A stretch of 64,000 nucleotides of DNA from Streptomyces sp. NBC_00878 (GTDB lineage Bacteria; Actinomycetota; Actinomycetes; Streptomycetales; Streptomycetaceae), in contig NZ_JAPEOK010000001.1 in NCBI RefSeq assembly GCF_026341515.1, forward strand, positions 4,216,001 through 4,280,000, given 5' to 3'. This document shows, piece after piece, positions 1-64,000 of this stretch; the stretch's first letter is position 1, and every line of letters starts with the position of its first letter. The translations under genes and the position numbers were made by a program. The notes under the pieces were generated by a model that had not been told where the DNA came from, made no database searches, and saw only the letters and a program-made list of their open reading frames with translations.

Positions 1-668
1 GGTCGTTCTCCCGTTTCCGGTTGATCCCGCGCCCGCAGTGGCGTTCACCGTCACTGGTGGCGGCGATGTTCACGATGCCGAGGTCCACGCCGAGGAAGGC
101 GACCGGGTGGGTGTTCAGCGCGGCTTCGGGCATCTCGCAGGTCGCGATCAAGTACCACTTCCCGCCCTGGTGCAGCAGGTCGGACTCGCCCTGGCGATGC
201 CGGGCCAGGACCTCCAGCTGTTCGGCCTGTCCGGTGAAGGCGAGGTCTTTCATCCGGCCCGCCGTGGTCCAGATCGACACGGTGCGAACCTCGTGCTGCC
301 AGGACAGCATCCGGTCGTCATAGGGCTGGGCGGCCTCCGGGCGAAAGACGACCGGCTTGCCCGAGGCGCGGGTATGGCCTGTCGATCCCGGCTTGCCGTA
401 CCGGCCGGCCCGCAGACTGGCTCTCAGGGTGGTGTAGGCGTCGCAGGTCTTCTTGATCGCGTGCTGGGCGGCCTGCGCCCCCAGCCCCCACCGGGTCTTG
501 ATGTCCTGGTAGGCCAGCTTTCGCAGGGCCAGGTTCTTGCGCGCCCCCTCCTCGAAGGCGACCGCCGAGGCCCAGGTGGCTGCCTCGTTGCAGGCGGTCA
601 GCGTCGCCTCAAGTGCCGCCGCCTGCCCGGGCGTCGGCAGCAGCTTGAGCCGCACCACCAGCTTCATG
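1..668 (-). CDS. tnpB: TnpB-type IS200/IS605 (IS1341) protein, cut by window start
   Basis: The reverse strand is open from an ATG at 668 to the window edge, 222 residues. It begins MKLVVRLKLLPTPGQAAALE, the usual OrfB/TnpB N-terminal helix-turn-helix region, and reaches GVDLGIVNIAATSDGE, the first RuvC-like motif with its catalytic Asp. TnpB is an RNA-guided nuclease carried by IS200/IS605 elements. The second RuvC motif, the zinc ribbon and any omega-RNA at the 3' end lie outside the window, so intactness cannot be judged. No tnpA is visible on this side, as in IS1341-type elements. Confidence 0.9.
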
Positions 669-859
669 ACGCCGACCCTAACCCTCCGGGCATACAAGCC
701 GTCCCACCGCGCACATACCCAACACGATCAAGCGACCGGTCGCGCACATGTACGCCTCACGCTCCTTCTCCGGCTCCGCCGGACAGCGATACGGGCGCTC
801 CGCACCCGAAGAAAAAGCTGCTGCGACGCTCCGCGTCACAGCCACGGGATGCGATTCCT

Positions 860-879
860 CCCGGGCGTGAACGCCCGGG
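860..879. repeat. 9-bp hairpin, likely subterminal structure of the IS200/IS605 element
   Basis: CCCGGGCGT (860-868) and ACGCCCGGG (871-879) form a perfect hairpin about 190 bp upstream of the tnpB start, in the context GCGATTCCTC before and GTTCCTCGCA after. IS200/IS605 elements lack inverted termini but have subterminal hairpins, and this context is often seen beside Streptomyces tnpB genes. Assignment as the element end is an inference. Confidence 0.45.
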
Positions 880-954
880 GGTTCCTCGCAAGATCAGGCT
901 GAAGCGACGAGGCCGCAACCATCAATTGAGGAACCACGACGGCGAGCAGCCACG

Positions 955-1025
955 TCCGCGAGAGCGGCGCCGGTTCAGGCGCAAAAGGGGGCCAGATCCG
1001 CGAGAGCGGCGCCGGTTCAGGCGCA
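955..1025. repeat. 29-bp direct repeat, two copies
   Basis: The same 29 bp (starting TCCGCGAGAGCGGCGCCGG) occurs at 955-983 and 997-1025, 42 bp apart. The gap 669-1395 has no convincing gene: it holds the IS-end hairpin, this repeat and two strong hairpins, and nothing else recognisable. Confidence 0.8.
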
Positions 1026-1028
1026 CAG

Positions 1029-1066
1029 CGAAGGGCCCGGTACCAGTAGCGGTACCGGGCCCTTCG
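1029..1066. terminator. Strong bidirectional hairpin terminator
   Basis: A perfect 16-bp stem (CGAAGGGCCCGGTACC with its complement) closes a 6-nt loop at 1045-1050. There is no long T run, as is common in Streptomyces. It lies downstream of the minus-strand cystathionine beta-synthase gene. Confidence 0.75.
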
Positions 1067-1075
1067 TGAGCTTTG

Positions 1076-1131
1076 CGCGGGGACCGCCGCACCCCCGTTA
1101 CCGGGGGGGCGGGACGACGGCGGTCCCCGCG
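1076..1131. terminator. Second hairpin, 14-bp stem with inner stem
   Basis: CGCGGGGACCGCCG (1076-1089) pairs perfectly with 1118-1131; a smaller CCCCCG/CGGGGG stem lies inside. Together with the hairpin at 1029 it forms a tandem terminator after the gene that ends at 1396. Confidence 0.6.
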
Positions 1132-1395
1132 AGGGACGCGGGCCGGGTCAGGACCGGGCTTGCGCGTCCGTGGCGTCCATGGAGGTCCGGGAGCCGCTCC
1201 GGAGGTCCTTGGCGCCGTTTCGGTGCCGGCCGGGGCGGGGAGCCGCTCCCGCCCTTGCCGACATCCACCAATGTGCCGGACCCGTGTTAAGCGTGTGCTG
1301 CGCGGACGTGACGCGCTCGTACCACTTCCACGAAGTTCCTCTGTGATCGCTCACACCGGAACTTCCCCTCCGGGGCGGGCAGTTCACCGGAGTTC

Positions 1396-2787
1396 CTACT
1401 GCCGTCCACCCTTGGCCAGGAAGGACAGCAGGTCCTGCCGGCTGACGACACCGGTGGGCTTGCCCTCCACGAGGACGATCGCCGCGTCGGCGGCGCCGAG
1501 TACGGACATCAGGTCGCCCACGGGTTCACCGGAGCCGACCTGGGGCAGCGGGGGCGACATGTGCTTCTCCAGCGGGTCGGAGAGCGAGGCGCGCTGGGTG
1601 AACAGCGCGTCGAGCAGCTCCCGTTCGACCACGGAGCCCACGACCTCGGCGGCCATCACGTCCGGGTGTCCCGCGCCCGGCTTCACGATCGGCATCTGCG
1701 AGACGCCGTACTCCCGCAGCACCTCGATGGCCTCGCCGACCGTCTCGTCCGGGTGCATGTGGACGAGGGACGGGATGGCCCCGTGCACCTTGTCGCTCAG
1801 GACGTCGGCGACGCGGGCGCTGGGGCCCTCGTCCTCCAGGAACCCGTAGTCGGCCATCCACTCGTCGTTGAAGATCTTGCTGAGGTACCCGCGCCCGCTG
1901 TCGGGCAGCAGCACGACCACGACGTCGTCGGGCCCGAGCCGCTCGGCGACGCGCAGCGCGGCCACGACGGCCATGCCGCACGAACCGCCCACCAGCAGCC
2001 CCTCCTCCTTGGCGAGCCGCCGGGTCATCTGGAAGGAGTCCTTGTCGGACACGGCGACGATCTCGTCGGCGACGGTCCGGTCGTACGCGGTCGGCCAGAA
2101 GTCCTCGCCGACGCCCTCCACGAGGTACGGGCGCCCGGACCCGCCGGAGTACACGGACCCCTCGGGGTCGGCGCCGACGACCTGGACCTTCCCGTCACTG
2201 ACGTCCTTCAGGTACCGCCCGGTCCCGGAGATGGTGCCGCCGGTCCCCACGCCCGTCACGAAGTGGGTGATCCGTCCCTCCGTCTGCTCCCACAGCTCGG
2301 GGCCGGTGGAGTGATAGTGCGAAAGGGGATTGTTGGGGTTGGAGTACTGGTCGGGCTTCCAGGCGCCCGGGGTCTCCCGCACCAGCCGGTCCGAGACGTT
2401 GTAGTACGAGTCGGGGTGCGAGGGATCAACTGCGGTGGGGCAGACGACGACCTCGGCGCCGTAGGCCCGCAACACGTTGATCTTGTCGGTGCTCACCTTG
2501 TCGGGGCACACGAAGATGCACTTGTAGCCCTTCTGCTGGGCCACGATGGCAAGGCCCACACCCGTGTTGCCGCTGGTGGGCTCGACGATCGTGCCGCCCG
2601 GCTGGAGCTCGCCGCTCTTCTCGGCGGCCTCGATCATGCGCAGGGCGATGCGGTCCTTCACGGAACCGCCGGGGTTGAAGTACTCGACCTTCGCGAGCAC
2701 GGTCGCCTGGATGCCGGCGGTCACGCTGTTGAGCCTCACCAGCGGGGTGTTGCCGACGAGGCTGATCATCGAGTCGTGGAATTGCAC
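1396..2787 (-). CDS. cbs: Cystathionine beta-synthase
   Basis: 463 aa, GTG start with GGAG six bases upstream. It condenses serine (or O-acetylserine) with homocysteine to cystathionine in the cytoplasmic transsulfuration route. The N-terminal fold-type II PLP domain (about 1-320) shows GGSVKDR with the PLP lysine, the TSGNTG substrate loop and a GTGGTISGTG phosphate-binding loop. Two CBS domains fill about 330-463, which distinguishes it from plain CysK. The next gene upstream is unrelated and divergent, so it is probably monocistronic. Confidence 0.93.
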   Translation of the reverse strand: MQFHDSMISLVGNTPLVRLNSVTAGIQATVLAKVEYFNPGGSVKDRIALRMIEAAEKSGELQPGGTIVEPTSGNTGVGLAIVAQQKGYKCIFVCPDKVSTDKINVLRAYGAEVVVCPTAVDPSHPDSYYNVSDRLVRETPGAWKPDQYSNPNNPLSHYHSTGPELWEQTEGRITHFVTGVGTGGTISGTGRYLKDVSDGKVQVVGADPEGSVYSGGSGRPYLVEGVGEDFWPTAYDRTVADEIVAVSDKDSFQMTRRLAKEEGLLVGGSCGMAVVAALRVAERLGPDDVVVVLLPDSGRGYLSKIFNDEWMADYGFLEDEGPSARVADVLSDKVHGAIPSLVHMHPDETVGEAIEVLREYGVSQMPIVKPGAGHPDVMAAEVVGSVVERELLDALFTQRASLSDPLEKHMSPPLPQVGSGEPVGDLMSVLGAADAAIVLVEGKPTGVVSRQDLLSFLAKGGRQ

Positions 2788-2903
2788 CGTTGTCTCCGGA
2801 GCTGCAAAAGAAGTGGTCGGGGTGGTGTCGTCAGCCTATGGCCTGTTTGGCGATTCCCGTCGTCGCCCGGATCGCAAGGCAGACAGGAATCGTCAGGCAG
2901 GGC

Positions 2904-3072
2904 CTAGGGGGTGTTTCGAAAGTCCGGTGCGGTGCCCGCGGTGTCCGGTGCGTGCTCTCGGTGTGCCGGCCGGAAGCCCTCGTACTGGACGTACTTGGGC
3001 TTTCGGCCGGTGCAGCGAGAGCGCGTGCCGGGCGCCGTGGGTGCTGTGCGGGACTTTCGAAACACCCCCTAG
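2904..3072. mobile_element. 169-bp near-perfect palindrome, MITE-like
   Basis: The first 22 bp (CTAGGGGGTGTTTCGAAAGTCC) are the exact reverse complement of the last 22 bp (3051-3072). The arms stay complementary, with scattered mismatches, up to a centre near 2988, so the element folds into one long hairpin. It encodes nothing convincing. CTAG at both ends fits the YTAR target duplication of IS5-type elements, so a non-autonomous MITE is likely, but CTAG is itself palindromic. It occupies most of the gap 2788-3166. Confidence 0.7.
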
Positions 3073-3166
3073 CCCCCTCCGGGGCGTTCACGTCGCGTTG
3101 AGATTGGGCGACGGTTCGTACGGGGCAAGCAGTGGGTGTACGGCAAAGAGGAGGTGGCGGCTACGC

Positions 3167-4198
3167 ATGACGAGCTTTTCGAGGGCGAGGGTCGCACGGC
3201 GGATCGCCGCGGGCGCCGCGTACGGCGGCGGCGGGATCGGCCTGCTGGGCGCGGCGACGGTCGGCGTGGTGCTGGCCGAGGTACAGCTGGCCAAGCGCCA
3301 GGTCGGCAACGGCCACAGTCCCCGTCCGCCGAGCGCGGACGGGCTGTACGGGTATGTGTACGCCGGCCCGGAGGAACCCCTGCGCCTGACGATGCTGGGT
3401 GACTCCACGGCGGCGGGGCAGGGCGTGCACCGCGCCCGCCAGACACCGGGGGCGCTGCTCGCCTCCGGGCTGGCTGCGGTGGCGGAGCGGCCGGTGCGGC
3501 TGCAGAACGTGGCGCTGCCCGGCGCCCAGTCCGACGACCTGGACCGCCAGGTCGCGCTGGTGCTCGGAGAGCCGGACGGGATCCCGGACGTATGCGTGAT
3601 CATGGTCGGCGCGAATGACGTGACGCACCGGATGCCGGCGACGCGCTCGGTCCGCCACCTCTCGGCAGCGGTACGCCATCTGCGTACGGCGGGTGCCGAG
3701 GTGGTCGTGGGTACGTGCCCCGACCTTGGCACCATCGAGCCGGTCCAGCAGCCGCTGCGGTGGCTGGCCCGCCGGGCCTCGCGGCAACTGGCGGCCGCCC
3801 AGACCATCGGCACGGTGGAGCAGGGCGGGCGGACGGTGTCGCTGGGCGACCTGCTGGGCCCGGAGTTCGCGGCGAATCCGCGGGAGCTCTTCGGTCCCGA
3901 CAACTACCACCCCTCCGCCGAGGGCTACGCGACGGCGGCGATGGCCATGCTGCCCACGCTGTGCGCCGTGCTGGGCCTGTGGCCGGCGGAGGAGGAGCGC
4001 CCGGACGTGTCCCGCCGGGAGGGCTTCCTGCCGGTGGCCAGGGCGGCCGCGGAGGCCGCGTCCGAGGCGGGTACGGAGGTCACGGCGGCCATGCCCACGG
4101 GTCCGCGGGGCCCCTGGGCCCTCCTCAAGCGCCGCCGACGCCACCGGGTCCCGGCCACGGACCCGTCCCCGACGACGACCCGAGAGCCGTCGGCCTGA
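3167..4198 (+). CDS. SGNH/GDSL-family hydrolase, membrane-anchored
   Basis: 343 aa. The ATG at 3167 is preceded by AGAGGAGG, which fixes the start although the frame is open further upstream. A hydrophobic segment at about 17-40 suggests a signal anchor. The SGNH blocks are visible: LGDSTAAGQG (nucleophile Ser), GANDVTH (Asn block), and DNYHPSAEGYA near the end (catalytic Asp-His). Such enzymes are esterases or lipases; the substrate is unknown. The C-terminal 70 residues are Arg/Pro/Thr-rich and probably disordered. Confidence 0.87.
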   Translation: MTSFSRARVARRIAAGAAYGGGGIGLLGAATVGVVLAEVQLAKRQVGNGHSPRPPSADGLYGYVYAGPEEPLRLTMLGDSTAAGQGVHRARQTPGALLASGLAAVAERPVRLQNVALPGAQSDDLDRQVALVLGEPDGIPDVCVIMVGANDVTHRMPATRSVRHLSAAVRHLRTAGAEVVVGTCPDLGTIEPVQQPLRWLARRASRQLAAAQTIGTVEQGGRTVSLGDLLGPEFAANPRELFGPDNYHPSAEGYATAAMAMLPTLCAVLGLWPAEEERPDVSRREGFLPVARAAAEAASEAGTEVTAAMPTGPRGPWALLKRRRRHRVPATDPSPTTTREPSA

Positions 4199-4207
4199 AC
4201 GGCCTCG

Positions 4208-4256
4208 TCCTCAAACGCCGGAGGGGCTGCTAGTCAGCCCCTCCGGCGTTTGAGGA
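4208..4256. terminator. 22-bp perfect hairpin, recurrent Streptomyces palindrome
   Basis: TCCTCAAACGCCGGAGGGGC and its complement form a 22-bp stem with a 5-nt loop at 4230-4234, ten bases after the SGNH gene stop. The same palindrome recurs at 21804-21852. It is followed by a GGGGGCAGCGCCCCC hairpin and a C/G-rich tail (4300-4320) also shared with the second copy. The rest of the gap to 4525 shows nothing recognisable. Confidence 0.8.
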
Positions 4257-4525
4257 GCGGGGGTTCGGGGGCAGCGCCCCCGAGTAAGTGATGGGAATAG
4301 GCAGGGGCGGCGGGGGCGAGAAAAGCAAGCGCTTAGACAAATGCGGCCCGAGTCACACACCCACACCCGTGACCTGGCCCATACGTACGGGTAACTTCCC
4401 AACCAGGTCCGCCCACACCCCGTACTCCCGCCCGCCGCCCGACCACCGCCCCTCGACGAGGCTCCCCCAGAGCCGAACGCCTGGGGGGACCCCCAGCGCG
4501 CCGCCCCTTCCCATTGGAGCCGTAG

Positions 4526-5746
4526 ATGCCCGAAGCCGTGATCGTCTCGACCGCCCGCTCCCCCATCGGCCGCGCCTTCAAGGGCTCCCTCAAGGACCTG
4601 CGCCCGGACGACATCACCGCCACGATCATCCAGGCGGCCCTGGCCAAGGTCCCGGAGCTCGACCCCAGGGACATCGACGACCTGATGCTCGGCTGCGGCC
4701 TCCCCGGCGGCGAGCAGGGCAGCAACCTCGGCCGCATCGTCGCGGTACAGATGGGAATGGACCACCTCCCCGGCTGCACGATCACCCGCTACTGTTCCTC
4801 CTCGCTCCAGACGACCCGTATGGCCCTGCACGCCATCAAGGCGGGCGAGGGCGACGTCTTCATCTCGGCGGGTGTGGAGATGGTGTCCCGCTTCACGAAG
4901 GGCAACTCCGACAGCCTCCCGGACACGCACAACCCCCTCTTCGCGGAGGCGGAGGCCCGCACCGCCGAGGTCGCCGCCAGCGAGGGCACGAGCTGGCACG
5001 ACCCGCGCGAAGACGGCATCGTGCCCGACCCGTACATCGCGATGGGCCAGACCGCCGAGAACCTCGCCCGCATCAAGGGCGTCACCCGCCAGGACATGGA
5101 CGAGTTCGGCGTCCGCTCGCAGAACCTCGCCGAGGAAGCCATCAAGAACGGCTTCTGGGAGCGCGAGATCACCCCGGTCACCACCCCCGACGGCACTGTC
5201 GTCAGCAAGGACGACGGCCCGCGCCCCGGCGTCACGATGGAGGGCGTCGCGGGCCTCAAGCCCGTCTTCCGCCCCGACGGCCTGGTCACCGCCGGCAACT
5301 GCTGCCCCCTCAACGACGGCGCCGCCGCGGTCGTGATCATGTCCGACACCAAGGCGCGCGAGCTCGGCCTCACCCCCCTCGCCCGGGTCGTCTCGACCGG
5401 CGTCACCGGCCTGTCCCCCGAGATCATGGGCCTCGGCCCGGTGGAGGCGTCGAAGCAGGCCCTGGGCCGCGCCGGCCTGACCGTCGACGACATCGACCTC
5501 TTCGAGATCAACGAGGCGTTCGCCGCCCAGGTGATCCCCTCCTACCGGGACCTGAACATCCCGCTGGAGAAGCTGAACGTGAACGGCGGCGCGATCGCGG
5601 TCGGCCACCCCTTCGGCATGACCGGCGCCCGCATCACCGGCACGCTCATCAACTCCCTCCAGTTCCACGACAAGCAGTTCGGCCTGGAGACGATGTGCGT
5701 CGGCGGCGGCCAGGGCATGGCGATGGTCATCGAGCGCCTGAGCTGA
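4526..5746 (+). CDS. Acetyl-CoA C-acyltransferase (thiolase)
   Basis: 406 aa, ATG with GGAG eight bases upstream. A cytoplasmic thiolase that cleaves or condenses acyl-CoA. The nucleophilic Cys is C90 in TRYCSSSLQ; the C-terminal active-site blocks [17 protein letters not shown] (His) and CVGGGQGMA (second Cys) are all present. Whether it is degradative (FadA-like) or biosynthetic (AtoB-like) cannot be read from sequence alone, and no fatty-acid oxidation partner is adjacent. It ends in a hairpin at 5828. Confidence 0.92.
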
Positions 5747-5827
5747 CACCCGGAGCCACCGCGGGAGCCGGAGTCAGAACCGAAGCACCGCCTCTGTAAC
5801 CGCAGTTGAACTCAGCGTGACCGAATC

Positions 5828-5862
5828 GGCCCGGAGCCCCACACCCACCGGGACTCCGGGCC
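5828..5862 (+). terminator. Terminator after thiolase gene
   Basis: GGCCCGGAG/CTCCGGGCC stem followed by GTTTTGTG. It sits 80 bp after the thiolase stop. The remainder of the gap to 6060 is comparatively AT-rich (5880-6030) and probably carries the promoter of the next gene. Confidence 0.7.
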
Positions 5863-6060
5863 GTTTTGTGATCCAATCTCCCCCAGGATGTGACCTATCT
5901 CCCTTCGGAGAGCGATTTACGCAGGTCAGAGCCGTTACGCGACTAAACATCAGGCCTAAAGTCCTGCCCTTTTCGTGACGTTACGCACTGACAGCTGGTT
6001 AGTCCGCCCTTCAAGCTGATGTAGGAAGTCGGGGGTCGACTTTGAACCGGGAGTACGTCA

Positions 6061-6852
6061 GTGAGCGCCACGTCACTTGCTCTGCTGCTCGCCACAGCCA
6101 CCACCACGGCCGTGGGCGTCGCCGTTCTGCGCACCCTGCTGGCGCTGCGCCGAGAGGTCGCGGCCCTGCACACCGAGATCACCGAGAGCCGTGCCGCGGC
6201 CGCACGCGGCCTCGTGCCGTCCGCCCGCTCGGCGACGGACACGGACGAGATACGCACCGCGGTGGCCGAGGCGCTCGCCGAGGAGCGGGAGCGGGAGCTC
6301 GCCGAGGCCCGGGCGTTCTGGGCCGCCCAGGAGGCACGTGACGCCTCGGACGCGCCCACGCTGCTCGGCCTCCCGGACAGCGACCTGTTCCTGCCGCGCC
6401 AGTCGGACTTCGCGGGCCTGGAGCACCTGGAGCCGGTGACCGAGCCGGCCGCCGACGCCGACGAGTTCGCCGGGGACTCCCCCGAACTGGCCGCGGCCCG
6501 CCGCCGTCACCCCTCGCACCCGGACTTCGTACCGGTCCAGTCACCCGTCGTGAACGACCACGAACGCACGGTGGCCTGCCTGGAGGAACTGGCCGAGTCC
6601 CGCACGGAACTCACCGACGTGCGCCCCGGCCCCCTCGGCACCCTCGACGTCTACGTCTTCGCCGACGGCACCACCCTCTGCATGACCCCGGGCCACCGCG
6701 AAACCGCCGAACGCCTGGCCGACTCCCTCCGCACCGGCCACCCCCCGGTCCTCCTGGGCGGCTCCGGAGTCTCAGGCGCCTACGCCCTGACCTTCGAATG
6801 CGCAGAAGAAAACGTCTACGTCCTGGCGGACAGGGTCATAGCGTCGCTGTAG
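6061..6852 (+). CDS. Conserved hypothetical membrane-anchored protein
   Basis: 263 aa, GTG start. One N-terminal transmembrane helix (about 3-28) is followed by a charged, probably coiled-coil stretch (about 30-95, rich in Glu/Arg/Ala), an acidic linker and a compact C-terminal domain (about 170-263). I do not recognise a named family. Streptomyces-type codon use and clear strand coherence support a real gene. It ends just before a tandem repeat array and is convergent with the next gene. Confidence 0.75.
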   Translation: MSATSLALLLATATTTAVGVAVLRTLLALRREVAALHTEITESRAAAARGLVPSARSATDTDEIRTAVAEALAEERERELAEARAFWAAQEARDASDAPTLLGLPDSDLFLPRQSDFAGLEHLEPVTEPAADADEFAGDSPELAAARRRHPSHPDFVPVQSPVVNDHERTVACLEELAESRTELTDVRPGPLGTLDVYVFADGTTLCMTPGHRETAERLADSLRTGHPPVLLGGSGVSGAYALTFECAEENVYVLADRVIASL

Positions 6853-6855
6853 CAC

Positions 6856-6963
6856 CTTGGGGGCGCAGGGAACGCCGCAACCCTTGGGGGCGCAGGGAAC
6901 GCCGCAGCCCTTAAGGGGCGCGTGGAACGGCGCATTCTTTAGGGGCGCGGGGAACTGCGCGCC
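6856..6963. repeat. Four 27-bp tandem units of the GGGGCGCxGGGAAC type
   Basis: Units begin at 6856, 6883, 6910 and 6937, with a strict 27-bp period and increasing divergence. Each contains a GGGGCGC(A/G)(G/T)GGAAC core able to form a small hairpin with the following GCGC. The array lies between convergent genes, where single copies of this motif (for example 33368-33387) usually sit in Streptomyces. Confidence 0.8.
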
Positions 6964-6996
6964 CAGCCACAGTCGGCGGGCACCCGCCGACGAACC

Positions 6997-7308
6997 TCAA
7001 ACCCCCGCCCTCTTCTGCGCCTCCTCCACAACCCGCACAGCCTCCACAACCTCATCCACCGTGGTCAGCACAACCGCCAAATCATTCCCAGCCAGAGTGA
7101 TCTGATCGGCCGCGGCGAACATCCCCGCATCCGGCATCTCCAGAGGCTCCCGCAAGGGATCCTCCAACCGCTGGGCACGCAGTGCCAACTCCCTGGCCAG
7201 CCCCAGCGCTTCCGCGGCGGCGCCCCGTTGCAGCCGACTCTGCGGAGCGGCCCGCAACCGGTCGGCGAAATGTTCCACGGCCCGCGTCAAAGGCGTCGTA
7301 TCAAGCAC
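6997..7308 (-). CDS. Small conserved hypothetical protein
   Basis: 103 aa starting MLDTTPLTRAVEHFADRLRA. It is predicted to be all-helical and soluble, with no signal peptide, no transmembrane segment and no motif that I can name. Composition and codon bias fit a real actinobacterial gene. It is convergent with the membrane protein gene ending at 6852 and divergent from the DUF4287 gene. Confidence 0.65.
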   Translation of the reverse strand: MLDTTPLTRAVEHFADRLRAAPQSRLQRGAAAEALGLARELALRAQRLEDPLREPLEMPDAGMFAAADQITLAGNDLAVVLTTVDEVVEAVRVVEEAQKRAGV

Positions 7309-7410
7309 GCGCCGACCCTACGCGCCTCATCTGGACTGTTGCCAACAGGCCAACGCTCAGGCACGGTGACTTGAAGGACCGGCTTACATCCCATGCGTCC
7401 GGAGGCGCCG

Positions 7411-7641
7411 ATGTCCCAAGTCTTCTCCGAGGAGACCCATCGCAACCTGCTCGCCCGCATCCCCCATTGCACCGGTCGTGAGATCTCCGACTGGCTGCGC
7501 ACCGTCGACGAAGGCCCCGCTCTCTTCCGCTTCGAGGAGAAGGTCAGCTGGCTCCGCGCCGAGCACGACCTCGCGTACGGCCACGCCAAGGCGATCATCC
7601 ACGAGTACGACCTGAGGAGGGCCGCGCGCAAACTGCTCTGA
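7411..7641 (+). CDS. DUF4287 domain protein
   Basis: 76 aa. I chose the ATG at 7411 because GGAGG lies at 7399-7403; an ATG at 7393 would overlap that site. The sequence SEETHRNLLARIPHCTGRE, followed by a tryptophan-containing helix and YGHAKAIIHEYDLRR, matches the DUF4287 family of small helical proteins of unknown function. It is followed by a strong terminator and looks monocistronic. Confidence 0.75.
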   Translation: MSQVFSEETHRNLLARIPHCTGREISDWLRTVDEGPALFRFEEKVSWLRAEHDLAYGHAKAIIHEYDLRRAARKLL

Positions 7642-7678
7642 GCGCGCTTTCGCTTCCGCTCCGGCACCCGAAAAAAAT

Positions 7679-7714
7679 GGAAGGGCCCGCGAACCAACGT
7701 TCGCGGGCCCTTCC
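7679..7714 (+). terminator. Terminator, 15-bp perfect stem
   Basis: GGAAGGGCCCGCGAA pairs with TTCGCGGGCCCTTCC around a 6-nt loop, 38 bp after the DUF4287 stop. An A7 run precedes it at 7671-7677, so it also works as a U-tract terminator on the minus strand, for the BI-1 gene. Confidence 0.8.
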
Positions 7715-7825
7715 CACTGCGGGTTCTGCTCTGCCGGCCGGCGGGGGCTGATGGCGCCCCGCGGCGGAGCCGCAAATGTCACAGCCCCGCGCCCCCAAAG
7801 GGGCGCCCCTCGGCGAGGCAGCTCA

Positions 7826-7877
7826 ATCGTTGCCGCTAATCGTTGCCGCTAATCGTTGCCGCTAATCGTTACCGCTG
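7826..7877. repeat. 13-bp tandem repeat over a stop codon
   Basis: ATCGTTGCCGCTA occurs three times in a row from 7826, then once with two changes (7865-7877). The last unit is the end of the BI-1 coding sequence (SGND and stop); the others lie just beyond it, as if the last 13 bp had been copied outward. Confidence 0.85.
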
Positions 7878-8749
7878 AAGATCGCGACCAGGCGCAGCAT
7901 CTCCAGGTAGATCCACACAAGGCTCATGGTCAGGCCGAAGGCGGCCAGCCAGGACTCCTCACGCGGCGCTCCGTAGGCGATGCCGTCCTCGATCTGCTTG
8001 AAGTCGAGCGTCAGGAAGAACGCACCGAGGACGATCGCGAGAATGCCGACGATCGCACCCAGCGGGCCCATGCTCCGCAGCCCGCCGTCATCGGCCACGC
8101 CGAACGCGACCAGCAGCAGGTTGACCGCCATGACGAGCACGAAGGCGATGGCGATGGCCATGCCGATGCGCGCGTACCGGGCGGTGACGCGGATCCAGCC
8201 CGCCCGGTAGATCAGCAGGGTGGCGCCGGACACCGCCATGGTGCCGAGCACCGCCTGGAAGGGCGCGCCGCTCCACCGGCTGTTGAACATCTCGCTGATC
8301 ACGCCGAGGAAAACGCCCTCGAAGGCGGCGTACGCCAGGATCAGCGGGGGCGAGGCCTTGCGCTTGAAGGCCTGCACGAGCGCGAAGACCATCGCGATGA
8401 GCGCGGAGCCGATGGCCAGGCCGAAGCTGGTCGACGTGACCGGCAGCAGGACCCAGGCGAGCACGGCACCGACGGTGACCGTGCCGAGTGTGATGGCCGA
8501 GCGCGCGACGACGTCGTCCATCGTCATGCGGCCGGCGGCCGGCGGGGCCTGCGGCGGCGCTCCGTGCTGGAGGTCCTGCGGGGCGTAAGGATTCTGCGCG
8601 TACGGGCTGCCGCCCTGCGGGGTGCCCGCGTACGGGTTCCCCTGCGTTCCGACAGCGGGGCCCCCGGCCTGCGGCGCGGTGTTGAAGCCCGCGTAGCCGT
8701 TGTCGCGGCTGAACCCCCGTCGCGAGAAGACCGGGTTGCTGCTCCTCAT
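7862..8749 (-). CDS. Bax inhibitor-1 / YccA family membrane protein
   Basis: 295 aa. The ATG at 8749 has GGAGGAG just upstream, better than an ATG 13 codons earlier. About 85 residues of Gly/Pro/Asn/Tyr-rich cytosolic tail are followed by seven hydrophobic helices, the arrangement of the BI-1 (TMBIM) family, whose members are proton-sensitive calcium leak channels. The transport function here is inferred from the family. The upstream gap 8750-8933 probably holds its promoter; no clear -35/-10 was seen. Confidence 0.85.
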   Translation of the reverse strand: MRSSNPVFSRRGFSRDNGYAGFNTAPQAGGPAVGTQGNPYAGTPQGGSPYAQNPYAPQDLQHGAPPQAPPAAGRMTMDDVVARSAITLGTVTVGAVLAWVLLPVTSTSFGLAIGSALIAMVFALVQAFKRKASPPLILAYAAFEGVFLGVISEMFNSRWSGAPFQAVLGTMAVSGATLLIYRAGWIRVTARYARIGMAIAIAFVLVMAVNLLLVAFGVADDGGLRSMGPLGAIVGILAIVLGAFFLTLDFKQIEDGIAYGAPREESWLAAFGLTMSLVWIYLEMLRLVAIFSGND

Positions 8750-8933
8750 TTCACTCCTCCATGGCCACCCTGCGCGGCCTTGGCTCAAGAGTAATGGGTA
8801 GGCAAAAGAAAGCCTCTAGTGCCTGGGAGGATCTTTCCCCTCTTGTGACCGGGAACACCAGGCCTCAACCCCGCATTCCCCGCACCGTTACAACGCCGGT
8901 ACGCATCACTGCGGTTCCCCCTTCCGGGGCACC

Positions 8934-10109
8934 TCACTCCAGCGGGAAGCCCGTGTAGGCCTCGGCGAGGTCCTGCTCGGCGGCGCGGGCGCCGGCGATC
9001 CGCTCCAGCCGGGCGAGCTGGATCCGGTCCTCGAAAGGCGTCGCGTCGGCCGCGCGGTGCAGCAGCGTCGTCATCTCGTACGAGAACCGCTCGGCCTGCC
9101 AGACCCGCCGCAGACAGGTCTCGGAGTACGCGTCGAGCCGCTCGGCCGACCCGGTCTCCCGCTCGTACGCCAGCGCCCGCGCGAAGGTGACGACGTCCCC
9201 GACGGCGAGGTTCAGCCCCTTGGCCCCGGTCGGCGGCACGATGTGGGCGGCGTCCCCGGCGAGGAAGAGCCGCCCGTACCGCATCGGCTCCCGCACATGG
9301 CTCCGCATGGGCGTGACGGACTTCTGGGTGATGGCCCCCCGCTCCAGCCGCCACCCGTCCCCGGTCTCGAACCGCCGCTCCAACTCGTCCCAGATCTCGG
9401 CATCGCCCCACTCCTCCACATCGGTGCCCTCGGGCACCTGGAGATAGAGCCGCGAGACGACGGGTGACCGCATGGACAACAACGCGAAGCCACGCTCATG
9501 ACGGGCATAGACGAGCTCGTCGTGCGAGGGCGGCACATCGGCGAGGATCCCGAGCCACCCGAAGGGGTAGGCCCGTTCGAAGACCCGGGTGACCTCCGCG
9601 GGAATGGCCGTACGGGCAACACCCCAGAACCCGTCACACCCCACAACGTACGAACACTCCAACACCTCCTCGCGCCCCTCGTGCCGAAAGCGCACCCGCG
9701 GAGCCCCGCCCTCCGCCCCCTCCACAGCGAGGGCCTCCGCCTCGAAGAGCAACGGCCCGCCCTCCTTCAGCTGAAGCGCGATGAGGTCCTTGCACACCTC
9801 GGTCTGGGCGTAGACCATCACGGACCGCCCACCGGTCAGGGCGGGAAAGTCGACCCGGTGCCGCCGCCGTTCGAACCGCAGCTCGATCCCGTCGTGCCGC
9901 AGCCCCTCACGATCCATGCGCTCACCGACGCCCGCGGCCCGCAGCACGTCCACGGTCCCCTGCTCCAGGATCCCGGCCCGCTGCCGCCGCTCGACATACG
10001 CCCGGTCCCGGCTCTCCAGCACAACGGACTCGATCCCCGCGTTGTGCAACAGCCGCGCCAACAGCAGCCCGGCGGGCCCGCCCCCGATGATCCCGACGGT
10101 GGTACGCAT
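8934..10109 (-). CDS. pobA: 4-hydroxybenzoate 3-monooxygenase
   Basis: 391 aa, ATG at 10109. An FAD/NADPH-dependent hydroxylase making protocatechuate from 4-hydroxybenzoate. The N-terminal GGGPAGLLLARLLHNAGI is the FAD-binding Rossmann motif; DG in VVGCDGFWGVART and GDAAHIVPPTGAKGLNLAV are the diagnostic motifs of the p-hydroxybenzoate hydroxylase group. Length matches PobA. No pca genes are adjacent. A GTGAA/TTCAC operator-like site lies upstream at 10178. Confidence 0.9.
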   Translation of the reverse strand: MRTTVGIIGGGPAGLLLARLLHNAGIESVVLESRDRAYVERRQRAGILEQGTVDVLRAAGVGERMDREGLRHDGIELRFERRRHRVDFPALTGGRSVMVYAQTEVCKDLIALQLKEGGPLLFEAEALAVEGAEGGAPRVRFRHEGREEVLECSYVVGCDGFWGVARTAIPAEVTRVFERAYPFGWLGILADVPPSHDELVYARHERGFALLSMRSPVVSRLYLQVPEGTDVEEWGDAEIWDELERRFETGDGWRLERGAITQKSVTPMRSHVREPMRYGRLFLAGDAAHIVPPTGAKGLNLAVGDVVTFARALAYERETGSAERLDAYSETCLRRVWQAERFSYEMTTLLHRAADATPFEDRIQLARLERIAGARAAEQDLAEAYTGFPLE

Positions 10110-10177
10110 AGCCACGCCCTTTCGCACGCTCCGCAAACGCCCGCGAGCGCTGCACACCCACTTCATTCGTTCGCAGA

Positions 10178-10193
10178 GTGAAAATTAATTCAC
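10178..10193. promoter_or_regulatory. Candidate operator upstream of pobA
   Basis: GTGAA AATTAA TTCAC is an inverted repeat in an unusually AT-rich 16 bp, 70 bp upstream of the pobA start. PobA genes are commonly under substrate-responsive control (IclR- or MarR-type), but no regulator gene is adjacent, so this is an inference from position and symmetry only. Confidence 0.35.
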
Positions 10194-10313
10194 CAATCCG
10201 CTACCGTGAGTCTCCGACGGACAGCACCTGCTGTCAACGGCTACGGGGTGAAGTCCTCAATGAAGGATGCACCCTTCATTGGGATACGCCGGGAAGGGCG
10301 GAAGTGTCGGAGG

Positions 10314-10396
10314 TGCCCGGAACCGGACTTGAACCGGTACGCCCGCGAGGGGCAGCGAGGTTTAAGCTCGCCGTGTCTGCATTCCACCATCCGGGC
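10314..10396 (-). tRNA. bldA: tRNA-Leu(UAA), bldA
   Basis: Read on the minus strand, 83 nt form a class II tRNA: a 7-bp acceptor stem (GCCCGGA/TCCGGGC), anticodon stem-loop GCGAG-CTTAAAC-CTCGC with anticodon TAA, a long variable arm, and T arm CCGGTTCAAGTCCGG. CCA is not encoded (CCT follows the discriminator). This is the tRNA reading the rare UUA codon, known in Streptomyces as bldA, which limits expression of developmental and antibiotic regulators. Sequence and anticodon match the bldA I remember. A TAGGCT -10-like hexamer sits 30 nt upstream (10431-10426). Confidence 0.95.
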
Positions 10397-10790
10397 AGGC
10401 CATGGGGTCCGCGTCGAGTGTTCCGAGCCTATCGGGACGCATCCCTCGAACAGCGGACGGGCGGACCGATGTTGTCTTATTTTATTGACGTCTGAGGGTG
10501 CATCAGCCCACGGTACGAGCCATACGCACTTGCCAAATGCCATTCGACCGAAGCTTGACGGCGTATGGGGAATGACGTGATTTCACCGCCCGAACGAGCG
10601 GAACCTGACGAACCGTCGCCGATTCCCCCCTCAGGGGCGGGCCTCATCCCTAGGTATGACACAGGCAAGGCGGGTCCGACCCAAGACTGCCTTCGGAACC
10701 AGAACAGCGGGTGACTACACGAGGCCGATCGGCGTCGACGATGGAACGGTCGTCCTTACTCGTCGTCGTACCGACAAGGAGCACCCTTCC
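10397..10790. other. Gap between bldA and ABC transporter
   Basis: No gene is supported here. It contains the bldA promoter region (minus strand, TAGGCT at 10431-10426) and an AT-rich patch at 10473-10487 unusual for this genome, perhaps regulatory. The start of the transporter ATPase is at 10791 despite an open frame further upstream. Confidence 0.5.
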
Positions 10791-11561
10791 GTGACCACCA
10801 TGCCCCTCGCCGACCGTGCCACCACGGTGGCCGCCCGCGCCTCGGAACTGTCCAAGGTCTACGGACAGGGTGAGACCCAGGTGGTCGCTCTGGACCGGGT
10901 CTCCGTCGACTTCCGGCAGGCCGAGTTCACCGCGATCATGGGCCCGTCCGGCTCCGGCAAGTCCACGCTGATGCACTGTGTGGCGGGCCTGGACTCCTTC
11001 TCCTCCGGCTCGGTCCGCATCGGAGACACCGAACTCGGCTCCCTCAAGGACAAGCAGCTCACCAAGTTGCGCCGGGACAAGATCGGCTTCATCTTCCAGG
11101 CGTTCAACCTCCTGCCGACCCTCACGGCCCTGGAGAACATCACCCTTCCGATGGACATCGCGGGCCGCAAGCCGGACAAGGAGTGGCTCAACACGGTGAT
11201 CCGGATGGTGGGCCTGGCCGACCGCCTCTCCCACCGTCCCTCCCAGCTCTCCGGCGGCCAGCAGCAGCGCGTCGCCGTGGCCCGCGCGCTGGCGTCCCGC
11301 CCGGACATCATCTTCGGCGACGAGCCCACGGGAAACCTGGACTCCCGCTCGGGCGCCGAGGTCCTCGGCTTCCTCCGCAACTCCGTACGAGAGCTGGGCC
11401 AGACCGTCGTCATGGTGACCCACGACCCGGTGGCCGCCGCATACGCCGACCGCGTCATCTTCCTGGCCGACGGCCGCGTGGTCGACGAGGTACTCAGCCC
11501 CACGGCGGACGCGGTCCTGGACCGCATGAAGCAGTTCGACGCGAAGGGTCGCACCAGCTAG
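10791..11561 (+). CDS. ABC transporter ATPase, MacB/LolD type
   Basis: 256 aa. GTG at 10791 chosen for AAGGAG ten bases upstream. It powers the FtsX-type permease that follows. Walker A GPSGSGKST, Q-loop FIFQAFNLLPTL, signature LSGGQQQR, Walker B IIFGDEPTGNLD and the H-loop THDP are all intact. The family exports peptides, lipoproteins or antibiotics rather than importing nutrients; the substrate is unknown. It is about 80% similar by eye to the second exporter ATPase at 54383-55171. Confidence 0.9.
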   Translation: MTTMPLADRATTVAARASELSKVYGQGETQVVALDRVSVDFRQAEFTAIMGPSGSGKSTLMHCVAGLDSFSSGSVRIGDTELGSLKDKQLTKLRRDKIGFIFQAFNLLPTLTALENITLPMDIAGRKPDKEWLNTVIRMVGLADRLSHRPSQLSGGQQQRVAVARALASRPDIIFGDEPTGNLDSRSGAEVLGFLRNSVRELGQTVVMVTHDPVAAAYADRVIFLADGRVVDEVLSPTADAVLDRMKQFDAKGRTS

Positions 11562-12006
11562 TCGCGCTCTCCGGACAGCGGTCCACCCACGGCCCGTCAG
11601 TGGCTGACCGCGCATTCGCCCGCGCCCCTAAAGGGGCACGCCCCGCAGCCCCATCCCAAAGGGACGCGACCCCAGCCACCCGACACCCGAGGGACGCGCC
11701 CCGCAGCAGTGACGCACCGTGCCACCGGCCCGCAGTCGCCCGCGCGCCGGAGGGGACGGGTCGGGGGGTGTCCGCCCGCAGCGGATGGCGCGTCGACTCG
11801 CGCACGTCCTGAAAGCCACCGATTCCGCGCCAGACCGAGGACGGATACCCCCCGGCCCGTCCCCGCCCCACGACGACGCCAGGCGCACGACGACGCCCGG
11901 CGCACACGCCACGCTCCACGCTCCACGCGCCCCACCTCGTACACGCCGCAGACGCCGTACACGCCCGTACACGCCGCACACCTCGTACACCAGGACTGAG
12001 AAGACA
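11562..12006. other. Low-complexity intergenic region inside ABC operon
   Basis: About 445 bp with no supported gene. The first half carries degenerate GGGGCACGCC/GGGACGCG repeats of the family seen at 6856; 11930-11990 is a run of CGTACACGCC-like units. An unusually long gap between an ATPase and its permease, which normally touch, as they do at 54383. The open frame through it is not credible because of composition. Confidence 0.5.
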
Positions 12007-14544
12007 ATGTTCCGAACCGCCCTGCGCAACGTGCTGGCGCACAAGGCCAGGCTGCTGATGACCGTGCTCGCCGTGATGCTGGGCGTCGCGTTCGTTTCCG
12101 GCACCCTGGTCTTCACCAACACCATCTCGGACGCCTACCAGAAGAGCTCGGCAAAGGGCTTCGACCAGGTCGACGTAGCCATCCAGCCGGACTCCCCGCC
12201 GGCCGAGGACGACCAGGTCCGCAAGGACCCGGAGCTGACCCAAGCCGTCCTGGACAAGGCCGCCAAGGCCCCCGGCGCCGAGTCGGCCATCGGCGTGGTC
12301 ACCGGCTTCACCGCCATCGCCGACAAGAACGGCAAGCTGATCGGCGACGGCTTCCAGTCGCAGGGCGGGAACTACTGGTCCGACAAGGACCCCCGCTACC
12401 CGCTCAAGAGCGGCAAGGCCCCGAGCGGCGCGAACGAGATCGCGCTCGACACCGAAACCGCGAAGCGCGCCGGCTACAAGGTCGGCGACACCGTCCGGCT
12501 CTCGATAGACGGCCCGGTCCTCACCCCCACCATCACCGCCCTCTTCACCACGGACGACGGCAACGTCGCCGCCGGCGGCAGCCTCGCCCTCTTCGACACG
12601 GCCACGGCACAACAGCTGTTCCACAAGACCGGCGCGTACGACGAGATCGACGTGAAGGCGGCCCCGGGCACCAGCCAGACCGCACTTCGGGCGAGCCTCG
12701 AAAACGTCATCCCGAAGGACACCACCTCCACCACGACGGGCCGGCAACTCGCCGACGACCAGGCCGTCATGATCGAGTCGCAGATGAGCGGCCTCAAGAC
12801 CGGCCTCCTGGTCTTCGCCGGCATCGCCCTGTTCGTCGGCACGTTCATCATCGCCAACACCTTCACCATGCTGGTCGCCCAGCGCACCAAGGAACTCGCG
12901 CTCCTGCGCGCGGTGGGCGCCTCGCGCAAGCAGGTCACGCGCTCGGTACTCCTCGAAGCGTTCGTCGTCGGCACGGTCGCCGCCGTCACGGGCCTGCTCG
13001 CCGGCATCGGCATCGGCGCGGGCCTGCGCGCCCTGATGGGCGCCCTGGACCTCACCGTCCCGGCGGGCCCGCTGGTCATCACCCCGGGCACGATCGGCAC
13101 GGCGTTCGCCGTCGGCATCCTGGTCACGATGCTCGCCGCCTGGCTCCCGGGCCGCCGCGCCGCGAAGATCCCCCCGGTCGCGGCGATGAGCAGCGTGCAC
13201 GCGGCGGCGACGACCAAGTCCCTCGTCCTGCGCAACACCCTCGGCGCCCTGTTCGCGGCCGCCGGCATCGCGGTCGTCCTCTACGCGACGACGTTGCACG
13301 GCTCGGCCGGCCAGGCCCCCATGGGCCTGGGCGCGGTCCTGCTGATCATCGGCGTCTTCATCCTCACCCCGCTCCTCTCCCGCCCGCTGATCGCCGCCGC
13401 GGCCCCGGTCCTGCGCGTCTTCGGCGTCTCGGGCAAGCTGGCCCGCCAGAACTCCGTACGCAACCCGCGCCGTACGGCCGCCACCGCCTCCGCCCTGATG
13501 ATCGGCCTGACGCTGATCACCGGTATGACGGTGATGGCGGGCAGCCTGCAGACGTCGATCGACAAGATGGCCACCGCCTCGCTGAAGGCGGACTACGTGG
13601 TCTCGATGGCGAACAGGAACGCCCTGTCGCCCGACGTCGCGAAGAAGCTCGACAAGGTGGACGGCGTCACCGCCACCAGCCCCCTGCGGAACGCCCTCGC
13701 GCGCATCGACGGGGAGACGGAGTACCTGACCGGCGTGACGGGCTCCACCATCGGCGAGCTGACCAGCCTGAAGGTCGGCAACGGCGCCTTCAAGGTCGGC
13801 GGCACGCAGATCGTCGTGGACGACGAGACGGCCAAGCACTACGGCTGGAAGGCCGGTTCGACGTTCACGACCTCGTTCGAGGACGACAAGAAGCAGCAGC
13901 TGACGGTCGCCGGGGTCTACGAGGGCAACGAGCTGATCCGCGGCATCATGATCGACACCGCGACCCTCGCCCCGCACCAGGCCGGCCAGACGGACCCCGC
14001 CGACATGCAGGTCATGGTGAAGACCTCCGGCGGCCCGTCCGACGCGACCAAGGACAGGCTGGAGAAGGCCCTCGGCGACAACCCGGCCGTCAAGGTCCAG
14101 GACAAGCAGGACGTCTCCAACGACATCGCGCAGATCTTCACGCTGATGCTGAACATGCTGTACGGCCTGCTGGCGATGGCGGTCATCGTCGCCGTCCTCG
14201 GTGTCATCAACACCCTCGCCATGTCGGTCTTCGAGCGCTCGCAGGAGATCGGCATGCTCCGCGCGATCGGCCTCGACCGCAAGGGCATCAAGCGGATGGT
14301 CCGTCTGGAGTCCCTGGTCATCTCGCTCTTCGGCGGTGTACTCGGCGTGGGCCTGGGCGTGTTCTTCGGCTGGGCGGCCGGCGAACTCCTGGCGGGCACG
14401 ATGCCGACGTACGAACTGGTCCTGCCCTGGGGCCGGATGGGCGTCTTCCTGCTCCTGGCGGGGGCGGTCGGCGTCCTCGCGGCCCTGTGGCCGGCCCGCC
14501 GGGCGGCACGCCTGAACATGCTGTCGGCGATCAAGTCGGAGTAG
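12007..14544 (+). CDS. ABC transporter permease, FtsX/MacB type
   Basis: 845 aa, ATG at 12007. Integral membrane partner of the ATPase at 10791. Architecture: N-terminal helix (about 17-38), extracytoplasmic domain (40-255), three helices with the first FtsX domain (about 260-390), two central helices, a second MacB-type periplasmic domain (about 500-700), and a C-terminal FtsX domain (about 715-845). QRTKELALLRAVGASR and RSQEIGMLRAIGLDR are the coupling motifs facing the ATPase. This duplicated form is typical of actinobacterial DUF214-type exporters. Confidence 0.9.
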   Translation: MFRTALRNVLAHKARLLMTVLAVMLGVAFVSGTLVFTNTISDAYQKSSAKGFDQVDVAIQPDSPPAEDDQVRKDPELTQAVLDKAAKAPGAESAIGVVTGFTAIADKNGKLIGDGFQSQGGNYWSDKDPRYPLKSGKAPSGANEIALDTETAKRAGYKVGDTVRLSIDGPVLTPTITALFTTDDGNVAAGGSLALFDTATAQQLFHKTGAYDEIDVKAAPGTSQTALRASLENVIPKDTTSTTTGRQLADDQAVMIESQMSGLKTGLLVFAGIALFVGTFIIANTFTMLVAQRTKELALLRAVGASRKQVTRSVLLEAFVVGTVAAVTGLLAGIGIGAGLRALMGALDLTVPAGPLVITPGTIGTAFAVGILVTMLAAWLPGRRAAKIPPVAAMSSVHAAATTKSLVLRNTLGALFAAAGIAVVLYATTLHGSAGQAPMGLGAVLLIIGVFILTPLLSRPLIAAAAPVLRVFGVSGKLARQNSVRNPRRTAATASALMIGLTLITGMTVMAGSLQTSIDKMATASLKADYVVSMANRNALSPDVAKKLDKVDGVTATSPLRNALARIDGETEYLTGVTGSTIGELTSLKVGNGAFKVGGTQIVVDDETAKHYGWKAGSTFTTSFEDDKKQQLTVAGVYEGNELIRGIMIDTATLAPHQAGQTDPADMQVMVKTSGGPSDATKDRLEKALGDNPAVKVQDKQDVSNDIAQIFTLMLNMLYGLLAMAVIVAVLGVINTLAMSVFERSQEIGMLRAIGLDRKGIKRMVRLESLVISLFGGVLGVGLGVFFGWAAGELLAGTMPTYELVLPWGRMGVFLLLAGAVGVLAALWPARRAARLNMLSAIKSE

Positions 14545-14580
14545 CGAAGACCCAGCCGAAACAGCAGTACCAGTACGACA

Positions 14581-14616
14581 GTTGGGGCCCCCGTCCGCAA
14601 GGAACGGGGCCCCAAC
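14581..14616 (+). terminator. Terminator after ABC exporter operon
   Basis: GTTGGGGCCCC and GGGGCCCCAAC form the stem (plus CGT/ACG inside) 37 bp after the permease stop. Confidence 0.75.
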
Positions 14617-14677
14617 CGCGTACGTACCAGCTCCAGGAACGAACCAGTCCCAGGAACAAAACATGCCAGGAACGAGT

Positions 14678-14731
14678 CAGTACCAGACAGCAGGTCAGTA
14701 CCAGACAGCAGGTCAGTTCAAGACAGCAGGT
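14678..14731. repeat. 18-bp tandem repeat, three units
   Basis: CAGTACCAGACAGCAGGT at 14678 and 14696, with a variant at 14714 and a decayed fourth copy beyond. It abuts and slightly enters the 3' end of the cyclopropane synthase gene. Confidence 0.85.
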
Positions 14732-16020
14732 CAGTTCCAGGTACGAGCCCGAAGCGGCATCCCCGACGCCCCCGACTCGGACGTCCGCACCGCCAGCACC
14801 TGATTCACCCCGATCCGATTGCGTTCGAAGGCGAGCGCGGAGGCGGCCATGTAGAGGCGCCAGACCCGGGCCCGGCCGGGGCTGGTGAAGCGGACCGCGT
14901 TCGGCCAGTCCGCCTCCAGGTTGGCGACCCAGCGGCGCAGGGTGAGCGCGTAGTGCTCGCGGATCGACTCGACGTCACGGACCTCGAACCCGGCCGCCTC
15001 CAGTTGGCTCACGGTCCCGCCGATCGGGGCGAGCTCGCCGTCCGGGAAGACGTACGCGTCGATGAACTCGTCGATCTCGTACCCCGATTCGTCGCGCCAC
15101 GGCCGACGGCCGATCTGGTGGTTGAGGAGCCGTCCGCCCGGTTTCAGGAGGGCGAACAGATCCCGCGCGTACTCCAGATAGCGGTCGCTGCCGACATGCT
15201 CGGCCATACCGATGGAGGAGATCGCGTCGTACGGACCATCCGTGACATCGCGGTAGTCCTGGACGCGGATCTCGACCCGGTCGGTGAGCCCCTCCTCCGC
15301 GACGCGCTTACGGGCGTACGCGGCCTGCTCCTGCGACAGCGTGACGCCGACGACGCGCACGCCGTACTCGCGCGCGGCGTGGATGGCCATCGAGCCCCAG
15401 CCGCAGCCGACGTCGAGCAGCCGCATGCCCGGCTTCAGGTCCAGTTTGCGAGCGATGAGAGCGAGCTTGTGGCGCTGGGCGTCCTCCAGGGTGCCGTCCG
15501 CGGACTCCCAGTAGGCGCACGAGTAGACCATGGACGGCCCGAGGACGATCTCGTAGAAGTCATTCCCGACGTCGTAGTGGTGGCTGATCGCCCGTCTGTC
15601 GCTGCGCTTGGTGTGCAGATGGCGACGCCGCCGCACCTCCTCGCGGGGCGGGGCGGGGGGCAGTGGCGACCCCGCCATCCTCACGAGCCCGCGTACGGCT
15701 GCCCGTACCTCGGGGTCCCGCAGGGCCTCGCGCAGACTCCGGGCGTCCTCGCCCCGCTCCCACACCAGCTCGGCCATGACGGCCAGGACGGCGTACAGAT
15801 CGCCGTCCACCGTCAGGTCCCCGGCGACCCAGGCCCGTGCCATGCCCAGTTCGCCAGGCTTCCACAGCAGTCGGCGCAGAGCCCGGCGGTTCCGTACGAC
15901 GAGTACGGGGCCCTGGGGCGGGCCCGCCTCCGAGCCGTCCCAGGCGCGAATCCGCACCGGGACGGGGGCTCCCAGCAACTGCTCCATCAGCGCCTTCAGC
16001 CGCAGCGCCGCGTCCTGCAT
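14731..16020 (-). CDS. cfa: Cyclopropane-fatty-acyl-phospholipid synthase
   Basis: 429 aa, ATG at 16020 with GGAGGT eight bases upstream. A SAM-dependent enzyme adding a methylene bridge to unsaturated membrane lipids. The C-terminal methyltransferase domain shows LLDVGCGWGSMAIHAA (SAM site) and SISSIGMAEHVG-like motifs; HYDVGNDFYEIVLGPSMVYS is the diagnostic lipid-binding segment. The N-terminal region (1-110) is the sterol-carrier-like domain of the family. The last dozen residues run into a tandem repeat and may be recently altered. Confidence 0.93.
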   Translation of the reverse strand: MQDAALRLKALMEQLLGAPVPVRIRAWDGSEAGPPQGPVLVVRNRRALRRLLWKPGELGMARAWVAGDLTVDGDLYAVLAVMAELVWERGEDARSLREALRDPEVRAAVRGLVRMAGSPLPPAPPREEVRRRRHLHTKRSDRRAISHHYDVGNDFYEIVLGPSMVYSCAYWESADGTLEDAQRHKLALIARKLDLKPGMRLLDVGCGWGSMAIHAAREYGVRVVGVTLSQEQAAYARKRVAEEGLTDRVEIRVQDYRDVTDGPYDAISSIGMAEHVGSDRYLEYARDLFALLKPGGRLLNHQIGRRPWRDESGYEIDEFIDAYVFPDGELAPIGGTVSQLEAAGFEVRDVESIREHYALTLRRWVANLEADWPNAVRFTSPGRARVWRLYMAASALAFERNRIGVNQVLAVRTSESGASGMPLRARTWN

Positions 16021-16163
16021 GACGCACACCTCCGTGACGAGGGATCCCAACAGACTCCAACACCACGTAAACACCAACGGGCCCGATTCGCAGTCCCGCC
16101 AAAGCGTTACATCTGAGCAAAATACATGCAACCAACACCCACCCGGCGGACCCGGCCGGGTTG

Positions 16164-16245
16164 TTTTCGCCCCCGCCGCCTCTGCCCTCCCCCACTCTCG
16201 ACTTCGCTCGAGCGGGGGAGGGCAGGGGCGGCGGGGGCGAGAAAA
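16164..16245. repeat. Long G/C-skewed hairpin element, 30-bp arms
   Basis: 16164-16193 is almost completely complementary to 16214-16245 (one mismatch, one 2-nt bulge), loop ACTCTCGACTTCGCTCGA. One arm is nearly pure pyrimidine/GCC, the other purine. The same arm and loop occur at 21683-21740, and the purine arm at 4300-4320. Position between minus-strand genes suggests a terminator-like mobile repeat. Confidence 0.8.
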
Positions 16246-16297
16246 CCCCGAAGGGGACCGCCCGCACCACGGATGGCGGGCAGCCCCCTTCGGGGTT
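16244..16297 (-). terminator. Terminator after ndh
   Basis: AACCCCGAAGGGGACCGCCC and its near-complement flank a 10-nt loop, 19 bp beyond the ndh stop. It partly overlaps the preceding hairpin element, giving two alternative or tandem structures. Confidence 0.75.
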
Positions 16298-16315
16298 GGA
16301 ACGATGACCCGAGGG

Positions 16316-17743
16316 TCAGGAAGCCTTGGCCTTCTCCTCGGCCTTGGCCGTAGCCGCAACCGTGGCCGAAGACGCGGGCTCGACCGGAGCAGCAGCGGCG
16401 GCCGCAGGCGCCGGCTTCGCAGCCTCGTAGAACTCCTCACGAGGAGTCTCCATGGCCCCGAGCGACACAACCTCACGCTTCAGGAACATCGCAAGAGTCC
16501 AGTCGGCGAAGACGCGGATCTTACGGTTCCACGTCGGCATGGCCAGCCCGTGGTAGCCCCGGTGCATGTACCAGGCAAGACGACCCTTGAGCTTGATCTT
16601 CATCTTGCCCATGACGATCATCGCGACGCCCTTGTGCAGGCCGAGCCCGGCGACCGCACCCTTGTTGGCGTGGCTGTAGTCCTTCTGCGGAAAGCCCCGC
16701 ATACCGGAGATCACGTTGTCGCCGAGGACGCGGGCCTGACGCAGCGCGTGCTGCGCGTTCGGCGGGCACCAGGCGTTCTCGTTGCCGGCCTTGCGGCCGG
16801 CGAGGTCCGGCACCTGGGCGTTGTCGCCGGCGGCCCAGATGTAGTTCGTGCCCTGCACCTGGAGCGTGGTCTGCGTGTCCACGTGACCACGGGGGCCGAG
16901 CGGCAGACCGAAGCGGGAGAGCACCGGGTTGGGCTTGACGCCGGCCGTCCACACGATGGTGTTGGAGTCGACCTCAAGGCCGTTCTTCAGCACGACGTGG
17001 CCGTCGACGCAGGAGTCCATGGAGGTGGAGAGGTAGACCTCGACGCCACGTCCTTCGAGGTGCTCCTTGCCGTACTGGCCGAGCTTGGGGCCGACCTCGG
17101 GAAGGATCTTGTCCGCGGCGTCGACGAGGACGAACCGCATGTCCTCGCGGGACACGTTGTTGTAGTACTTGGCCGCGTCGCGGGCCATGTCCTCGACCTC
17201 ACCGATGGTCTCCGCACCGGCGAAGCCACCGCCGACGAAGACGAAGGTGAGCGCCTTGCGCCGCACGTCCTCGTCGGTCGTGGAGTCGGCCTTGTCCAAC
17301 TGCTCGAGCACGTGGTTGCGCAGGCCGATGGCCTCCTCGATGCCCTTCATACCGATGCCCTGCTCGGCGAGGCCGGGGATCGGGAAGGTGCGCGAGACCG
17401 CGCCCATCGCGATGACGAGGTAGTCGAAAGGCAGCTCGTACGCCTCACCCACGAGGGGGGCGATCGAGGCGACCTTGCGGTCCTGGTCGATGGTCGTGAC
17501 CCGGCCGGTGAGAACTTCCGCCTTGGGCAGCACGCGTCGCAGCGGGACGACGACGTGCCGAGGCGAAATGCTGCCGGCGGCGGCTTCGGGGAGGAAGGGC
17601 TGGTAGGTCATGTACGACCGGGGGTCGACGACCGTGACGGTCGCCTCGCCGTAGCGCATCTTCTTCAGAATGCGCCGAGCTGCGTACAGGCCTACGTACC
17701 CACCACCTACTACGAGGATCCTGGGACGCTCCGTGGTGCTCAT
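16316..17743 (-). CDS. ndh: Type II NADH dehydrogenase
   Basis: 475 aa. A single-subunit, non-proton-pumping NADH:menaquinone oxidoreductase peripheral to the membrane. FAD motif VVGGGYVGLYAARRI at about 12 and NADH motif VFVGGGFAGAETIGEVEDM at about 170; GDNAQVPDL is the second FAD contact. The C-terminus (about 400-440) is amphipathic for membrane binding, followed by an Ala/Pro/Lys-rich tail. A Rex-like operator lies 309 bp upstream, consistent with control by the NADH/NAD ratio. Confidence 0.92.
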   Translation of the reverse strand: MSTTERPRILVVGGGYVGLYAARRILKKMRYGEATVTVVDPRSYMTYQPFLPEAAAGSISPRHVVVPLRRVLPKAEVLTGRVTTIDQDRKVASIAPLVGEAYELPFDYLVIAMGAVSRTFPIPGLAEQGIGMKGIEEAIGLRNHVLEQLDKADSTTDEDVRRKALTFVFVGGGFAGAETIGEVEDMARDAAKYYNNVSREDMRFVLVDAADKILPEVGPKLGQYGKEHLEGRGVEVYLSTSMDSCVDGHVVLKNGLEVDSNTIVWTAGVKPNPVLSRFGLPLGPRGHVDTQTTLQVQGTNYIWAAGDNAQVPDLAGRKAGNENAWCPPNAQHALRQARVLGDNVISGMRGFPQKDYSHANKGAVAGLGLHKGVAMIVMGKMKIKLKGRLAWYMHRGYHGLAMPTWNRKIRVFADWTLAMFLKREVVSLGAMETPREEFYEAAKPAPAAAAAAPVEPASSATVAATAKAEEKAKAS

Positions 17744-17832
17744 GCCATCGAGTATCCACCTGCCCCAGGGGGGTCGCTCGTGCGCCCCTTCACAAGCTTC
17801 TTCACACCCTCTGCTACACTGCGCGGCTCACG

Positions 17833-17844
17833 TGACCCAGGTCA
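17833..17844. promoter_or_regulatory. TGACC-CA-GGTCA palindrome upstream of ndh
   Basis: A 5+5 inverted repeat 90 bp before the ndh start, in the promoter-proximal region. I cannot assign a regulator. The gap 17744-18571 otherwise holds the Rex-like site, a 19-bp direct repeat and a weak inverted repeat (17969-17977 with 18034-18042) that could structure a 5' leader; no gene is supported. Confidence 0.25.
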
Positions 17845-18051
17845 TGACATGACAGAGGAACCAGCGCATGACGCGGACCGTTGTCAATGCCGCGTGAGCT
17901 GCCGCTGAGGCCCCTCACCGCTGCCAAACCAGCCCCCTTTTTCATACGATCGCAGCGCCTGCGGAACACCCTGTTGATCATGCTCCGGCCCCGCTCAGGG
18001 ACCCCGGAAGCCCCAGAGGAACGAAAACGTCGCTCAACAGGGCTGATTCTC

Positions 18052-18069
18052 TTGTGAAGAACTTCACGA
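18052..18069. promoter_or_regulatory. Rex-like operator
   Basis: TTGTGAAGAACTTCACGA matches the Rex consensus TTGTGAANNNNTTCACAA at all but one position. Rex is the NAD/NADH-sensing repressor of respiratory genes in Streptomyces. The site is 309 bp upstream of ndh, the only respiratory gene nearby, so a distal promoter with a long leader is implied. Confidence 0.6.
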
Positions 18070-18259
18070 ACTTTTCCGACGAGGTACTGCCGGGCCCGTT
18101 CCCAAGCCCCTCCAGAGCCCTCCAACACCGCTCATACGCCACCCGGCCTGCTCAGCCGAGACCCCCGACGAGCGGCGGAACGGCAGCAACCAAGACGACA
18201 GCAGCAAGAGGCCAGACCCAGCCCGCAGACCACGCAAAACCGTCAAGCAAGTCCTCTGC

Positions 18260-18302
18260 ATAGACACCGGGCCCACGCTCGAAATAGACACCGGGCCCAC
18301 GC
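18260..18302. repeat. 19-bp direct repeat
   Basis: ATAGACACCGGGCCCACGC at 18260-18278 and again at 18284-18302. Function unknown. Confidence 0.8.
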
Positions 18303-18571
18303 CCGCGTCACAGAGATGGGACTGGCCGCGCAGCCTCCAACTCGCAGCACATCGGCCCCAGGAGGCAACACCCAACTCATTGACATGGGCATGCCCGAAT
18401 GCTGGACTAGACCACATCTTTCGGGCGCCCTGAACCGCGGGCGCCGCCATGGCATTCCACTCGATCCACTCGATCACGCCCTGCCCAGAGCGCTCCTGAC
18501 CAGGGCGCTCCCAACCAGAACGCTCGATCAGGACCGTGGATCGGATCGCGGTCCTGCGGAGGGGAAATCGA

Positions 18572-20554
18572 ATGCGCGCAGGTACCTACCGTTTAGCCAC
18601 CATGCTGGCCGTCGTCACCCTACTCACCGGGGCAACGTCCGTCGCCGTATCGCCCCCAAACGCATATGCCGATGAGGACGCCATACGCAACCAGCCCGAC
18701 CGCGTCGCGCAGCAGATCGCCGACGGGCTCCAGGCCGCGCGGGAAGGCGCGGTCAGCCCGGGCGGGCTGGCCTTCGATCCGGCGCTGGCGCTGCTGCCGG
18801 CCGAGGTCCGACGCAAGGTCAATTTCGTTCAGGCCGACGTGGATCGGGGAGCCCGGGGCAAGATCCGGGCCGCACAGCGGGATGCCGGGCGGAGCGCGGG
18901 CGCGGCCGCAGAGGCGTACGGCGAGAAGGAGCCCGCGGGCGCGCTCGGCGTCAACGACACCGTGCCGACCGCCGAGCACATCGCCGGCTTCGGCACCGGC
19001 GGCCACCAGAACTCCGTGGTCGGCATCACCGGCGACCTCGCCGAGGACCCGAACATCCCCACCCTGCCCGCCGGTGCCGAGGACAACGGGGCCATCCCCC
19101 TGGCGTTCGACACCGGTCTGTCCGGCACTCGGAAGGCCCTCAAGACCACCGGCGTCATCGGTGACGGACCGCACGGCAGCGCCGGTGACGGTCGCGGTGA
19201 CTTCGACTTCTACAAGGTCTCCGGAGTGCCGGCCGGGGTACCCCTCACGGTCGACGTGGGCGCCCAGGGTGACTTCAACGCGATCGTGCGGATGTACGAC
19301 GCGAACGGGGGCACCGTGTACTGGGCCGACAACCCGGTCAGCGGGAGCGTCTCGGTGAACGCGCAGCTTCCCACCACCGGGGACTACTACCTCATGGTGA
19401 GTGGATCCGGGCCGAACTTCGGATCGCCCACCGACCCGAACGACTCCGCCAGCGGCACCGGCGCGGGCTCCGAGGGCGCGTACGGCCTCAAACTCTCCAC
19501 CGAGGGCGGGGGCGGCGACCAGGACGTCTTCGGCGTCGATCTCAAGGCCGGCGACGTCGTCGGCGCCACGGTCACCGGCAACGGACACCAGCTGTCCTTC
19601 TACGACGCCGACGGCACGGAGCTCATGGGCTCGGCCGTCGACACAAGCGGAACCTACGCCTCGGCGTCGCCCCTGCCCGGCGGAGGCAACGCCACCGTCG
19701 ACCTGGTGGCGCCGCGCGCCGGCCGGTACTACGTCGCCGTGAGCGACGGCGTCGGCGCCTACCGTGCCGCTCTCGAGGCCTACCGCCCCGGCACCGAACT
19801 GGAGCGGCAGGGCACCGTCCAGACGGTCTTCCTCGACTTCGACGGCGCTCGTGTCAACACCTCGATCTTCGGCGGCGCCGGCGCGCAACGCGATCTGTCA
19901 CCGATGTCGGCCTTCCTGCCGGGCTGGGGGCTCACCGCCGATGACGAGGACAAGGTCATCGACGCCGTCGTGGCCTCGGTCAAGGAGAACATCGCCGCCG
20001 ACCTGGCCGCGAAAGGCACCAACCCGCGCTTCGCCGTCAGGATCCTGAACAGCCGTGACCACGCGGACCCGTTCGGGCGGCCCAATGTCAGCCGTGTCGT
20101 CGTCGGCGGCAGCATCGCCGAGTCCGGCATCCCGACCATCGGCATCGCCTCCTCGATCGACCCCGGCAACTACGGCCACGAGGACACCGCACTCGTCCTG
20201 CTCGACCTGCTCAGCGCGGCCGCGCCCAACCCGAACTCGCTCAACTCCTATCTGGGACCGCAGAGCGACAAGATCGGCTTCATCGGCCGGGGCGTCGGGA
20301 ACATCGTCACGCACGAGGTGGGGCACTACTCGGGCAGCTGGCACACCGACCAGTTCAACGACACCGCGAACCTGATGGATCAGGGCGGCAACATCGCCCA
20401 GATGCTCGGCGTCGGAGCGGACAGGGTCGGCGGTACGGCGGACGACGTCGACGTCGACTTCACCACCGACTCGTACACCCGGCAGGAACCGTTCACCGGC
20501 TTCGAGGACACCCTCGTCAAGACCGCCTGGGCCTACAGCCGCGGTCGCGGCTGA
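18572..20554 (+). CDS. Secreted metzincin-like metalloprotease with pre-peptidase domain
   Basis: 660 aa. ATG at 18572 chosen for GGAGGGG upstream. A Sec signal peptide (basic MRAGTYR, hydrophobic core, cleavage near AYA-DE at about 34) marks export. Residues about 195-310 and 310-400 look like PPC-type beta domains. The zinc motif HEVGHYSGSWH at about 581-591 fits HExxHxxGxxH of metzincins, and NLMDQGG soon after supplies a Met-turn. The N-terminal 35-120 region is probably a propeptide. It is flanked by a terminator and no immunity or partner gene. Likely an extracellular protease; the substrate is unknown. Confidence 0.85.
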   Translation: MRAGTYRLATMLAVVTLLTGATSVAVSPPNAYADEDAIRNQPDRVAQQIADGLQAAREGAVSPGGLAFDPALALLPAEVRRKVNFVQADVDRGARGKIRAAQRDAGRSAGAAAEAYGEKEPAGALGVNDTVPTAEHIAGFGTGGHQNSVVGITGDLAEDPNIPTLPAGAEDNGAIPLAFDTGLSGTRKALKTTGVIGDGPHGSAGDGRGDFDFYKVSGVPAGVPLTVDVGAQGDFNAIVRMYDANGGTVYWADNPVSGSVSVNAQLPTTGDYYLMVSGSGPNFGSPTDPNDSASGTGAGSEGAYGLKLSTEGGGGDQDVFGVDLKAGDVVGATVTGNGHQLSFYDADGTELMGSAVDTSGTYASASPLPGGGNATVDLVAPRAGRYYVAVSDGVGAYRAALEAYRPGTELERQGTVQTVFLDFDGARVNTSIFGGAGAQRDLSPMSAFLPGWGLTADDEDKVIDAVVASVKENIAADLAAKGTNPRFAVRILNSRDHADPFGRPNVSRVVVGGSIAESGIPTIGIASSIDPGNYGHEDTALVLLDLLSAAAPNPNSLNSYLGPQSDKIGFIGRGVGNIVTHEVGHYSGSWHTDQFNDTANLMDQGGNIAQMLGVGADRVGGTADDVDVDFTTDSYTRQEPFTGFEDTLVKTAWAYSRGRG

Positions 20555-20571
20555 GCGCAGGAGCGGGAGGA

Positions 20572-20612
20572 GCGGAGGAGGCCGAGAGCGCGCGTCTCTC
20601 GGCCTCCTCCGC
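20572..20612. terminator. Terminator with 17-bp perfect stem
   Basis: GCGGAGGAGGCCGAGAG pairs perfectly with 20596-20612 between convergent genes (protease and ppx). Confidence 0.85.
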
Positions 20613-20656
20613 ACGCTGCTCATGACCGGAGGCCGCTCTGCGTCGCCGCAGGTCAG

Positions 20657-21634
20657 TCAGTTCCCGTCTCCTTGCTTACCTGCCTCGGCCTCTTCCGCCA
20701 CCTTGAAGGCGATGCCGTCCAGGATGTCGTGTTCGCTGACGACCACCTCGTCCGCGCCGATCCGCTCCATGACAGCGAGCAGTACGAGGGCGCCCGCGCC
20801 GATGACGTCGACGCGGCCCGGGTGCATGGAGGGGATCGCGGCGCGTTGGGCGTGGGTGGAGGAGAGCAGCTGCTCGGTGATCTCACGGACGCGGTCGTAG
20901 GAGACCCGGGAGTGGTGGATGGCCTCGGAGTCGTACTCCGGAAGGTCCTGGGCGATCGCCGAGATGGTCGTGACGGATCCGGCGAGCCCGACGAGCGTAC
21001 GGGCCTCGCGCAGCGGCACGGTCTCCTCGGCGAGGTCGAGGGCCGCCTCGATGTCGGCGCGGATCGCCTCGATCTGCTCCGGGGTCGGTGGGTCGCTGAC
21101 CACGCCGTCGTGCACGAGGTGCCGTTCCGTCATCCGTACGCAGCCGATGTCGACCGAGCGGGCGGCGCGGACGTGGTCGTCGCCGACGACGCACTCCGTG
21201 GAGCCGCCGCCGATGTCCACCACGAGGTAGGGCTTTGCGAGCTCGTCGCGGCCCTTCAGTTCCCTGGTGGCTCCCGTGAACGAGAACTCCGCCTCCTGGT
21301 CGCCCGAGATGACCTCGGGCTCGACGCCCAGGATGTCGAGGACGCCGCGTACGAACTCGTCGCGGTTCTCGGCGTCGCGGGAGGCGGAGGTCGCCACGAA
21401 GCGCAGTCGTTCCGCGCCGTGTTCCTTGACGATCGTCGCGTACTCGCGGCAGGCCGCGAAGGTCCGCTCCAGGGCGTCCGGGGCGAGGCGGCCTGTGCGG
21501 TCGACGCCCTGGCCCAGGCGGACGATCGTCATCCGGCGGTCCAGGTCGACGAGTTCGCCCGTCTTCGGATCCACGTCCGCGACGAGCAGGCGGATCGAGT
21601 TGGTACCGCAGTCGATGGCGGCGACGCGAGTCAT
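20657..21634 (-). CDS. ppx: Exopolyphosphatase / Ppx-GppA family phosphatase
   Basis: 325 aa, ATG at 21634 behind GAGGAG. It hydrolyses terminal phosphate of polyphosphate or pppGpp. The ASKHA fold is shown by AAIDCGTNSIRLLVADV (phosphate 1), VVDIGGGSTECVVG (phosphate 2) and GLAGSVTTISAI. It is the short actinobacterial form without the C-terminal HD domain. It is last in the minus-strand block eno, divIC, DUF501, ppx. Confidence 0.9.
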   Translation of the reverse strand: MTRVAAIDCGTNSIRLLVADVDPKTGELVDLDRRMTIVRLGQGVDRTGRLAPDALERTFAACREYATIVKEHGAERLRFVATSASRDAENRDEFVRGVLDILGVEPEVISGDQEAEFSFTGATRELKGRDELAKPYLVVDIGGGSTECVVGDDHVRAARSVDIGCVRMTERHLVHDGVVSDPPTPEQIEAIRADIEAALDLAEETVPLREARTLVGLAGSVTTISAIAQDLPEYDSEAIHHSRVSYDRVREITEQLLSSTHAQRAAIPSMHPGRVDVIGAGALVLLAVMERIGADEVVVSEHDILDGIAFKVAEEAEAGKQGDGN

Positions 21635-21682
21635 GAGTGGTGATCTCCTCGTTGGCGATCGTTGCGGGGGGCATCTGGGGCG

Positions 21683-21915
21683 TTTTCTCGCCCCCGCCGC
21701 CCCTACCCTCCCCCACTCTCGACTTCGCTCGAGCGGGGGGACCCCCATCGTCCCTTTCTGGGGGCTCCGCCCCCAGACCCCCGTATCGCGCTGAACGCGC
21801 TCGTCCTCAAACGCCGGACGGGCTACCAGTCAGCCCCTCCGGCGTTTGAGGAGCGGGGGTTCGGGGGCAGCGCCTCCGAGGCAGGGACGGGAATGGGTAG
21901 GGGCGGCGGGGGCGA
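21683..21915. repeat. Composite repeat: split hairpin arms around a palindrome
   Basis: 21688-21708 and 21895-21915 are perfect 21-bp inverted repeats of the same GCC-rich arm found at 16164. Between them lie the common loop (ACTCTCGACTTCGCTCGA at about 21714), a GGGGGCTCCGCCCCC hairpin and the palindrome at 21804-21852. It looks like the 16164 element opened by insertion of a 4208-type element. Confidence 0.65.
21804..21852. terminator. Second copy of the 22-bp CAAACGCCGGA palindrome
   Basis: Same palindrome as at 4208-4256 with one arm mismatch (GACGGGCT against AGCCCCTC). It lies between ppx and DUF501 genes on the minus strand, so it may split this block into two transcripts. Confidence 0.75.
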
Positions 21916-21918
21916 AAT

Positions 21919-22440
21919 TCACCCCTCGGCCGACACCACGCACGCCCCCTTGCGCCACCACTCCGGCAGCATCTCGATCGCCTCGTCGCCCAGGGGGTTC
22001 ACCCCCGGACCCGCGGCCAGGGAGTGTGCGACCAGCACGTGCAGACACTTCACCCGGTCCGGCATACCGCCCGCGCTCGGGAAGCCTTCGAGGACCTCGA
22101 TGGAGTCGCGCCGGGCGATGTAGTCCTCGTGCGCCGCACGGTACGCGTCCGCCAGCTTCGGATCCCTGGCGAGCCGGTCCGTCATCTCCTTCATGACGCC
22201 GTTCGCCTCCAGCGTGCCGATGGCGGAAGCCGCACGCGGACACGTCAAGTAGTACGTCGTCGGGAAAGGGGTCCCGTCCGGCAGCCGCGGAGCCGTCTCG
22301 ACGACGTCCGGCTGCCCGCACGGACAGCGGTGCGCGATCGCGCGCAACCCGCGCGGCGGCCGCCCGAGCTGCTGCTTGAAGGCCTCGACGTCCTCGTCGG
22401 TCGGCTCGGTGCGCGGGGTGGGCGGCGGGGGCGTTTCCAT
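21919..22440 (-). CDS. DUF501 domain protein
   Basis: 173 aa. An N-terminal Pro/Thr-rich 20 residues precede the DUF501 fold, with conserved RPPRGLRAIAHRCPCGQPDV and PTTYYLTCPRA motifs (cysteines in CPCG and TCPR could bind metal) and HVLVAHSLAAGPGVNPLGDE. The function is unknown, but the gene constantly sits between divIC and ppx in actinobacteria, as here. Confidence 0.88.
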   Translation of the reverse strand: METPPPPTPRTEPTDEDVEAFKQQLGRPPRGLRAIAHRCPCGQPDVVETAPRLPDGTPFPTTYYLTCPRAASAIGTLEANGVMKEMTDRLARDPKLADAYRAAHEDYIARRDSIEVLEGFPSAGGMPDRVKCLHVLVAHSLAAGPGVNPLGDEAIEMLPEWWRKGACVVSAEG

Positions 22441-22475
22441 GCCTGTGCGTAAGTCTCTCTAGTCAGTTCACTTGT

Positions 22476-22563
22476 GGATCAGTGGCGGATCAGTGGCGGA
22501 TCAGTCGTGGATCAGTCGTGGATCGCTGGTCGATCAGTGGTTGATCAGGCGTTGATCGCGTGT
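22476..22563. repeat. Eight 11-bp tandem repeats (GGATCAGTxGx)
   Basis: Strict 11-bp period from 22476: two GGATCAGTGGC, two GGATCAGTCGT, then four decaying copies. One unit per DNA turn puts the GATC cores on one helix face. The array fills the space between DUF501 and divIC, ending three bases before the divIC stop. Confidence 0.9.
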
Positions 22564-22566
22564 GCG

Positions 22567-23043
22567 TCAGCCCTCGGCGGCGTCTGCCTTGTCGACGCCG
22601 TCCCAGACGTTGACGTACCAGGCCCGGTCGGCCGCCGTCTGATCCGTACGCGTCTTCTTCGCCGCGTCGGGGCCGATCACGATGTAGCCGGTCTCGCCCG
22701 GCATCACATAGTGCAGCCGCTCCCGGATGCGCTGCTCGGCGTACGCGTCGTCCTGCCAGCGCGCCTTGAGGTCGCGCAACTGCTCGACCCGCTGGCGGGC
22801 CTGCTCCCGCTGCCGCTGAAGGTCGGCGACCTCGGCGCGCTGGGAGACGTACTGCCTTATCGGATAGGCGAGGGCCACCACGAGCGAGCACAGGACCAGG
22901 GCGAGCAGTGCCGCCCGGCCGGTCAGGCGCGAGCGGCGGGCCTGGCGCTTGGTCTGCGAGCGGTAGACACGGGCGGCGGTCTGCTCACCGAGCAGCCGCA
23001 GCCTGGTCGAGGTGGAGAACCGGTCGCGGTCCTTCACGGCCAT
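22567..23043 (-). CDS. divIC: Septum formation initiator DivIC/FtsB
   Basis: 158 aa bitopic division protein. A basic cytosolic N-terminus (about 1-43), one transmembrane helix (about 44-65), then a periplasmic coiled coil (RAEVADLQRQREQARQRVEQ, about 70-95) and the conserved ERLHYVMPGETGYIVIG tail. It joins FtsL and FtsQ at the septum. Located directly after eno, as in most actinobacteria. Confidence 0.9.
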   Translation of the reverse strand: MAVKDRDRFSTSTRLRLLGEQTAARVYRSQTKRQARRSRLTGRAALLALVLCSLVVALAYPIRQYVSQRAEVADLQRQREQARQRVEQLRDLKARWQDDAYAEQRIRERLHYVMPGETGYIVIGPDAAKKTRTDQTAADRAWYVNVWDGVDKADAAEG

Positions 23044-23157
23044 CTGTCCCGCCTCCCCGGTACAAGCCCGTCGAGTCCATCGCGCCCGCCCATCAAGTCC
23101 GACGCGTCCGTCGAGTCCGACGCGTGCGTCGGGCCCGTCATGTCCGGCGCGCCATCA

Positions 23158-23210
23158 CGTACGTACGTCCCCGCACACGGTACGGGACCGAGTACGGGGA
23201 CGTACGTACG
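23158..23210 (-). terminator. Terminator after eno
   Basis: CGTACGTACGTCCCCG (23158-23173) is perfectly complementary to 23195-23210, with an inner 21-nt loop. It is 31 bp beyond the eno stop, so divIC may have its own promoter in 23044-23157, a stretch of degenerate GTCCGACGCGT repeats. Confidence 0.75.
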
Positions 23211-23240
23211 ACGCTTCCTACGAAGACGGAGCCCGAGGGC

Positions 23241-24608
<1,368 letters not shown>

Positions 24609-24690
24609 CTAACCGGCTGCCGGGGTTCGGCCAGCCCTCGACCGCCTCCTGGACAGAACCGAGAGTAAATTGTTTCCGAACGGAACAAAC

Positions 24691-24796
24691 CGAGGAGGCG
24701 AGAGGCGAACGAGAGACGAGAGGGAAGAGAACGAGAAGAGAGGGCGGGAGGCGAGGGCGGGAAGAGGGAGCGGGAAGGGAGCGGGAACGAAAAAAG
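24691..24796. other. 106-bp polypurine tract
   Basis: Almost unbroken purines on the plus strand (GAGAGACGAGAGGGAAGAGA and similar), so polypyrimidine in the transcribed minus strand. It lies between the rpfA terminator and the eno start. Upstream, TTCCG-AA-CGGAA at 24674-24685 is a small palindrome. The gap 24522-25039 holds this tract, the eno promoter region and the rpfA terminator; no gene. Confidence 0.7.
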
Positions 24797-24838
24797 CCCC
24801 GCCCCGGTGCGTACGGGGGAACACGCACCGGAGCGGGG
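24797..24838 (-). terminator. Rho-independent terminator after rpfA
   Basis: Read on the minus strand: CCCCGCTCCGGTGCGT, loop, ACGCACCGGGGCGGGG, then GCTTTTTT. One of the few canonical U-tract terminators here. Confidence 0.9.
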
Positions 24839-25039
24839 AGCCCGTGGGGGACGGGGGCGGCCCTCACGAGGCCTCCACTATGGGGGACACGGATGTGAGA
24901 GCGCTGTGGTTCAGCCGCAATCCGAATATGAACCCGGAGGTTGGGGGTTCGGAGTTCGGAGATCCAGCGACCGTAGATCCGGCCGAGGCTGAGCGGCCAA
25001 GGCCTCGGCCGGAGCGCGGCTGCCCGAAGGGCAGCGGTG

Positions 25040-25759
<720 letters not shown>

Positions 25760-25762
25760 TCA

Positions 25763-25970
25763 CCGACGCCTGCGAGGTGAGCTGTCGGGTTCGGGCCGAG
25801 TGAGTTGCCCGGCCGCGCGACACTGCTGTCACGCGGCTTAACCCCAAGCCGTACCTGGCCTCAACGACCGGGTCCGGCACTTACCTTGGGTCCCCCGCTC
25901 CTGCCTACGGCGCTTGACGCGACGACTGTTCCCGGACGGCCGTTGGCAGGATTCGGCGTTGCGACCGTCG
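25763..25970 (-). ncRNA. ydaO-type c-di-AMP riboswitch
   Basis: The minus-strand leader of the rpfA gene has the conserved blocks of ydaO riboswitches: CGCCGAATCCTGCC near the 5' end, GGCAGGAGCGGGGGACCCAA, TTGGGGTTAAGCCG, then GCCGGGCAACTC and CCCGAACCCGACAGCTCACC just before the gene. c-di-AMP binding turns such genes off, linking wall remodelling to osmotic or growth state. Ends are approximate. The remaining gap to 26195 probably holds the promoter. Confidence 0.88.
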
Positions 25971-26195
25971 GGGCTCACCAGTGGCGAGCGGTCACGACCG
26001 TAGACACGCGATCCGCCGAATTTCAAAGACGATCACGGTCGTTGAGATCCATCTCTCACTTTCACGAAACCGGACATTCATCGCGAACTGCCGCTGTTTT
26101 TCGCCCGATTCGACGCCTTGATCACACTTGGATCGCGGTCCGGGCCGCGACCCGGATGGCAGCCCGGGCCGTGGCCCCGACCGCCGCCCGGATCA

Positions 26196-27131
26196 CTACT
26201 TGGCCGCTACCGGCACAGCGTCGATGTCGAGGCTCTGACCGGGAAGGATGAAGTCCGGGTCGTCGCCGACGGCTTCCTTGTTCTCGGCGTAGAGCGCCCG
26301 CCATCCGCCCTCGATACCGAGGGAGTCGGCGATCCCCCAGAGACTGTCTCCGGAGCGCACGGTGTACGAGCCTTCGGCGGCGACGCGCGACTCGCTGTCG
26401 CTGGGCGAGGCATGCCGACCGGAAGAGTCGCCCGCGTCGGAGTCGGGGGCCTCCTCGTCGGCGCTGTCGCCACGGTGGCGGCCGGAGCCGGAACCGTCCG
26501 TCGCGGCGCTTTCGCTCGCGTCGGCCGAAGTATCGCCACTGCGGGACGACTTGTCCGAGTCGTCACTTTTCGTCGTACTGGGCGACGTGGACGACTTGGG
26601 TGACACGGACCCCTTGGGCGCCTCAGATGACCCGGATGAACCAGATGAACCTGATGTGTCTGACTTCGTCCCGTTGTTGCCGTCATCCATGCCCAAGCCG
26701 CTCGACGGGGTCGGGGAGTCGTCCGTGGCACCCGTGTCGACGTCGGCCGAGCCGGAGTTCTGCGTCAGACCGGCGACGAGGCCGCAGGTCGCCCAGGCGC
26801 TCGTGCCCTGGGCCGCGAGAACCTTCTCGGCGACGGCTATCTGCTGCGAGCGGCTGGCCTGGTCGGCACTCGGCGCGTAGTCGAGGCCGCCGTGCTTCTC
26901 CCACGTCACCTGGGTCATCTGGAGGCCGCCGTAGTAGCCGTTGCCGGAGTTCGCGCTCCACGAGCCGCCGCTCTCGCACTCCGCGATCGCGTCCCAGGTC
27001 GTACCGCTGGCGGCGCTCGCGCCGGTCGCGCCGAGCAGGGGGATCGCGATGGCCGATCCGGTCACGCCCGCCGCGACGAGGAGAGCCGGAGCCTGACGGG
27101 GGCGACGGTGACGACCGTTCCCGGAGAGCAT
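26196..27131 (-). CDS. Second Rpf/LysM secreted transglycosylase-like protein
   Basis: 311 aa. ATG at 27131 (MLSGNGRHRRPRQ) has GAAAGG upstream; the frame is open earlier but lacks a site. Signal peptide to about residue 42, Rpf domain ([27 protein letters not shown]) about 43-118, a 135-residue Ser/Asp/Gly-rich disordered linker, and a C-terminal LysM (YTVRSGDSLWGIADSLGI). A paralogue of the gene at 25040 with a much longer linker. No riboswitch is evident in its leader. Confidence 0.88.
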   Translation of the reverse strand: MLSGNGRHRRPRQAPALLVAAGVTGSAIAIPLLGATGASAASGTTWDAIAECESGGSWSANSGNGYYGGLQMTQVTWEKHGGLDYAPSADQASRSQQIAVAEKVLAAQGTSAWATCGLVAGLTQNSGSADVDTGATDDSPTPSSGLGMDDGNNGTKSDTSGSSGSSGSSEAPKGSVSPKSSTSPSTTKSDDSDKSSRSGDTSADASESAATDGSGSGRHRGDSADEEAPDSDAGDSSGRHASPSDSESRVAAEGSYTVRSGDSLWGIADSLGIEGGWRALYAENKEAVGDDPDFILPGQSLDIDAVPVAAK

Positions 27132-27241
27132 GCGGTTGCCTTTCGCGTGACAGCAGAGGACTGCGCACAGCGCGCGCACAGCGAGGGGCCGCGCGCTTGT
27201 GACTGCTGCGGCAGGTGGGACCGGCCGCATTGATGGGTGAA

Positions 27242-27300
27242 CGTATAGGCAGTCGAACTCTTGTCACAAGTCGATGCAGCGCAGATAACGTGAAGATCAC
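27242..27300 (-). promoter_or_regulatory. Candidate promoter and Crp-like site for second rpf gene
   Basis: On the minus strand TATACG (27247-27242) is a -10 with TTGTGA 16 bases upstream; further up, GTGATCTTCAC (27300-27290) is a short GTGA/TCAC palindrome. Crp control is known for rpfA of S. coelicolor; here the spacing differs from the Crp consensus, so the call is tentative. Confidence 0.35.
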
Positions 27301-27390
27301 AGAGTTGACGGAGTCTCATGTTCCGCCGAGGCGTCGGCTACTGTGCGCGGCTTTCTCATAGGCGCACAGTTGGCTCCGCCTTCCATGTCT

Positions 27391-29340
27391 TCAGCGGCCT
27401 CGGTGCGGATGTCCGCCGAGCAGCCCGGGGCGGAGCTGACCGATCACCGTTAGCTGCGGCAAGGTCGGCCGCTTGTACGCGTCGGTCCCGGTGGTGCCAG
27501 CGTCCAAAGTCTTCATGATCTCCGGCCAGGCTCCCTTTTGCCACCAGGAGAGCTGGCGCTCGCGAATCGGGTCCACGGGCCCCCACGCAAGCGGCATGTC
27601 GACCCAGGAGAGACCATGGCGAAGCCGGTGGAGCATCCCCTGAAACTGGAGACGGATGTCGTACTTGCTCGTGAAGTGACGCTTGGTGAAGTACGCCCGC
27701 AACGCCTCCAGTACGTTCTCCCACTGCTCATCGTCGGGGTCCGGCGGCACCTTTGTTCCGGTCGCCCAGTGCCACTCGCTGACTGGGCACTTCACTCCGG
27801 GCTTGCGGAGGTTGGTCATGCCGCCGGTGACGATCTTGAGGTCGAACAGATCGAAGATTTCCTTGCGTTCTTCGAGTGTCAAGTCCTTCAGCCGATCCTC
27901 GGCATTGGTGGCGATGTCAACGAGGTTGCACGCCCGGCGCTCCTGGTCGGCGTGCGCCTCCAGCCACTGCTGGGCGAACGTGCGCTGCCGCTTGAACTCC
28001 GCCAGTTCGGCTTCAAGCGCCGTGACCGAGGCCTTGAGTACTGCTGAGTCGACACCTGCACGTACGTACTCGGGGATGCGCACCTCGATCAGGTGCTCCT
28101 GTTCGGCGATTCTGGTTGTGAACTCGGCAACGCGCTTCTCGTACTTTTCCCTGTCTCCGGAGAGGCTGCCCGATCGTTCGGAAGCCAGGTCCCGCAGACG
28201 GCTTTCGTCCTCCAGGAGCCTGGCCAGTTCCTTCCAGACGACGCCTTCGATGTGGTCGGCCTCGAAGTAGGGCTCGCGGCACGAAGGGCCACTGAGAAGT
28301 CCCCTGCATCGGTACGACCGGCCGGTGCCCCGGCCCGCTCCCGTGTACACCTCGCCACACGTGCCGTGGATCCGTCCCGTCAGGGGGTAGACCGAATTCC
28401 CTCGCCGACCGTTCTGGAAGCCGAGCTTCTTCATAGCGGCCATGAGCTGCGCGGCCCGCTCCTCGGAGAAAATAGGCGGTACGCCGATTCTGACCTGGGC
28501 ACCGTGGACGGGGGTGCCGTCGTCGCAGCGGAGGGTGGTGTTCTTTCCACTGCCGCGGTCGGTCTTGCGGTAGACCACATAGCCATCGTGAATGGTTTCG
28601 CTGTGGAGGCGGTTGCGTAGGTTGGCGACGCTCCAGGGGACGCCGCTTCGGGTGAAGAGCTTGCGGTTGTTGAGTTCACCGCACGCCTCGGTGAGGTTCA
28701 TGCCCTGGTCGACGATGAGTTCCGCGGCGACAGCGAGGACCATGGACTCGTGAGCGTCGGTGACGAGGATGGACAAACGTTTACGGCGTCCCTCGACTTC
28801 CTTGGTGTCCTTCTCAATTCTGTAGCCGTAGGGAGCCGAGCCGCCCGGCCAGCCGCCGTAACTGATCTTCAGCTCTCGGCCGGCGACGGTGCGCTCCTTG
28901 ATACGTCGCCAGTCCATCTCGGAGAAGGTGACGTACTGCGTGAACTGCTGCCACCCTGCCTCGGTGCTCGTATCGATGCCTTCGGCGACCGAGATGAAGT
29001 AGATACCGATGTCAGCCATGTTCCAGGCCCACTGGTAGGCGGCTCGGGCCGTACGCCCAATACGGTCGACCTTGGGCACGAGGATCCGGTTGAAGCGCTG
29101 TTGGTGCGCGTCGACGACGAGACGATCCATCTCGGGACGACTCTCCAGAGCCCCTGACACAGCTTCGTCCACGTAGGAGTCGTAGACGGTGACTTCAGGG
29201 TGCCGGCCGAGCCATTCGTCGGAGATCTTGTCCTGGTCTTCGAGTCCGAAGCCGTCAAGCTGATCGAGGGTGGATACGCGCGCGTACTTGGCGACGACGG
29301 CCGCAGGGGCTGCAAGGCATGGGCGTGCCACAATGGGCAT
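27391..29340 (-). CDS. Large serine recombinase with transposase-like C-terminal extension
   Basis: 649 aa. ATG at 29340 has GGAGG seven bases upstream. N-terminal resolvase domain with catalytic Ser23 in YARVSTLDQLDG, and the DRIGRTAR arginine cluster (about 98-106). Recombinase domain follows (GSAPYGYRIEKD), then a zinc ribbon (HGTCGEVY with YRC and GPSCREP) and a coiled coil (about 410-480). Unusually, residues about 555-630 read FTSKYDIRLQFQGMLHRLRH, then a Trp-containing helix ending in SWWQKGAWPEIMKTL. This resembles the DUF4096 N-terminal DNA-binding region of IS5 transposases. No phage or plasmid genes are adjacent. It separates the rpf genes from the P450. Confidence 0.85.
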   Translation of the reverse strand: MPIVARPCLAAPAAVVAKYARVSTLDQLDGFGLEDQDKISDEWLGRHPEVTVYDSYVDEAVSGALESRPEMDRLVVDAHQQRFNRILVPKVDRIGRTARAAYQWAWNMADIGIYFISVAEGIDTSTEAGWQQFTQYVTFSEMDWRRIKERTVAGRELKISYGGWPGGSAPYGYRIEKDTKEVEGRRKRLSILVTDAHESMVLAVAAELIVDQGMNLTEACGELNNRKLFTRSGVPWSVANLRNRLHSETIHDGYVVYRKTDRGSGKNTTLRCDDGTPVHGAQVRIGVPPIFSEERAAQLMAAMKKLGFQNGRRGNSVYPLTGRIHGTCGEVYTGAGRGTGRSYRCRGLLSGPSCREPYFEADHIEGVVWKELARLLEDESRLRDLASERSGSLSGDREKYEKRVAEFTTRIAEQEHLIEVRIPEYVRAGVDSAVLKASVTALEAELAEFKRQRTFAQQWLEAHADQERRACNLVDIATNAEDRLKDLTLEERKEIFDLFDLKIVTGGMTNLRKPGVKCPVSEWHWATGTKVPPDPDDEQWENVLEALRAYFTKRHFTSKYDIRLQFQGMLHRLRHGLSWVDMPLAWGPVDPIRERQLSWWQKGAWPEIMKTLDAGTTGTDAYKRPTLPQLTVIGQLRPGLLGGHPHRGR

Positions 29341-29464
29341 GTTCAGTCCTCCGAGACTGTTCCGTCCCCGGGGTGTTCGCGCACCGCCGGGAAGGTTCCG
29401 GCCCCTTTGCGCTGTCGCAAGCGCTCTGGGGCCGGTGCCGTTTTGGAGAACTTTACCTGCCACT

Positions 29465-29491
29465 CTGTGCAGTTGAAGTGGAATTGCACAG
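29465..29491. promoter_or_regulatory. Inverted repeat between recombinase and P450
   Basis: CTGTGCAGTT (29465-29474) and AATTGCACAG (29482-29491) are complementary at nine of ten positions around a 7-bp spacer. It sits in the divergent promoter region and could be an operator or a recombination site. Confidence 0.45.
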
Positions 29492-29537
29492 TTCTACGTC
29501 CTGAGCCAGACACCACTGCTCCCGGTACCGTCACCCC

Positions 29538-30809
29538 GTGAATGCCCCGCACATCGAACCCGAACTCTTCACCTGGGAGTTCGCCACCGACCCCTACCCT
29601 GCCTACGCATGGCTCCGCGAGCACTCGCCCGTGCACCGCACCACACTTCCCAGCGGGGTGGAGGCCTGGTTGGTCACCCGATACACAGACGCCAAGCTGG
29701 CGCTCGCCGACCCGCGGCTCTCCAAGAATCCCGTGCACCATTCCGAAGACGCCCACGGCAAGAGCAAGACGGGCATCCCCGGCGAACGCAGCGCCAACCT
29801 CATGACCCATCTGCTCAACATCGACCCACCGGACCACACACGGCTGCGTCGGCTCGTCTCCAAGGCGTTCACCCCCCGCCGTGTGGCCGCTTTCGAAGCC
29901 CGCGTCCAGAAACTGACCGACCACCTCATCGACCAGTTCGCGCACAAGGGCTCCGCCGATCTCATCCACGAGTTCGCGTTCCCTCTCCCCATCTACGCCA
30001 TCTGCGACCTGCTCGGCGTCCCCCGAGAAGACCAGGACGACTTCCGGGACTGGGCGGGGATGATGATCCGGCACGGCGGTGGGCCGAGGGGCGGTGTCGC
30101 GCGGTCCGTGAAGAAGATGCGCAATTACCTCACCGAGCTGATCCATCGCAAGCGGGAGGCTCTGTCAGATGCCCCGGACCCTGGCGAAGACCTCATCTCC
30201 GGCCTCATCCGCGCTTCCGACCATGGCGAGCATCTCACCGAGAACGAAGCCGCAGCCATGTGTTTCGTACTACTGTTTGCTGGTTTTGAGACCACCATCA
30301 ACTTGATCGGCAACGGCACGTACGCGCTGCTTCGCAACCCACAGCAGCGGGCGCAACTACAGAAGTCGATCGAGCGTGGCGAACAGGAATTGCTCGACAC
30401 CGGCGTCGAAGAGCTTCTCCGCTACGACGGTCCTGTCGAATTGGCGACCTGGCGCTACGCAACCGAGCACCTCGACATCGGGGGACAACAAATCGCTTCT
30501 GGTGATCCCGTACTCGTGGTCCTCGCCGCCGCCGACCGTGATCCCGCCCGTTTCGACGACCCTGACACCCTCGACCTGTCCCGAGGGGACAACCAGCACC
30601 TCGGTTACGGGCACGGCATCCACTACTGCCTCGGTGCCCCGCTCGCCCGACTCGAAGGCCGTACCGCACTGGCCACCTTGCTGCGCCGCCTACCCGATCT
30701 TCGTCTTGCCGCTGATCCAGAGGACTTGCGTTGGCGCGGCGGGCTCATCATGCGGGGGCTGCGGAACCTTCCCGTGGCATTCACGCCGTCCAACAAGGAA
30801 CCCGAGTAG
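29538..30809 (+). CDS. Cytochrome P450, CYP107U1-like
   Basis: 423 aa, GTG start with a -10-like TACCGT only 7 bp upstream, so the mRNA may be leaderless. Soluble class I P450: oxygen-binding I-helix AGFETT (248-253), ExxR at 292-295, haem loop YGHGIHYCLG with Cys364. No ferredoxin gene is beside it. S. coelicolor has CYP107U1 next to its rpf genes; the position here, with only the recombinase between, makes orthology likely. That enzyme is reported to affect sporulation; its substrate is unknown to me. Confidence 0.9.
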   Translation: MNAPHIEPELFTWEFATDPYPAYAWLREHSPVHRTTLPSGVEAWLVTRYTDAKLALADPRLSKNPVHHSEDAHGKSKTGIPGERSANLMTHLLNIDPPDHTRLRRLVSKAFTPRRVAAFEARVQKLTDHLIDQFAHKGSADLIHEFAFPLPIYAICDLLGVPREDQDDFRDWAGMMIRHGGGPRGGVARSVKKMRNYLTELIHRKREALSDAPDPGEDLISGLIRASDHGEHLTENEAAAMCFVLLFAGFETTINLIGNGTYALLRNPQQRAQLQKSIERGEQELLDTGVEELLRYDGPVELATWRYATEHLDIGGQQIASGDPVLVVLAAADRDPARFDDPDTLDLSRGDNQHLGYGHGIHYCLGAPLARLEGRTALATLLRRLPDLRLAADPEDLRWRGGLIMRGLRNLPVAFTPSNKEPE

Positions 30810-30814
30810 GCACA

Positions 30815-31528
30815 TCAATCGAGGAACCGGCCAGGTTCCCCTTCCCCTCGACTTGGGCGAGGCCGCCGAACAGCCGTACTCAGAAGCGCCGCAAGCTCAC
30901 TGTTCAGCCCCTCCACCTCGGGCGATCGCTGCCTGGCCGCCTCCTCCAGCCAACGCAACGCCCGATTTCCCAGCGAAAGGCCCAGTCGATACGCCGCCTC
31001 GCCATCACCCATTGCAGCGGCTGTTTTCAGATACGCTTCCGCCTCCTCAGCCTCGTCCTGCGCCAGAAGCAACAGGCCCAGCTCTCGAGCCGCTGGGGCA
31101 TGTCCCGCGTCTGCAGCTTTTCGGAACCAGCCTTCTGCTGCTGCACGACTGCCTCTGAGAATCGGGCTGAGGCTGTGAGCGACGGCAAAGTTGTACATGG
31201 CGGTTGGGTCACCCGCTTCTGCCAACGGACGGTAGTACCCCTGAGCCGCCGCTTTCAGACCCAGCCACCGGACCTGCGTGGCCGGCAGGAAGGGCCCGAA
31301 CACAGCCTTGTTCCATACCCCTGCCGGGATGGCCATGGTCTTCTCCGACCTCTCGGCCTCGGCGATCAGTGACCCGTAGGCACGCCACGTGCCCGCCGAT
31401 CGACCTGATACAAGTAGCCCTGTCACGTCGTAGCGAACCTCGGTTGCCCAAGCGAGCGCGTCTTCAAGCGATTCGCTCTCCACGCCTACCGCGTTGTAGT
31501 ACTTGCACAGGCCGTCCATGACGTGCAC
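30815..31528 (-). pseudogene. C-terminal TPR/Sel1 part of a decayed NTPase protein
   Basis: 237 codons if read from GTG 31528. Sel1/TPR-like repeats occupy about 95-215 (AEAGDPTAMYNFAVAH, ADAGHAPAARELGLLL). Its frame stays open upstream of 31528 and there reads AAIDLGRCGIAHPVPVHVMD, natural protein sequence of the kind following NTPase domains in Streptomyces TPR proteins. The start is therefore probably not real: this looks like the back end of a longer gene. See the fragment at 31486-31992. It could still be translated as a small TPR protein. Confidence 0.55.
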
Positions 31529-31992
31529 GGGAACGGGGTGCGCAATCCCGCAGCGTCCAAGGTCGATCGCAGCCCGAACAAGCAGGTGCCCTCGCGGATG
31601 CGCCGTTGCCCGGCGTGCGCGCCACCACTCTGGCCGTTGGCCGCGGACGGGCCCGGCGGGCTGTTCACCGTGAGCGAGCCGATGGAGCCCGCCTGGACGA
31701 GGGTCTCGGTGACACCGCCGGAGACGAGGTTGCGCGTGCCCGGTGCCAGGCTCGCGTCCTCGATGAACGAACGCAGTTCGGGGGCGAACGCCGGATCATC
31801 GTCCAGGAGACGGAGCAACTCGGCCGCACACCGGTTCTCGCCCGGGTCGTCGAGGGCGAACTGCGCATCGGACAGCCTGCCGCTGAAAGGCGACTGAAAA
31901 CGGCCCACGACGCTCCGCCAGCCCTCTCGCGCCACCGCCCCGACGAGGACCCTCGCCCCCTCGGCTGCGAGCCGCTCCAACTCCGCATCCAT
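31486..31992 (-). pseudogene. N-terminal fragment of the same NTPase/TPR gene
   Basis: 168 codons from ATG 31992 with AAGGGGAGCTG upstream. Residues 1-100 form a helical domain, then NLVSGGVTETLVQAGSIGSL, the linker that in intact relatives leads into a P-loop NTPase. Here about 20 residues later the frame becomes unnatural (Thr/Cys/Arg-rich) and stops, overlapping the TPR frame by 43 bp. The P-loop region is missing, so a deletion with frameshift is inferred. Confidence 0.55.
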
Positions 31993-32095
31993 CAGCTCCC
32001 CTTGCTCATCGGACACCTGGGACAACGGTACTCAGCGGCCCTCCACGCTCCAGATTGCGCGCTTAATCCTGGAACATCCATAAATCATCTCCTCC

Positions 32096-32126
32096 TTGAC
32101 CCCGTGAGCCGAGCACTCCATACAGT
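32096..32126 (+). promoter_or_regulatory. Leaderless promoter of flavohaemoprotein gene
   Basis: TTGACC (32096-32101) and TACAGT (32121-32126) with a long 19-bp spacer. The -10 ends six bases before the GTG start, so transcription would begin at the start codon. Confidence 0.5.
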
Positions 32127-32132
32127 CACGCG

Positions 32133-33362
32133 GTGGACCCCGAAATACTCCGGAGCAGTTTCGCGGTCGTCGAGAGGCGGGCCGAATTCGCGGTCAAGTA
32201 CTTCTACTCGCACCTCTTCTGGCACCACCCCGATGTCCGCACCCTGTTCCCGCTGGATTTCCCGGAGGACATGGAACGTCAGCGGGACCGGCTGTTCGCC
32301 GCGTTGACGCTTGTCGTGGGGCGGCTCGGGGAGCCGGGGACGCACGAGTATCTGGCGGAGCTGGGGCGCGACCACCGGAAGTATCTGGCGCGGCCGGAGC
32401 ACTACGCGGCGGTGGGCGGGAGCCTGATCGCCGCGTTCGCCGCCGTGTCGGGGTCGGCGTGGAGCACCGGGGTGGAGAAGGCCTGGAGCGAGGCGTACGC
32501 CGTGATCGCGGACGCCATGCTGGACGGCGCGGGGGAGGCGGAGCGCCAGGGGGAGCCGCCCTGGTGGGACGCCGAGGTGGTCGGCCGCACCAGGCACGGG
32601 GACGACCTCGCCGTACTGAACCTGCGCCCCCACCGTCCCCTCTCCCACCTGCCCGGCCAGTACGCGAGTGTCAACAGCCCCCGTATCCCTGGCGTCTGGC
32701 GTCCGTACTCCCTCGCCAACGCGCCCCGTCCCGACCACTCCGTCGACCTGCACGTCAGTCTCGTCGAGGACGGTGTCCTGTCCACCGAGCTCGTCCGCCG
32801 CACGCGCGCGGGTGACACGCTGCGGCTCGGCGCACCGGGTGGCCGGCTGACCCTGCGTACGCCGGTGGAGCGGCCGGTCACGTTCATCGCTGCGGGCACG
32901 GGCTGGGCGCCGGTGAAGGCGCTGCTGGAGCAACTGGCGTGGGAACCGGGGTCGTACGACGAGGCGCGGCTCTTCGTTGTCGCCCGGGACACGGCGTACC
33001 TGTACGACCGGGGCGCGCTCGGGGAGTTACGCACGCGGCTGCCGCATCTCGATGTCACCGTCATCACGCCCGCGCCCGGCCGGCCGAAGGCCCAGGCCAC
33101 CGGCCGTCTGCTGACGGCGCTGGGCAATCGGGCCAACTGGGCCCGCCACGACGTCTATCTGGCCGGTCCGCCCCGGCTGGTCGAGGCGACCGCCGAGGTC
33201 CTCCCCGTCCTCGGCGCCGACCCCGAGCGCGTCTTCCGGGACGATCTGCCGCCCACGGGTCAGGGGCAGGCCCGCCCGCTCGGTCCGGGCGAGTGGCTTC
33301 TCCACCGGCCCCGTCCGCACTGGCACAACCCGTCGGCCCGCTCGCGGGACATCGCCCCGTAG
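32133..33362 (+). CDS. Flavohaemoprotein (globin-FAD/NAD reductase)
   Basis: 409 aa, GTG start. N-terminal globin (1-135) with proximal His81 in GRDHRKYL; FAD domain with RPYSLANAP and GTRAG-like RAGDTLRLGAP; NAD domain with FIAAGTGWAPVKALLEQL and LAGPPRLVEA. Such proteins detoxify nitric oxide to nitrate. The reductase half has the Streptomyces-type short connection typical of the two-domain globin oxidoreductases rather than E. coli Hmp. Probably leaderless. Confidence 0.87.
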   Translation: MDPEILRSSFAVVERRAEFAVKYFYSHLFWHHPDVRTLFPLDFPEDMERQRDRLFAALTLVVGRLGEPGTHEYLAELGRDHRKYLARPEHYAAVGGSLIAAFAAVSGSAWSTGVEKAWSEAYAVIADAMLDGAGEAERQGEPPWWDAEVVGRTRHGDDLAVLNLRPHRPLSHLPGQYASVNSPRIPGVWRPYSLANAPRPDHSVDLHVSLVEDGVLSTELVRRTRAGDTLRLGAPGGRLTLRTPVERPVTFIAAGTGWAPVKALLEQLAWEPGSYDEARLFVVARDTAYLYDRGALGELRTRLPHLDVTVITPAPGRPKAQATGRLLTALGNRANWARHDVYLAGPPRLVEATAEVLPVLGADPERVFRDDLPPTGQGQARPLGPGEWLLHRPRPHWHNPSARSRDIAP

Positions 33363-33367
33363 GGGCA

Positions 33368-33387
33368 GGGGCGCGGGGAACTGCGCG
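33368..33387. repeat. Single GGGGCGCGGGGAACTGCGCG element
   Basis: Same core as the 27-bp units at 6856-6963. It lies between convergent genes, just after the flavohaemoprotein stop. Confidence 0.7.
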
Positions 33388-33437
33388 ATCGGCCGCAGTC
33401 GGCCGGCAGGTATCGAACGGCTCTTCCGGCGGAACGC

Positions 33438-34466
33438 TCAGCTCTCGGCCGACCGGCCATCGGTCGGCAGGCCATCGGTCGGCAGGCCATCGGTCGGCAG
33501 GCCCTCACGCACTCGTATCGCATCCCGGTAGGCCCGCGCCGCAGCCCTGAGTGCCGCCTCCGGATCCACGCCGTCCGTCTCGGCGCGGACGGCCATCGCC
33601 AGGAGTTCGTAGCCGACGCCCTCGCCCTCGGGCAGTGGCACTTCGAGCCCCGCCGTGCGGGCGCGGGATGACAGCTTGGCGGCGAGTGCGAGGCCCGGCT
33701 GGCCGAGCGGGACGCCCTCCGTCACGGAGGTCCGCTGCTTCTCCGCGGCCTTGGTGCGCAGCCAGTGCTCCTTGACCTCCTCGGGGGTCGAGGCGGTCTC
33801 GTCGCCGAAGACGTGCGGGTGGCGGTGGATGAGCTTGGTGACGATGCCAGCCGCCACGTCGTCGATGGAGAAGGGCTCCGCCCCGTCCTCCGCGCGGCCC
33901 TCCTCGGCGATCCGGGCGTGGAAGACGACCTGGAGCAGGACGTCGCCGAGCTCCTCGCGCAGCTCGTGGCGGTCGCCCTCCTCGATCGCCTCGACGAGTT
34001 CGTACGCCTCCTCGATGCCGTATTTCGCCAGGCCCTTGTGGGTCTGCTGGGACGACCAGGGGCACTCGACGCGGATGCGGTCCATGACCTGGACGAGGTC
34101 GAGGAGCCGGGCGCCCGGGAGGTCGTACGACGCGGGGAGCAGTTCGAGGTCGGGCATCTGGACGTTTCCGGAGCCGGCCAGCCGGGCCAGGCCGTCGGTC
34201 AGGCGCGGCTCGCCCTCGCCGGTGGCCACGACGACGACCGTGTGCCCGCCTGCGCAGGCGTCGACCAGGTCCTCGGCGGTCGGCGCGGCCTCGTCGACCT
34301 GGACGCCCGCCTCGCGCAGATACGGCAGCTGGGGGTGCGTGCCGTCCGCGCACAGGACGCGGTCGGCGTCGTGCAGCGCCTGCCAGGCGGGCCAGGACAG
34401 GAGTCCGGGCGCGACTCGGTGGCTGGTGGTGAGCAGGACGATGCGCCCCGGGCTGGATGCGTTCAC
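33438..34466 (-). CDS. mazG: Nucleoside triphosphate pyrophosphohydrolase MazG
   Basis: 342 aa, GTG start at 34466. The N-terminal 115 residues are a TPM/tetrapyrrole-methylase-like domain remnant, common in actinobacterial MazG; the catalytic domain (about 125-280) has CPWSSQQTHKGLAKYGIEEA and EELGDVLLQVVFHARIAEE (EExxD-type metal site). It hydrolyses NTPs to NMP and PPi, possibly affecting ppGpp levels. The C-terminus carries three LPTDG repeats encoded by 15-bp tandem units at 33455-33499, a recent expansion. Confidence 0.9.
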   Translation of the reverse strand: MNASSPGRIVLLTTSHRVAPGLLSWPAWQALHDADRVLCADGTHPQLPYLREAGVQVDEAAPTAEDLVDACAGGHTVVVVATGEGEPRLTDGLARLAGSGNVQMPDLELLPASYDLPGARLLDLVQVMDRIRVECPWSSQQTHKGLAKYGIEEAYELVEAIEEGDRHELREELGDVLLQVVFHARIAEEGRAEDGAEPFSIDDVAAGIVTKLIHRHPHVFGDETASTPEEVKEHWLRTKAAEKQRTSVTEGVPLGQPGLALAAKLSSRARTAGLEVPLPEGEGVGYELLAMAVRAETDGVDPEAALRAAARAYRDAIRVREGLPTDGLPTDGLPTDGRSAES

Positions 34467-34504
34467 ACACCGAACGTAACCCACGCCACTGACAACAAGG
34501 TCAC

Positions 34505-34594
34505 GCGCCGAGGAACGGCCATGCGCCGAGGAATGGCGATGCACCGAGGAATGGTCATGTGCCGGGGAACGGTCCTGTGCCGAGGACAGGACCC
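34505..34594. repeat. Five 18-bp tandem repeats
   Basis: Units starting at 34505, 34523, 34541, 34559 and 34577 follow G(C/T)(G/A)CCG(A/G)GGAA(C/T)GG. It fills the space between mazG and the SurA-like gene, both minus strand. Confidence 0.85.
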
Positions 34595-34612
34595 GTGCCG
34601 GGTCAGGACCTG

Positions 34613-35260
34613 CTACGTCGTCTGCTTGCTTCCCGCCGACGTGACCTCGCGCAGCCACGGCACCTTGGCGTCGACGCGGCTGCTCCTCTCGACGTCCCAG
34701 GAGCCGTAGCGCGGGTTCAGGTCGACGTCCAGCTTCTTGGACGCCTCGGACAGTGCCTTCCAGAAGGCGGGCTGGCTGGTGTCCGTGCCGAGTGCGGCGG
34801 CGAGTTTCTGGGCCTCGATCTGGACGCGGAGGTTGTCGTCGAGCCGCTCGGGCGCGACGCCGTACTGCTGGAGCCAGGCCACTTCCAGCGCCCTCTCGTC
34901 GCCCGCCTGCTTCTCCAGCTCGCCGCGGAAGCCCTGGACCTCCTTGCGGCTGACGGTCACGCCCGCGTCCTGGGCGGCCTGGTGCAGGACGCGGTCGAGG
35001 ACCATGACGTGCAGGGTGTCGCGGGTGAGGCCGCCGGTCTTGGCGATGGCCTGCTCGAACTGAGCTTCGCCCGTGGTGGCCGCGCGCTGGGCGGACCGTA
35101 CCTCGTTCACCCGGTTCTCCAGCTGGGAGACGGTGATGCGGTCGCCGCCGACGACGGCCGCGGCACCGGGATGCGCGTCGTTGCCGCAGGCGGAGAGGAG
35201 AGGGGCCGCGGTGACGAGCGCGGCGGAGAGGAGGAACGCGGTGCGACGGCGGCGGTGCAA
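34613..35260 (-). CDS. SurA N-terminal domain lipoprotein
   Basis: 215 aa. A TTG start at 35260 is inferred because AGGAGG lies just upstream and the lipoprotein signal begins there (HRRRRTAFLLSAAL, lipobox LSAC at about 26). After lipidation the protein would sit outside the membrane. The helical SurA_N-like region (VVGGDRITVSQLENRVNEVR onward) suggests a chaperone or foldase lacking a clear PPIase domain. It neighbours mazG, as often in Streptomyces. The longer open frame upstream is not coding. Confidence 0.8.
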   Translation of the reverse strand: MHRRRRTAFLLSAALVTAAPLLSACGNDAHPGAAAVVGGDRITVSQLENRVNEVRSAQRAATTGEAQFEQAIAKTGGLTRDTLHVMVLDRVLHQAAQDAGVTVSRKEVQGFRGELEKQAGDERALEVAWLQQYGVAPERLDDNLRVQIEAQKLAAALGTDTSQPAFWKALSEASKKLDVDLNPRYGSWDVERSSRVDAKVPWLREVTSAGSKQTT

Positions 35261-35493
35261 GGAGACCTCCTGTAGGAGCGCAAAAAACAGGTGCGGCGCG
35301 CAGCGCCTCCACCAGGGGCGGTGGTCGGGCGACGGGCGGGCGCACAAAGTCTTGCGGTGATCGATGGTAGGCAGGGGACCGGCTCTCGGCCACCCATTCG
35401 ACCCAACGATTCGCCAGGAGTTCGGGCACCGGCGCCGGGCCGTCTCCATCCACACGCCGCACAGCGGCCCCATCCGGTGGCCGCGGGATGTGG

Positions 35494-37017
35494 TCAGCCG
35501 CGGACCTGGCCCAGCCACTGGAGGGTTCGGCTGACCTCCGCGACCAGGGGATGGCCGGGGCCCCGCAGGCGTTCGACGTCGTACTGGAGGCGGGCCAGGG
35601 TGTCGTGGGCGGCGGCGCGGTCGCCGAGGGCGAGCAGCAGGTGGCCGATGCGGCGGCGGACCTCGAAGGAGAGCTCGGCGTCCTGGGCGACGTACTGGTT
35701 CTCGTAGTACGGGAGCAGCGAGCGGTACTCGGCGAGCGCGGACGCCGGTTCCCCGAGCTGTTCCAGGCACTGGGCGGCGTCGTAGCGGAAGCGCAGGGAC
35801 TGCGGGTCGGCCTGGCCGGCCTCGGAGGCGCGCTCGTCGGCGAGGAGACGCAGTTCGGGCAGAGCGCGGCGGTACTGGCCGTCGTCCATCAACGTGGCCG
35901 CGTACTGCTTGCGCAGGGTGCGGACGACGGGTGAGTGCTTGCCGTGCTGGGCGGCGGCGGCCGGGAGGATGCCGCCGAGGATGTCGACGGCCTGGGTGAT
36001 GCGGCCTTCGTCGAGGAGGCGCTTGACCTCGTCGACGGCGCCCGCGACGTCGGGCTTGTCGGCGGCCGGGGTGGCCTGCGGCTGGGGCGCGGGGGTCCGG
36101 GCGCGGTCCGGCCAGGGGGCGTGCGGGCGCAGGAAGGGGCGCGTGGGGTCGAGCGAGCCGCCGGACGGGATCCCGCGCGCGGGAAGCAGCGGCAGCAGCT
36201 GCTCGTACGTCTCCTGCGCGGAGTCCGGGCGGTGTTGCGGGTCCTTGGCGAGCAGGCGCAGGACGAGCGCCTCCAGCGCCTCCGGGACCTCGGGGCGCAG
36301 CTGGCGGACCGGCACGGGCGGCTCGTAGAGGTGGCGGTGGAGCACGCCGAGGGCGGTGGAACCCGAGAACGGCACGTCTCCGCTGAGCAGTTCGTGCAGC
36401 AGCACCCCGAGCGCGTACAGATCCGTGTACGGGCCGACCGCGCCGCCCATCGCCTGTTCGGGGGCCATGTAGGCGGGCGAGCCGATGGGAGAACCGGTGT
36501 GGGTGAGGCGGGTGGTGTCCGTGTCCATGACCGATGCGACGCCGAGGTCGAGGACGGTGACCGTGCCGTCCTGCTTGACCATCACGTTCCGCGGCTTGAG
36601 GTCGCGGTGGACGATCGGCACGGCGTGCACCGCGGACAGCACGGCGCACAGCTGCGCGGCGACCGAGACGGCCCACTGCCAGGGGTACGGGTCGTGGTCG
36701 GCGAGGTGGCCGGCGAGGTCGACGCCGTCGACGTACTGCATGACGAGGAACAGCTCCTCGCCCTCGCTGCCCGCGTCGTGGACGGTGACCAGGCCGGGGT
36801 GGTCGACCTGGGCGGTGACGCGGCACTCACGCACGAAGCGGCGGCGCAGTTCGTCGGCCTCGGCGCCCGCGACCTTGTCGGGGCGGAGCAGTTTGACGGC
36901 GACGCGCCGGTCGAGGCGCTGGTCGTACGCCGTCCACACCTGGCCCATGCCGCCCTGTCCGATGAGCGTGGACAGTTCGTAGCGGCCGGTGATCACCCGC
37001 CCCGGCGCCACGGTCAC
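35494..37017 (-). CDS. Serine/threonine protein kinase with TPR-like C-terminus
   Basis: 507 aa, GTG at 37017. Hanks-type kinase domain 1-270: glycine loop GQGGMG (20-25), Lys42, HRDLKPRN (137-144), DLG (157-159, in place of DFG) and APEQ. A Pro-rich linker follows and the last 200 residues look like TPR repeats (QYRRALPELRLLADE, ALAEYRSLLPYYENQY). There is no transmembrane helix or PASTA domain, so it is cytosolic. Its start overlaps the stop of the membrane protein gene upstream (GTGA), implying coupled translation. Confidence 0.9.
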   Translation of the reverse strand: MTVAPGRVITGRYELSTLIGQGGMGQVWTAYDQRLDRRVAVKLLRPDKVAGAEADELRRRFVRECRVTAQVDHPGLVTVHDAGSEGEELFLVMQYVDGVDLAGHLADHDPYPWQWAVSVAAQLCAVLSAVHAVPIVHRDLKPRNVMVKQDGTVTVLDLGVASVMDTDTTRLTHTGSPIGSPAYMAPEQAMGGAVGPYTDLYALGVLLHELLSGDVPFSGSTALGVLHRHLYEPPVPVRQLRPEVPEALEALVLRLLAKDPQHRPDSAQETYEQLLPLLPARGIPSGGSLDPTRPFLRPHAPWPDRARTPAPQPQATPAADKPDVAGAVDEVKRLLDEGRITQAVDILGGILPAAAAQHGKHSPVVRTLRKQYAATLMDDGQYRRALPELRLLADERASEAGQADPQSLRFRYDAAQCLEQLGEPASALAEYRSLLPYYENQYVAQDAELSFEVRRRIGHLLLALGDRAAAHDTLARLQYDVERLRGPGHPLVAEVSRTLQWLGQVRG

Positions 37018-37640
37018 CTGCCGTCCTCGTGCTTGCGGAGATAGTCACTCAGCTCGTCGAGCTCGGCGCGCACCTGGTCGATACGGGCGGGCGCGGGGCG
37101 CTGCGGCGGCGGGGTCGGGGTTGGTGTGGGGGTCGGTATGGGGGTCCCGGGCGCGGCGGGCTGGGGTATCGGCGCCATCGGCGCCATCGGGGGCACCGGG
37201 GTGTGCGGGCCCGTCGCGGCGGCGTACGGCGGCTGCGGATACCCGTACACGGGCGGGGCGGGCCGCTGGTGCAGCGGGTGTCCCGCTGCCGCCTGGCCCA
37301 GCTGGTGGAAATGGCGGATGTCCGCCGCGAGGTAGTACGAGATCACGATCACGAGCGAGCCCAGGAGCAGGGCGAAACCCAACCCGCCGCCGACCGTGTG
37401 GATCTCCTCGCCGGGCTCGGTGGCGAGCAGGACGATGCCGAGGACCTCGGCCGCCAGGGCGGCCACGAACAGCCCCCAGTCGAGCGACCTGCGGGTCACG
37501 AGCGCCAGGCGCAGCATCATCGTCCAAGCGAGCAGACCGAAGCTGCAGACGGAGATCGTCACGAACAGCACGCGCAGGAAGACCAGCAACCCGGTCGAGG
37601 GTGGCGGCGTCACCGGCTGCGCCTGGCCGTGGCCTTGCAT
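37014..37640 (-). CDS. Membrane protein coupled to the kinase
   Basis: 208 aa. Three to four transmembrane helices in 18-110, then a Pro-rich cytosolic segment with a PTPTPTPTP run and a C-terminal helical tail (RIDQVRAELDELSDYLRKHE). No family recognised. The kinase start codon lies inside its stop, so it may anchor or sense for the kinase; this is inference from coupling. Confidence 0.75.
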   Translation of the reverse strand: MQGHGQAQPVTPPPSTGLLVFLRVLFVTISVCSFGLLAWTMMLRLALVTRRSLDWGLFVAALAAEVLGIVLLATEPGEEIHTVGGGLGFALLLGSLVIVISYYLAADIRHFHQLGQAAAGHPLHQRPAPPVYGYPQPPYAAATGPHTPVPPMAPMAPIPQPAAPGTPIPTPTPTPTPPPQRPAPARIDQVRAELDELSDYLRKHEDGR

Positions 37641-37849
37641 GGTTGCTCCTGGAAGCCTGATGAGGGCGGACGAAAGACGAACCTATGAGTTGGAAGTCCG
37701 AGCGTATAGGCCGACAAGGACAAGTGTTCCCGGGTTGTACCGAACCGTTGTCGTGCTGAGCGCTTCGCCCGTCCCAACCGCCTCAGCCGGGCGCGACCGT
37801 GCCCGCCGTACACACCGCGGCGGACCTCACCGGTCGCGACCGGTGCGCC

Positions 37850-38593
37850 TCATAGTGCGTGCCGCACCCACACGTTGGGCTCGACATACACCGCGTACCC
37901 GCGCCGCGGCTCGCAGTGCACGGGCACCAGCGCCCCGGGCACCTCGACCTGACCCTCCTCGTCGAACGGCAGCCCCGTCCACGCCCGCCACTCGTCGAGC
38001 GACGCCGCCACGGTCATCGACGCCGGCGCCACCGCCTCGATACGCGCGCCCGCCCGGACGTGGACCCGCAGCCACGGGTCGTACGGCAGCCCGTCGCCGC
38101 GCGTCCGGAACGCGTACTCCGCCATCTCCGTACGCGGCTCCAGGTGCTTGGCGCTCGGGCGCACCGGGGCGACCACCTCGTCGAAACCGCGCGCCAGGGC
38201 GTTGTCGCGCATCGCGGAGAGCATGCGGCCCGACAGACCGGTGCCCTGGGCGTGCGGGGCGACGACGATCGAGATCGCGCTCACCGTGTCGGGGGTGATG
38301 CCGTGGCGCCGGTCGGAGAACGCCCACACCAGCGCCTCGTCCCAGCCCCGCGCCGGCAGCTCGCCCCGGTCCTCGTCCGCGAGGGCGAACGGCACGCTGT
38401 AGGCGTGCGCGACCACCTCGCCGCGCTCGTCCTCGGCGAACAGCACGTACTCCGGCAGCTCGGTGGCGATCCGGCCGTAGTGCGCGTTGCCGACGGGGTC
38501 GTTGCGCAGGAACTCGGGCCAGGTGTCCGCCATCCCCGTCACCTGGCCGTACTTCTCGGGCCGCTCGGCGAGACTCGCCACCGTCAACTCCAT
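37850..38593 (-). CDS. GNAT-family N-acetyltransferase
   Basis: 247 aa from ATG 38593 (a GTG three codons earlier is possible). The acetyl-CoA loop is in VVAPHAQGTGLSGRMLSAMRDNA (family pattern Q/RxxGxG/A). The C-terminal 60 residues extend beyond the basic fold. The substrate is unknown. The 3' gap 37641-37849 shows no other gene; the gene is monocistronic. Confidence 0.75.
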   Translation of the reverse strand: MELTVASLAERPEKYGQVTGMADTWPEFLRNDPVGNAHYGRIATELPEYVLFAEDERGEVVAHAYSVPFALADEDRGELPARGWDEALVWAFSDRRHGITPDTVSAISIVVAPHAQGTGLSGRMLSAMRDNALARGFDEVVAPVRPSAKHLEPRTEMAEYAFRTRGDGLPYDPWLRVHVRAGARIEAVAPASMTVAASLDEWRAWTGLPFDEEGQVEVPGALVPVHCEPRRGYAVYVEPNVWVRHAL

Positions 38594-38717
38594 GCCGGAC
38601 ACCGTAGGCGGCGGCTCACCGCGGACGGAACCGATAGGCGCGCCATGGAATCGAGGTGCGCGCCGCGGAGCGGAATGGTCTTGGCTCGCACAAATCCGGA
38701 ACAGGTCCCCCTGAACC

Positions 38718-38980
38718 GGCCCAGCTCGCCTGGACCGACTCAGCCCCTCGGAACCAGCTCACCTCGCGTTGGACCGACTCACCTCGCGCCACCCACTCAC
38801 CTCGCGCCGAACCGACTCAGCTCGCGTTGGACCGACTCAGCTCGCCCGGCACCGGCCCTGGTTGCCCGGCACCGGCCCAGCTCGCCCGGCACCGGCCCAG
38901 CTTGCCCGGGAAGCAGCTCAGCTTGCCCGGGAACCGGCCCAGCTTGCCCGGGAAGCAGCTCAGCTCGCGCGGAACCGGCT
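38718..38980. repeat. Degenerate tandem array, 20-21 bp period
   Basis: About a dozen units, alternating GACCGACTCA(G/C)CTCGCG-type and GCCCGGCACCGGCCCAGCT-type, run through the gap between the GNAT and HNH genes and over the last seven codons of the HNH gene. The three best copies are at 38839-38898. No gene lies in 38594-38959. Confidence 0.8.
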
Positions 38981-39679
38981 CGGTGCCTGGGTCGACGTTC
39001 CCCCGGAGGGGAGCTGCTGCCCCGGGCAGCCGGACAGCACCCGCTTCATGGCGTCCTTCTCGGCGGCGGTGACCCACAGCCCGTACTTCTTCTTCACGGC
39101 CACCTGCCGGGCCACGTATGTGCAGCGGTACGCCTTGTAGGGCGGGAGCCAGGTCGCCGTGTCCCCGTCGCCCTTGCTGCGGTTGCGGCCGGCGTCGACG
39201 GCGAGGAGGTTCAGCGGATCGTTGGCCAGTGCTATCCGTTTGCTCGCGTCCCACTTCTGGGCGCCCTTCACCCAGGCGTCAGACAGCGCGACGAGATGGT
39301 CTATGTCGACCTCGCTGCGGCCTCCTCGTACGAAGGTCACGTCCTCGTTGGTGTAAGGGTCGGGGTCGAGCGTCCCGGACCTCACCTCGCAGTCACCGTC
39401 GCTGAACTTCACCTCCTTCAAGTCCCGCTTGAGTACGTCGTCTCGGGTGTCGCAGCCGTTCGAGTCCGTGTCGGCCCAGGGGCTGCCGAACTTGTCCCGG
39501 TCGTATCCCGTCTTGGGCGCCCGTCCCTTGACGGTCAGTTCATCGACAGCGGTGAGGGCGGCTCCGCCCCCGCTCGCCGCCGTCTCCTCGGGGCCGGCCG
39601 TACCCGTCGTCTCGGCGGTGCAGCCGGTCGCGGCCAGCAGCAGCACCGCGGCTCCAGCGACCCTGGTCCAGAGCGTCAC
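38960..39679 (-). CDS. Secreted HNH endonuclease lipoprotein (DUF1524/GmrSD C-terminal type)
   Basis: 239 aa, GTG at 39679 after GGGAGGGAG. A lipobox (AATGC at about 20) predicts export and lipid anchoring. The nuclease core shows VDIDHLVALSDAW (His metal site), DPLNLLAVDAGRNRSKGD and a paired-cysteine C-terminal half. These secreted HNH proteins are common in Streptomyces and probably degrade external DNA. The final residues (STQAPSRFRAS) come from the adjacent tandem array and may be recent. Confidence 0.87.
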   Translation of the reverse strand: MTLWTRVAGAAVLLLAATGCTAETTGTAGPEETAASGGGAALTAVDELTVKGRAPKTGYDRDKFGSPWADTDSNGCDTRDDVLKRDLKEVKFSDGDCEVRSGTLDPDPYTNEDVTFVRGGRSEVDIDHLVALSDAWVKGAQKWDASKRIALANDPLNLLAVDAGRNRSKGDGDTATWLPPYKAYRCTYVARQVAVKKKYGLWVTAAEKDAMKRVLSGCPGQQLPSGGTSTQAPSRFRAS

Positions 39680-39898
39680 GGCGCTCCCTCCCCTTGCTTG
39701 CCCCTGTCCGCCCTGAGCGGGCGGCTTTTCCCTGCACCTCACCGTACTGGCCAGGGGCTGAGGCGATAACAGGCGGAGAGCGGGCTTCAACGGACTTCAA
39801 CGGGCAAGTGGTGCACGACCGGCGTGACGCCGGTGGTGACCGGGAGTGGGGCGTCCCCGGCACGCTGCCTTAGCGGCCGGCCACCAACCACCCACCAC

Positions 39899-39978
39899 CG
39901 ACCTCGACCTCGGCCACGACCTCGACCACGACCTCGACCTCGACCTCGACCACATTCGCCGTCGCCGTCGCCGTCGCC
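39899..39978. repeat. CGACCT/CGACCA hexamer run and GCCGTC run
   Basis: 39899-39952 is built from CGACCT and CGACCA hexamers, then CGCCGT units to 39978, ending just before the stop of the next minus-strand gene at 39985. The gap 39680-39984 holds no gene. Confidence 0.8.
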
Positions 39979-39984
39979 AGCACC

Positions 39985-40887
39985 TCACACCTTCCCGATC
40001 CCCAACGTCGTCTCCGACGGAAGCAGTCCTGATCCGAGTACCGCCACCCAGAACTCCCCCAGCAGATCGGCGAGTCGGCCGGTGGCGTCCGGGCCCAGCG
40101 CCCGCCAGGGTGCGGCGGCCAGCTCGTCGGTGTGTCGCTCCACCTCCTGCCGGAGGGCACGGCCGGCGTCCGTCGCGGTGCCGTCGTCGGCCAACAGGCC
40201 CCGCGCGACGAGCCGTTCACCCGCCGCCGACCACTCCCCCGCGCTCCACCCCCGGCTCTCGAACCGCTCCACCGACGCGGCGCCTATCGCCGCGAACGAC
40301 ACGAGCGACTCGACGGGGTCGAGGCCCGCGACGAGCAGCGCGGCCAGATGCCCGTCACCGCGGTGCTCACGCAGGATCGTCGCCGCGTGCCACAACTGCT
40401 GATGCGGGGCTTCCGGCCAGGGCAACTCGGCGTTGGCGGCGGCCAAGGGGCGGCCCGCCGTGTTCACCGACTCGGCCGCGCGGCGGGCGAGAGAGGCGGC
40501 CTCGGCCAGCTCAGGGCTGTCGACACGGTCGCCGAATATCGCTCGATACGCCCGGTCGACGCCCCGCTCCCTCGCCTCGATCGCGGCCTCGGGACTCGCT
40601 ATCCCCCAAGCGGGGGCCATGTGTTCGGCCACCATGCGAGGGCTGAAGCTGTAGAAGGCAGAAGAGACCCGCTCGGCCCCTACCGCGCCCAACGGGGCCG
40701 CCCGCAACGGGAAGTAGCTCGGCCAGCGCTCCCCGACCTCGAAGCCGAGAGCGGTCGCCTCCTCGAAGACCTCCGGCGCGTAGTAGAGCACGGCATGCAG
40801 AGGCTCGATCAGGTGCCACATCTGCCGCACCCTGCCGAGCTCGACTCCTCCCCCGCCCAACACCGCCCCGCCGATGTCCACAGACAT
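39985..40887 (-). CDS. SCO6745-like helical protein
   Basis: 300 aa, ATG at 40887 with AAGGGGG upstream. It starts with the family pattern MWHLIEPLHAVLYYAPEVFE and is alpha-helical throughout, with a winged-helix-like C-terminal part (VERFESRGWSAGEWSAAGER). The biochemical role is not known to me. It is transcribed divergently from a TetR gene with shared operator-like sequence, so it is the probable target of that regulator. Confidence 0.75.
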   Translation of the reverse strand: MSVDIGGAVLGGGGVELGRVRQMWHLIEPLHAVLYYAPEVFEEATALGFEVGERWPSYFPLRAAPLGAVGAERVSSAFYSFSPRMVAEHMAPAWGIASPEAAIEARERGVDRAYRAIFGDRVDSPELAEAASLARRAAESVNTAGRPLAAANAELPWPEAPHQQLWHAATILREHRGDGHLAALLVAGLDPVESLVSFAAIGAASVERFESRGWSAGEWSAAGERLVARGLLADDGTATDAGRALRQEVERHTDELAAAPWRALGPDATGRLADLLGEFWVAVLGSGLLPSETTLGIGKV

Positions 40888-40925
40888 GACGTGCCCCCTT
40901 CGCCCGTTCTCGACCGTCCGACAAC

Positions 40926-40987
40926 TTGACATCGTCTAGATTGCCCGACCCCATCGAACTTGTCAATGCCTAGATTCGGCGTACGCT
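40926..40987. promoter_or_regulatory. Divergent promoters with repeated CTAGATT operator
   Basis: TTGACA (40926) and the inverted TGTCAA (40961) bracket the region; CTAGATT occurs at 40936 and 40970. Plus strand: TTGTCA (40960-40965), 16 bp, TACGCT (40982-40987), seven bases before the TetR ATG, so leaderless. Minus strand: TTGACA (40966-40961), 17 bp, CAATCT. Symmetry suggests the TetR protein binds here. Confidence 0.5.
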
Positions 40988-40994
40988 GCTGACC

Positions 40995-41732
40995 ATGACG
41001 AAGAGCACCCCCATGCCGTCCTCCGGGTCCTCCGGGTCCACGCCGCCCACCCGGCCCGCCCGGCCTTCCGCCAAGTCGGCCAAAGCCACCAAGCCCGCCC
41101 ACACCGGCGAGCCCGCCGAGCCCACCGAGCCCGCCGAGCCCTCGGCCAAGTCCTCCGCCAAATCCGGCGAGCGCCGCGCCTACCACCACGGGGACCTCCG
41201 CCGCGCCATCGTGACGGCCGCGCTCGACGCCATCTCCGCCGAGGGCCCCTCCGCGCTGAGCCTGCGGGACCTGGCCCGCCGCGCGGGTGTCTCGCACGCG
41301 GCACCGGCCCACCACTTCAAGGACCGCACCGGTCTGCTGACGGCGATCGCGGCGGAGGGTTACGCGCTTCTGGCAGCCACGCTCGCGGAGGCCGCGGATC
41401 TACGGGACGCGGGCGTGCGCTACGTCCACTTCGCGCGCGAACACCCGGCCCACTTTCAGGTGATGTTCACACCGGAGCTGCTGCGCGGGAACGACCTGGA
41501 GCTGACGACGGCCCGCGCTCTCGCGGGCGGGCGTCTGCGCGACGCCGTCTCGGCCGTCCCGCCCGAGGGCCGCGGCGCCGACGCCCGCCTCGCCGGCGTG
41601 GCCGCCTGGTCCCTGGCCCACGGCTTCGCCACGCTGCTGCTCAGCCACAACCTGGACGGACCGCTGGACGGCCAGGACGACCCCGAGGACGTCTTCCGCA
41701 CGCTCAGCGGCATGCTCTTCCGGGCCACCTGA
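40995..41732 (+). CDS. TetR-family regulator with long disordered N-terminus
   Basis: 245 aa. The first 58 residues are Ser/Pro/Thr/Lys/Ala-rich with AEPTEPAEP repeats; the helix-turn-helix lies at about 62-110 (AYHHGDLRRAIVTAALDAIS, LRDLARRAGVSHAAPAHHFK), and the C-terminal ligand domain resembles TetR_C_13 (WHG-like). The ATG at 40995 is supported by the leaderless promoter; a start near residue 58 is the alternative. Divergent from the SCO6745-like gene, its likely target. Confidence 0.85.
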   Translation: MTKSTPMPSSGSSGSTPPTRPARPSAKSAKATKPAHTGEPAEPTEPAEPSAKSSAKSGERRAYHHGDLRRAIVTAALDAISAEGPSALSLRDLARRAGVSHAAPAHHFKDRTGLLTAIAAEGYALLAATLAEAADLRDAGVRYVHFAREHPAHFQVMFTPELLRGNDLELTTARALAGGRLRDAVSAVPPEGRGADARLAGVAAWSLAHGFATLLLSHNLDGPLDGQDDPEDVFRTLSGMLFRAT

Positions 41733-41751
41733 CCTTCCGGGCCATCCGCCC

Positions 41752-41831
41752 CTCCGTCCACATGGCCCTCCGTCCACATGGCCCTCCGTCCACATGGCCC
41801 TCCGTCCACGTGGCCTTCCGTCAAGGTGACC
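41752..41831. repeat. Five 16-bp tandem repeats
   Basis: CTCCGTCCACATGGCC three times from 41752, then CTCCGTCCACGTGGCC and TTCCGTCAAGGTGACC. It sits between the convergent TetR and mfd genes. Confidence 0.9.
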
Positions 41832-41899
41832 TTCCGCCAACGCGATCCAGCGGGTCCGCTCACGAGCCCTCACGAGCCCTCACGAGACCTCACGAGCCC

Positions 41900-44800
41900 T
41901 CAAGACCCCAGAATCGACGCCAGGAACTCCCCGGTCCACCCCAGCAACTCCCGCCCGACCAGCGGCTTGCCGCCCACCTTCGCCGTCTTCGGGCGGGGCA
42001 CCAGCACCTGGTGCGCGGCCGGCTTGATCACGGTGCCCGGATACAGCCGCTTGAGACGCAGCTCCTGCGACTCCCTCAACTCCACCGGCGCGAAGCGGAT
42101 GTTGTTGCCCTGGAGGACGATCTCGCCGACACCGCACGCACGCGCGAGCATCCGCAGCCCCGCCACCAGCAACAGGTTCTCCACCGGCTCGGGCAACTTG
42201 CCGTAGCGGTCGACGAGTTCCTCGCGTACCGCCTTGACGTCCTCCTCGGAGTTCACCGAGGCGATCGACCGGTACGCCTGCAGCCGCAGCCGCTCGCCCG
42301 GGGCGTAGTCGTGCGGGACGTGCGCGTCGACCGGGAGCTCGATCTTGACCTCCAGCGCCGGCTCCTCCACGACGCCGCCCTCCAGAGAGGCGCGGTAGTC
42401 CGCGACCGCCTCGCCGACCATGCGTACGTACAGGTCGAAGCCGACACCGGCGATGTGACCCGACTGCTCGCCGCCCAGCAGGTTGCCCGCGCCGCGGATC
42501 TCCAGGTCCTTCATGGCCACGTACATGCCCGCGCCCATCTCGGTGTGCTGGGCGATGGTCGCGAGGCGCTCGTGGGCCGTCTCCGTCAGGGGCTTCTCCG
42601 GCGGGTAGAGGAAGTACGCGTACCCCCGCTCCCGGCCACGGCCCACCCGGCCGCGCAGCTGGTGCAGTTGGGAGAGGCCGAAGTTGTCGCCGCGCTCCAC
42701 GATCAGCGTGTTCGCGTTCGAGATGTCGATGCCCGATTCCACGATGGTCGTGGAGACGAGGACGTCGAACTTCTTCTCCCAGAAGTCGACGACGACCTGT
42801 TCCAGGGACTGTTCCGACATCTGGCCGTGGGCGGTCGCGATGCGCGCCTCCGGGACGATCTCGCGGAGCTTCGCGGTCGCCCGGTCGATGGACTCGACTC
42901 GGTTGTGGATGTAGAAGACCTGGCCCTCGCGCAGCAGTTCGCGGCGGATGGCCGCGCCGATCTGCTTCTCCTCGTACGGACCGACGAAGGTCAGGACCGG
43001 GTGGCGCTCCTCCGGGGGTGTCGTGATCGTCGACATCTCCCTGATTCCCGTCACCGCCATCTCCAGCGTGCGCGGGATCGGGGTCGCCGACATCGTCAGC
43101 ACGTCCACGTTCGCGCGCAGCTTCTTCAGCTGCTCCTTGTGCTCGACGCCGAACCGCTGCTCCTCGTCGACGATGACGAGCCCCAGGTCCTTGAACTTGG
43201 TCTCGGCGGAGAAGAGCCGATGTGTGCCGATCACGACGTCGACCGAGCCCTCGCGCAGGCCCTCCAGGGTCGCCTTCGCCTCGGTGTCCGTCTGGAAGCG
43301 GCTCAGCGCCCGGACGTTCACCGGGAATTGCGAGTAGCGCTCGCCGAACGTCCCGAAGTGCTGCTGCACCAGCAGCGTCGTCGGTACGAGGACGGCGACC
43401 TGCTTGCCGTCCTGTACCGCCTTGAAGGCCGCGCGGACCGCGATCTCCGTCTTGCCGTAGCCCACGTCGCCACAGACCAGGCGGTCCATCGGGACCGTCT
43501 TCTCCATGTCCTCCTTGACCTCGGCGATGGTGGTGAGCTGGTCGGGCGTCTCCGCGTACGGGAACGCGTCCTCCAGTTCGCGCTGCCACGGCGTGTCGCC
43601 GCCGAAGGCGTGCCCGGGGGCCGCCATCCGGGCCGAGTACAGCTTGATCAGGTCCGCGGCGATCTCCTTCACCGCCTTCTTGGCGCGCGCCTTGGTCTTC
43701 GTCCAGTCGGCGCCGCCGAGGCGGTGGAGGGTCGGGGCCTCGCCGCCCACGTACTTGGTGATCTGTTCCAGCTGGTCGGTGGGGATGTAGAGGCGGTCGC
43801 CGGGCTGGCCGCGCTTGGCCGGCGCGTACTCGACCACCAGGTACTCGCGGGTCGCGCCCTGCACCGTCCGCTGGACCATCTCGATGTAGCGGCCGACGCC
43901 GTGCTGCTCGTGGACGATGTAGTCGCCGGTTTCGAGGGTGAGCGGGTCGATCGTCTTGCGGCGGCGGGCCGGCATCCGGGCGCCGTCCTTGCCGGCCGCC
44001 TTCTGGCCGGAGATGTCGGTCTCCGTGAGGACGGCGAGCTTCAGCGCCGGGTCGATGAATCCGTAGTCGATCGAGCCGCAGGCCACCTGGACGACGGAGG
44101 GGACGAGCCCGGCGAGGTCCGACTCCAGGCGGGCGGCGATGCCCTCGCCGCCGAGCACCTCGACGGTGCGGGCCGCCGGGCCGTGGGCCTCAGTGACGAA
44201 CACCGTGCGCCAGCCGTCCGCGAGCCAGCCCTTGGTGTCGGCGAGGGCCTTCGCGGTGTCGCCGCGGTACGTCTCCGGCGCGTGCATCCCGAGCTTCAGC
44301 GTGTCCGCGTCCCCCGCCGCGTCGGCGGCGGATGTGAATGTTTCGTCGGCCGCGAACGGGGACACCGACCACCACATCATGTCCAGTTCGCGGGCCCGGT
44401 CCCGTACGTCCGCGATGGACCACAGGGACGCCGCGTCGACGTCGATCGGGGCCTCCCCGCCGCCCGCGGTCGCCGCCCAGGACGCGTGCAGGAACTCCTG
44501 CGAGGTCGCCACCAGGTCCGTCGCGCGCGTGCGCACCCGCTCCGGGTCGCAGACGACGGCCATGGAGCCCTTGGGCAGGACGTCGATGAGCAGTTCCATG
44601 TCGTCGACGAGGACGGGGGCGAGGGACTCCATGCCCTCGACCGCGATGCCCTCGGCGATCTTGCCGAGCAGTTCGCCCAGCTCGGGGTGGGCCTCGGCCA
44701 GCCGGGCCGCCCTCTCCCGTACGTCGTCCGTGAGCAGCAGTTCGCGGCAGGGCGGTGCCCAGAGCCCGTGTGCGGCGACCTCCAGGGACCGCTGGTCGGC

Positions 44801-45454
44801 GACCTTGAAGTAACGGATCTCCTCGACGTCGTCGCCCCAGAACTCCACGCGCAGCGGGTGCTCCTCGGTGGGCGGGAAGACGTCCAGGATCCCGCCGCGT
44901 ACGGCGAACTCGCCGCGCTTCTCGACCAGCTCGACCCGTGCGTACGCCGCTGCCGACAGGGCCGCCACGATGTCACCGAGGTCGGCGGTCTGGCCGGTCC
45001 GCAGGGCCACCGGCTCCAGGTCACCCAGGCCCTTGACCTGCGGCTGGAGCACCGACCTGATGGGGGCGACCACGACGGAGACCGGGCCGGTCTCCGGGTC
45101 GTCGGGGCGCGGGTGCGCGAGTCTGCGCAGGACGGCGAGCCTGCGCCCGACGGTGTCGCTGCGCGGGGACAGGCGTTCGTGCGGCAGCGTCTCCCAGGAC
45201 GGGTACTCCACGACCCCGTCGGACGGCAGCAGCGAGCGCAGTGCCGCCGCCAGGTCCTCGGCCTCGCGGCCCGTGGCCGTCACGGCCAGCACCGTGCGGC
45301 CCGTCTCCCTGGCCAGCGCCGCCACCGCGAACGGGCGGACCGCGGGCGGCCCCACCAGGTCGACGTGCATGCGGTTGCCGTCGCCGGCGGCCCTCACCGC
45401 TTCGGTGAGTGCGGCGTCCTTGACGACGGCGTCGAGCAGACCGTGCAGGCTCAT
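41900..45454 (-). CDS. mfd: Transcription-repair coupling factor
   Basis: 1184 aa, ATG at 45454. It removes RNA polymerase stalled at DNA lesions and recruits UvrA. N-terminal UvrB-like region (1-350), RNA polymerase interaction domain (IVHEQHGVGRYIEM, about 495-580), SF2 translocase with Walker A GDVGYGKTE, DEEQ box, SATPIPRT and QLRGRVGRGRERGYAY, then the TRCF C-terminal UvrA-regulating domain. Length and order are standard. The ribosome site is weak. Confidence 0.96.
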   Translation of the reverse strand: MSLHGLLDAVVKDAALTEAVRAAGDGNRMHVDLVGPPAVRPFAVAALARETGRTVLAVTATGREAEDLAAALRSLLPSDGVVEYPSWETLPHERLSPRSDTVGRRLAVLRRLAHPRPDDPETGPVSVVVAPIRSVLQPQVKGLGDLEPVALRTGQTADLGDIVAALSAAAYARVELVEKRGEFAVRGGILDVFPPTEEHPLRVEFWGDDVEEIRYFKVADQRSLEVAAHGLWAPPCRELLLTDDVRERAARLAEAHPELGELLGKIAEGIAVEGMESLAPVLVDDMELLIDVLPKGSMAVVCDPERVRTRATDLVATSQEFLHASWAATAGGGEAPIDVDAASLWSIADVRDRARELDMMWWSVSPFAADETFTSAADAAGDADTLKLGMHAPETYRGDTAKALADTKGWLADGWRTVFVTEAHGPAARTVEVLGGEGIAARLESDLAGLVPSVVQVACGSIDYGFIDPALKLAVLTETDISGQKAAGKDGARMPARRRKTIDPLTLETGDYIVHEQHGVGRYIEMVQRTVQGATREYLVVEYAPAKRGQPGDRLYIPTDQLEQITKYVGGEAPTLHRLGGADWTKTKARAKKAVKEIAADLIKLYSARMAAPGHAFGGDTPWQRELEDAFPYAETPDQLTTIAEVKEDMEKTVPMDRLVCGDVGYGKTEIAVRAAFKAVQDGKQVAVLVPTTLLVQQHFGTFGERYSQFPVNVRALSRFQTDTEAKATLEGLREGSVDVVIGTHRLFSAETKFKDLGLVIVDEEQRFGVEHKEQLKKLRANVDVLTMSATPIPRTLEMAVTGIREMSTITTPPEERHPVLTFVGPYEEKQIGAAIRRELLREGQVFYIHNRVESIDRATAKLREIVPEARIATAHGQMSEQSLEQVVVDFWEKKFDVLVSTTIVESGIDISNANTLIVERGDNFGLSQLHQLRGRVGRGRERGYAYFLYPPEKPLTETAHERLATIAQHTEMGAGMYVAMKDLEIRGAGNLLGGEQSGHIAGVGFDLYVRMVGEAVADYRASLEGGVVEEPALEVKIELPVDAHVPHDYAPGERLRLQAYRSIASVNSEEDVKAVREELVDRYGKLPEPVENLLLVAGLRMLARACGVGEIVLQGNNIRFAPVELRESQELRLKRLYPGTVIKPAAHQVLVPRPKTAKVGGKPLVGRELLGWTGEFLASILGS

Positions 45455-45731
45455 GAAGAGGATTCCATCCGAGGATCTGAAGAGCGGGGAGCAGGAACGG
45501 GGATCAGGAACGGGGAAGGAGGAGGCGTGTGGGGTGGCGTGGCACGGAACGAAGGAGTTGGGAGGGAGTGGGTGAGGTGGGTGGGCAACGCGAGCCGCCC
45601 GACACGTCTGACGGGCCGGGGGTGTCCAGCGTACGACGCCGGGGTCGCCCACGCCCGCGCCTGTGGACAACGCCTGTGGATACCGGGGTCCCTCGCGGAT
45701 GGCTTCCGCCATTTGGGTATCGTCGTCGGCG

Positions 45732-45788
45732 TATCGAAACCCGCATACGTCCCGACACCACCACGCCGCCTTGACCGGAGGCCTGTTG
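45732..45788 (+). promoter_or_regulatory. van cassette A: promoter box and initiation region of vanK
   Basis: TATCGAAACCCGCATACGT at 45732-45750, GGAGGC at 45777-45782, CTGTTGACT directly after. The same arrangement with the same 27-nt step occurs before vanHAX (48887) and murF (48646, minus). CATACG may act as -10 of a VanR-activated promoter. The upstream gap 45455-45731 is the mfd leader and shows only G-rich low complexity. Confidence 0.7.
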
Positions 45789-45797
45789 ACTGAAGGG

Positions 45798-45902
45798 ATG
45801 TCCTACAGCGAACCAGCCCGAACAGCGACCCAGATCCGGTGGTGCCCGGGGTGTATCAACGCCCCGTCCGCGACCGCCGAAGTGAGGATGGCGGACCAGT
45901 GA
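45798..45902 (+). CDS. Putative leader peptide of vanK, SEPA type
   Basis: 34 codons from ATG 45798 (or in frame from TTG 45786), starting MSYSEPARTA, matching the first codons of vanH and of the murF leader. Its TGA overlaps the GTG start of vanK (45899), so translation of vanK can be coupled to it. No homology known to me; it could be a non-functional copy of the vanH N-terminus used as an initiation device. Confidence 0.45.
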   Translation: MSYSEPARTATQIRWCPGCINAPSATAEVRMADQ

Positions 45903-47053
45903 GCCGAAACGCACACCACGGAGGGGCGGGTGCCGCGGGCGTGAGTCTGACCGTCAGGCCGATCAGCGCCGCCGAACACTTGGCGTTCGTGCGGGCACAG
46001 CGGTCCACCAGCTTTCTGCAGACCCCGGCATGGGCCCACGTCAAGCCCGATTGGCGCAGTGAGTCCCTCGGCTGGTACGACGGCGGGCAGCTGGTCGGTA
46101 CCGGGCTCGTCCTGCACCGCCCGGTGCCGAAGCTCGACCGCTACACGCTGGCCTATCTGCCCGAGGGCCCGGTCATCGACTGGACCGGCGAGATCAGCGC
46201 GTGGCTCGATCCGCTGGCGACGTATCTCAAGGCACACGGCGCGTTCGCGATCCGGCTCGGCCCGCCGGTGTGGACGAACACCTGGAGCGCCGCCCAGGTG
46301 AAGGAGGGCGTCGCCAACCCGGACATCAGGCGGCTCACCGACATGCCCAGCCGGGAGGAGAACTCGACAGGCCTGCGCGTGGCCAGGCAGCTCAAGGATG
46401 CCGGCTGGCTGCCGCAGAACCCGGAGGACGGCTTCGGGGTCGGACATCCGCAGTTCAAGTACGAGGTTCCGCTGGCGGGCAGGACCGAGGACGACGTACT
46501 CAAGGGCATGAACCAGCTCTGGCGCCGCAACGTCAAGAAGGCGGCCAAGGAGGGAGTCGAGGTCACGGTCGGTGACGACCTGATGGCGTTCCACGACCTC
46601 TACGTCCACACCGCCGAGCGCGACCACTTCACGCCCCGGCCGCTGCGCTACTTCGAGACCATGTTCGCGGCGCTGCGCGCCGAGGATCCCGAGCGGATCA
46701 AGCTCTACCTGGCCCGCCACGAGGGCGACCTGGTCGCCGCCACCATCATGGTCCGCGTCGGCACCCACTCGGTGTACTCCTACGGCGCCTCCTCCACCAA
46801 GAAGCGCGAGGTGCGCGGCTCCAACGCCCTCCAGTGGGCGATGATCCGCGACTCGCTGGCGGTCGGCTGCGACGTCTACGACCTGCGCGGCATCACCCCC
46901 ACCCTCGACTCCGACGACCCGCATGTCGGGCTGATCCAGTTCAAGGTGGGCACCGGCGGTCAGGCGGTGCGGTACGTCGGTGAGTGGGACCTGCCGCTGC
47001 GGCCGATGGTCTACAAGGCCTTCGACCTCTACATGAGGCGGCGCGGGCGCTGA
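45899..47053 (+). CDS. vanK: FemX-type peptidyltransferase VanK
   Basis: 384 aa from GTG 45899, which overlaps the leader stop; GTG 45941 (MSLTVRPIS) aligns better with FemX proteins and is an equal alternative. Two GNAT folds: first with YLPEGPVIDW, second with NQLWRRNVKKAAKEGVEV and ALQWAMIRDSLAVGC. FemX proteins add the first Gly of the Streptomyces cross-bridge; VanK does so on precursors ending in D-Lac and is essential once vanHAX is on. The cassette upstream and neighbours vanHAX point to VanK rather than housekeeping FemX. Confidence 0.82.
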   Translation: MSRNAHHGGAGAAGVSLTVRPISAAEHLAFVRAQRSTSFLQTPAWAHVKPDWRSESLGWYDGGQLVGTGLVLHRPVPKLDRYTLAYLPEGPVIDWTGEISAWLDPLATYLKAHGAFAIRLGPPVWTNTWSAAQVKEGVANPDIRRLTDMPSREENSTGLRVARQLKDAGWLPQNPEDGFGVGHPQFKYEVPLAGRTEDDVLKGMNQLWRRNVKKAAKEGVEVTVGDDLMAFHDLYVHTAERDHFTPRPLRYFETMFAALRAEDPERIKLYLARHEGDLVAATIMVRVGTHSVYSYGASSTKKREVRGSNALQWAMIRDSLAVGCDVYDLRGITPTLDSDDPHVGLIQFKVGTGGQAVRYVGEWDLPLRPMVYKAFDLYMRRRGR

Positions 47054-47141
47054 GCCCGGTAGCGGCCCCGAACAGCACCACGGCGTGGCGGGTCTTCCCG
47101 CGCACCCGGGCGTGACGGGTCTTGCGGCCCACCCCGCCGCA

Positions 47142-48485
47142 CTACGCGAGTGCGGCGGCGACCTCGTCGAGGCGTGACCCGCGGGAGGCCTTGACGAGCA
47201 CCACGTCGCCGGCGGCGAGGTGGCCGCGCAGCCAGTCGACGGCCGCCTCGTTGTCGGCCAGCGTCACCGCCCGCGCTCCCGCGCCGTCGGCGATCGACCG
47301 GGCGGCCTTGCCGACCGCGGCCACCACATCGGCGCGGGCGGCGGCGTACTCCCCGACGGCGCGGTGCTCGGCCTCGCTCTCGTCGCCGAGTTCGAGCATC
47401 TCGCCGAGGACGGCGATCCGGCATCCGCCCTCGATCGCCGCCAGCGCGTCCAGGGCCGCGCGGGTCGAGTCGGGGTTGGCGTTGTAGGAGTCGTTGAGCA
47501 GCGTCGCGCCGCCAGCGAGTTCGCGCAGCTCCATGCGCCACTTCGACAGCGAGACGGTGGCCAGCGCCGCCGCGGCCGCATCGAGGGGTACGCCGGCCGC
47601 CAGTCCCGCCGCCACGGCGGCCGACGCGTTGAGCGCCTGGTGGGCGCCCACGAGCGGCAGCGCGACGGGAACCGAGGCGTCGGCGGTCCCCAGCGTGAAG
47701 GACGGCCGGCCGAGCCGGTCCAGCGCCAGGTCGAGCACCCTCATGTCGGCGTGTTCCGCCCGGCCGAAGGCCAGCACCGGACCGTCGGTGAGCGAGCGCA
47801 TCGCGGCGACCCGGGGATCGTCGGCGTTGAGGACGGCGGTGCCGCCGGGCGCCAGCCCCTGTACGAGTTCACCCTTGGCCTTGGCGATGGCCTCGCGCGA
47901 CCCGAACTTGCCGAGGTGGGCCTGGCCGACGTTGAGGACGACGGCGACGTCGGGCGCGACCAGGCCGGTGAGGTGGGCGATGTCACCAATGTGGCGGGCG
48001 CCCATCTCGAGGACGAGGAACCGGGTGGCCGCGTCGGCGCGCAGCATGGTGAGCGGCACGCCGAGTTCGTTGTTGAACGAGCCGGTCGTGGCGATCGTCG
48101 GCGCGGTGCTCGACAGCACGGCGGCCAGCAGGTCCTTGGTGCTGGTCTTGCCCTGGGAACCGGTCACCCCGACAACGGTCAGCCCGTCGCGCAGCCGGGC
48201 CACGACGTGGGCACCCAGCGCCTGCAGCGCGGCCTGGGCGTCCTCGACGACGACGGTGGGCAGCGACGTGGGCCGGGAGCCGAGCACGGCCACCGCGCCG
48301 GCCCGGCCTGCCTGTTCGGCGTACTCGTGGCCGTCGACGTGTTCGCCGGCGAAGGCGACGAAGAGGCCGCCCTGTTCGGCCTGCCTGCTGTCGAGCACGG
48401 CGGGCGCGGTCACCGTCACAGCGCTGTCGCCCTCGACCGTCCCGCCGACGGCCGCGGCGATCTCGCCGAGGCTGAGCGGGATCAT
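47142..48485 (-). CDS. murF: MurF-type ligase, van-associated paralogue
   Basis: 447 aa. UDP-MurNAc-tripeptide:D-Ala-D-Ala ligase family: P-loop [15 protein letters not shown] (about 105), [12 protein letters not shown], and C-terminal [18 protein letters not shown] motif. The ATG at 48485 overlaps the stop of a 32-codon leader (ATGA). It lies outside any dcw cell-wall cluster and under a van-type cassette, so it is probably a second MurF that adds D-Ala-D-Lac. MurF genes are known in some glycopeptide-resistance clusters. Convergent with vanK. Confidence 0.88.
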
Positions 48486-48580
48486 GCGCAGACGGCGCGA
48501 AGGCCGGCGAGCGGGAGCAGGTTGACGAGGCAGCGGTCGACGGAACAGCGGTCGTCGGAGGCTGGTTCGCTGTGGGTCAT
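48482..48580 (-). CDS. Putative leader peptide of murF, SEPA type
   Basis: 32 codons from ATG 48580: [12 protein letters not shown] and onward, ending AVCA at a TGA that overlaps the murF ATG. The first seven residues equal those of vanH. In-frame TTG at 48592 sits four bases after GGAGG and may be the actual start. Confidence 0.45.
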
Positions 48581-48589
48581 ACGTGCAGT

Positions 48590-48646
48590 CAACATGCCTC
48601 CAGGCAATTCGGCGTGCTGTTGCGAGCACGTATGTGCTTTTCGATA
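48590..48646 (-). promoter_or_regulatory. van cassette C: promoter box and initiation region of murF
   Basis: On the minus strand TATCGAAAAGCACATACGT (48646-48628), GGAGGC starting at 48601, then ATGTTGACT. Spacing is identical to cassettes A and B. The space to cassette B (48647-48886) holds no supported gene. Confidence 0.7.
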
Positions 48647-48886
48647 CACAACGGCATGCTACCGATCGGTCGCATCGAGAGCGTGCATGGCGCCGTGCAC
48701 GCCGGGATCCTCGCGCGTCCTCGCCGGGACTTTCACACGTCTTCGACCTGCGGTCGGTCCGTGTCCGGTTGACAAGACCCCTGTCGCCCGGGTCAAATCC
48801 TCTTCGGCGCGGCCGCCAAGCCCTCGGACTTCGATGATCAACATGCGCATGGTTCCAGTGTTACCGTTCAGTAACGACTTGTAACA

Positions 48887-48943
48887 TATCGAAATGCGCA
48901 TACGTGGGGACAACACCGCGCCACCTTGACTGGAGGCATGTTG
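48887..48943 (+). promoter_or_regulatory. van cassette B: promoter box and initiation region of vanHAX
   Basis: TATCGAAATGCGCATACGT (48887-48905), GGAGGC (48932-48937), ATGTTGACT (48938). Just upstream, GTTAC and two GTAAC words at 48860-48885 (the latter about 10 bp apart) could be an OmpR/VanR-type binding site, but they are not obvious in the other two cassettes. Confidence 0.72.
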
Positions 48944-48952
48944 ACTTCGCGC

Positions 48953-49993
48953 ATGACCCACAGCGAACCGGCCCGCGCAGCGGCCCGCCGCACGGGATCG
49001 CCGACGACCACGCCCTCCTCGGGCGCCCCGGCAACCGGAATCACCATTTATGGGTGCGGACAGGACGAGGCCGCTTTGTTCCGGGAGATGGCACCCCGCT
49101 TCGGCGTCATACCGACCATCACGGAGGAGACGGTCTCCGAAGCCAATATTGAACTGGCGTTCGGAAACCGGTGCATCAGCGTAAGCCACAAAGTGCGGAT
49201 TGCTAATTCTGCCCTTCTTGCGTTCAGCCAGGCAGGTGTAGCGTACATCTCCACGAGGAGTATCGGCTACAATCACATCGACGTGGAATACGCAGAAAGC
49301 GTCGGAATTTCCGTCGGGAACGTCGCCTATTCGCCGGACAGTGTTGCCGACTACACACTGATGCTGATGCTGATGGCAGTACGGAATGCGAAATCCACTG
49401 TCCGTCGCACGGATGCGCATGATTACCGGCTGCACGATGTGCGCGGGAAAGAGCTGCGCGACCTGACCGTCGGAGTGGTCGGCACGGGACGCATCGGTAC
49501 GGCAGTCGTGGACAGGCTGCGGGGTTTCGGCTGTCGAATACTGGCCCACGACAACAGCCCCAAGGTCGACGTTGAATACGTTCCTCTCGATGAGTTGCTG
49601 CAACTGAGCGACATCGTCTCGCTCCACGCACCCCTCAACGAGGACACGTACCATCTTCTCAATCATCAACGCATCGAGAAGATGAGGCAGGGCGCGTACG
49701 TCATCAATACCGGACGCGGCCCGCTGATCGACACCGAGGCCCTTGTTCCGGCGTTGGAAGAAGGCAGGCTGGGCGGTGCGGCGCTGGATGTCCTCGAAGG
49801 CGAGGAAGGGATATTCTACGCCGACCTCAGAAACAAGCCCATCGAAAGCAAACTGCTGCTGCGGCTGCAGAAGCTGCCGAATGTGCTCATCAGCCCGCAC
49901 ACTGCCTACTACACCGACCACGCGCTGAGCGACACGGTCGAGAACTCCATCACGAACTGCCTGAAATTCGAAAGCAGGAATCAGCATGGCTAA
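48953..49993 (+). CDS. vanH: D-lactate dehydrogenase VanH
   Basis: 346 aa from ATG 48953; in-frame ATG 48938 and TTG 48941 are alternatives. It reduces pyruvate to D-lactate for VanA. The D-2-hydroxyacid dehydrogenase fold shows GVVGTGRIGTAV (NAD site), NTGRGPLID (Arg) and ISPHTAYYTD (catalytic His). The first 29 residues (MTHSEPARAAARRTG onward) precede the enzyme proper (TGITIYGCGQDEA) and correspond to the leader peptides of vanK and murF, here fused in frame. Codon use is less GC-biased than in neighbours (AAT, ATT, GAA common), a sign of transfer. Overlaps vanA by 8 bp. Confidence 0.95.
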   Translation: MTHSEPARAAARRTGSPTTTPSSGAPATGITIYGCGQDEAALFREMAPRFGVIPTITEETVSEANIELAFGNRCISVSHKVRIANSALLAFSQAGVAYISTRSIGYNHIDVEYAESVGISVGNVAYSPDSVADYTLMLMLMAVRNAKSTVRRTDAHDYRLHDVRGKELRDLTVGVVGTGRIGTAVVDRLRGFGCRILAHDNSPKVDVEYVPLDELLQLSDIVSLHAPLNEDTYHLLNHQRIEKMRQGAYVINTGRGPLIDTEALVPALEEGRLGGAALDVLEGEEGIFYADLRNKPIESKLLLRLQKLPNVLISPHTAYYTDHALSDTVENSITNCLKFESRNQHG

Positions 49994-51026
49994 GCTGAAA
50001 ATCGGCGTAATATTCGGAGGCTGTTCAGAAGAACACCCCATCTCCATCAAGTCGGCGCGAGAAGTCGCACAAAACATCGATGTCGAGAAGTACGAACCGT
50101 TCTACATCGGGATCACGCAGAGCGGCGACTGGAAGCTCTGTGACGGCCCCGACCCGAATTGGGAGAACGGCGAGTGCCGTCCGGTTGTGCTGTCACCGGA
50201 CAGGAGCGTGCACGGACTGATCATCCTGGAGGAGGGGAAGTACGAGACGATCCGTCTGGACGTCGTATTGCCCGTTCTGCACGGCAAGTTCGGTGAGGAC
50301 GGCGCGATGCAGGGGCTGCTGGAGCTCTCCGGCATCCCCTACGTGGGCTGCGACGTTCAGAGCTCCGCCCTGTGCATGGACAAGTCCCTCGCCTACGTCG
50401 TCGCCAGGAGCGCGGGAATCGCCACGCCCGATTTCTGGACCGTCATGGCGGGCGAGAAGATCGACCCCGACCTGCTCACCTACCCTGTCTTCGTGAAGCC
50501 GGCCCGCTCGGGGTCGTCCTTCGGCGTCAGCAAGGTGTCCAGCGAGGAGGAACTGCAGAGCGCGGTGGAGACCGCGAGGCAGTACGACTCGAAGGTGCTG
50601 ATCGAAGGGGCCGTCATCGGCAGCGAGATCGGATGCGCCATCCTGGGGAACGAGTTGGACCTGTTCGCGGGCGAGGTGGATCGAGTCGACCTCTCGCACG
50701 GGTTCTTCAGGATCCACCAGGAGGACTCGCCCGAAACCGGTTCCGAGAACTCCACATTCATCGTTCCCGCCGACATTCCGGAAGAGCTGCGATCACGCGT
50801 CCGGGAAGCGGCGAAGGACGTGTACCGCGCCTTGGGGTGCAGGGGTCTCGCACGGGTGGACATGTTCCTCAAGGAGGACGGCGAAGTCGTCCTCAACGAG
50901 GTCAACACGCTGCCCGGTCTGACCTCGTACAGCCGCTACCCGAGGATGATGGCGGCCGCGGACGTGCCGCTGTCCGAAGTGATCGACCGGACCGTTTCGC
51001 TCGCATTGGCGGGGAAAAACAGGTGA
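49986..51026 (+). CDS. vanA: D-alanine--D-lactate ligase VanA
   Basis: 346 aa ATP-grasp ligase making D-Ala-D-Lac. IGVIFGGCSEEHPISIKSA at the N-terminus, ATP loop KPARSGSSFGVSKV, metal site LNEVNTLPGLTSYSRYP. The omega loop carries FFRIHQE with His244, the residue that gives D-lactate preference, in place of the Tyr/Lys of D-Ala-D-Ala ligases; numbering equals enterococcal VanA. ATG overlaps vanH end; its TGA overlaps the vanX GTG. Confidence 0.96.
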   Translation: MAKLKIGVIFGGCSEEHPISIKSAREVAQNIDVEKYEPFYIGITQSGDWKLCDGPDPNWENGECRPVVLSPDRSVHGLIILEEGKYETIRLDVVLPVLHGKFGEDGAMQGLLELSGIPYVGCDVQSSALCMDKSLAYVVARSAGIATPDFWTVMAGEKIDPDLLTYPVFVKPARSGSSFGVSKVSSEEELQSAVETARQYDSKVLIEGAVIGSEIGCAILGNELDLFAGEVDRVDLSHGFFRIHQEDSPETGSENSTFIVPADIPEELRSRVREAAKDVYRALGCRGLARVDMFLKEDGEVVLNEVNTLPGLTSYSRYPRMMAAADVPLSEVIDRTVSLALAGKNR

Positions 51027-51631
51027 ATGAAGATTTCGTCTTCATGGACGAGCACATATCCGGAATACGCTGGGACGCCAAGTACGCCACGTGGGACAAC
51101 TTCACCGGCAAGCCGGTGGACGGGTACCTGGCAAATCGGATAGTCGGTACGAAGGCTTTGTGTGCGGCTCTGGAAAAGGCGCAGAAGCAGGCCGAATCCC
51201 TCGAATTCGGCCTGCTCCTCTGGGACGGCTACCGCCCGCAACGCGCCGTGGACGCCTTTCTGCGCTGGTCGCAACAGCCGGAGGACGGCCAGAAGAAGCT
51301 GCGGCACTACCCGAACATCGACAGAGGCGAGATGTTCGAAAAGGGGTACGTGGCCGCGAAGTCGGGCCACAGCCGCGGTAGCACCGTTGACCTGACGCTG
51401 TATCACCTGAACACCGGTGAACTTGCCCCCATGGGCGGTGACCATGACGTGATGGATTCGATTTCCCATCATGGAGCACAAGGGGTCACCGAAACCGAGG
51501 CGGCAAACCGTGAGCACCTGCGCTCCATCATGGGTGCCTGCGGATTCAGCGCGTACGAGTATGAGTGGTGGCATTACACGTTGAAGGGCGAGCCCTACCC
51601 GGACACCTATTTCGATTTCCCCATCGCGTAG
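51023..51631 (+). CDS. vanX: D-Ala-D-Ala dipeptidase VanX
   Basis: 202 aa, same length as enterococcal VanX. GTG 51023 overlaps the vanA stop. Zinc ligands His116, Asp123 and His184, catalytic Glu181 and Arg71 all fall at the canonical positions (SGHSRGSTVD, EWWHY). It hydrolyses D-Ala-D-Ala but not D-Ala-D-Lac, so vancomycin target precursors are removed. Last gene of vanHAX before a strong terminator. Confidence 0.96.
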   Translation: MNEDFVFMDEHISGIRWDAKYATWDNFTGKPVDGYLANRIVGTKALCAALEKAQKQAESLEFGLLLWDGYRPQRAVDAFLRWSQQPEDGQKKLRHYPNIDRGEMFEKGYVAAKSGHSRGSTVDLTLYHLNTGELAPMGGDHDVMDSISHHGAQGVTETEAANREHLRSIMGACGFSAYEYEWWHYTLKGEPYPDTYFDFPIA

Positions 51632-51690
51632 TTGTCCCGTGGTTGGCTCGTGGTTGTCTCGTGCCTGAGGGCTCCGCCCCCGCGCACGCC

Positions 51691-51740
51691 AGAGCCCGGC
51701 ACCGCCAAGTCCGAAGACTTGCCGGTGCCGGGCTCTTTTT
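51691..51740 (+). terminator. Rho-independent terminator of vanHAX
   Basis: AGAGCCCGGCACCG stem, extended through AAGTC/GACTT to a CGAA loop (one mismatch), ending in TTTTT at 51736-51740. Confidence 0.92.
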
Positions 51741-51800
51741 CCCCCGTGACCCCCGTACACGGTGGCTCTGAGGCGGCGATGGCGGCTGCCGCCGCGGTGG

Positions 51801-54386
51801 CTAGTCCGTCGCGATCGCGTTCAGTACGTTCATGCGGCCCGCCCTGAACGCCGGGACCAGTGCGGCGAACAGGCCCACGAAGGCCGAGCCGATGAAGACG
51901 CCGATGATGGTCGGCCAGGGGATTTCGAGGACCTTGAGGCCCTCCAGGGCGAGGAGCTTCTGGGCGGTGGCGCCCCAGCCCATGCCCAGACCGAGGCCGA
52001 GCAGCGCTCCGAAGAGGGCGATGACGACCGACTCCAGGCGGATCATGCGGCGCAGCTGGCGGCGTGAGAGGCCGATGGCCCGCATCAGGCCGATCTCCCT
52101 CGTGCGCTCCACCACCGACAGGGCCAGGGTGTTCACGACGCCCAGGACCGCCACGATGATCGCGAGGGCCAGCAGGCCGTAGACCATGTTCAGGAGCTGG
52201 CCGATCTGGTCCTTGAGCTCCTGCTTGTAGTCGGTCTGGTCACGGACCTGGTACTGCGGGTACGGGTCGAGGGACTTCTTCAGGGCCGCGTACGCCGCCT
52301 TCTCCTGGCCGTCCTTGGCCTTGGCGAACATCATGTCGTTCGGCGGGATCTTGTCGGCCGGGACGTACTTCTCGACCGTCGAGATGTTCATGTAGCGCGC
52401 GCCCTTGTCGATGGCCACGTCGTCGTTCGTGATCGCCGCGACCTTCAGCTTGGCGGTCCGGCCGTCCTTGAAGGCGACGGTCATCGTGTCGCCGACCCGC
52501 ACGCCGTGCTTCTTGGCGTAACCGGAGCCGACCGCCATCGCATCCTTGCCGTACGCCGCAGCCAGGTCACCGGCAGTGGTCTCGCGGCGCAGGTCGCTCG
52601 CGTACGTCGGGTCCGCGGCCGTCACGTCGCTGTTCTCGGTCTTGCCGTCGGGCGAGGTCAGCTTGGCCTCGACCTCCTTGTAGCTGGTGACGTGTGCCAT
52701 GCCCGGTGTCGACTCGATGGCCTTCTGGGCCTGCGGGACGATCCGCTGGTTGCCCTGGATGATGAAGTCCGTGCCGACCGACTTGTCGAGCTCCTCGGTC
52801 GCGGAGGCCACCATCGAGGAGCCGACCACGGAGAGGCAGGCGACCAGCGCGAGGCCGATCATCAGGGCCGCGCCCGTGGCGCCGGTGCGGCGCGGGTTGC
52901 GCAGCGCGTTCCGCTCGGCCAGTCGTCCCACGGGTCCGAAGCCGCGCAGCAGGACCGCGCTGATGGCCCGGACCACGCCGCCCGCGAGCAGCGGGCCGAT
53001 GATGACGAACCCGATCAGCGAGAGCACCACACCGGCACCCAGCATCATCGAGCCGTCGCTCGCCTTGTCGGCGGAGGCCGCCGTGTAGAGCGCCGCGGCA
53101 CCGCCGCCCGTGAGGAGGAGGCCGATGATGCCCCGGATCCAGCCGGCCTTGCCGTCGGCCGGCGTACCGGCGTCGCGCAGCGCGGCCATCGGGGAGACCT
53201 TGCCCGCGCGGCGGGCGGGCAGATAGGCGGCCAGCACCGTGACGACGACGCCGAGGACCAGGCCGACGACCGGGGTCGTCGTCTTCACCGTCAGGTCGGC
53301 GGTGGAGAGGTTCATGCCCGCCATCGACATGAGCTTCATGAGGCCGATCGCGATACCGACGCCCGCCGCGACACCCAGGATCGAGCCCACGACACCGAGC
53401 AGCAGGGCCTCGATCAGCACGGACCGGTTGACCTGCTTGCGGGACGAGCCGATCGCCCGCATCAGGCCGATCTCACGGGTGCGCTGGGCGACCAGCATCG
53501 AGAAGGTGTTGATGATGAGGAAGATGCCGACCAGGAAGGCGATTCCGGCGAAGCCGAGCATGGCGTACTTGATGACGTTCATGAACTCGCCGACGCCCTC
53601 GCGGTTCTCGTCCGAGAACTCCTTCTGCGTCTGGATCTTGTACGCACCGGCTGCGCTCTCGCCACCGGCGAGCGTCGTGGAGACGTTCTGCTTGAGCTGC
53701 GTGTCGCTGACGCCCGACGCCGCCGAGACGTTGATCTGCGTGAACCGGCCGGTCTCGCCGAGCAGTTCGCGCTGTGCGGTGGCGGTGTCGAAGTAGACGA
53801 TGGCGGCACCGGGGTTGGTCACCTTGAAGGTGGCGATGCCCACGATCTTCGCCGTGAAGTCACCGGTGACGGCGATGGTGCGCAGCTCGTCACCCATCTT
53901 GAGGTGGTGCTTGTCCGCGGTGTCGGAGTCGACCATGACCTCGGTGGGCCCGCGCGGGGCGTGTCCGGAGGTGATCTCCATCGCGCGCAGGTCGTTCTTC
54001 GTCCAGTTGCCCGCGATCGTCGGGGCGCCGGTGCTGGACCCCATGTTCTTGTTGTCGCTGTTGACGACGGTCACGTTCATCGAACCGACCGCGCCCTCGG
54101 CCGACTTGACGCCCTCCGCCTTCTGCGCCTGTGCGACGGCCGACGCGGGCAGCGACGCCGGCTTGCCGTTCTGCGGGGTCGAGCCGTCCGCCTTGGCCGC
54201 CTTGGGGGAGACCGTGACGTCGGACGCGGTGGTCGCGAAGAGCTTGTCGAAAGTCGTGTTCATCGTGTCGGTGAACACGAGCGTGCCGCACACGAAGGCG
54301 ACCGACAGCAGGACGGCGACAGCAGACAGGGCCATCCGCCCCTTGTGGGCGAAGAAGTTGCGTATCGAGGTCTTGAAGACAGTCAT
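51801..54386 (-). CDS. ABC transporter permease, FtsX/MacB type (second exporter)
   Basis: 861 aa. Same architecture as the permease at 12007: N-terminal helix, large outer domain, FtsX block (AQRTREIGLMRAIGSSR), two central helices, second outer domain, C-terminal FtsX block (VERTREIGLMRAIGLSR). Partner of the ATPase whose stop overlaps its start (ATGA). The two exporters are clear paralogues. The substrate is unknown; a link to the adjacent van genes is not supported, since the pair follows mfd in relatives without van. Confidence 0.9.
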   Translation of the reverse strand: MTVFKTSIRNFFAHKGRMALSAVAVLLSVAFVCGTLVFTDTMNTTFDKLFATTASDVTVSPKAAKADGSTPQNGKPASLPASAVAQAQKAEGVKSAEGAVGSMNVTVVNSDNKNMGSSTGAPTIAGNWTKNDLRAMEITSGHAPRGPTEVMVDSDTADKHHLKMGDELRTIAVTGDFTAKIVGIATFKVTNPGAAIVYFDTATAQRELLGETGRFTQINVSAASGVSDTQLKQNVSTTLAGGESAAGAYKIQTQKEFSDENREGVGEFMNVIKYAMLGFAGIAFLVGIFLIINTFSMLVAQRTREIGLMRAIGSSRKQVNRSVLIEALLLGVVGSILGVAAGVGIAIGLMKLMSMAGMNLSTADLTVKTTTPVVGLVLGVVVTVLAAYLPARRAGKVSPMAALRDAGTPADGKAGWIRGIIGLLLTGGGAAALYTAASADKASDGSMMLGAGVVLSLIGFVIIGPLLAGGVVRAISAVLLRGFGPVGRLAERNALRNPRRTGATGAALMIGLALVACLSVVGSSMVASATEELDKSVGTDFIIQGNQRIVPQAQKAIESTPGMAHVTSYKEVEAKLTSPDGKTENSDVTAADPTYASDLRRETTAGDLAAAYGKDAMAVGSGYAKKHGVRVGDTMTVAFKDGRTAKLKVAAITNDDVAIDKGARYMNISTVEKYVPADKIPPNDMMFAKAKDGQEKAAYAALKKSLDPYPQYQVRDQTDYKQELKDQIGQLLNMVYGLLALAIIVAVLGVVNTLALSVVERTREIGLMRAIGLSRRQLRRMIRLESVVIALFGALLGLGLGMGWGATAQKLLALEGLKVLEIPWPTIIGVFIGSAFVGLFAALVPAFRAGRMNVLNAIATD

Positions 54387-55171
54387 GACGTACGCCCCCG
54401 GGCGTCGAAGTCCTTCATGCGGTCGAGGACGGCGTCCGCGGTGGGCTTGTACATCTCGTCGACGATCCGGCCGTCGGCGAGGTACAGCACACGGTCCGCG
54501 TACGAAGCGGCCACCGGGTCGTGCGTGACCATCACGATGGTCTGGCCGAGCTCGTCGACCGAGCGGCGCAGGAAGCCCAACACCTCGGAACCGGCGCGCG
54601 AGTCGAGGTTTCCGGTCGGTTCGTCACCGAAGATGATCTCGGGCCGGGCGGCCAGGGCCCGTGCCACGGCGACGCGCTGCTGCTGGCCGCCGGAGAGCTG
54701 GTTCGGCCGGTGCTTGAGCCGGTCGGCGAGCCCGACGGTCTCGACGACCTGGCTCAGCCAGCCCTTGTCCGGCTTGCGGCCGGCGATGTCCATCGGCAGC
54801 GTGATGTTCTCCAGCGCGTTCAGCGTCGGCAGCAGGTTGAACGCCTGGAAGATGAAGCCGATCCGGTCCCGGCGCAGCTGCGTGAGCTTCTTGTCCTTGA
54901 GGCCGGTGATCTCGGTCTCGTCGAGGTAGATCTGCCCGGAGGAAACGGTGTCGAGGCCCGCGAGGCAGTGCATCAGCGTGGACTTGCCGGACCCCGAGGG
55001 GCCCATGATCGCGGTGAACCTGCCCCGCGCTATGTCCACGTCCACCTGGTCCAGAGCGACGACGCGGGTCTCGCCGGACCCGTACGCCTTGACGACCTGC
55101 CGCGCCCGTGCGGCAACGGCCGTACGCTCTCCAGTGCCCCCGTGCCTGGGAATGGTTACAGCCGATGTCAC
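54383..55171 (-). CDS. ABC transporter ATPase, MacB/LolD type
   Basis: 262 aa; GTG 55171 has TTAGGAGAC upstream. Walker A GPSGSGKST, LSGGQQQR, IIFGDEPTGNLD and THDP intact. First gene of a two-gene operon with the permease (4-bp overlap). Closely similar to the ATPase at 10791. Confidence 0.92.
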   Translation of the reverse strand: MTSAVTIPRHGGTGERTAVAARARQVVKAYGSGETRVVALDQVDVDIARGRFTAIMGPSGSGKSTLMHCLAGLDTVSSGQIYLDETEITGLKDKKLTQLRRDRIGFIFQAFNLLPTLNALENITLPMDIAGRKPDKGWLSQVVETVGLADRLKHRPNQLSGGQQQRVAVARALAARPEIIFGDEPTGNLDSRAGSEVLGFLRRSVDELGQTIVMVTHDPVAASYADRVLYLADGRIVDEMYKPTADAVLDRMKDFDARGRTS

Positions 55172-55243
55172 GGTATGTCTCCTAAGTCGGTCGCCCTTGA
55201 GGACGACGGGATCTGCGGTTGACCAGGTCGTGCGGTTTCGCCG

Positions 55244-55318
55244 TGCGCTCGTGCCGTGCGCTATGTCGTGCACTCGTGCTGTGCGTGACGTCCTGCACTC
55301 GTGCCGTGCGGTTACAGC
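55244..55318. repeat. Three 25-bp tandem repeats upstream of the ABC operon
   Basis: Units start at 55244, 55269 and 55294 (TGC(A/G)CTCGTGC(C/T)GTGCG core). They lie in the leader or promoter of the minus-strand operon. The rest of the gap 55172-55646 includes CCACCCATCGGTGG-type hairpins and the MFS gene promoter; no gene. Confidence 0.85.
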
Positions 55319-55646
55319 GACAAGTCTCGTGGCGGAGGGTGGTCCACCGCGCTGGTGCCCAGCGCAGTCTTCTGCTGGGGAAAACCCCACCCCCGCCAGT
55401 GCGGTACACCGCCCCCCAGCGGCATAAAGCCAGGTTAAAGAGCAGATCGGCCTCTCTCCTCCTCCGGCAGTACGAACCCTCCCCGAGCCGTAGTACGGAG
55501 ATCCCCCTAGGGGCTCTCCACCCATCGGTGGATGACCTCTCAGGGACGCCTCCACCCGTGAGCCCAGCCAGTGGGCGCCCTCCCGCGACGGGTGGGGCAA
55601 GTGGGAGAGTGGCTTCCGGCAGATAGGTGCAGGGGGAAGGAATCCA

Positions 55647-57230
55647 GTGGGCCAGGGGGAAGACACCGAGATACCCGCCGCGACAGAGGACGGGCCCGCC
55701 ACCCCGCGGGCCGGGGCCCGCGGCCGGAGAGCCGTCGTCGCCGCCCTCATGCTCTGCATGGGCCTCGCCGCGCTCGACTCCACCATCGTGTCGACGGCCG
55801 TCCCGCAGATCGTCGGCGACCTCGGCGGCTTCTCCGTCTTCTCGTGGCTGTTCTCCGGCTATCTGCTCGCCGTGACGGTCTCGCTCCCCGTCTACGGCAA
55901 GCTCTCCGACACCTTCGGCCGCAAGCCGGTGCTGATCGGGGGCTCGATCCTCTTCCTCCTCGGCTCCCTGCTCTGCGCGGTCGCCTGGAACATGGCCGCG
56001 CTGATCGCCTTCCGGGTCGTCCAGGGCCTCGGCGGCGGCGCCCTCCAGGGCACGGTCCAGACCCTCGCCGCCGACCTCTACCCGCTCGAACAACGCCCCA
56101 AGATCCAGGCCAAGTTGTCCACGGTCTGGGCCACGTCGGCGGTCGCGGGCCCGGCGCTCGGCGGGGTGCTCGCCGCCTACGCCGACTGGCGCTGGATCTT
56201 CCTCATCAACCTGCCGCTCGGCGCGGTCGCGCTCTGGCTGCTGATCCGCCACCTCCACGAGCCCCAGCGCAAACGCTCACAGGACCACGGGTACGAACAC
56301 GAAGGCAATGGCGCAGGCGCAGGCGCAGGCGGGGCCACCGACCGCCCCCGCATCGACTGGGCCGGCGCGCTCACGGTCTTCGCCTGCGGCGGCGTACTCC
56401 TGACGGCCCTGGTGCAGGGCGGGGTGGCCTGGCCGTGGCTCTCGCCGCCCTCAATCGCCTTGTTCGGTACGGGACTTGCCCTGATCGCCGCTCTCGTCGT
56501 CATCGAACGCCGGGCCGCCGAACCGATCATCCCCGGCTGGGTCTGGCGCCGCCGCACGATCGCCGCCGTGAACCTGGCACTGGGCGCGCTGGGCCTCCTG
56601 ATGGTCGCGCCGACGGTCTTCCTCCCGACGTACGCGCAGTCGGTGCTGGGCCTCGCCCCGATCACCGCCGGATTCGTGCTCTCCGTATGGACGTTGAGCT
56701 GGCCGGTCTCGGCGGCGCTCAGCCAGCACGTCTACCGGCGCATCGGCTTCCGCAACACGGCGATGCTCGGCATCGGCACGGCCACGCTGATCCTGTTCGC
56801 CTTCCCCTTCCTCCCGTACCCCGGCGAGGCCTGGCAGCCCACCCTCCTGATGTTCCTGCTCGGCGGCGCGCTCGGGCTCTTCCAACTCCCGCTGATCATC
56901 GGCGTGCAGTCGAGCGTCGGCTGGTCCGAACGCGGCACGGCCACCGCGTCCGTACTCTTCTGCCGCCAGACCGGCCAGACGATCGGCGCCGCCCTCTTCG
57001 GCGCGATCGCGAACGGGGTACTGGCCTCCCGGCTCGGCGGCGCGGGCGACCTGGACTCGGTGACGAAGTCCCTGGACTCGGGCACCCCCGACGAGCACGT
57101 ACGCCGAGCGGTCGCGGAGGCCGTCCACTCCGTCTACTTCGGCGCGGCCTGCGCGGCCGGACTCGCCTTCCTGGTCCTGCTGTTGGTGGCACCGCGCCGC
57201 TTCCCGGTGAAGCAGGGCCCGGAGGACTGA
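55647..57230 (+). CDS. MFS multidrug exporter, DHA2 (14-TMS) type
   Basis: 527 aa, GTG start after AGGGGGAAGG. Fourteen predicted membrane helices; motif A GKLSDTFGRKPVLIGG between helices 2 and 3, motif C-like AVAGPALGGVLA in helix 5, both typical of proton-driven drug antiporters. A Gly/Ala/His-rich linker (about 205-230) is low complexity. Divergent from the ABC operon, no TetR neighbour; the substrate is unknown. Confidence 0.9.
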   Translation: MGQGEDTEIPAATEDGPATPRAGARGRRAVVAALMLCMGLAALDSTIVSTAVPQIVGDLGGFSVFSWLFSGYLLAVTVSLPVYGKLSDTFGRKPVLIGGSILFLLGSLLCAVAWNMAALIAFRVVQGLGGGALQGTVQTLAADLYPLEQRPKIQAKLSTVWATSAVAGPALGGVLAAYADWRWIFLINLPLGAVALWLLIRHLHEPQRKRSQDHGYEHEGNGAGAGAGGATDRPRIDWAGALTVFACGGVLLTALVQGGVAWPWLSPPSIALFGTGLALIAALVVIERRAAEPIIPGWVWRRRTIAAVNLALGALGLLMVAPTVFLPTYAQSVLGLAPITAGFVLSVWTLSWPVSAALSQHVYRRIGFRNTAMLGIGTATLILFAFPFLPYPGEAWQPTLLMFLLGGALGLFQLPLIIGVQSSVGWSERGTATASVLFCRQTGQTIGAALFGAIANGVLASRLGGAGDLDSVTKSLDSGTPDEHVRRAVAEAVHSVYFGAACAAGLAFLVLLLVAPRRFPVKQGPED

Positions 57231-57444
57231 GGCACCCGGAGTACCGAGGGACCGGCATGCTCATGCCGTGGAGACGTCATTGGCATGGGGCCGTAACACT
57301 CCTGTTGGAGGCTCGTGGCGCACCTTCCGGCTCTCCAGCAACTCACCCCCCACGAAGCCGGGTTCGATCGGACGATGTGCCCAGCCCACGCAGGTCGCGG
57401 CCCACGCAGGTCGCGGGCCGAGGGCTGCGGGTTAGGAGACATTG

Positions 57445-59055
57445 ATGACCCAAGATGCATCCAGACGTAATTTCCTGAGATCCGTCGGCGTCGCGGGCGG
57501 CGCCGGAATGCTCTACTCGGCGATGGGCGCGATGGGGCTGGCCCCGGTCCCGGAAGCGCGGGCGGAGGCGTACCGGCCGCCCCGGAAGAGCGACTTCACG
57601 CTCGCCGGGCAGAGCGGCAAGAACGGCAAGAAGATCCTGATACTCGGCGGCGGCATCGCCGGGCTGGCGACGGCGTACGAGCTGGGCAAGGCGGGCTACG
57701 ACTGCCGGATCCTGGAGGCGAAGGACCGCCCCGGCGGCCGCAACTGGACGGTCCGCGGCGGCACCACGCTCACCGACCTGGACGGGCGCACCCAGACGGC
57801 GTCCTTCTCCAAGGGCCAGTACATGAACGCGGGCCCGGCCCGGCTGCCGCAGTCCCATGTCACGCTCGAATACTGCCGTGAACTCGGCGTTCCGCTGGAG
57901 GTGTTCACCAACCAGAACGCCAACGCGTACATCTACCACGAGAACAGCGCCGCCCAGGCGGGCAAGGCGATCCGCTGGCGCACCGCGAAGGCCGACGCCT
58001 ACGGATATGTCTCCGAGCTGCTCGCGAAAGCCACCGACCAGGGCGCCCTGGACACAGCACTCACAGCCGACGACAAGGAACGGCTGATCGCGTTCCTGCA
58101 GAACTTCGGTGCCATCAAGGGCAAAGCCGATGGCTTCGCCTACACCGGCTCCGACCGGCGCGGGTACTCGGTCGAGCCGGGTGCGGCCTTCGAGGAGGGC
58201 ACGGTACTCGGCCCGGTGCCATCGTTGTCAGACGTCATCGGGAGCGGCGTCGGGCAGCGCTTCTCCTTCGAGTTCGGCTACGACCAGGCCATGCTGATGT
58301 TCCAGCCGGTGGGCGGGATGGACGCGATCCCGTACGCGCTGGCGAAGGCCGTCGGCGAGGACCGGATCACCTACGGCGCCAAGGCGTTGGAGGTCAAGGA
58401 TCTCCCCGACGGCGCCGAGGTCGTCTACCAGGACGCACACGGCCGAACCCGCAGCCGGCGCGCCGACTTCGTCGTGGCGGCCCTTCCACCCATGGTCATG
58501 GCCCGGATCAAGCACAACCTCGGCGCGGACGTCACCGCCGCGCTGAAGTACCCCGTCCCGAACCCGGTCGGCAAGGTGGGCCTCGAATACCGCAGCCGCT
58601 GGTGGGAGACGGACGAGCACATCTACGGCGGCATCACGCCGACCGACATGGACCTGGGCCCCATCTGGTACCCCTCGTACGGCTACCAGGGCCGCCGCGG
58701 CACCCTCATCGGCTACTACAACACCGGCGCCAACGCCGTCACCTACGGAGCCCTGACGCACGCCGAGCGGGTGAAGCGGGCGGTGAGCCAGGGTGTGAAG
58801 ATCCACGGCGACAAGTACCGCACAGAGCTCGACCGTTCCTTCAGCGTGGCCTGGCACCGCACGCCCCACATCGAGGCCGGCTGGGTGATCTGGCCCTCGC
58901 AGAGCGGCCCGGAGTACAAGCTGCTCAACAAGCCCGCGGGCCATGTCCACTTCGCCGGCGACTGGCTCAGCCATGTCATCGCCTGGCAGCACGGCGCGTT
59001 CACCTCGGCCCGCAAGGTCGTCACTGACATCCACGAAAGGGTGATGGCCGCATGA
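57445..59055 (+). CDS. Tat-exported flavin amine oxidase
   Basis: 536 aa, ATG at 57445 with TAGGAGAC upstream. SRRNFLRSVGVAGGAGML is a twin-arginine signal, so the enzyme is exported folded with FAD; cleavage near ARA-EAY (about 41). FAD motif ILGGGIAGLATAYELGKAGY then RPGGRNWTVRGG, and C-terminal VHFAGDWLSHVIAWQHGAF, place it with L-amino-acid/monoamine oxidases. These convert amines to imines with H2O2. The next gene, an exported RidA, overlaps it by four bases. Confidence 0.9.
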   Translation: MTQDASRRNFLRSVGVAGGAGMLYSAMGAMGLAPVPEARAEAYRPPRKSDFTLAGQSGKNGKKILILGGGIAGLATAYELGKAGYDCRILEAKDRPGGRNWTVRGGTTLTDLDGRTQTASFSKGQYMNAGPARLPQSHVTLEYCRELGVPLEVFTNQNANAYIYHENSAAQAGKAIRWRTAKADAYGYVSELLAKATDQGALDTALTADDKERLIAFLQNFGAIKGKADGFAYTGSDRRGYSVEPGAAFEEGTVLGPVPSLSDVIGSGVGQRFSFEFGYDQAMLMFQPVGGMDAIPYALAKAVGEDRITYGAKALEVKDLPDGAEVVYQDAHGRTRSRRADFVVAALPPMVMARIKHNLGADVTAALKYPVPNPVGKVGLEYRSRWWETDEHIYGGITPTDMDLGPIWYPSYGYQGRRGTLIGYYNTGANAVTYGALTHAERVKRAVSQGVKIHGDKYRTELDRSFSVAWHRTPHIEAGWVIWPSQSGPEYKLLNKPAGHVHFAGDWLSHVIAWQHGAFTSARKVVTDIHERVMAA

Positions 59056-59693
59056 AGCGGCGCACGAAGATCCTTACCGCCACGGCCCTGACCGGCACGC
59101 TCCTCACCGGCGGCACCGCGCTGGCCGACGCCCGGGGCTGGTGGCCCGGCCCGAAGACGGTACGCGTGATGCTGCCCGAGGGGCAGACCAACCCGTCCAT
59201 CGCGAACGGCGTGGCGCTGGGCGGGGAGGTGGCCGTCTACCAGAGCAGCGGCCTCGGCCCGACCGCGCTGAACCCGAGCGCCCCGGCGGGCACTCCCGAG
59301 AGCTTCACCGACCCCGCTCTCACCGAGGGGGCCACGGGTGTCACGATCACCGAGGCCCAGGCCCTCGTCGTCCTGCGCAACATCAAGACCAACCTGGAGG
59401 CCGCGGGCCTGACCCCGGCCGACGTCATCACGATGAAGGCCTATCTGGCCAATCCGCCGGGCGCGGAGATCGCCGACTACGCGGGCTGGAACCGCGCGTA
59501 CCGGCAGTACTTCGCCAACATCGACCTGAAGTCGCACGAGGTCGTACCGGTACCGATGGGCACCTCGCCCGCCAAGGCCCCGCTGCTCGCCAACAACGCC
59601 CGCCCGGCCCGGGTGTCGACGGAGGTCGCCTCGCTGCCCGTCCAGGGCTGGCTCGTCGAGGTCGAGGTGACCGCGAGGTACAAGAAGCGCTAG
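59052..59693 (+). CDS. Exported RidA/YjgF-family protein
   Basis: 213 aa. Start overlaps the oxidase stop (ATGA), so they are co-translated. Sec-type signal (MKRRTKILTATALTGTLLTG, cut near ALA-DA at about 26). The RidA fold follows, with GVALGGEVAVYQSSG, QALVVLRNIKTNLEAAGL, VITMKAYLANP and a C-terminal VEVEVTARYKK strand; the region contains an insertion relative to 130-aa cytosolic RidA. RidA proteins hydrolyse reactive imines released by PLP enzymes and amino-acid oxidases, fitting the coupled oxidase. Export of a RidA is unusual. Confidence 0.88.
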   Translation: MKRRTKILTATALTGTLLTGGTALADARGWWPGPKTVRVMLPEGQTNPSIANGVALGGEVAVYQSSGLGPTALNPSAPAGTPESFTDPALTEGATGVTITEAQALVVLRNIKTNLEAAGLTPADVITMKAYLANPPGAEIADYAGWNRAYRQYFANIDLKSHEVVPVPMGTSPAKAPLLANNARPARVSTEVASLPVQGWLVEVEVTARYKKR

Positions 59694-59724
59694 TCGGGGC
59701 ACCCCCGAGGCCCTTGTCCGGGTC

Positions 59725-59754
59725 GCGGTCCGCCTCGCGCAGGGGGCGGACCGC
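59725..59754 (+). terminator. Terminator after oxidase-RidA operon
   Basis: GCGGTCCGCC (59725-59734) pairs with GGCGGACCGC (59745-59754), 32 bp after the RidA stop. Confidence 0.75.
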
Positions 59755-59815
59755 GGCGCGGCCCGTGTGTGCTGAAGCCATGGGCGCGGGCTGGATACGG
59801 GACGGCCAGTCATAA

Positions 59816-60472
59816 CCATCCACCGAACGGACACTGGGCGCGTACGACACGGATCACCACGACAGGGTCACGCGCGTGCTGCGCAAGCACGGCCTCTCGC
59901 CGCTGGAGGTCATGTCGCCCTCCCCCGAGTGGGCCATGACGGACGCCTCGCTCCCCCTCCCGGCGGACCTGCGGCACGCGTATCGCTACGCCCGCCGCCC
60001 CGCCGCCGACCGCCCCGCCGCCGACCGCCCCGCCGCCGACCGCCCCGCCGCCATCCAGCTCTCCAACGAGCCCGACATGGACGTCACCAGCAGCACGGGC
60101 GACGCCCACGCGGCCTTCGTGAAGGCGGCGGCACGCGGCCCGGAACGCGGCCCCCAACAAGGACAACGGGGACGCGGAACCCCCGCTGGCTACCGCCTGT
60201 CCCGCCGGACCCGGATGTCGCTGGACGTCTACAACTTCACCGCCACGCCACGGACGGTGACGGTGAAGGCTCCGCGGCCTGCCGGGGGTTGGTCGGCACG
60301 GGCGGAGGGGCCGACCCGAGTCGAGGTCTCACCCCAGGGCCGTACGACCGTGCCCTTCACCATCACGGCGGGCAGCGCGGTGAAGTGCCGGACGGACCAT
60401 CGCCTGGCCTTCACGGCGACGCTCGACGGCGACGAGGTGCCGCCGTCGGTGTCGTTGGTCCAGCTCAAGTAA
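59816..60472 (+). pseudogene. Probable 3' remnant of a secreted multi-domain protein
   Basis: Open from 59816 with a possible GTG at 59876 (198 codons) but no ribosome site or signal peptide. The C-terminal 75 residues (MSLDVYNFTATPRTVTVKAP onward) look like an extracellular beta-sandwich (NEW3-like) domain; the middle has PAADR repeated from 15-bp tandem units at 59996-60055. A truncated glycosidase-like exoprotein is my best guess. Function unlikely. Confidence 0.4.
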
Positions 60473-60540
60473 GCGGACCGCACTTGGGGCATTGGCACAG
60501 AGGGAGACGTGCGACCGCCCACCAGTAAGTCTCGCGGCCG
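60465..60540 (-). pseudogene. 3' fragment of a 58-codon CQCPKCGPLT gene
   Basis: Minus-strand frame ends RLPLCQCPKCGPLT and stop, almost the same tail as the intact small gene at 62519-62695 (FPPCQCPKCGPLT), preceded by a shared GRE. No start or first half remains. It shares a 21-bp perfect direct repeat with that gene. Confidence 0.55.
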
Positions 60541-60659
60541 CTCGACGAGCTCTGCGACAGACGACCGGGAAAACGGTGGCCTGGCTTGGGTTCTGCTTGC
60601 GGCTGCGACCTCTGTTTGGTCGTCTGAGCGTTGCCTTCCGAAGCTTCGAAGGGGGACGG

Positions 60660-61655
60660 GTGGCGTTTCGGATTCACTTCACTCACGACGACTTTCTCCG
60701 TGTGTCTCTCGCCGAGGGCCCCGCTCTGCTCACCGAGACGGTGATCAGCCTGCGGATTCTGCAGCAACGCAGACCGGGCCCAGTGTTCGGGACATGGCAG
60801 CGCTGGGCACGTCAGCGGATGCCGCGCTCAGTCCACCGCTTGCGATCGCTGGTGCAGCCCAACGGGGCAGTCCCGGATTTCCTCACACCAAACGACTACT
60901 CGGATCTCGACGCGGGCTTGGACGCGGTACTGCATACACCGAAATCGATCCTGCGGACCGATCTGGACGCCTTCGCCCAGTTCACCAACGCCCGGTTGCC
61001 ATCGTGGGCCGATCCACTCTCCGAGGGCTGTCCCCGGGCCCTGGAGACGCTGACCCAGGCGATGCGGGACTGGCACAAGGCCGCCATCGCCCCCATGGGC
61101 CAGCACCTGCACAGCCGGATCAAGGAAGCCCGGTTATCGGCAGCTCGCACGCTGCTCGCCGAGGGGCTGGACGCGATGTTGTCCCGGCTGCACCCCACGA
61201 TCAGCTGGAAGTCTCCCGTGCTGGAGCTCGCCTGCCCCGACCACGACATGGACATCTATCTGGAAGGTCGTGGCCTGCGCCTGGTGCCGTCCTTGTTCTG
61301 CGGCCGTGAGGCCGCAATCAACCTGGACCCCGGCCTGCCACCCGTCGTGTTCTACCCCGTCGCCCACGAGACTCTGTGGACTCCGGACCGCCCTTCCGCT
61401 TCCAAGACCGACCAGGGCACTCTGGGCGCCCTCCTCGGCCCGACCCGTGCTGCGGTGCTGCAGGTCATCACCGCTGGGTACGGCATCACCACCACCGAGC
61501 TCGCCCGTCATGCCGGCATTTCGGCGGCCACCGTCTCCCACCACACCGCGCTGCTGCGTGAGGCCGGGCTCATCGCCACCCACCGCACTGGTCCCCACGC
61601 CCATCACCTGCCCACTCCGTTGGGAGCCAGGCTGGTGAACAACAGGCAGGAGTGA
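60660..61655 (+). CDS. ArsR-like winged-helix regulator with TTA codon
   Basis: 331 aa; GTG 60660 follows AAGGGGGA. The N-terminal 240 residues are a DUF5937-like helical domain (HFTHDDFLRVSLAEGP), the C-terminal 75 a winged helix (LGPTRAAVLQVITAGYGITT, TTELARHAGISAATVSHHTA). Codon 159 is TTA (61134-61136), so expression should need the bldA tRNA at 10314. No metal-binding motif typical of ArsR. The target is unknown; a secreted protein gene follows. Confidence 0.82.
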   Translation: MAFRIHFTHDDFLRVSLAEGPALLTETVISLRILQQRRPGPVFGTWQRWARQRMPRSVHRLRSLVQPNGAVPDFLTPNDYSDLDAGLDAVLHTPKSILRTDLDAFAQFTNARLPSWADPLSEGCPRALETLTQAMRDWHKAAIAPMGQHLHSRIKEARLSAARTLLAEGLDAMLSRLHPTISWKSPVLELACPDHDMDIYLEGRGLRLVPSLFCGREAAINLDPGLPPVVFYPVAHETLWTPDRPSASKTDQGTLGALLGPTRAAVLQVITAGYGITTTELARHAGISAATVSHHTALLREAGLIATHRTGPHAHHLPTPLGARLVNNRQE

Positions 61656-61818
61656 ATCAGAAGGCGAGGAGGTCCGGACACCGCTCCAACCGCTGACCTG
61701 CGGTCTTTGAGCACTCTCTAAGCGCCTCGCCGGGAATGCCTGCCTCACACAGCATGGAGTCCTGGCTGAGATCGGAAGGCCGGCGGGGGATGTCAGGGCC
61801 TCTGGTCTCAGCCGCCTT

Positions 61819-61860
61819 CGGGTTCTTGTGGGAGTGGATTTCCGCTCCCACAAGAACCCG
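61819..61860. terminator. 16-bp perfect hairpin
   Basis: CGGGTTCTTGTGGGAG (61819-61834) with its complement 61845-61860, followed by a CCCGCTC/GAGCGGG stem at 61862-61881. It lies between the regulator and the secreted protein gene. No U tract. Confidence 0.65.
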
Positions 61861-61924
61861 GCCCGCTCGCTGAAGAGCGGGTGACGGCCTCGAAGGGGAC
61901 ATCCATGCGATCGAAGGGGAACTC

Positions 61925-62347
61925 ATGAAGAAGGCAATACCGCTCAAGCGGGTGACCGCCGCGGCCACAGCAGGTTCCGCGCTCCTCACCGCCGGTCTCC
62001 TCGCCGCAGGGCCAGCGCAGGCGGCGACGTCGGACACGGCCTCTCCTGCACGGGCCCTGAGCTGCGTGGTCGAGCTGGGTAAGCCGGCGAGGGGTGGCTC
62101 CGGGGTGACCGCCTCGGTCCGCACCAGCGGCTGCGGCACGAACGTCAAGTGGAACGCCAAGCTCCAAAGCTCCCGCTGGTGGGGCTGGGCCGACGACGCC
62201 GCGCAGTCCTGGAACGGCAGCCAGTTGCGTCGGCTCACCGCGACGTGCGCCGGAGTCCACGACCACCGGGTCATCGTGCAGGCCGTCGTCGACGGCCAGG
62301 GAAGCCCGTGGAAGGTAGGCCCCACGGCCACGCTCAACTGCGGCTGA
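61925..62347 (+). CDS. Small secreted protein with four cysteines
   Basis: 140 aa. Basic start MKKAIPLKRV, hydrophobic core, cleavage near AQA-AT (about 34). The mature 106 residues contain four Cys (LSCVVEL, TSGCGTN, ATCAGV, LNCG) likely in two disulfides, and a Trp-rich RWWGWADDAAQSW segment. No family recognised; a small extracellular beta-fold or inhibitor is plausible. GGGGA precedes the ATG. Confidence 0.75.
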   Translation: MKKAIPLKRVTAAATAGSALLTAGLLAAGPAQAATSDTASPARALSCVVELGKPARGGSGVTASVRTSGCGTNVKWNAKLQSSRWWGWADDAAQSWNGSQLRRLTATCAGVHDHRVIVQAVVDGQGSPWKVGPTATLNCG

Positions 62348-62423
62348 TCCCGAACACCCGGGCTGCCCGCGCAGAGCGGCCGTCGGCGAACCCGCCGGGC
62401 AAGGTAGGCAAGGTAACTGTCGC

Positions 62424-62471
62424 GTGAGTCCCAGCGACACGCCGGGTTCACGGCGTGTCGCTGGGACTCAC
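62424..62471. terminator. 21-bp perfect inverted repeat
   Basis: 62424-62444 and 62451-62471 are perfect complements around a 6-nt loop (GGTTCA). It lies between convergent genes, so probably a bidirectional terminator. Confidence 0.85.
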
Positions 62472-62518
62472 AGCACACTTGCTGACGGTCTGGCGGGCAG
62501 CATCCGGGTCGTGACAAC

Positions 62519-62695
62519 TCACGTGAGGGGCCCGCACTTGGGGCATTGGCACGGCGGAAAGCGCCCTGGCGACTCGATCGGCGGCGCCTCGCGACCGGGT
62601 TCGTACGTCACCTTCGGGCTCCAGGTCCGCCCGCTGTCCCGGGAGACCCGGAGGGTGATGTACGGACCGGGAGCCTTGTAGTCCGTCGCGTCCAT
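62519..62695 (-). CDS. Small CxCPxC protein beside XRE/DUF397 locus
   Basis: 58 aa from ATG 62695, with AAAGG nine bases upstream. ITLRVSRDSGRTWSPKVTYE is a beta-rich part and the end PPCQCPKCGPLT has a CxCxxC motif that could bind zinc. Similar tiny proteins are commonly divergent from XRE/DUF397 pairs in Streptomyces; the function is unknown. Confidence 0.65.
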   Translation of the reverse strand: MDATDYKAPGPYITLRVSRDSGRTWSPKVTYEPGREAPPIESPGRFPPCQCPKCGPLT

Positions 62696-62712
62696 GCACT
62701 GCCGCCTTTCAC

Positions 62713-62732
62713 TGTCTGTATCGATCCAGACA
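62713..62732. promoter_or_regulatory. TGTCTG-N8-CAGACA operator candidate
   Basis: Perfect 6-bp inverted repeat with TATCGATC centre, between the divergent small gene (start 62695) and the XRE gene (start 62811). Auto-regulation by the XRE protein is the simplest reading. Confidence 0.45.
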
Positions 62733-62810
62733 CAGAGTGGCGCGACGGTGGGTACCCTCGGAAGACAGCGGAGCGTGACAAGCAAACCTGCACGTACGGG
62801 AGTTGCACAC

Positions 62811-63650
62811 ATGGCGATCGAGGACAATCCGCAGGCTCGGGTGAAGTACGGCGAGGAGCTGCGGCGGCGCCGTGAGGCCGCCGGCCTCACCCAGGAAGAG
62901 CTGAGCCAGCTTGCGGTGATGTCGCGCACACACATCGCCCACATCGAGGCGGGGCGGCGACGGCCGGACATCGATGATGCGCGGCGGCTGGATCAGGTGC
63001 TGGACACGGGTGGGTTCTTCGTACGGTTCCTGCCGACGCTGGACGGCAAGAAGGTGGCGGAACACTTCGCCGAGGCGTTGGAGTTCGAGGGGAAGGCGAC
63101 GACAATCAAGGAGTACGCCCCCAAGTTGGTGCCGGGAATCCTGCAAACGGAGGCGTACGCCCGCGAGATCCTCAGCTCCGGCTACCCGCCCAAGACCGAC
63201 GAGGAACGTGACAAGCTCCTCGTCACACGCCTCCAACGCGCCCGCATCCTCGACAACTTCCACTCTCCCAGGGTGTGGACGCTCTTCGACGAGGCAGTAC
63301 TACGCCGCGCCGTAGGGGGCCCGGCGGTTATGTGCGAGCAGCTGCGGCACATCGTGGCGCTGGGGGAGAGCCGCCGCATCGGCGTGCATGTGCTCCCCTT
63401 TTCGGCGGGCGCTCACTCTCTGCTGGAAGGCTTCCTCTCGCTCATGTGGTTCGAAGACCTCCCGCCCATCGCGTACGCAGAGGGCTTGAAGTCGGGCAGG
63501 CTCCTGGAACTTCCGTCAGTGGTGCGCCAATGCCAGGAGCTCTACGATCATGCTCTGGGCGACGCGTTGTCGCACCGAAAGTCCCTAGACCTCTTGAGGA
63601 CCGTCGCGGAGGATTACGAGCATGAAGCCCAGCGAGCACACCATCCCTGA
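62811..63650 (+). CDS. XRE-family regulator with DUF5753
   Basis: 279 aa; ATG 62811 follows GGGAG. HTH at about 13-68 (RRRREAAGLTQEELSQLAVM, SRTHIAHIEAGRRRP), then the DUF5753 sensor domain (YAPKLVPGILQTEAYAREIL, RQRILxx-type RLQRARIL, GVHVLPFSAGAHSLLEGFL). This is the bldB/whiJ-like locus type paired with DUF397. It overlaps the next gene by 29 bp. Confidence 0.93.
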   Translation: MAIEDNPQARVKYGEELRRRREAAGLTQEELSQLAVMSRTHIAHIEAGRRRPDIDDARRLDQVLDTGGFFVRFLPTLDGKKVAEHFAEALEFEGKATTIKEYAPKLVPGILQTEAYAREILSSGYPPKTDEERDKLLVTRLQRARILDNFHSPRVWTLFDEAVLRRAVGGPAVMCEQLRHIVALGESRRIGVHVLPFSAGAHSLLEGFLSLMWFEDLPPIAYAEGLKSGRLLELPSVVRQCQELYDHALGDALSHRKSLDLLRTVAEDYEHEAQRAHHP

Positions 63651-63921
63651 CGCCTCGGTCCTGCCTGCTTGGCGCAAGTCCACCCACAGCGGCGGCAGCA
63701 GCGGCGAGTGCCTGGAAGTCACCGACCCCACCGCCTACGCGACCTGGCGCAAGTCCACCCACAGCGGCGGCAGCAGCGACTCCTGCCTCGAAGTCAACGA
63801 CTCCGCCCTCCCCGCCCGCGTACCCGTCCGCGACAGCAAGAACCCAGCCGGCCCCGCCATCACCTTCTCCACGCCCGCCTGGGCGGCCTTCGTCACTTCT
63901 CTCGGTCGAACCAGGCCGTAG
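63622..63921 (+). CDS. DUF397 protein with internal duplication
   Basis: 99 aa; starts inside the XRE gene. DUF397 proteins are small partners of XRE regulators, sometimes acting as their antagonists. WRKSTHSGGSSGECLEV occurs twice, 25 residues apart, and the DNA of the repeats is identical over 34 bp (63670-63703 and 63745-63778), so the duplication is recent. The usual single-copy domain follows (VPVRDSKNPAGPAITFSTPA). Its 3' end overlaps an opposing gene. Confidence 0.88.
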   Translation: MKPSEHTIPDASVLPAWRKSTHSGGSSGECLEVTDPTAYATWRKSTHSGGSSDSCLEVNDSALPARVPVRDSKNPAGPAITFSTPAWAAFVTSLGRTRP

Positions 63922-64000
63922 TCTCCGGCAGGAACAGCAGGACGATCACGGGCACCCCGAGCACGATCCGCAGCCCGAGCGTGGTGAGCGTGTCCTTCGC
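63893..64000 (-). CDS. C-terminus of a membrane protein, cut by window end
   Basis: The last 35 codons of a minus-strand gene: a transmembrane helix (LRIVLGVPVIVLLFL) followed by PETTAWFDREK and TGA at 63893. It overlaps the DUF397 gene tail by 29 bp (convergent). The family cannot be told. Confidence 0.55.
   Translation of the reverse strand, partial: AKDTLTTLGLRIVLGVPVIVLLFLPETTAWFDREK

Follow-up and report, generated by a model that had tools for sequence, protein, structure and literature searches.

The closest described counterparts of the promoters analysed here precede vanH and vanK in the VanR-controlled vanSRJKHAX cluster of Streptomyces coelicolor. In the compilation of PMC3160421, which cites Hong et al. 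2004, vanH (...TTGAATAGAGGCATG) and vanK (...TTGACTGGGGGCATG) are tabulated as documented leaderless genes, with TTGA(A/C)T, 6 nt and an ATG at the transcription start, and this entry is repeated in PMC4282423. A second point of comparison is provided by vanHAX regions of other actinobacteria, in which murF is found beside van genes in several orders (PMC8698665); the promoter unit and the codons discussed below are not described in the available main text of that paper, where the words "promoter" and "leader" have no occurrence. No description of shared start codons was found in the available portions of PMC8698665, PMC6001138, PMC9779433, PMC7947799, PMC3160421, PMC4282423 and PMC6022936; a promoter alignment may be in print in Hong et al. 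2004 and Hutchings et al. 2006.

The locus compared here lies in a 64,000-nucleotide stretch of Streptomyces sp. NBC_00878 (hereafter the window). It includes vanK (FemAB family, PF02388; 45899..47053, forward strand), murF (Mur ligase domains; 47142..48485, reverse strand) and vanH (48938..49993, forward strand), in which in-frame cassette codons precede the enzyme core, taken from position 49037. The second and last genes of the vanH unit (49986..51026 and 51023..51631, both forward) are those we take to be vanA, encoding a D-Ala-D-Lac ligase, and vanX, encoding a D,D-dipeptidase; with these presumed names, vanK and vanHAX occur together in the window. The genome thus has vanK, vanH, vanA, vanX and a VanRS pair in common with the Streptomyces vanSRJKHAX cluster, but vanRS is unlinked, there is no vanJ under a cassette, and murF is located between vanK and vanH, adjacent to van genes as in the murF-containing vanHAX regions. 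Compared with the S. coelicolor vanH and vanK promoters, murF is here also preceded by a promoter copy, and the genome contains six copies (one with a degraded −10), three of them with a 15-bp duplication. Searches for VanR and VanS in the window gave no match at E 1e-8; the VanRS pair of the same genome is encoded at C1:5.70 Mb, 1.44 Mb from the van genes of the window. A probable stump of the vanR 5′ end (45689..45727, reverse strand; MAEAIREG versus MAEAIRDG in VanR) is present upstream of vanK and divergent from it, and an intact vanR is divergent from vanK in loci L019, L047 and L077. Two relatives were detected with a VanJ-type query, at 57 and 52% identity; both are unlinked, and no cassette match is found near them.

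The original prediction of three box copies with constant spacing before vanK, murF and vanH was confirmed. The window contains three exact matches to the box TATCGAAANNCRCATACGT, and allowing up to three mismatches adds none, for 0.02 matches expected at this threshold, and at least three matches were obtained in 0 of 100 shuffles. GGAGGC follows the box end after 26 nt in all three copies, and the sequence ATG(A/T)CC(C/T)ACAGCGAACC begins 66 nt after the box start, 15 nt beyond the (A/C)TG that adjoins GGAGGC. The vanK copy consists of the box TATCGAAACCCGCATACGT (45732..45750, forward), a putative VanR site of a type common to relatives, followed by TTGACC-GGAGGC-CTG (45771-45785) and TTGACT-GAAGGG-ATG (45786-45800), both on the forward strand. 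The murF copy combines an exact match to the box, TATCGAAAAGCACATACGT (48628..48646, reverse), with TTGCCT-GGAGGC-ATG and TTGACT-GCACGT-ATG (48578..48607, reverse), and the vanH copy another exact match, TATCGAAATGCGCATACGT (48887..48905, forward), with TTGACT-GGAGGC-ATG and TTGACT-TCGCGC-ATG (48926..48955, forward). The hexamers located at +20 after the box are TTGACC (vanK), TTGACT (vanH) and TTGCCT (murF), followed by CTG, ATG and ATG, respectively; at +35, each of the three copies has TTGACT and ATG again in its second, duplicated unit. As also predicted, the repetition before vanK, murF and vanHAX extends to the whole unit of operator, core promoter and start region.

This unit looks like a VanR-type promoter giving a leaderless mRNA, with the box, 20 nt, a −10 hexamer (TTGACT), 6-7 nt and the ATG. 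The original prediction had placed GGAGGC in an untranslated leader, which does not agree with its position between the −10 and the start. An ordinary leadered promoter, in which GGAGGC would be the Shine-Dalgarno motif and ATG(A/T)CC the start, duplicated with a short 5′ leader, would account for the presence of GGAGGC in all three window copies and for its being the commonest spacer between −10 and start in relatives (13/125, followed by GGCGGC with 12, GGGGGC with 6 and GTCGGC with 5). We nevertheless regard this reading as very unlikely: in the window, GGAGGC directly adjoins the first (A/C)TG and the second ATG comes 15 nt after the end of the motif, a distance outside the usual Shine-Dalgarno range, and among relatives the spacer sequence varies while the −10 position is constant. 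Moreover, S. coelicolor vanH and vanK, which have the same layout, are tabulated as leaderless (PMC3160421). A role of GGAGGC as ribosome site was rejected because of this spacing and of the S. coelicolor record; the van genes of the window probably have leaderless starts, as documented for vanH and vanK of S. coelicolor. Two points speak against a leaderless module: the canonical +1 of the window vanK copy is occupied by CTG in place of ATG, and leaderless transcripts are under-represented among glycopeptide-responsive genes at large, according to the available text of PMC7947799.

Many actinobacteria have copies of the module in front of vancomycin-resistance genes. Strict copies are present in 69 of 80 VanH loci, with two or more in 41 of them; among the 11 loci devoid of strict copies, 4 are not actinobacterial and L014, L062 and L070 have a relaxed copy. 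Besides vanH, copies stand before vanK, murF, VanY, VanZ and VanJ-type genes in these relatives; for the unassigned cassette genes, Pfam was run on 4 of 45, the others being either assigned by eye or left without a name. The strict set (127 of 151 candidate sites) was selected with a −10 and start filter, so that the only unbiased spacing test is the TTGACT count in 86 copies. In every one of the 81 copies left after setting aside 5 ties, the best TTGACT match follows the box at exactly 20 nt, which answers in the affirmative the spacing check in relatives proposed at the outset. The first ATG was at +32/33 after the box in 68 of the 86 copies.

About nine codons (MTYSEPART) belong to the unit and are kept at the nucleotide level. 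Codons 2-9 of vanH are enriched in A-ending codons compared to the enzyme core, for Pro (40/67 versus 47/689), Ala (32/61 versus 177/1987), Arg (43/69 versus 255/1722) and Glu (55/61 versus 564/1269). The RNA of the vanH copies is less structured than synonymous recodings in 58 of 66 cases for the first 30 nt and 61 of 66 for the first 45 nt, the effect shrinking to 44 of 66 over the first 60 nt; one of three control segments deeper in vanH, at offset 600, was likewise less structured (49/66), in contrast to the remaining two (24 and 29 of 66). One could imagine that the product of these codons (MTYSEPAR) is a functional N-terminal tag, involved for example in localisation or assembly of Van proteins, with selection acting on the peptide, which indeed recurs on the non-homologous VanH, VanK and VanY. 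We consider this highly improbable: the codons form a separate uORF, unattached to the enzyme, in 17 vanK and murF copies, and vanK of L010 and L041 begins at its own first codons, untagged. In addition, A-ending synonymous codons are kept, and peptide constraint is therefore no explanation for them.

The reading frame of the module differs between genes. Its ATG is in frame with vanH in 66/66 strict copies, and vanK is in frame with the module, without uORF, in 11 of 19 strict copies. These codon, uORF and frame counts omit four of the 25 sites labelled vanK (L027, L059, L061 and L074 at 6644), which lie 470-685 nt upstream and code for a different protein (VanY-like by sequence in L027 and L059); murF of L062, which runs off its contig, was counted neither as uORF nor as in frame. 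In 16 of 17 vanK and murF copies, the stop of the module uORF overlaps the gene start as NTGA, and both window copies belong to this group. The uORF before vanK (MSYSEPARTATQIRWCPGCINAPSATAEVRMADQ; 45798..45902, forward) ends with a TGA overlapping the vanK GTG (GTGA), and the one before murF (48482..48580, reverse) with a TGA overlapping the murF ATG (ATGA). The murF start of the window has no Shine-Dalgarno-like motif at −16 to −4, and none was detected at 8 of 8 murF starts across relatives; such a motif occurs at 5 of 8 coupled vanK starts, in a list where the position used for vanK of L016 is the uORF stop instead of a known start. Coupled uORFs with ATGA or GTGA overlaps are a general bacterial device, in which, as here, a short ORF ends within the start codon of the gene that follows. 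The present uORFs differ in corresponding to the start region that opens vanH elsewhere, brought along with the promoter.

Alternatively, the short uORFs before vanK and murF could be regulatory, acting as attenuation or drug-sensing leader peptides instead of passive coupling devices, and the vanK uORF has the same length of 34 codons in L002, L003, L006 and the window. The probability of this alternative seems very low: codons 11-34 exhibit 46-71% amino-acid identity with dN of 0.15-0.35 and dS of 0.13-0.33 (six pairs), and the 11 in-frame strict vanK copies dispense with a uORF. A regulatory uORF peptide was accordingly rejected, the peptide not being conserved past the shared codons. The uORFs would thus serve for translational coupling of vanK and murF in this genome, and the first codons of the module would aid initiation.

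A 95-base cassette query from L036 matched six genomic places at E 3e-7 or better, including the three of the window. The others are at C1:5701620, beside vanR, C1:39896-39969 (reverse) and C1:96474-96541 (forward; Pfam was also run on the vanY gene at C1:96.5 kb). In the latter two, which are vanK and vanY sites near the chromosome end, a −10-like hexamer and an ATG are found at normal spacing, and the vanR-linked copy retains the box with a degraded −10. The box alone is not telling genome-wide, since at 3 mismatches it has 8 matches and a reversed control pattern already 4. Several observations link the cassette to VanR, which would bind and induce the window cassettes. The leader pattern was detected in 28 of 392 Streptomyces genomes; a close VanR is encoded by 27 of these 28 versus 156 of the 364 others (p 6e-9, ignoring genome relatedness), and vanH by 26 of 28 versus 8 of 364 (relatedness again ignored). 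The 156 Streptomyces genomes with a close VanR and no leader pattern argue against this link. In L001 and G159, vanR itself is preceded by the box, at a distance of about 36 nt. A close VanR is encoded in the sequence stretch around only 47 of the 80 VanH loci, and the VanR of the present genome is 85-94% identical to the VanR near vanH in these 47.

One in-frame tandem duplication of 15 bp, comprising the −10, spacer and start, is shared by all three window copies; it occurs in 0 of 148 other candidate sites and in none of the three further copies of the same genome. A VanR with altered DNA contact behind this +15 re-spacing was rejected, since unusual residues are few in the VanR of this genome (2, one of them in the DNA-binding domain, versus 0-10 in 45 other VanRs) and the copies elsewhere in the genome keep normal spacing. 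The duplication and the GGAGGC spacer, common to all three copies, could be explained by a recent triplication in this lineage, copied from vanH as originally proposed. This now appears unlikely, and the proposal is not supported, on several grounds: the copies are only 60-66% alike over their 58-nt upstream part; a vanK-murF-vanH trio with cassettes, devoid of the duplication, already exists in other streptomycetes (L002, L003, L013, L016, L077 and L080); and the vanK copy is flanked by the vanR stump, like an old vanR-divergent site. Furthermore, the second codon of the window vanK copy is TCC, as in 12 of 19 vanK copies, and ACC is the codon in 48 of 66 vanH copies. Within-genome similarity of copies over 58 nt is 0.806 versus 0.785 permuted (0/5000 permutations), and 0.799 versus 0.785 for Streptomyces alone (29/5000); over the first nine codons the excess is weaker (50 and 386 of 5000 permutations for all genomes and Streptomyces, respectively). 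Concerted evolution across the whole set was not upheld as a strong claim, the within-genome excess being slight. No close sister genome that could date the duplication was found, since the nearest VanH among the best 120 of 5134 is only 86% identical.

With the layout, its conservation, the nucleotide-level constraint and the stop-start overlaps documented in the sequences compared, we consider it very probable that the repeat serves the VanR regulon as a portable module for leaderless starts, including the coupling and duplication steps. In this mechanism, a VanR-type operator (CATATCGTCGGCATATCGAAAACCGCATACGT) would lie 20 nt upstream of the −10 hexamer (TTGACT) and RNA polymerase would start at the ATG, 6-7 nt past the −10, so that the mRNA would begin with the start codon. 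The next nine or so codons would belong to the module: this 5′ part of the coding sequence, rich in A and with little structure, would help ribosomes to start on the leaderless message. Inserted in frame (vanH, VanY genes and many vanK), the module would add an N-terminal extension to the protein; out of frame (most murF and other vanK), it would open a short uORF that ends in an overlap with the true start, so that the gene is translated by coupling. One 15-bp duplication of the −10, spacer and start would have arisen in this lineage, gene conversion being the most likely route by which it reached all three copies of the cluster. More tentatively, with chances that we place somewhat below even, the cassette would have been copied between non-homologous resistance genes, its first codons serving as tag or coupled uORF, and neighbouring copies would be homogenised by short gene conversion; the shared duplication would then be a trace of exchange and may have shifted the start of both transcription and translation to the second unit.

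If true, an actinobacterial regulon could recruit a new gene in one step, by means of a module of about 90 bp containing regulator site, promoter and leaderless start, and translational coupling would remove the need for the module to land exactly in frame. This would offer a reason for the N-terminal extension of actinobacterial VanH. It would also provide a sequence signature for candidate genes of the VanR regulon, such as, in the present genome, the VanY-family gene located 4.2 Mb away, and a natural set of leaderless messages for testing the role of first codons in initiation.

The three boxes of the window, which correspond to putative VanR operators, have the strands and downstream spacing described in the original prediction and precede vanK (45899-47053, + strand, FemAB family), murF (48485-47142, - strand, Mur ligase family) and vanH (48938 or 48953 to 49993, + strand). 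The ORFs found directly after vanH are presumably vanA, then vanX. No further box was detected at ≤3 mismatches in the 64 kb window (0.02 expected); a chance origin of the three boxes within the window is excluded.

A VanH query of genome contigs led to 300 stretches with a relative, of which the best 80 loci with named hosts were used. The scan of these loci, the window and the locus L001 identified 151 candidate sites, preceding vanH (71), vanK (25, of which four really precede another gene, further upstream), murF (10), or another gene or none that was recognised (45). Since this first scan favoured certain spacings, the spacing was remeasured without preference on the 86 boxes (≤3 mismatches) that lie at most 260 nt upstream of a vanH, vanK or murF gene of the 80 loci. 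The predicted conservation of box-to-promoter spacing in relatives holds: wherever a single TTGACT match was best (81 boxes, the other 5 having ties), it is located exactly 20 nt past the box, and in 68 of the 86 the first ATG follows 32 or 33 nt past the box. The module, composed of the box, the -10, the start and about nine first codons, has the consensus CATATCGTCGGCATATCGAAAACCGCATACGTGCCGGCAACACCRCGCTGCCTTGACT-N6/7-ATGACCTACAGCGAACCAGCACGAACA.

Because the -10 stands 6 or 7 bases before the ATG, this layout suggests that van modules would produce leaderless mRNA. It agrees with the record for the van promoters of S. coelicolor: a table of documented leaderless genes in PMC3160421, citing Hong et al. 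(2004), includes vanH (...CCTTGAATAGAGGCATG), vanK (...CCTTGACTGGGGGCATG) and vanR, and excerpts of PMC4282423 repeat this listing. Glycopeptide-responsive genes as a whole are depleted in leaderless transcripts according to excerpts of PMC7947799, which do not address van genes, and the excerpted survey PMC8698665 reports murF and vanK in the neighbourhood of van genes, not the module itself. In the primer table of PMC9779433, the reverse primer of an S. coelicolor vanH-promoter reporter, when reverse-complemented, gives a sequence similar to the 3′ part of the box; judging from this primer, the reporter may end short of the -10 and ATG.

The module is in frame with vanH in all 66 strict copies outside the window (strict copies being those retained by a -10 and start filter), mostly adding about 28 residues, with vanK in 11/19 and with murF in 1/8, the remaining copies opening short upstream ORFs (uORFs). 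In 16 of 17 uORFs, those of the window included, stop and gene start overlap in an NTGA, the one other case being vanK of locus L016. A Shine-Dalgarno-like motif was detected at five of eight coupled vanK starts and at none of the eight murF starts examined. In loci L010 and L041, the start of vanK itself corresponds to the +1 position. Four genes checked from the 45 unassigned sites encode VanZ (PF04892), VanY (PF02557), a VanJ-type Exo_endo_phos protein and an ABC ATPase. In L021, a cassette with MTYREPAS codons (5271, - strand) precedes an ABC transporter ATPase gene opposite vanH, a possible further regulon member.

Codons 2-9 of the 66 vanH copies retain A-ending codons rarely used in enzyme cores: Pro 40/67 versus 47/689, Arg 43/69 versus 255/1722, Glu 55/61 versus 564/1269 and Ala 32/61 versus 177/1987, with a weaker bias for Thr and Ser. 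The same bases, less strictly kept, are found in 19 vanK and 32 other copies, identified without use of this stretch, and the murF copies have codons 2-6 in common and diverge thereafter. The vanH 5′ end is less structured than synonymous recodings in 58/66 copies over the first 30 nt, 61/66 over 45 nt and 44/66 over 60 nt; deeper control segments gave 24/66 and 29/66 (opposite trend) and 49/66 (same trend). Given the retained A-ending codons and weak 5′ structure, we read these first codons as a putative translation-start aid on leaderless mRNA. Literature searches, in which the original study of these promoters was not covered, turned up nothing that describes these common first codons.

All three window copies carry a doubled -10, spacer and start: TTGACC-GGAGGC-CTG then TTGACT-GAAGGG-ATG (vanK), TTGACT-GGAGGC-ATG then TTGACT-TCGCGC-ATG (vanH) and TTGCCT-GGAGGC-ATG then TTGACT-GCACGT-ATG (murF). 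This 15-base duplication preserves the frame and is absent from the other 148 candidate sites; in the Streptomyces genus scan, the exact pattern occurs only at the three window sites, others having 2-3 mismatches. Distance from the operator favours the first unit as the used start, and the TTGACT and ATG intact in 3/3 favour the second. The duplication could have arisen in three separate events or been inherited through a recent triplication of the copies, but their upstream parts are only 60-66% alike despite the common duplication, so that either course seems less likely than a transfer of the duplication between neighbouring copies by gene conversion.

When the own genome was searched with the cassette, three further copies were detected, all lacking the duplication: one adjoining vanR (also counted among the 148), one at C1:39.9 kb, on the contig of the window, before a vanK paralog (81% identical) and with its cassette reading frame interrupted by an in-frame stop, and one at C1:96.5 kb before a VanY-family gene (187 aa). 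Close to the chromosome end, the regions C1:36000-43000 and C1:92000-104000 (L106, L104, L084) contain dispersed remnants of a second van set, including these cassette-bearing vanK and VanY-family genes and partial murF pieces (best 75-84% identity).

Upstream of the window vanK, the reverse strand encodes DDDTQMAEAIREGPR, which resembles VanR EDEPYMAEAIRDGLR (a DNA alignment was also made). An intact vanR is divergent from vanK, with the box in between, in L019, L047 and L077, and upstream of vanK at 5696 in S. lincolnensis L4 (L006), vanR is shortened to a stump while the vanS frame continues, so that a functional VanR would have to sit elsewhere. From these arrangements, the window vanK copy is most likely the former vanR-divergent site, which stayed behind when vanRS was relocated or disappeared from this position. 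The cassettes of murF and vanH face each other, 240 nt apart in the window, 56 in L013, 54 in L061, 217 in L080, 327 in L003 and 4704 in L002. Their separation is 40 nt in L016, L026 and L077, where the two cassettes are near mirror images (e.g., around ACCGGCCGGT in L077), an arrangement suggestive of a duplication in inverted orientation or of a bidirectional promoter with symmetric halves. The proposal that the vanK and murF cassettes were copied from vanH as sole source is not supported, the vanK copy resembling a vanR-divergent site, and copying may have gone in either direction.

The own genome encodes one close VanR (E 1e-95), followed by a VanS-type kinase, at C1:5.70 Mb, a distance of 1.44 Mb from the window; this VanR shares 85-94% identity with those encoded in the stretches of 47 of the 80 loci. 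A 2-mismatch box with a degraded -10 lies about 36 nt upstream of this vanR and points away from it, towards an opposite-strand gene that we take by eye to encode an esterase. Among 392 Streptomyces genomes, the leader pattern (≤3 mismatches) is present in 28, vanH (E ≤1e-90) in 34 and a close VanR (E ≤1e-95) in 183; of the 28, 26 have vanH and 27 a close VanR, in tests that ignore kinship among genomes. The exception for VanR is G050, 82% complete, and in the two genomes without vanH (G122 and G159), the module adjoins vanR and is in frame with a VanY-like protein. This co-occurrence and the modules beside vanR support, by association, a putative control of the modules by VanR. In eight genomes (G047, G105, G184, G189, G205, G235, G292 and G315), the gene of the close VanR and vanH lie on different contigs or are separated by over 1 Mb, and an unlinked regulator may thus not be peculiar to the own genome.
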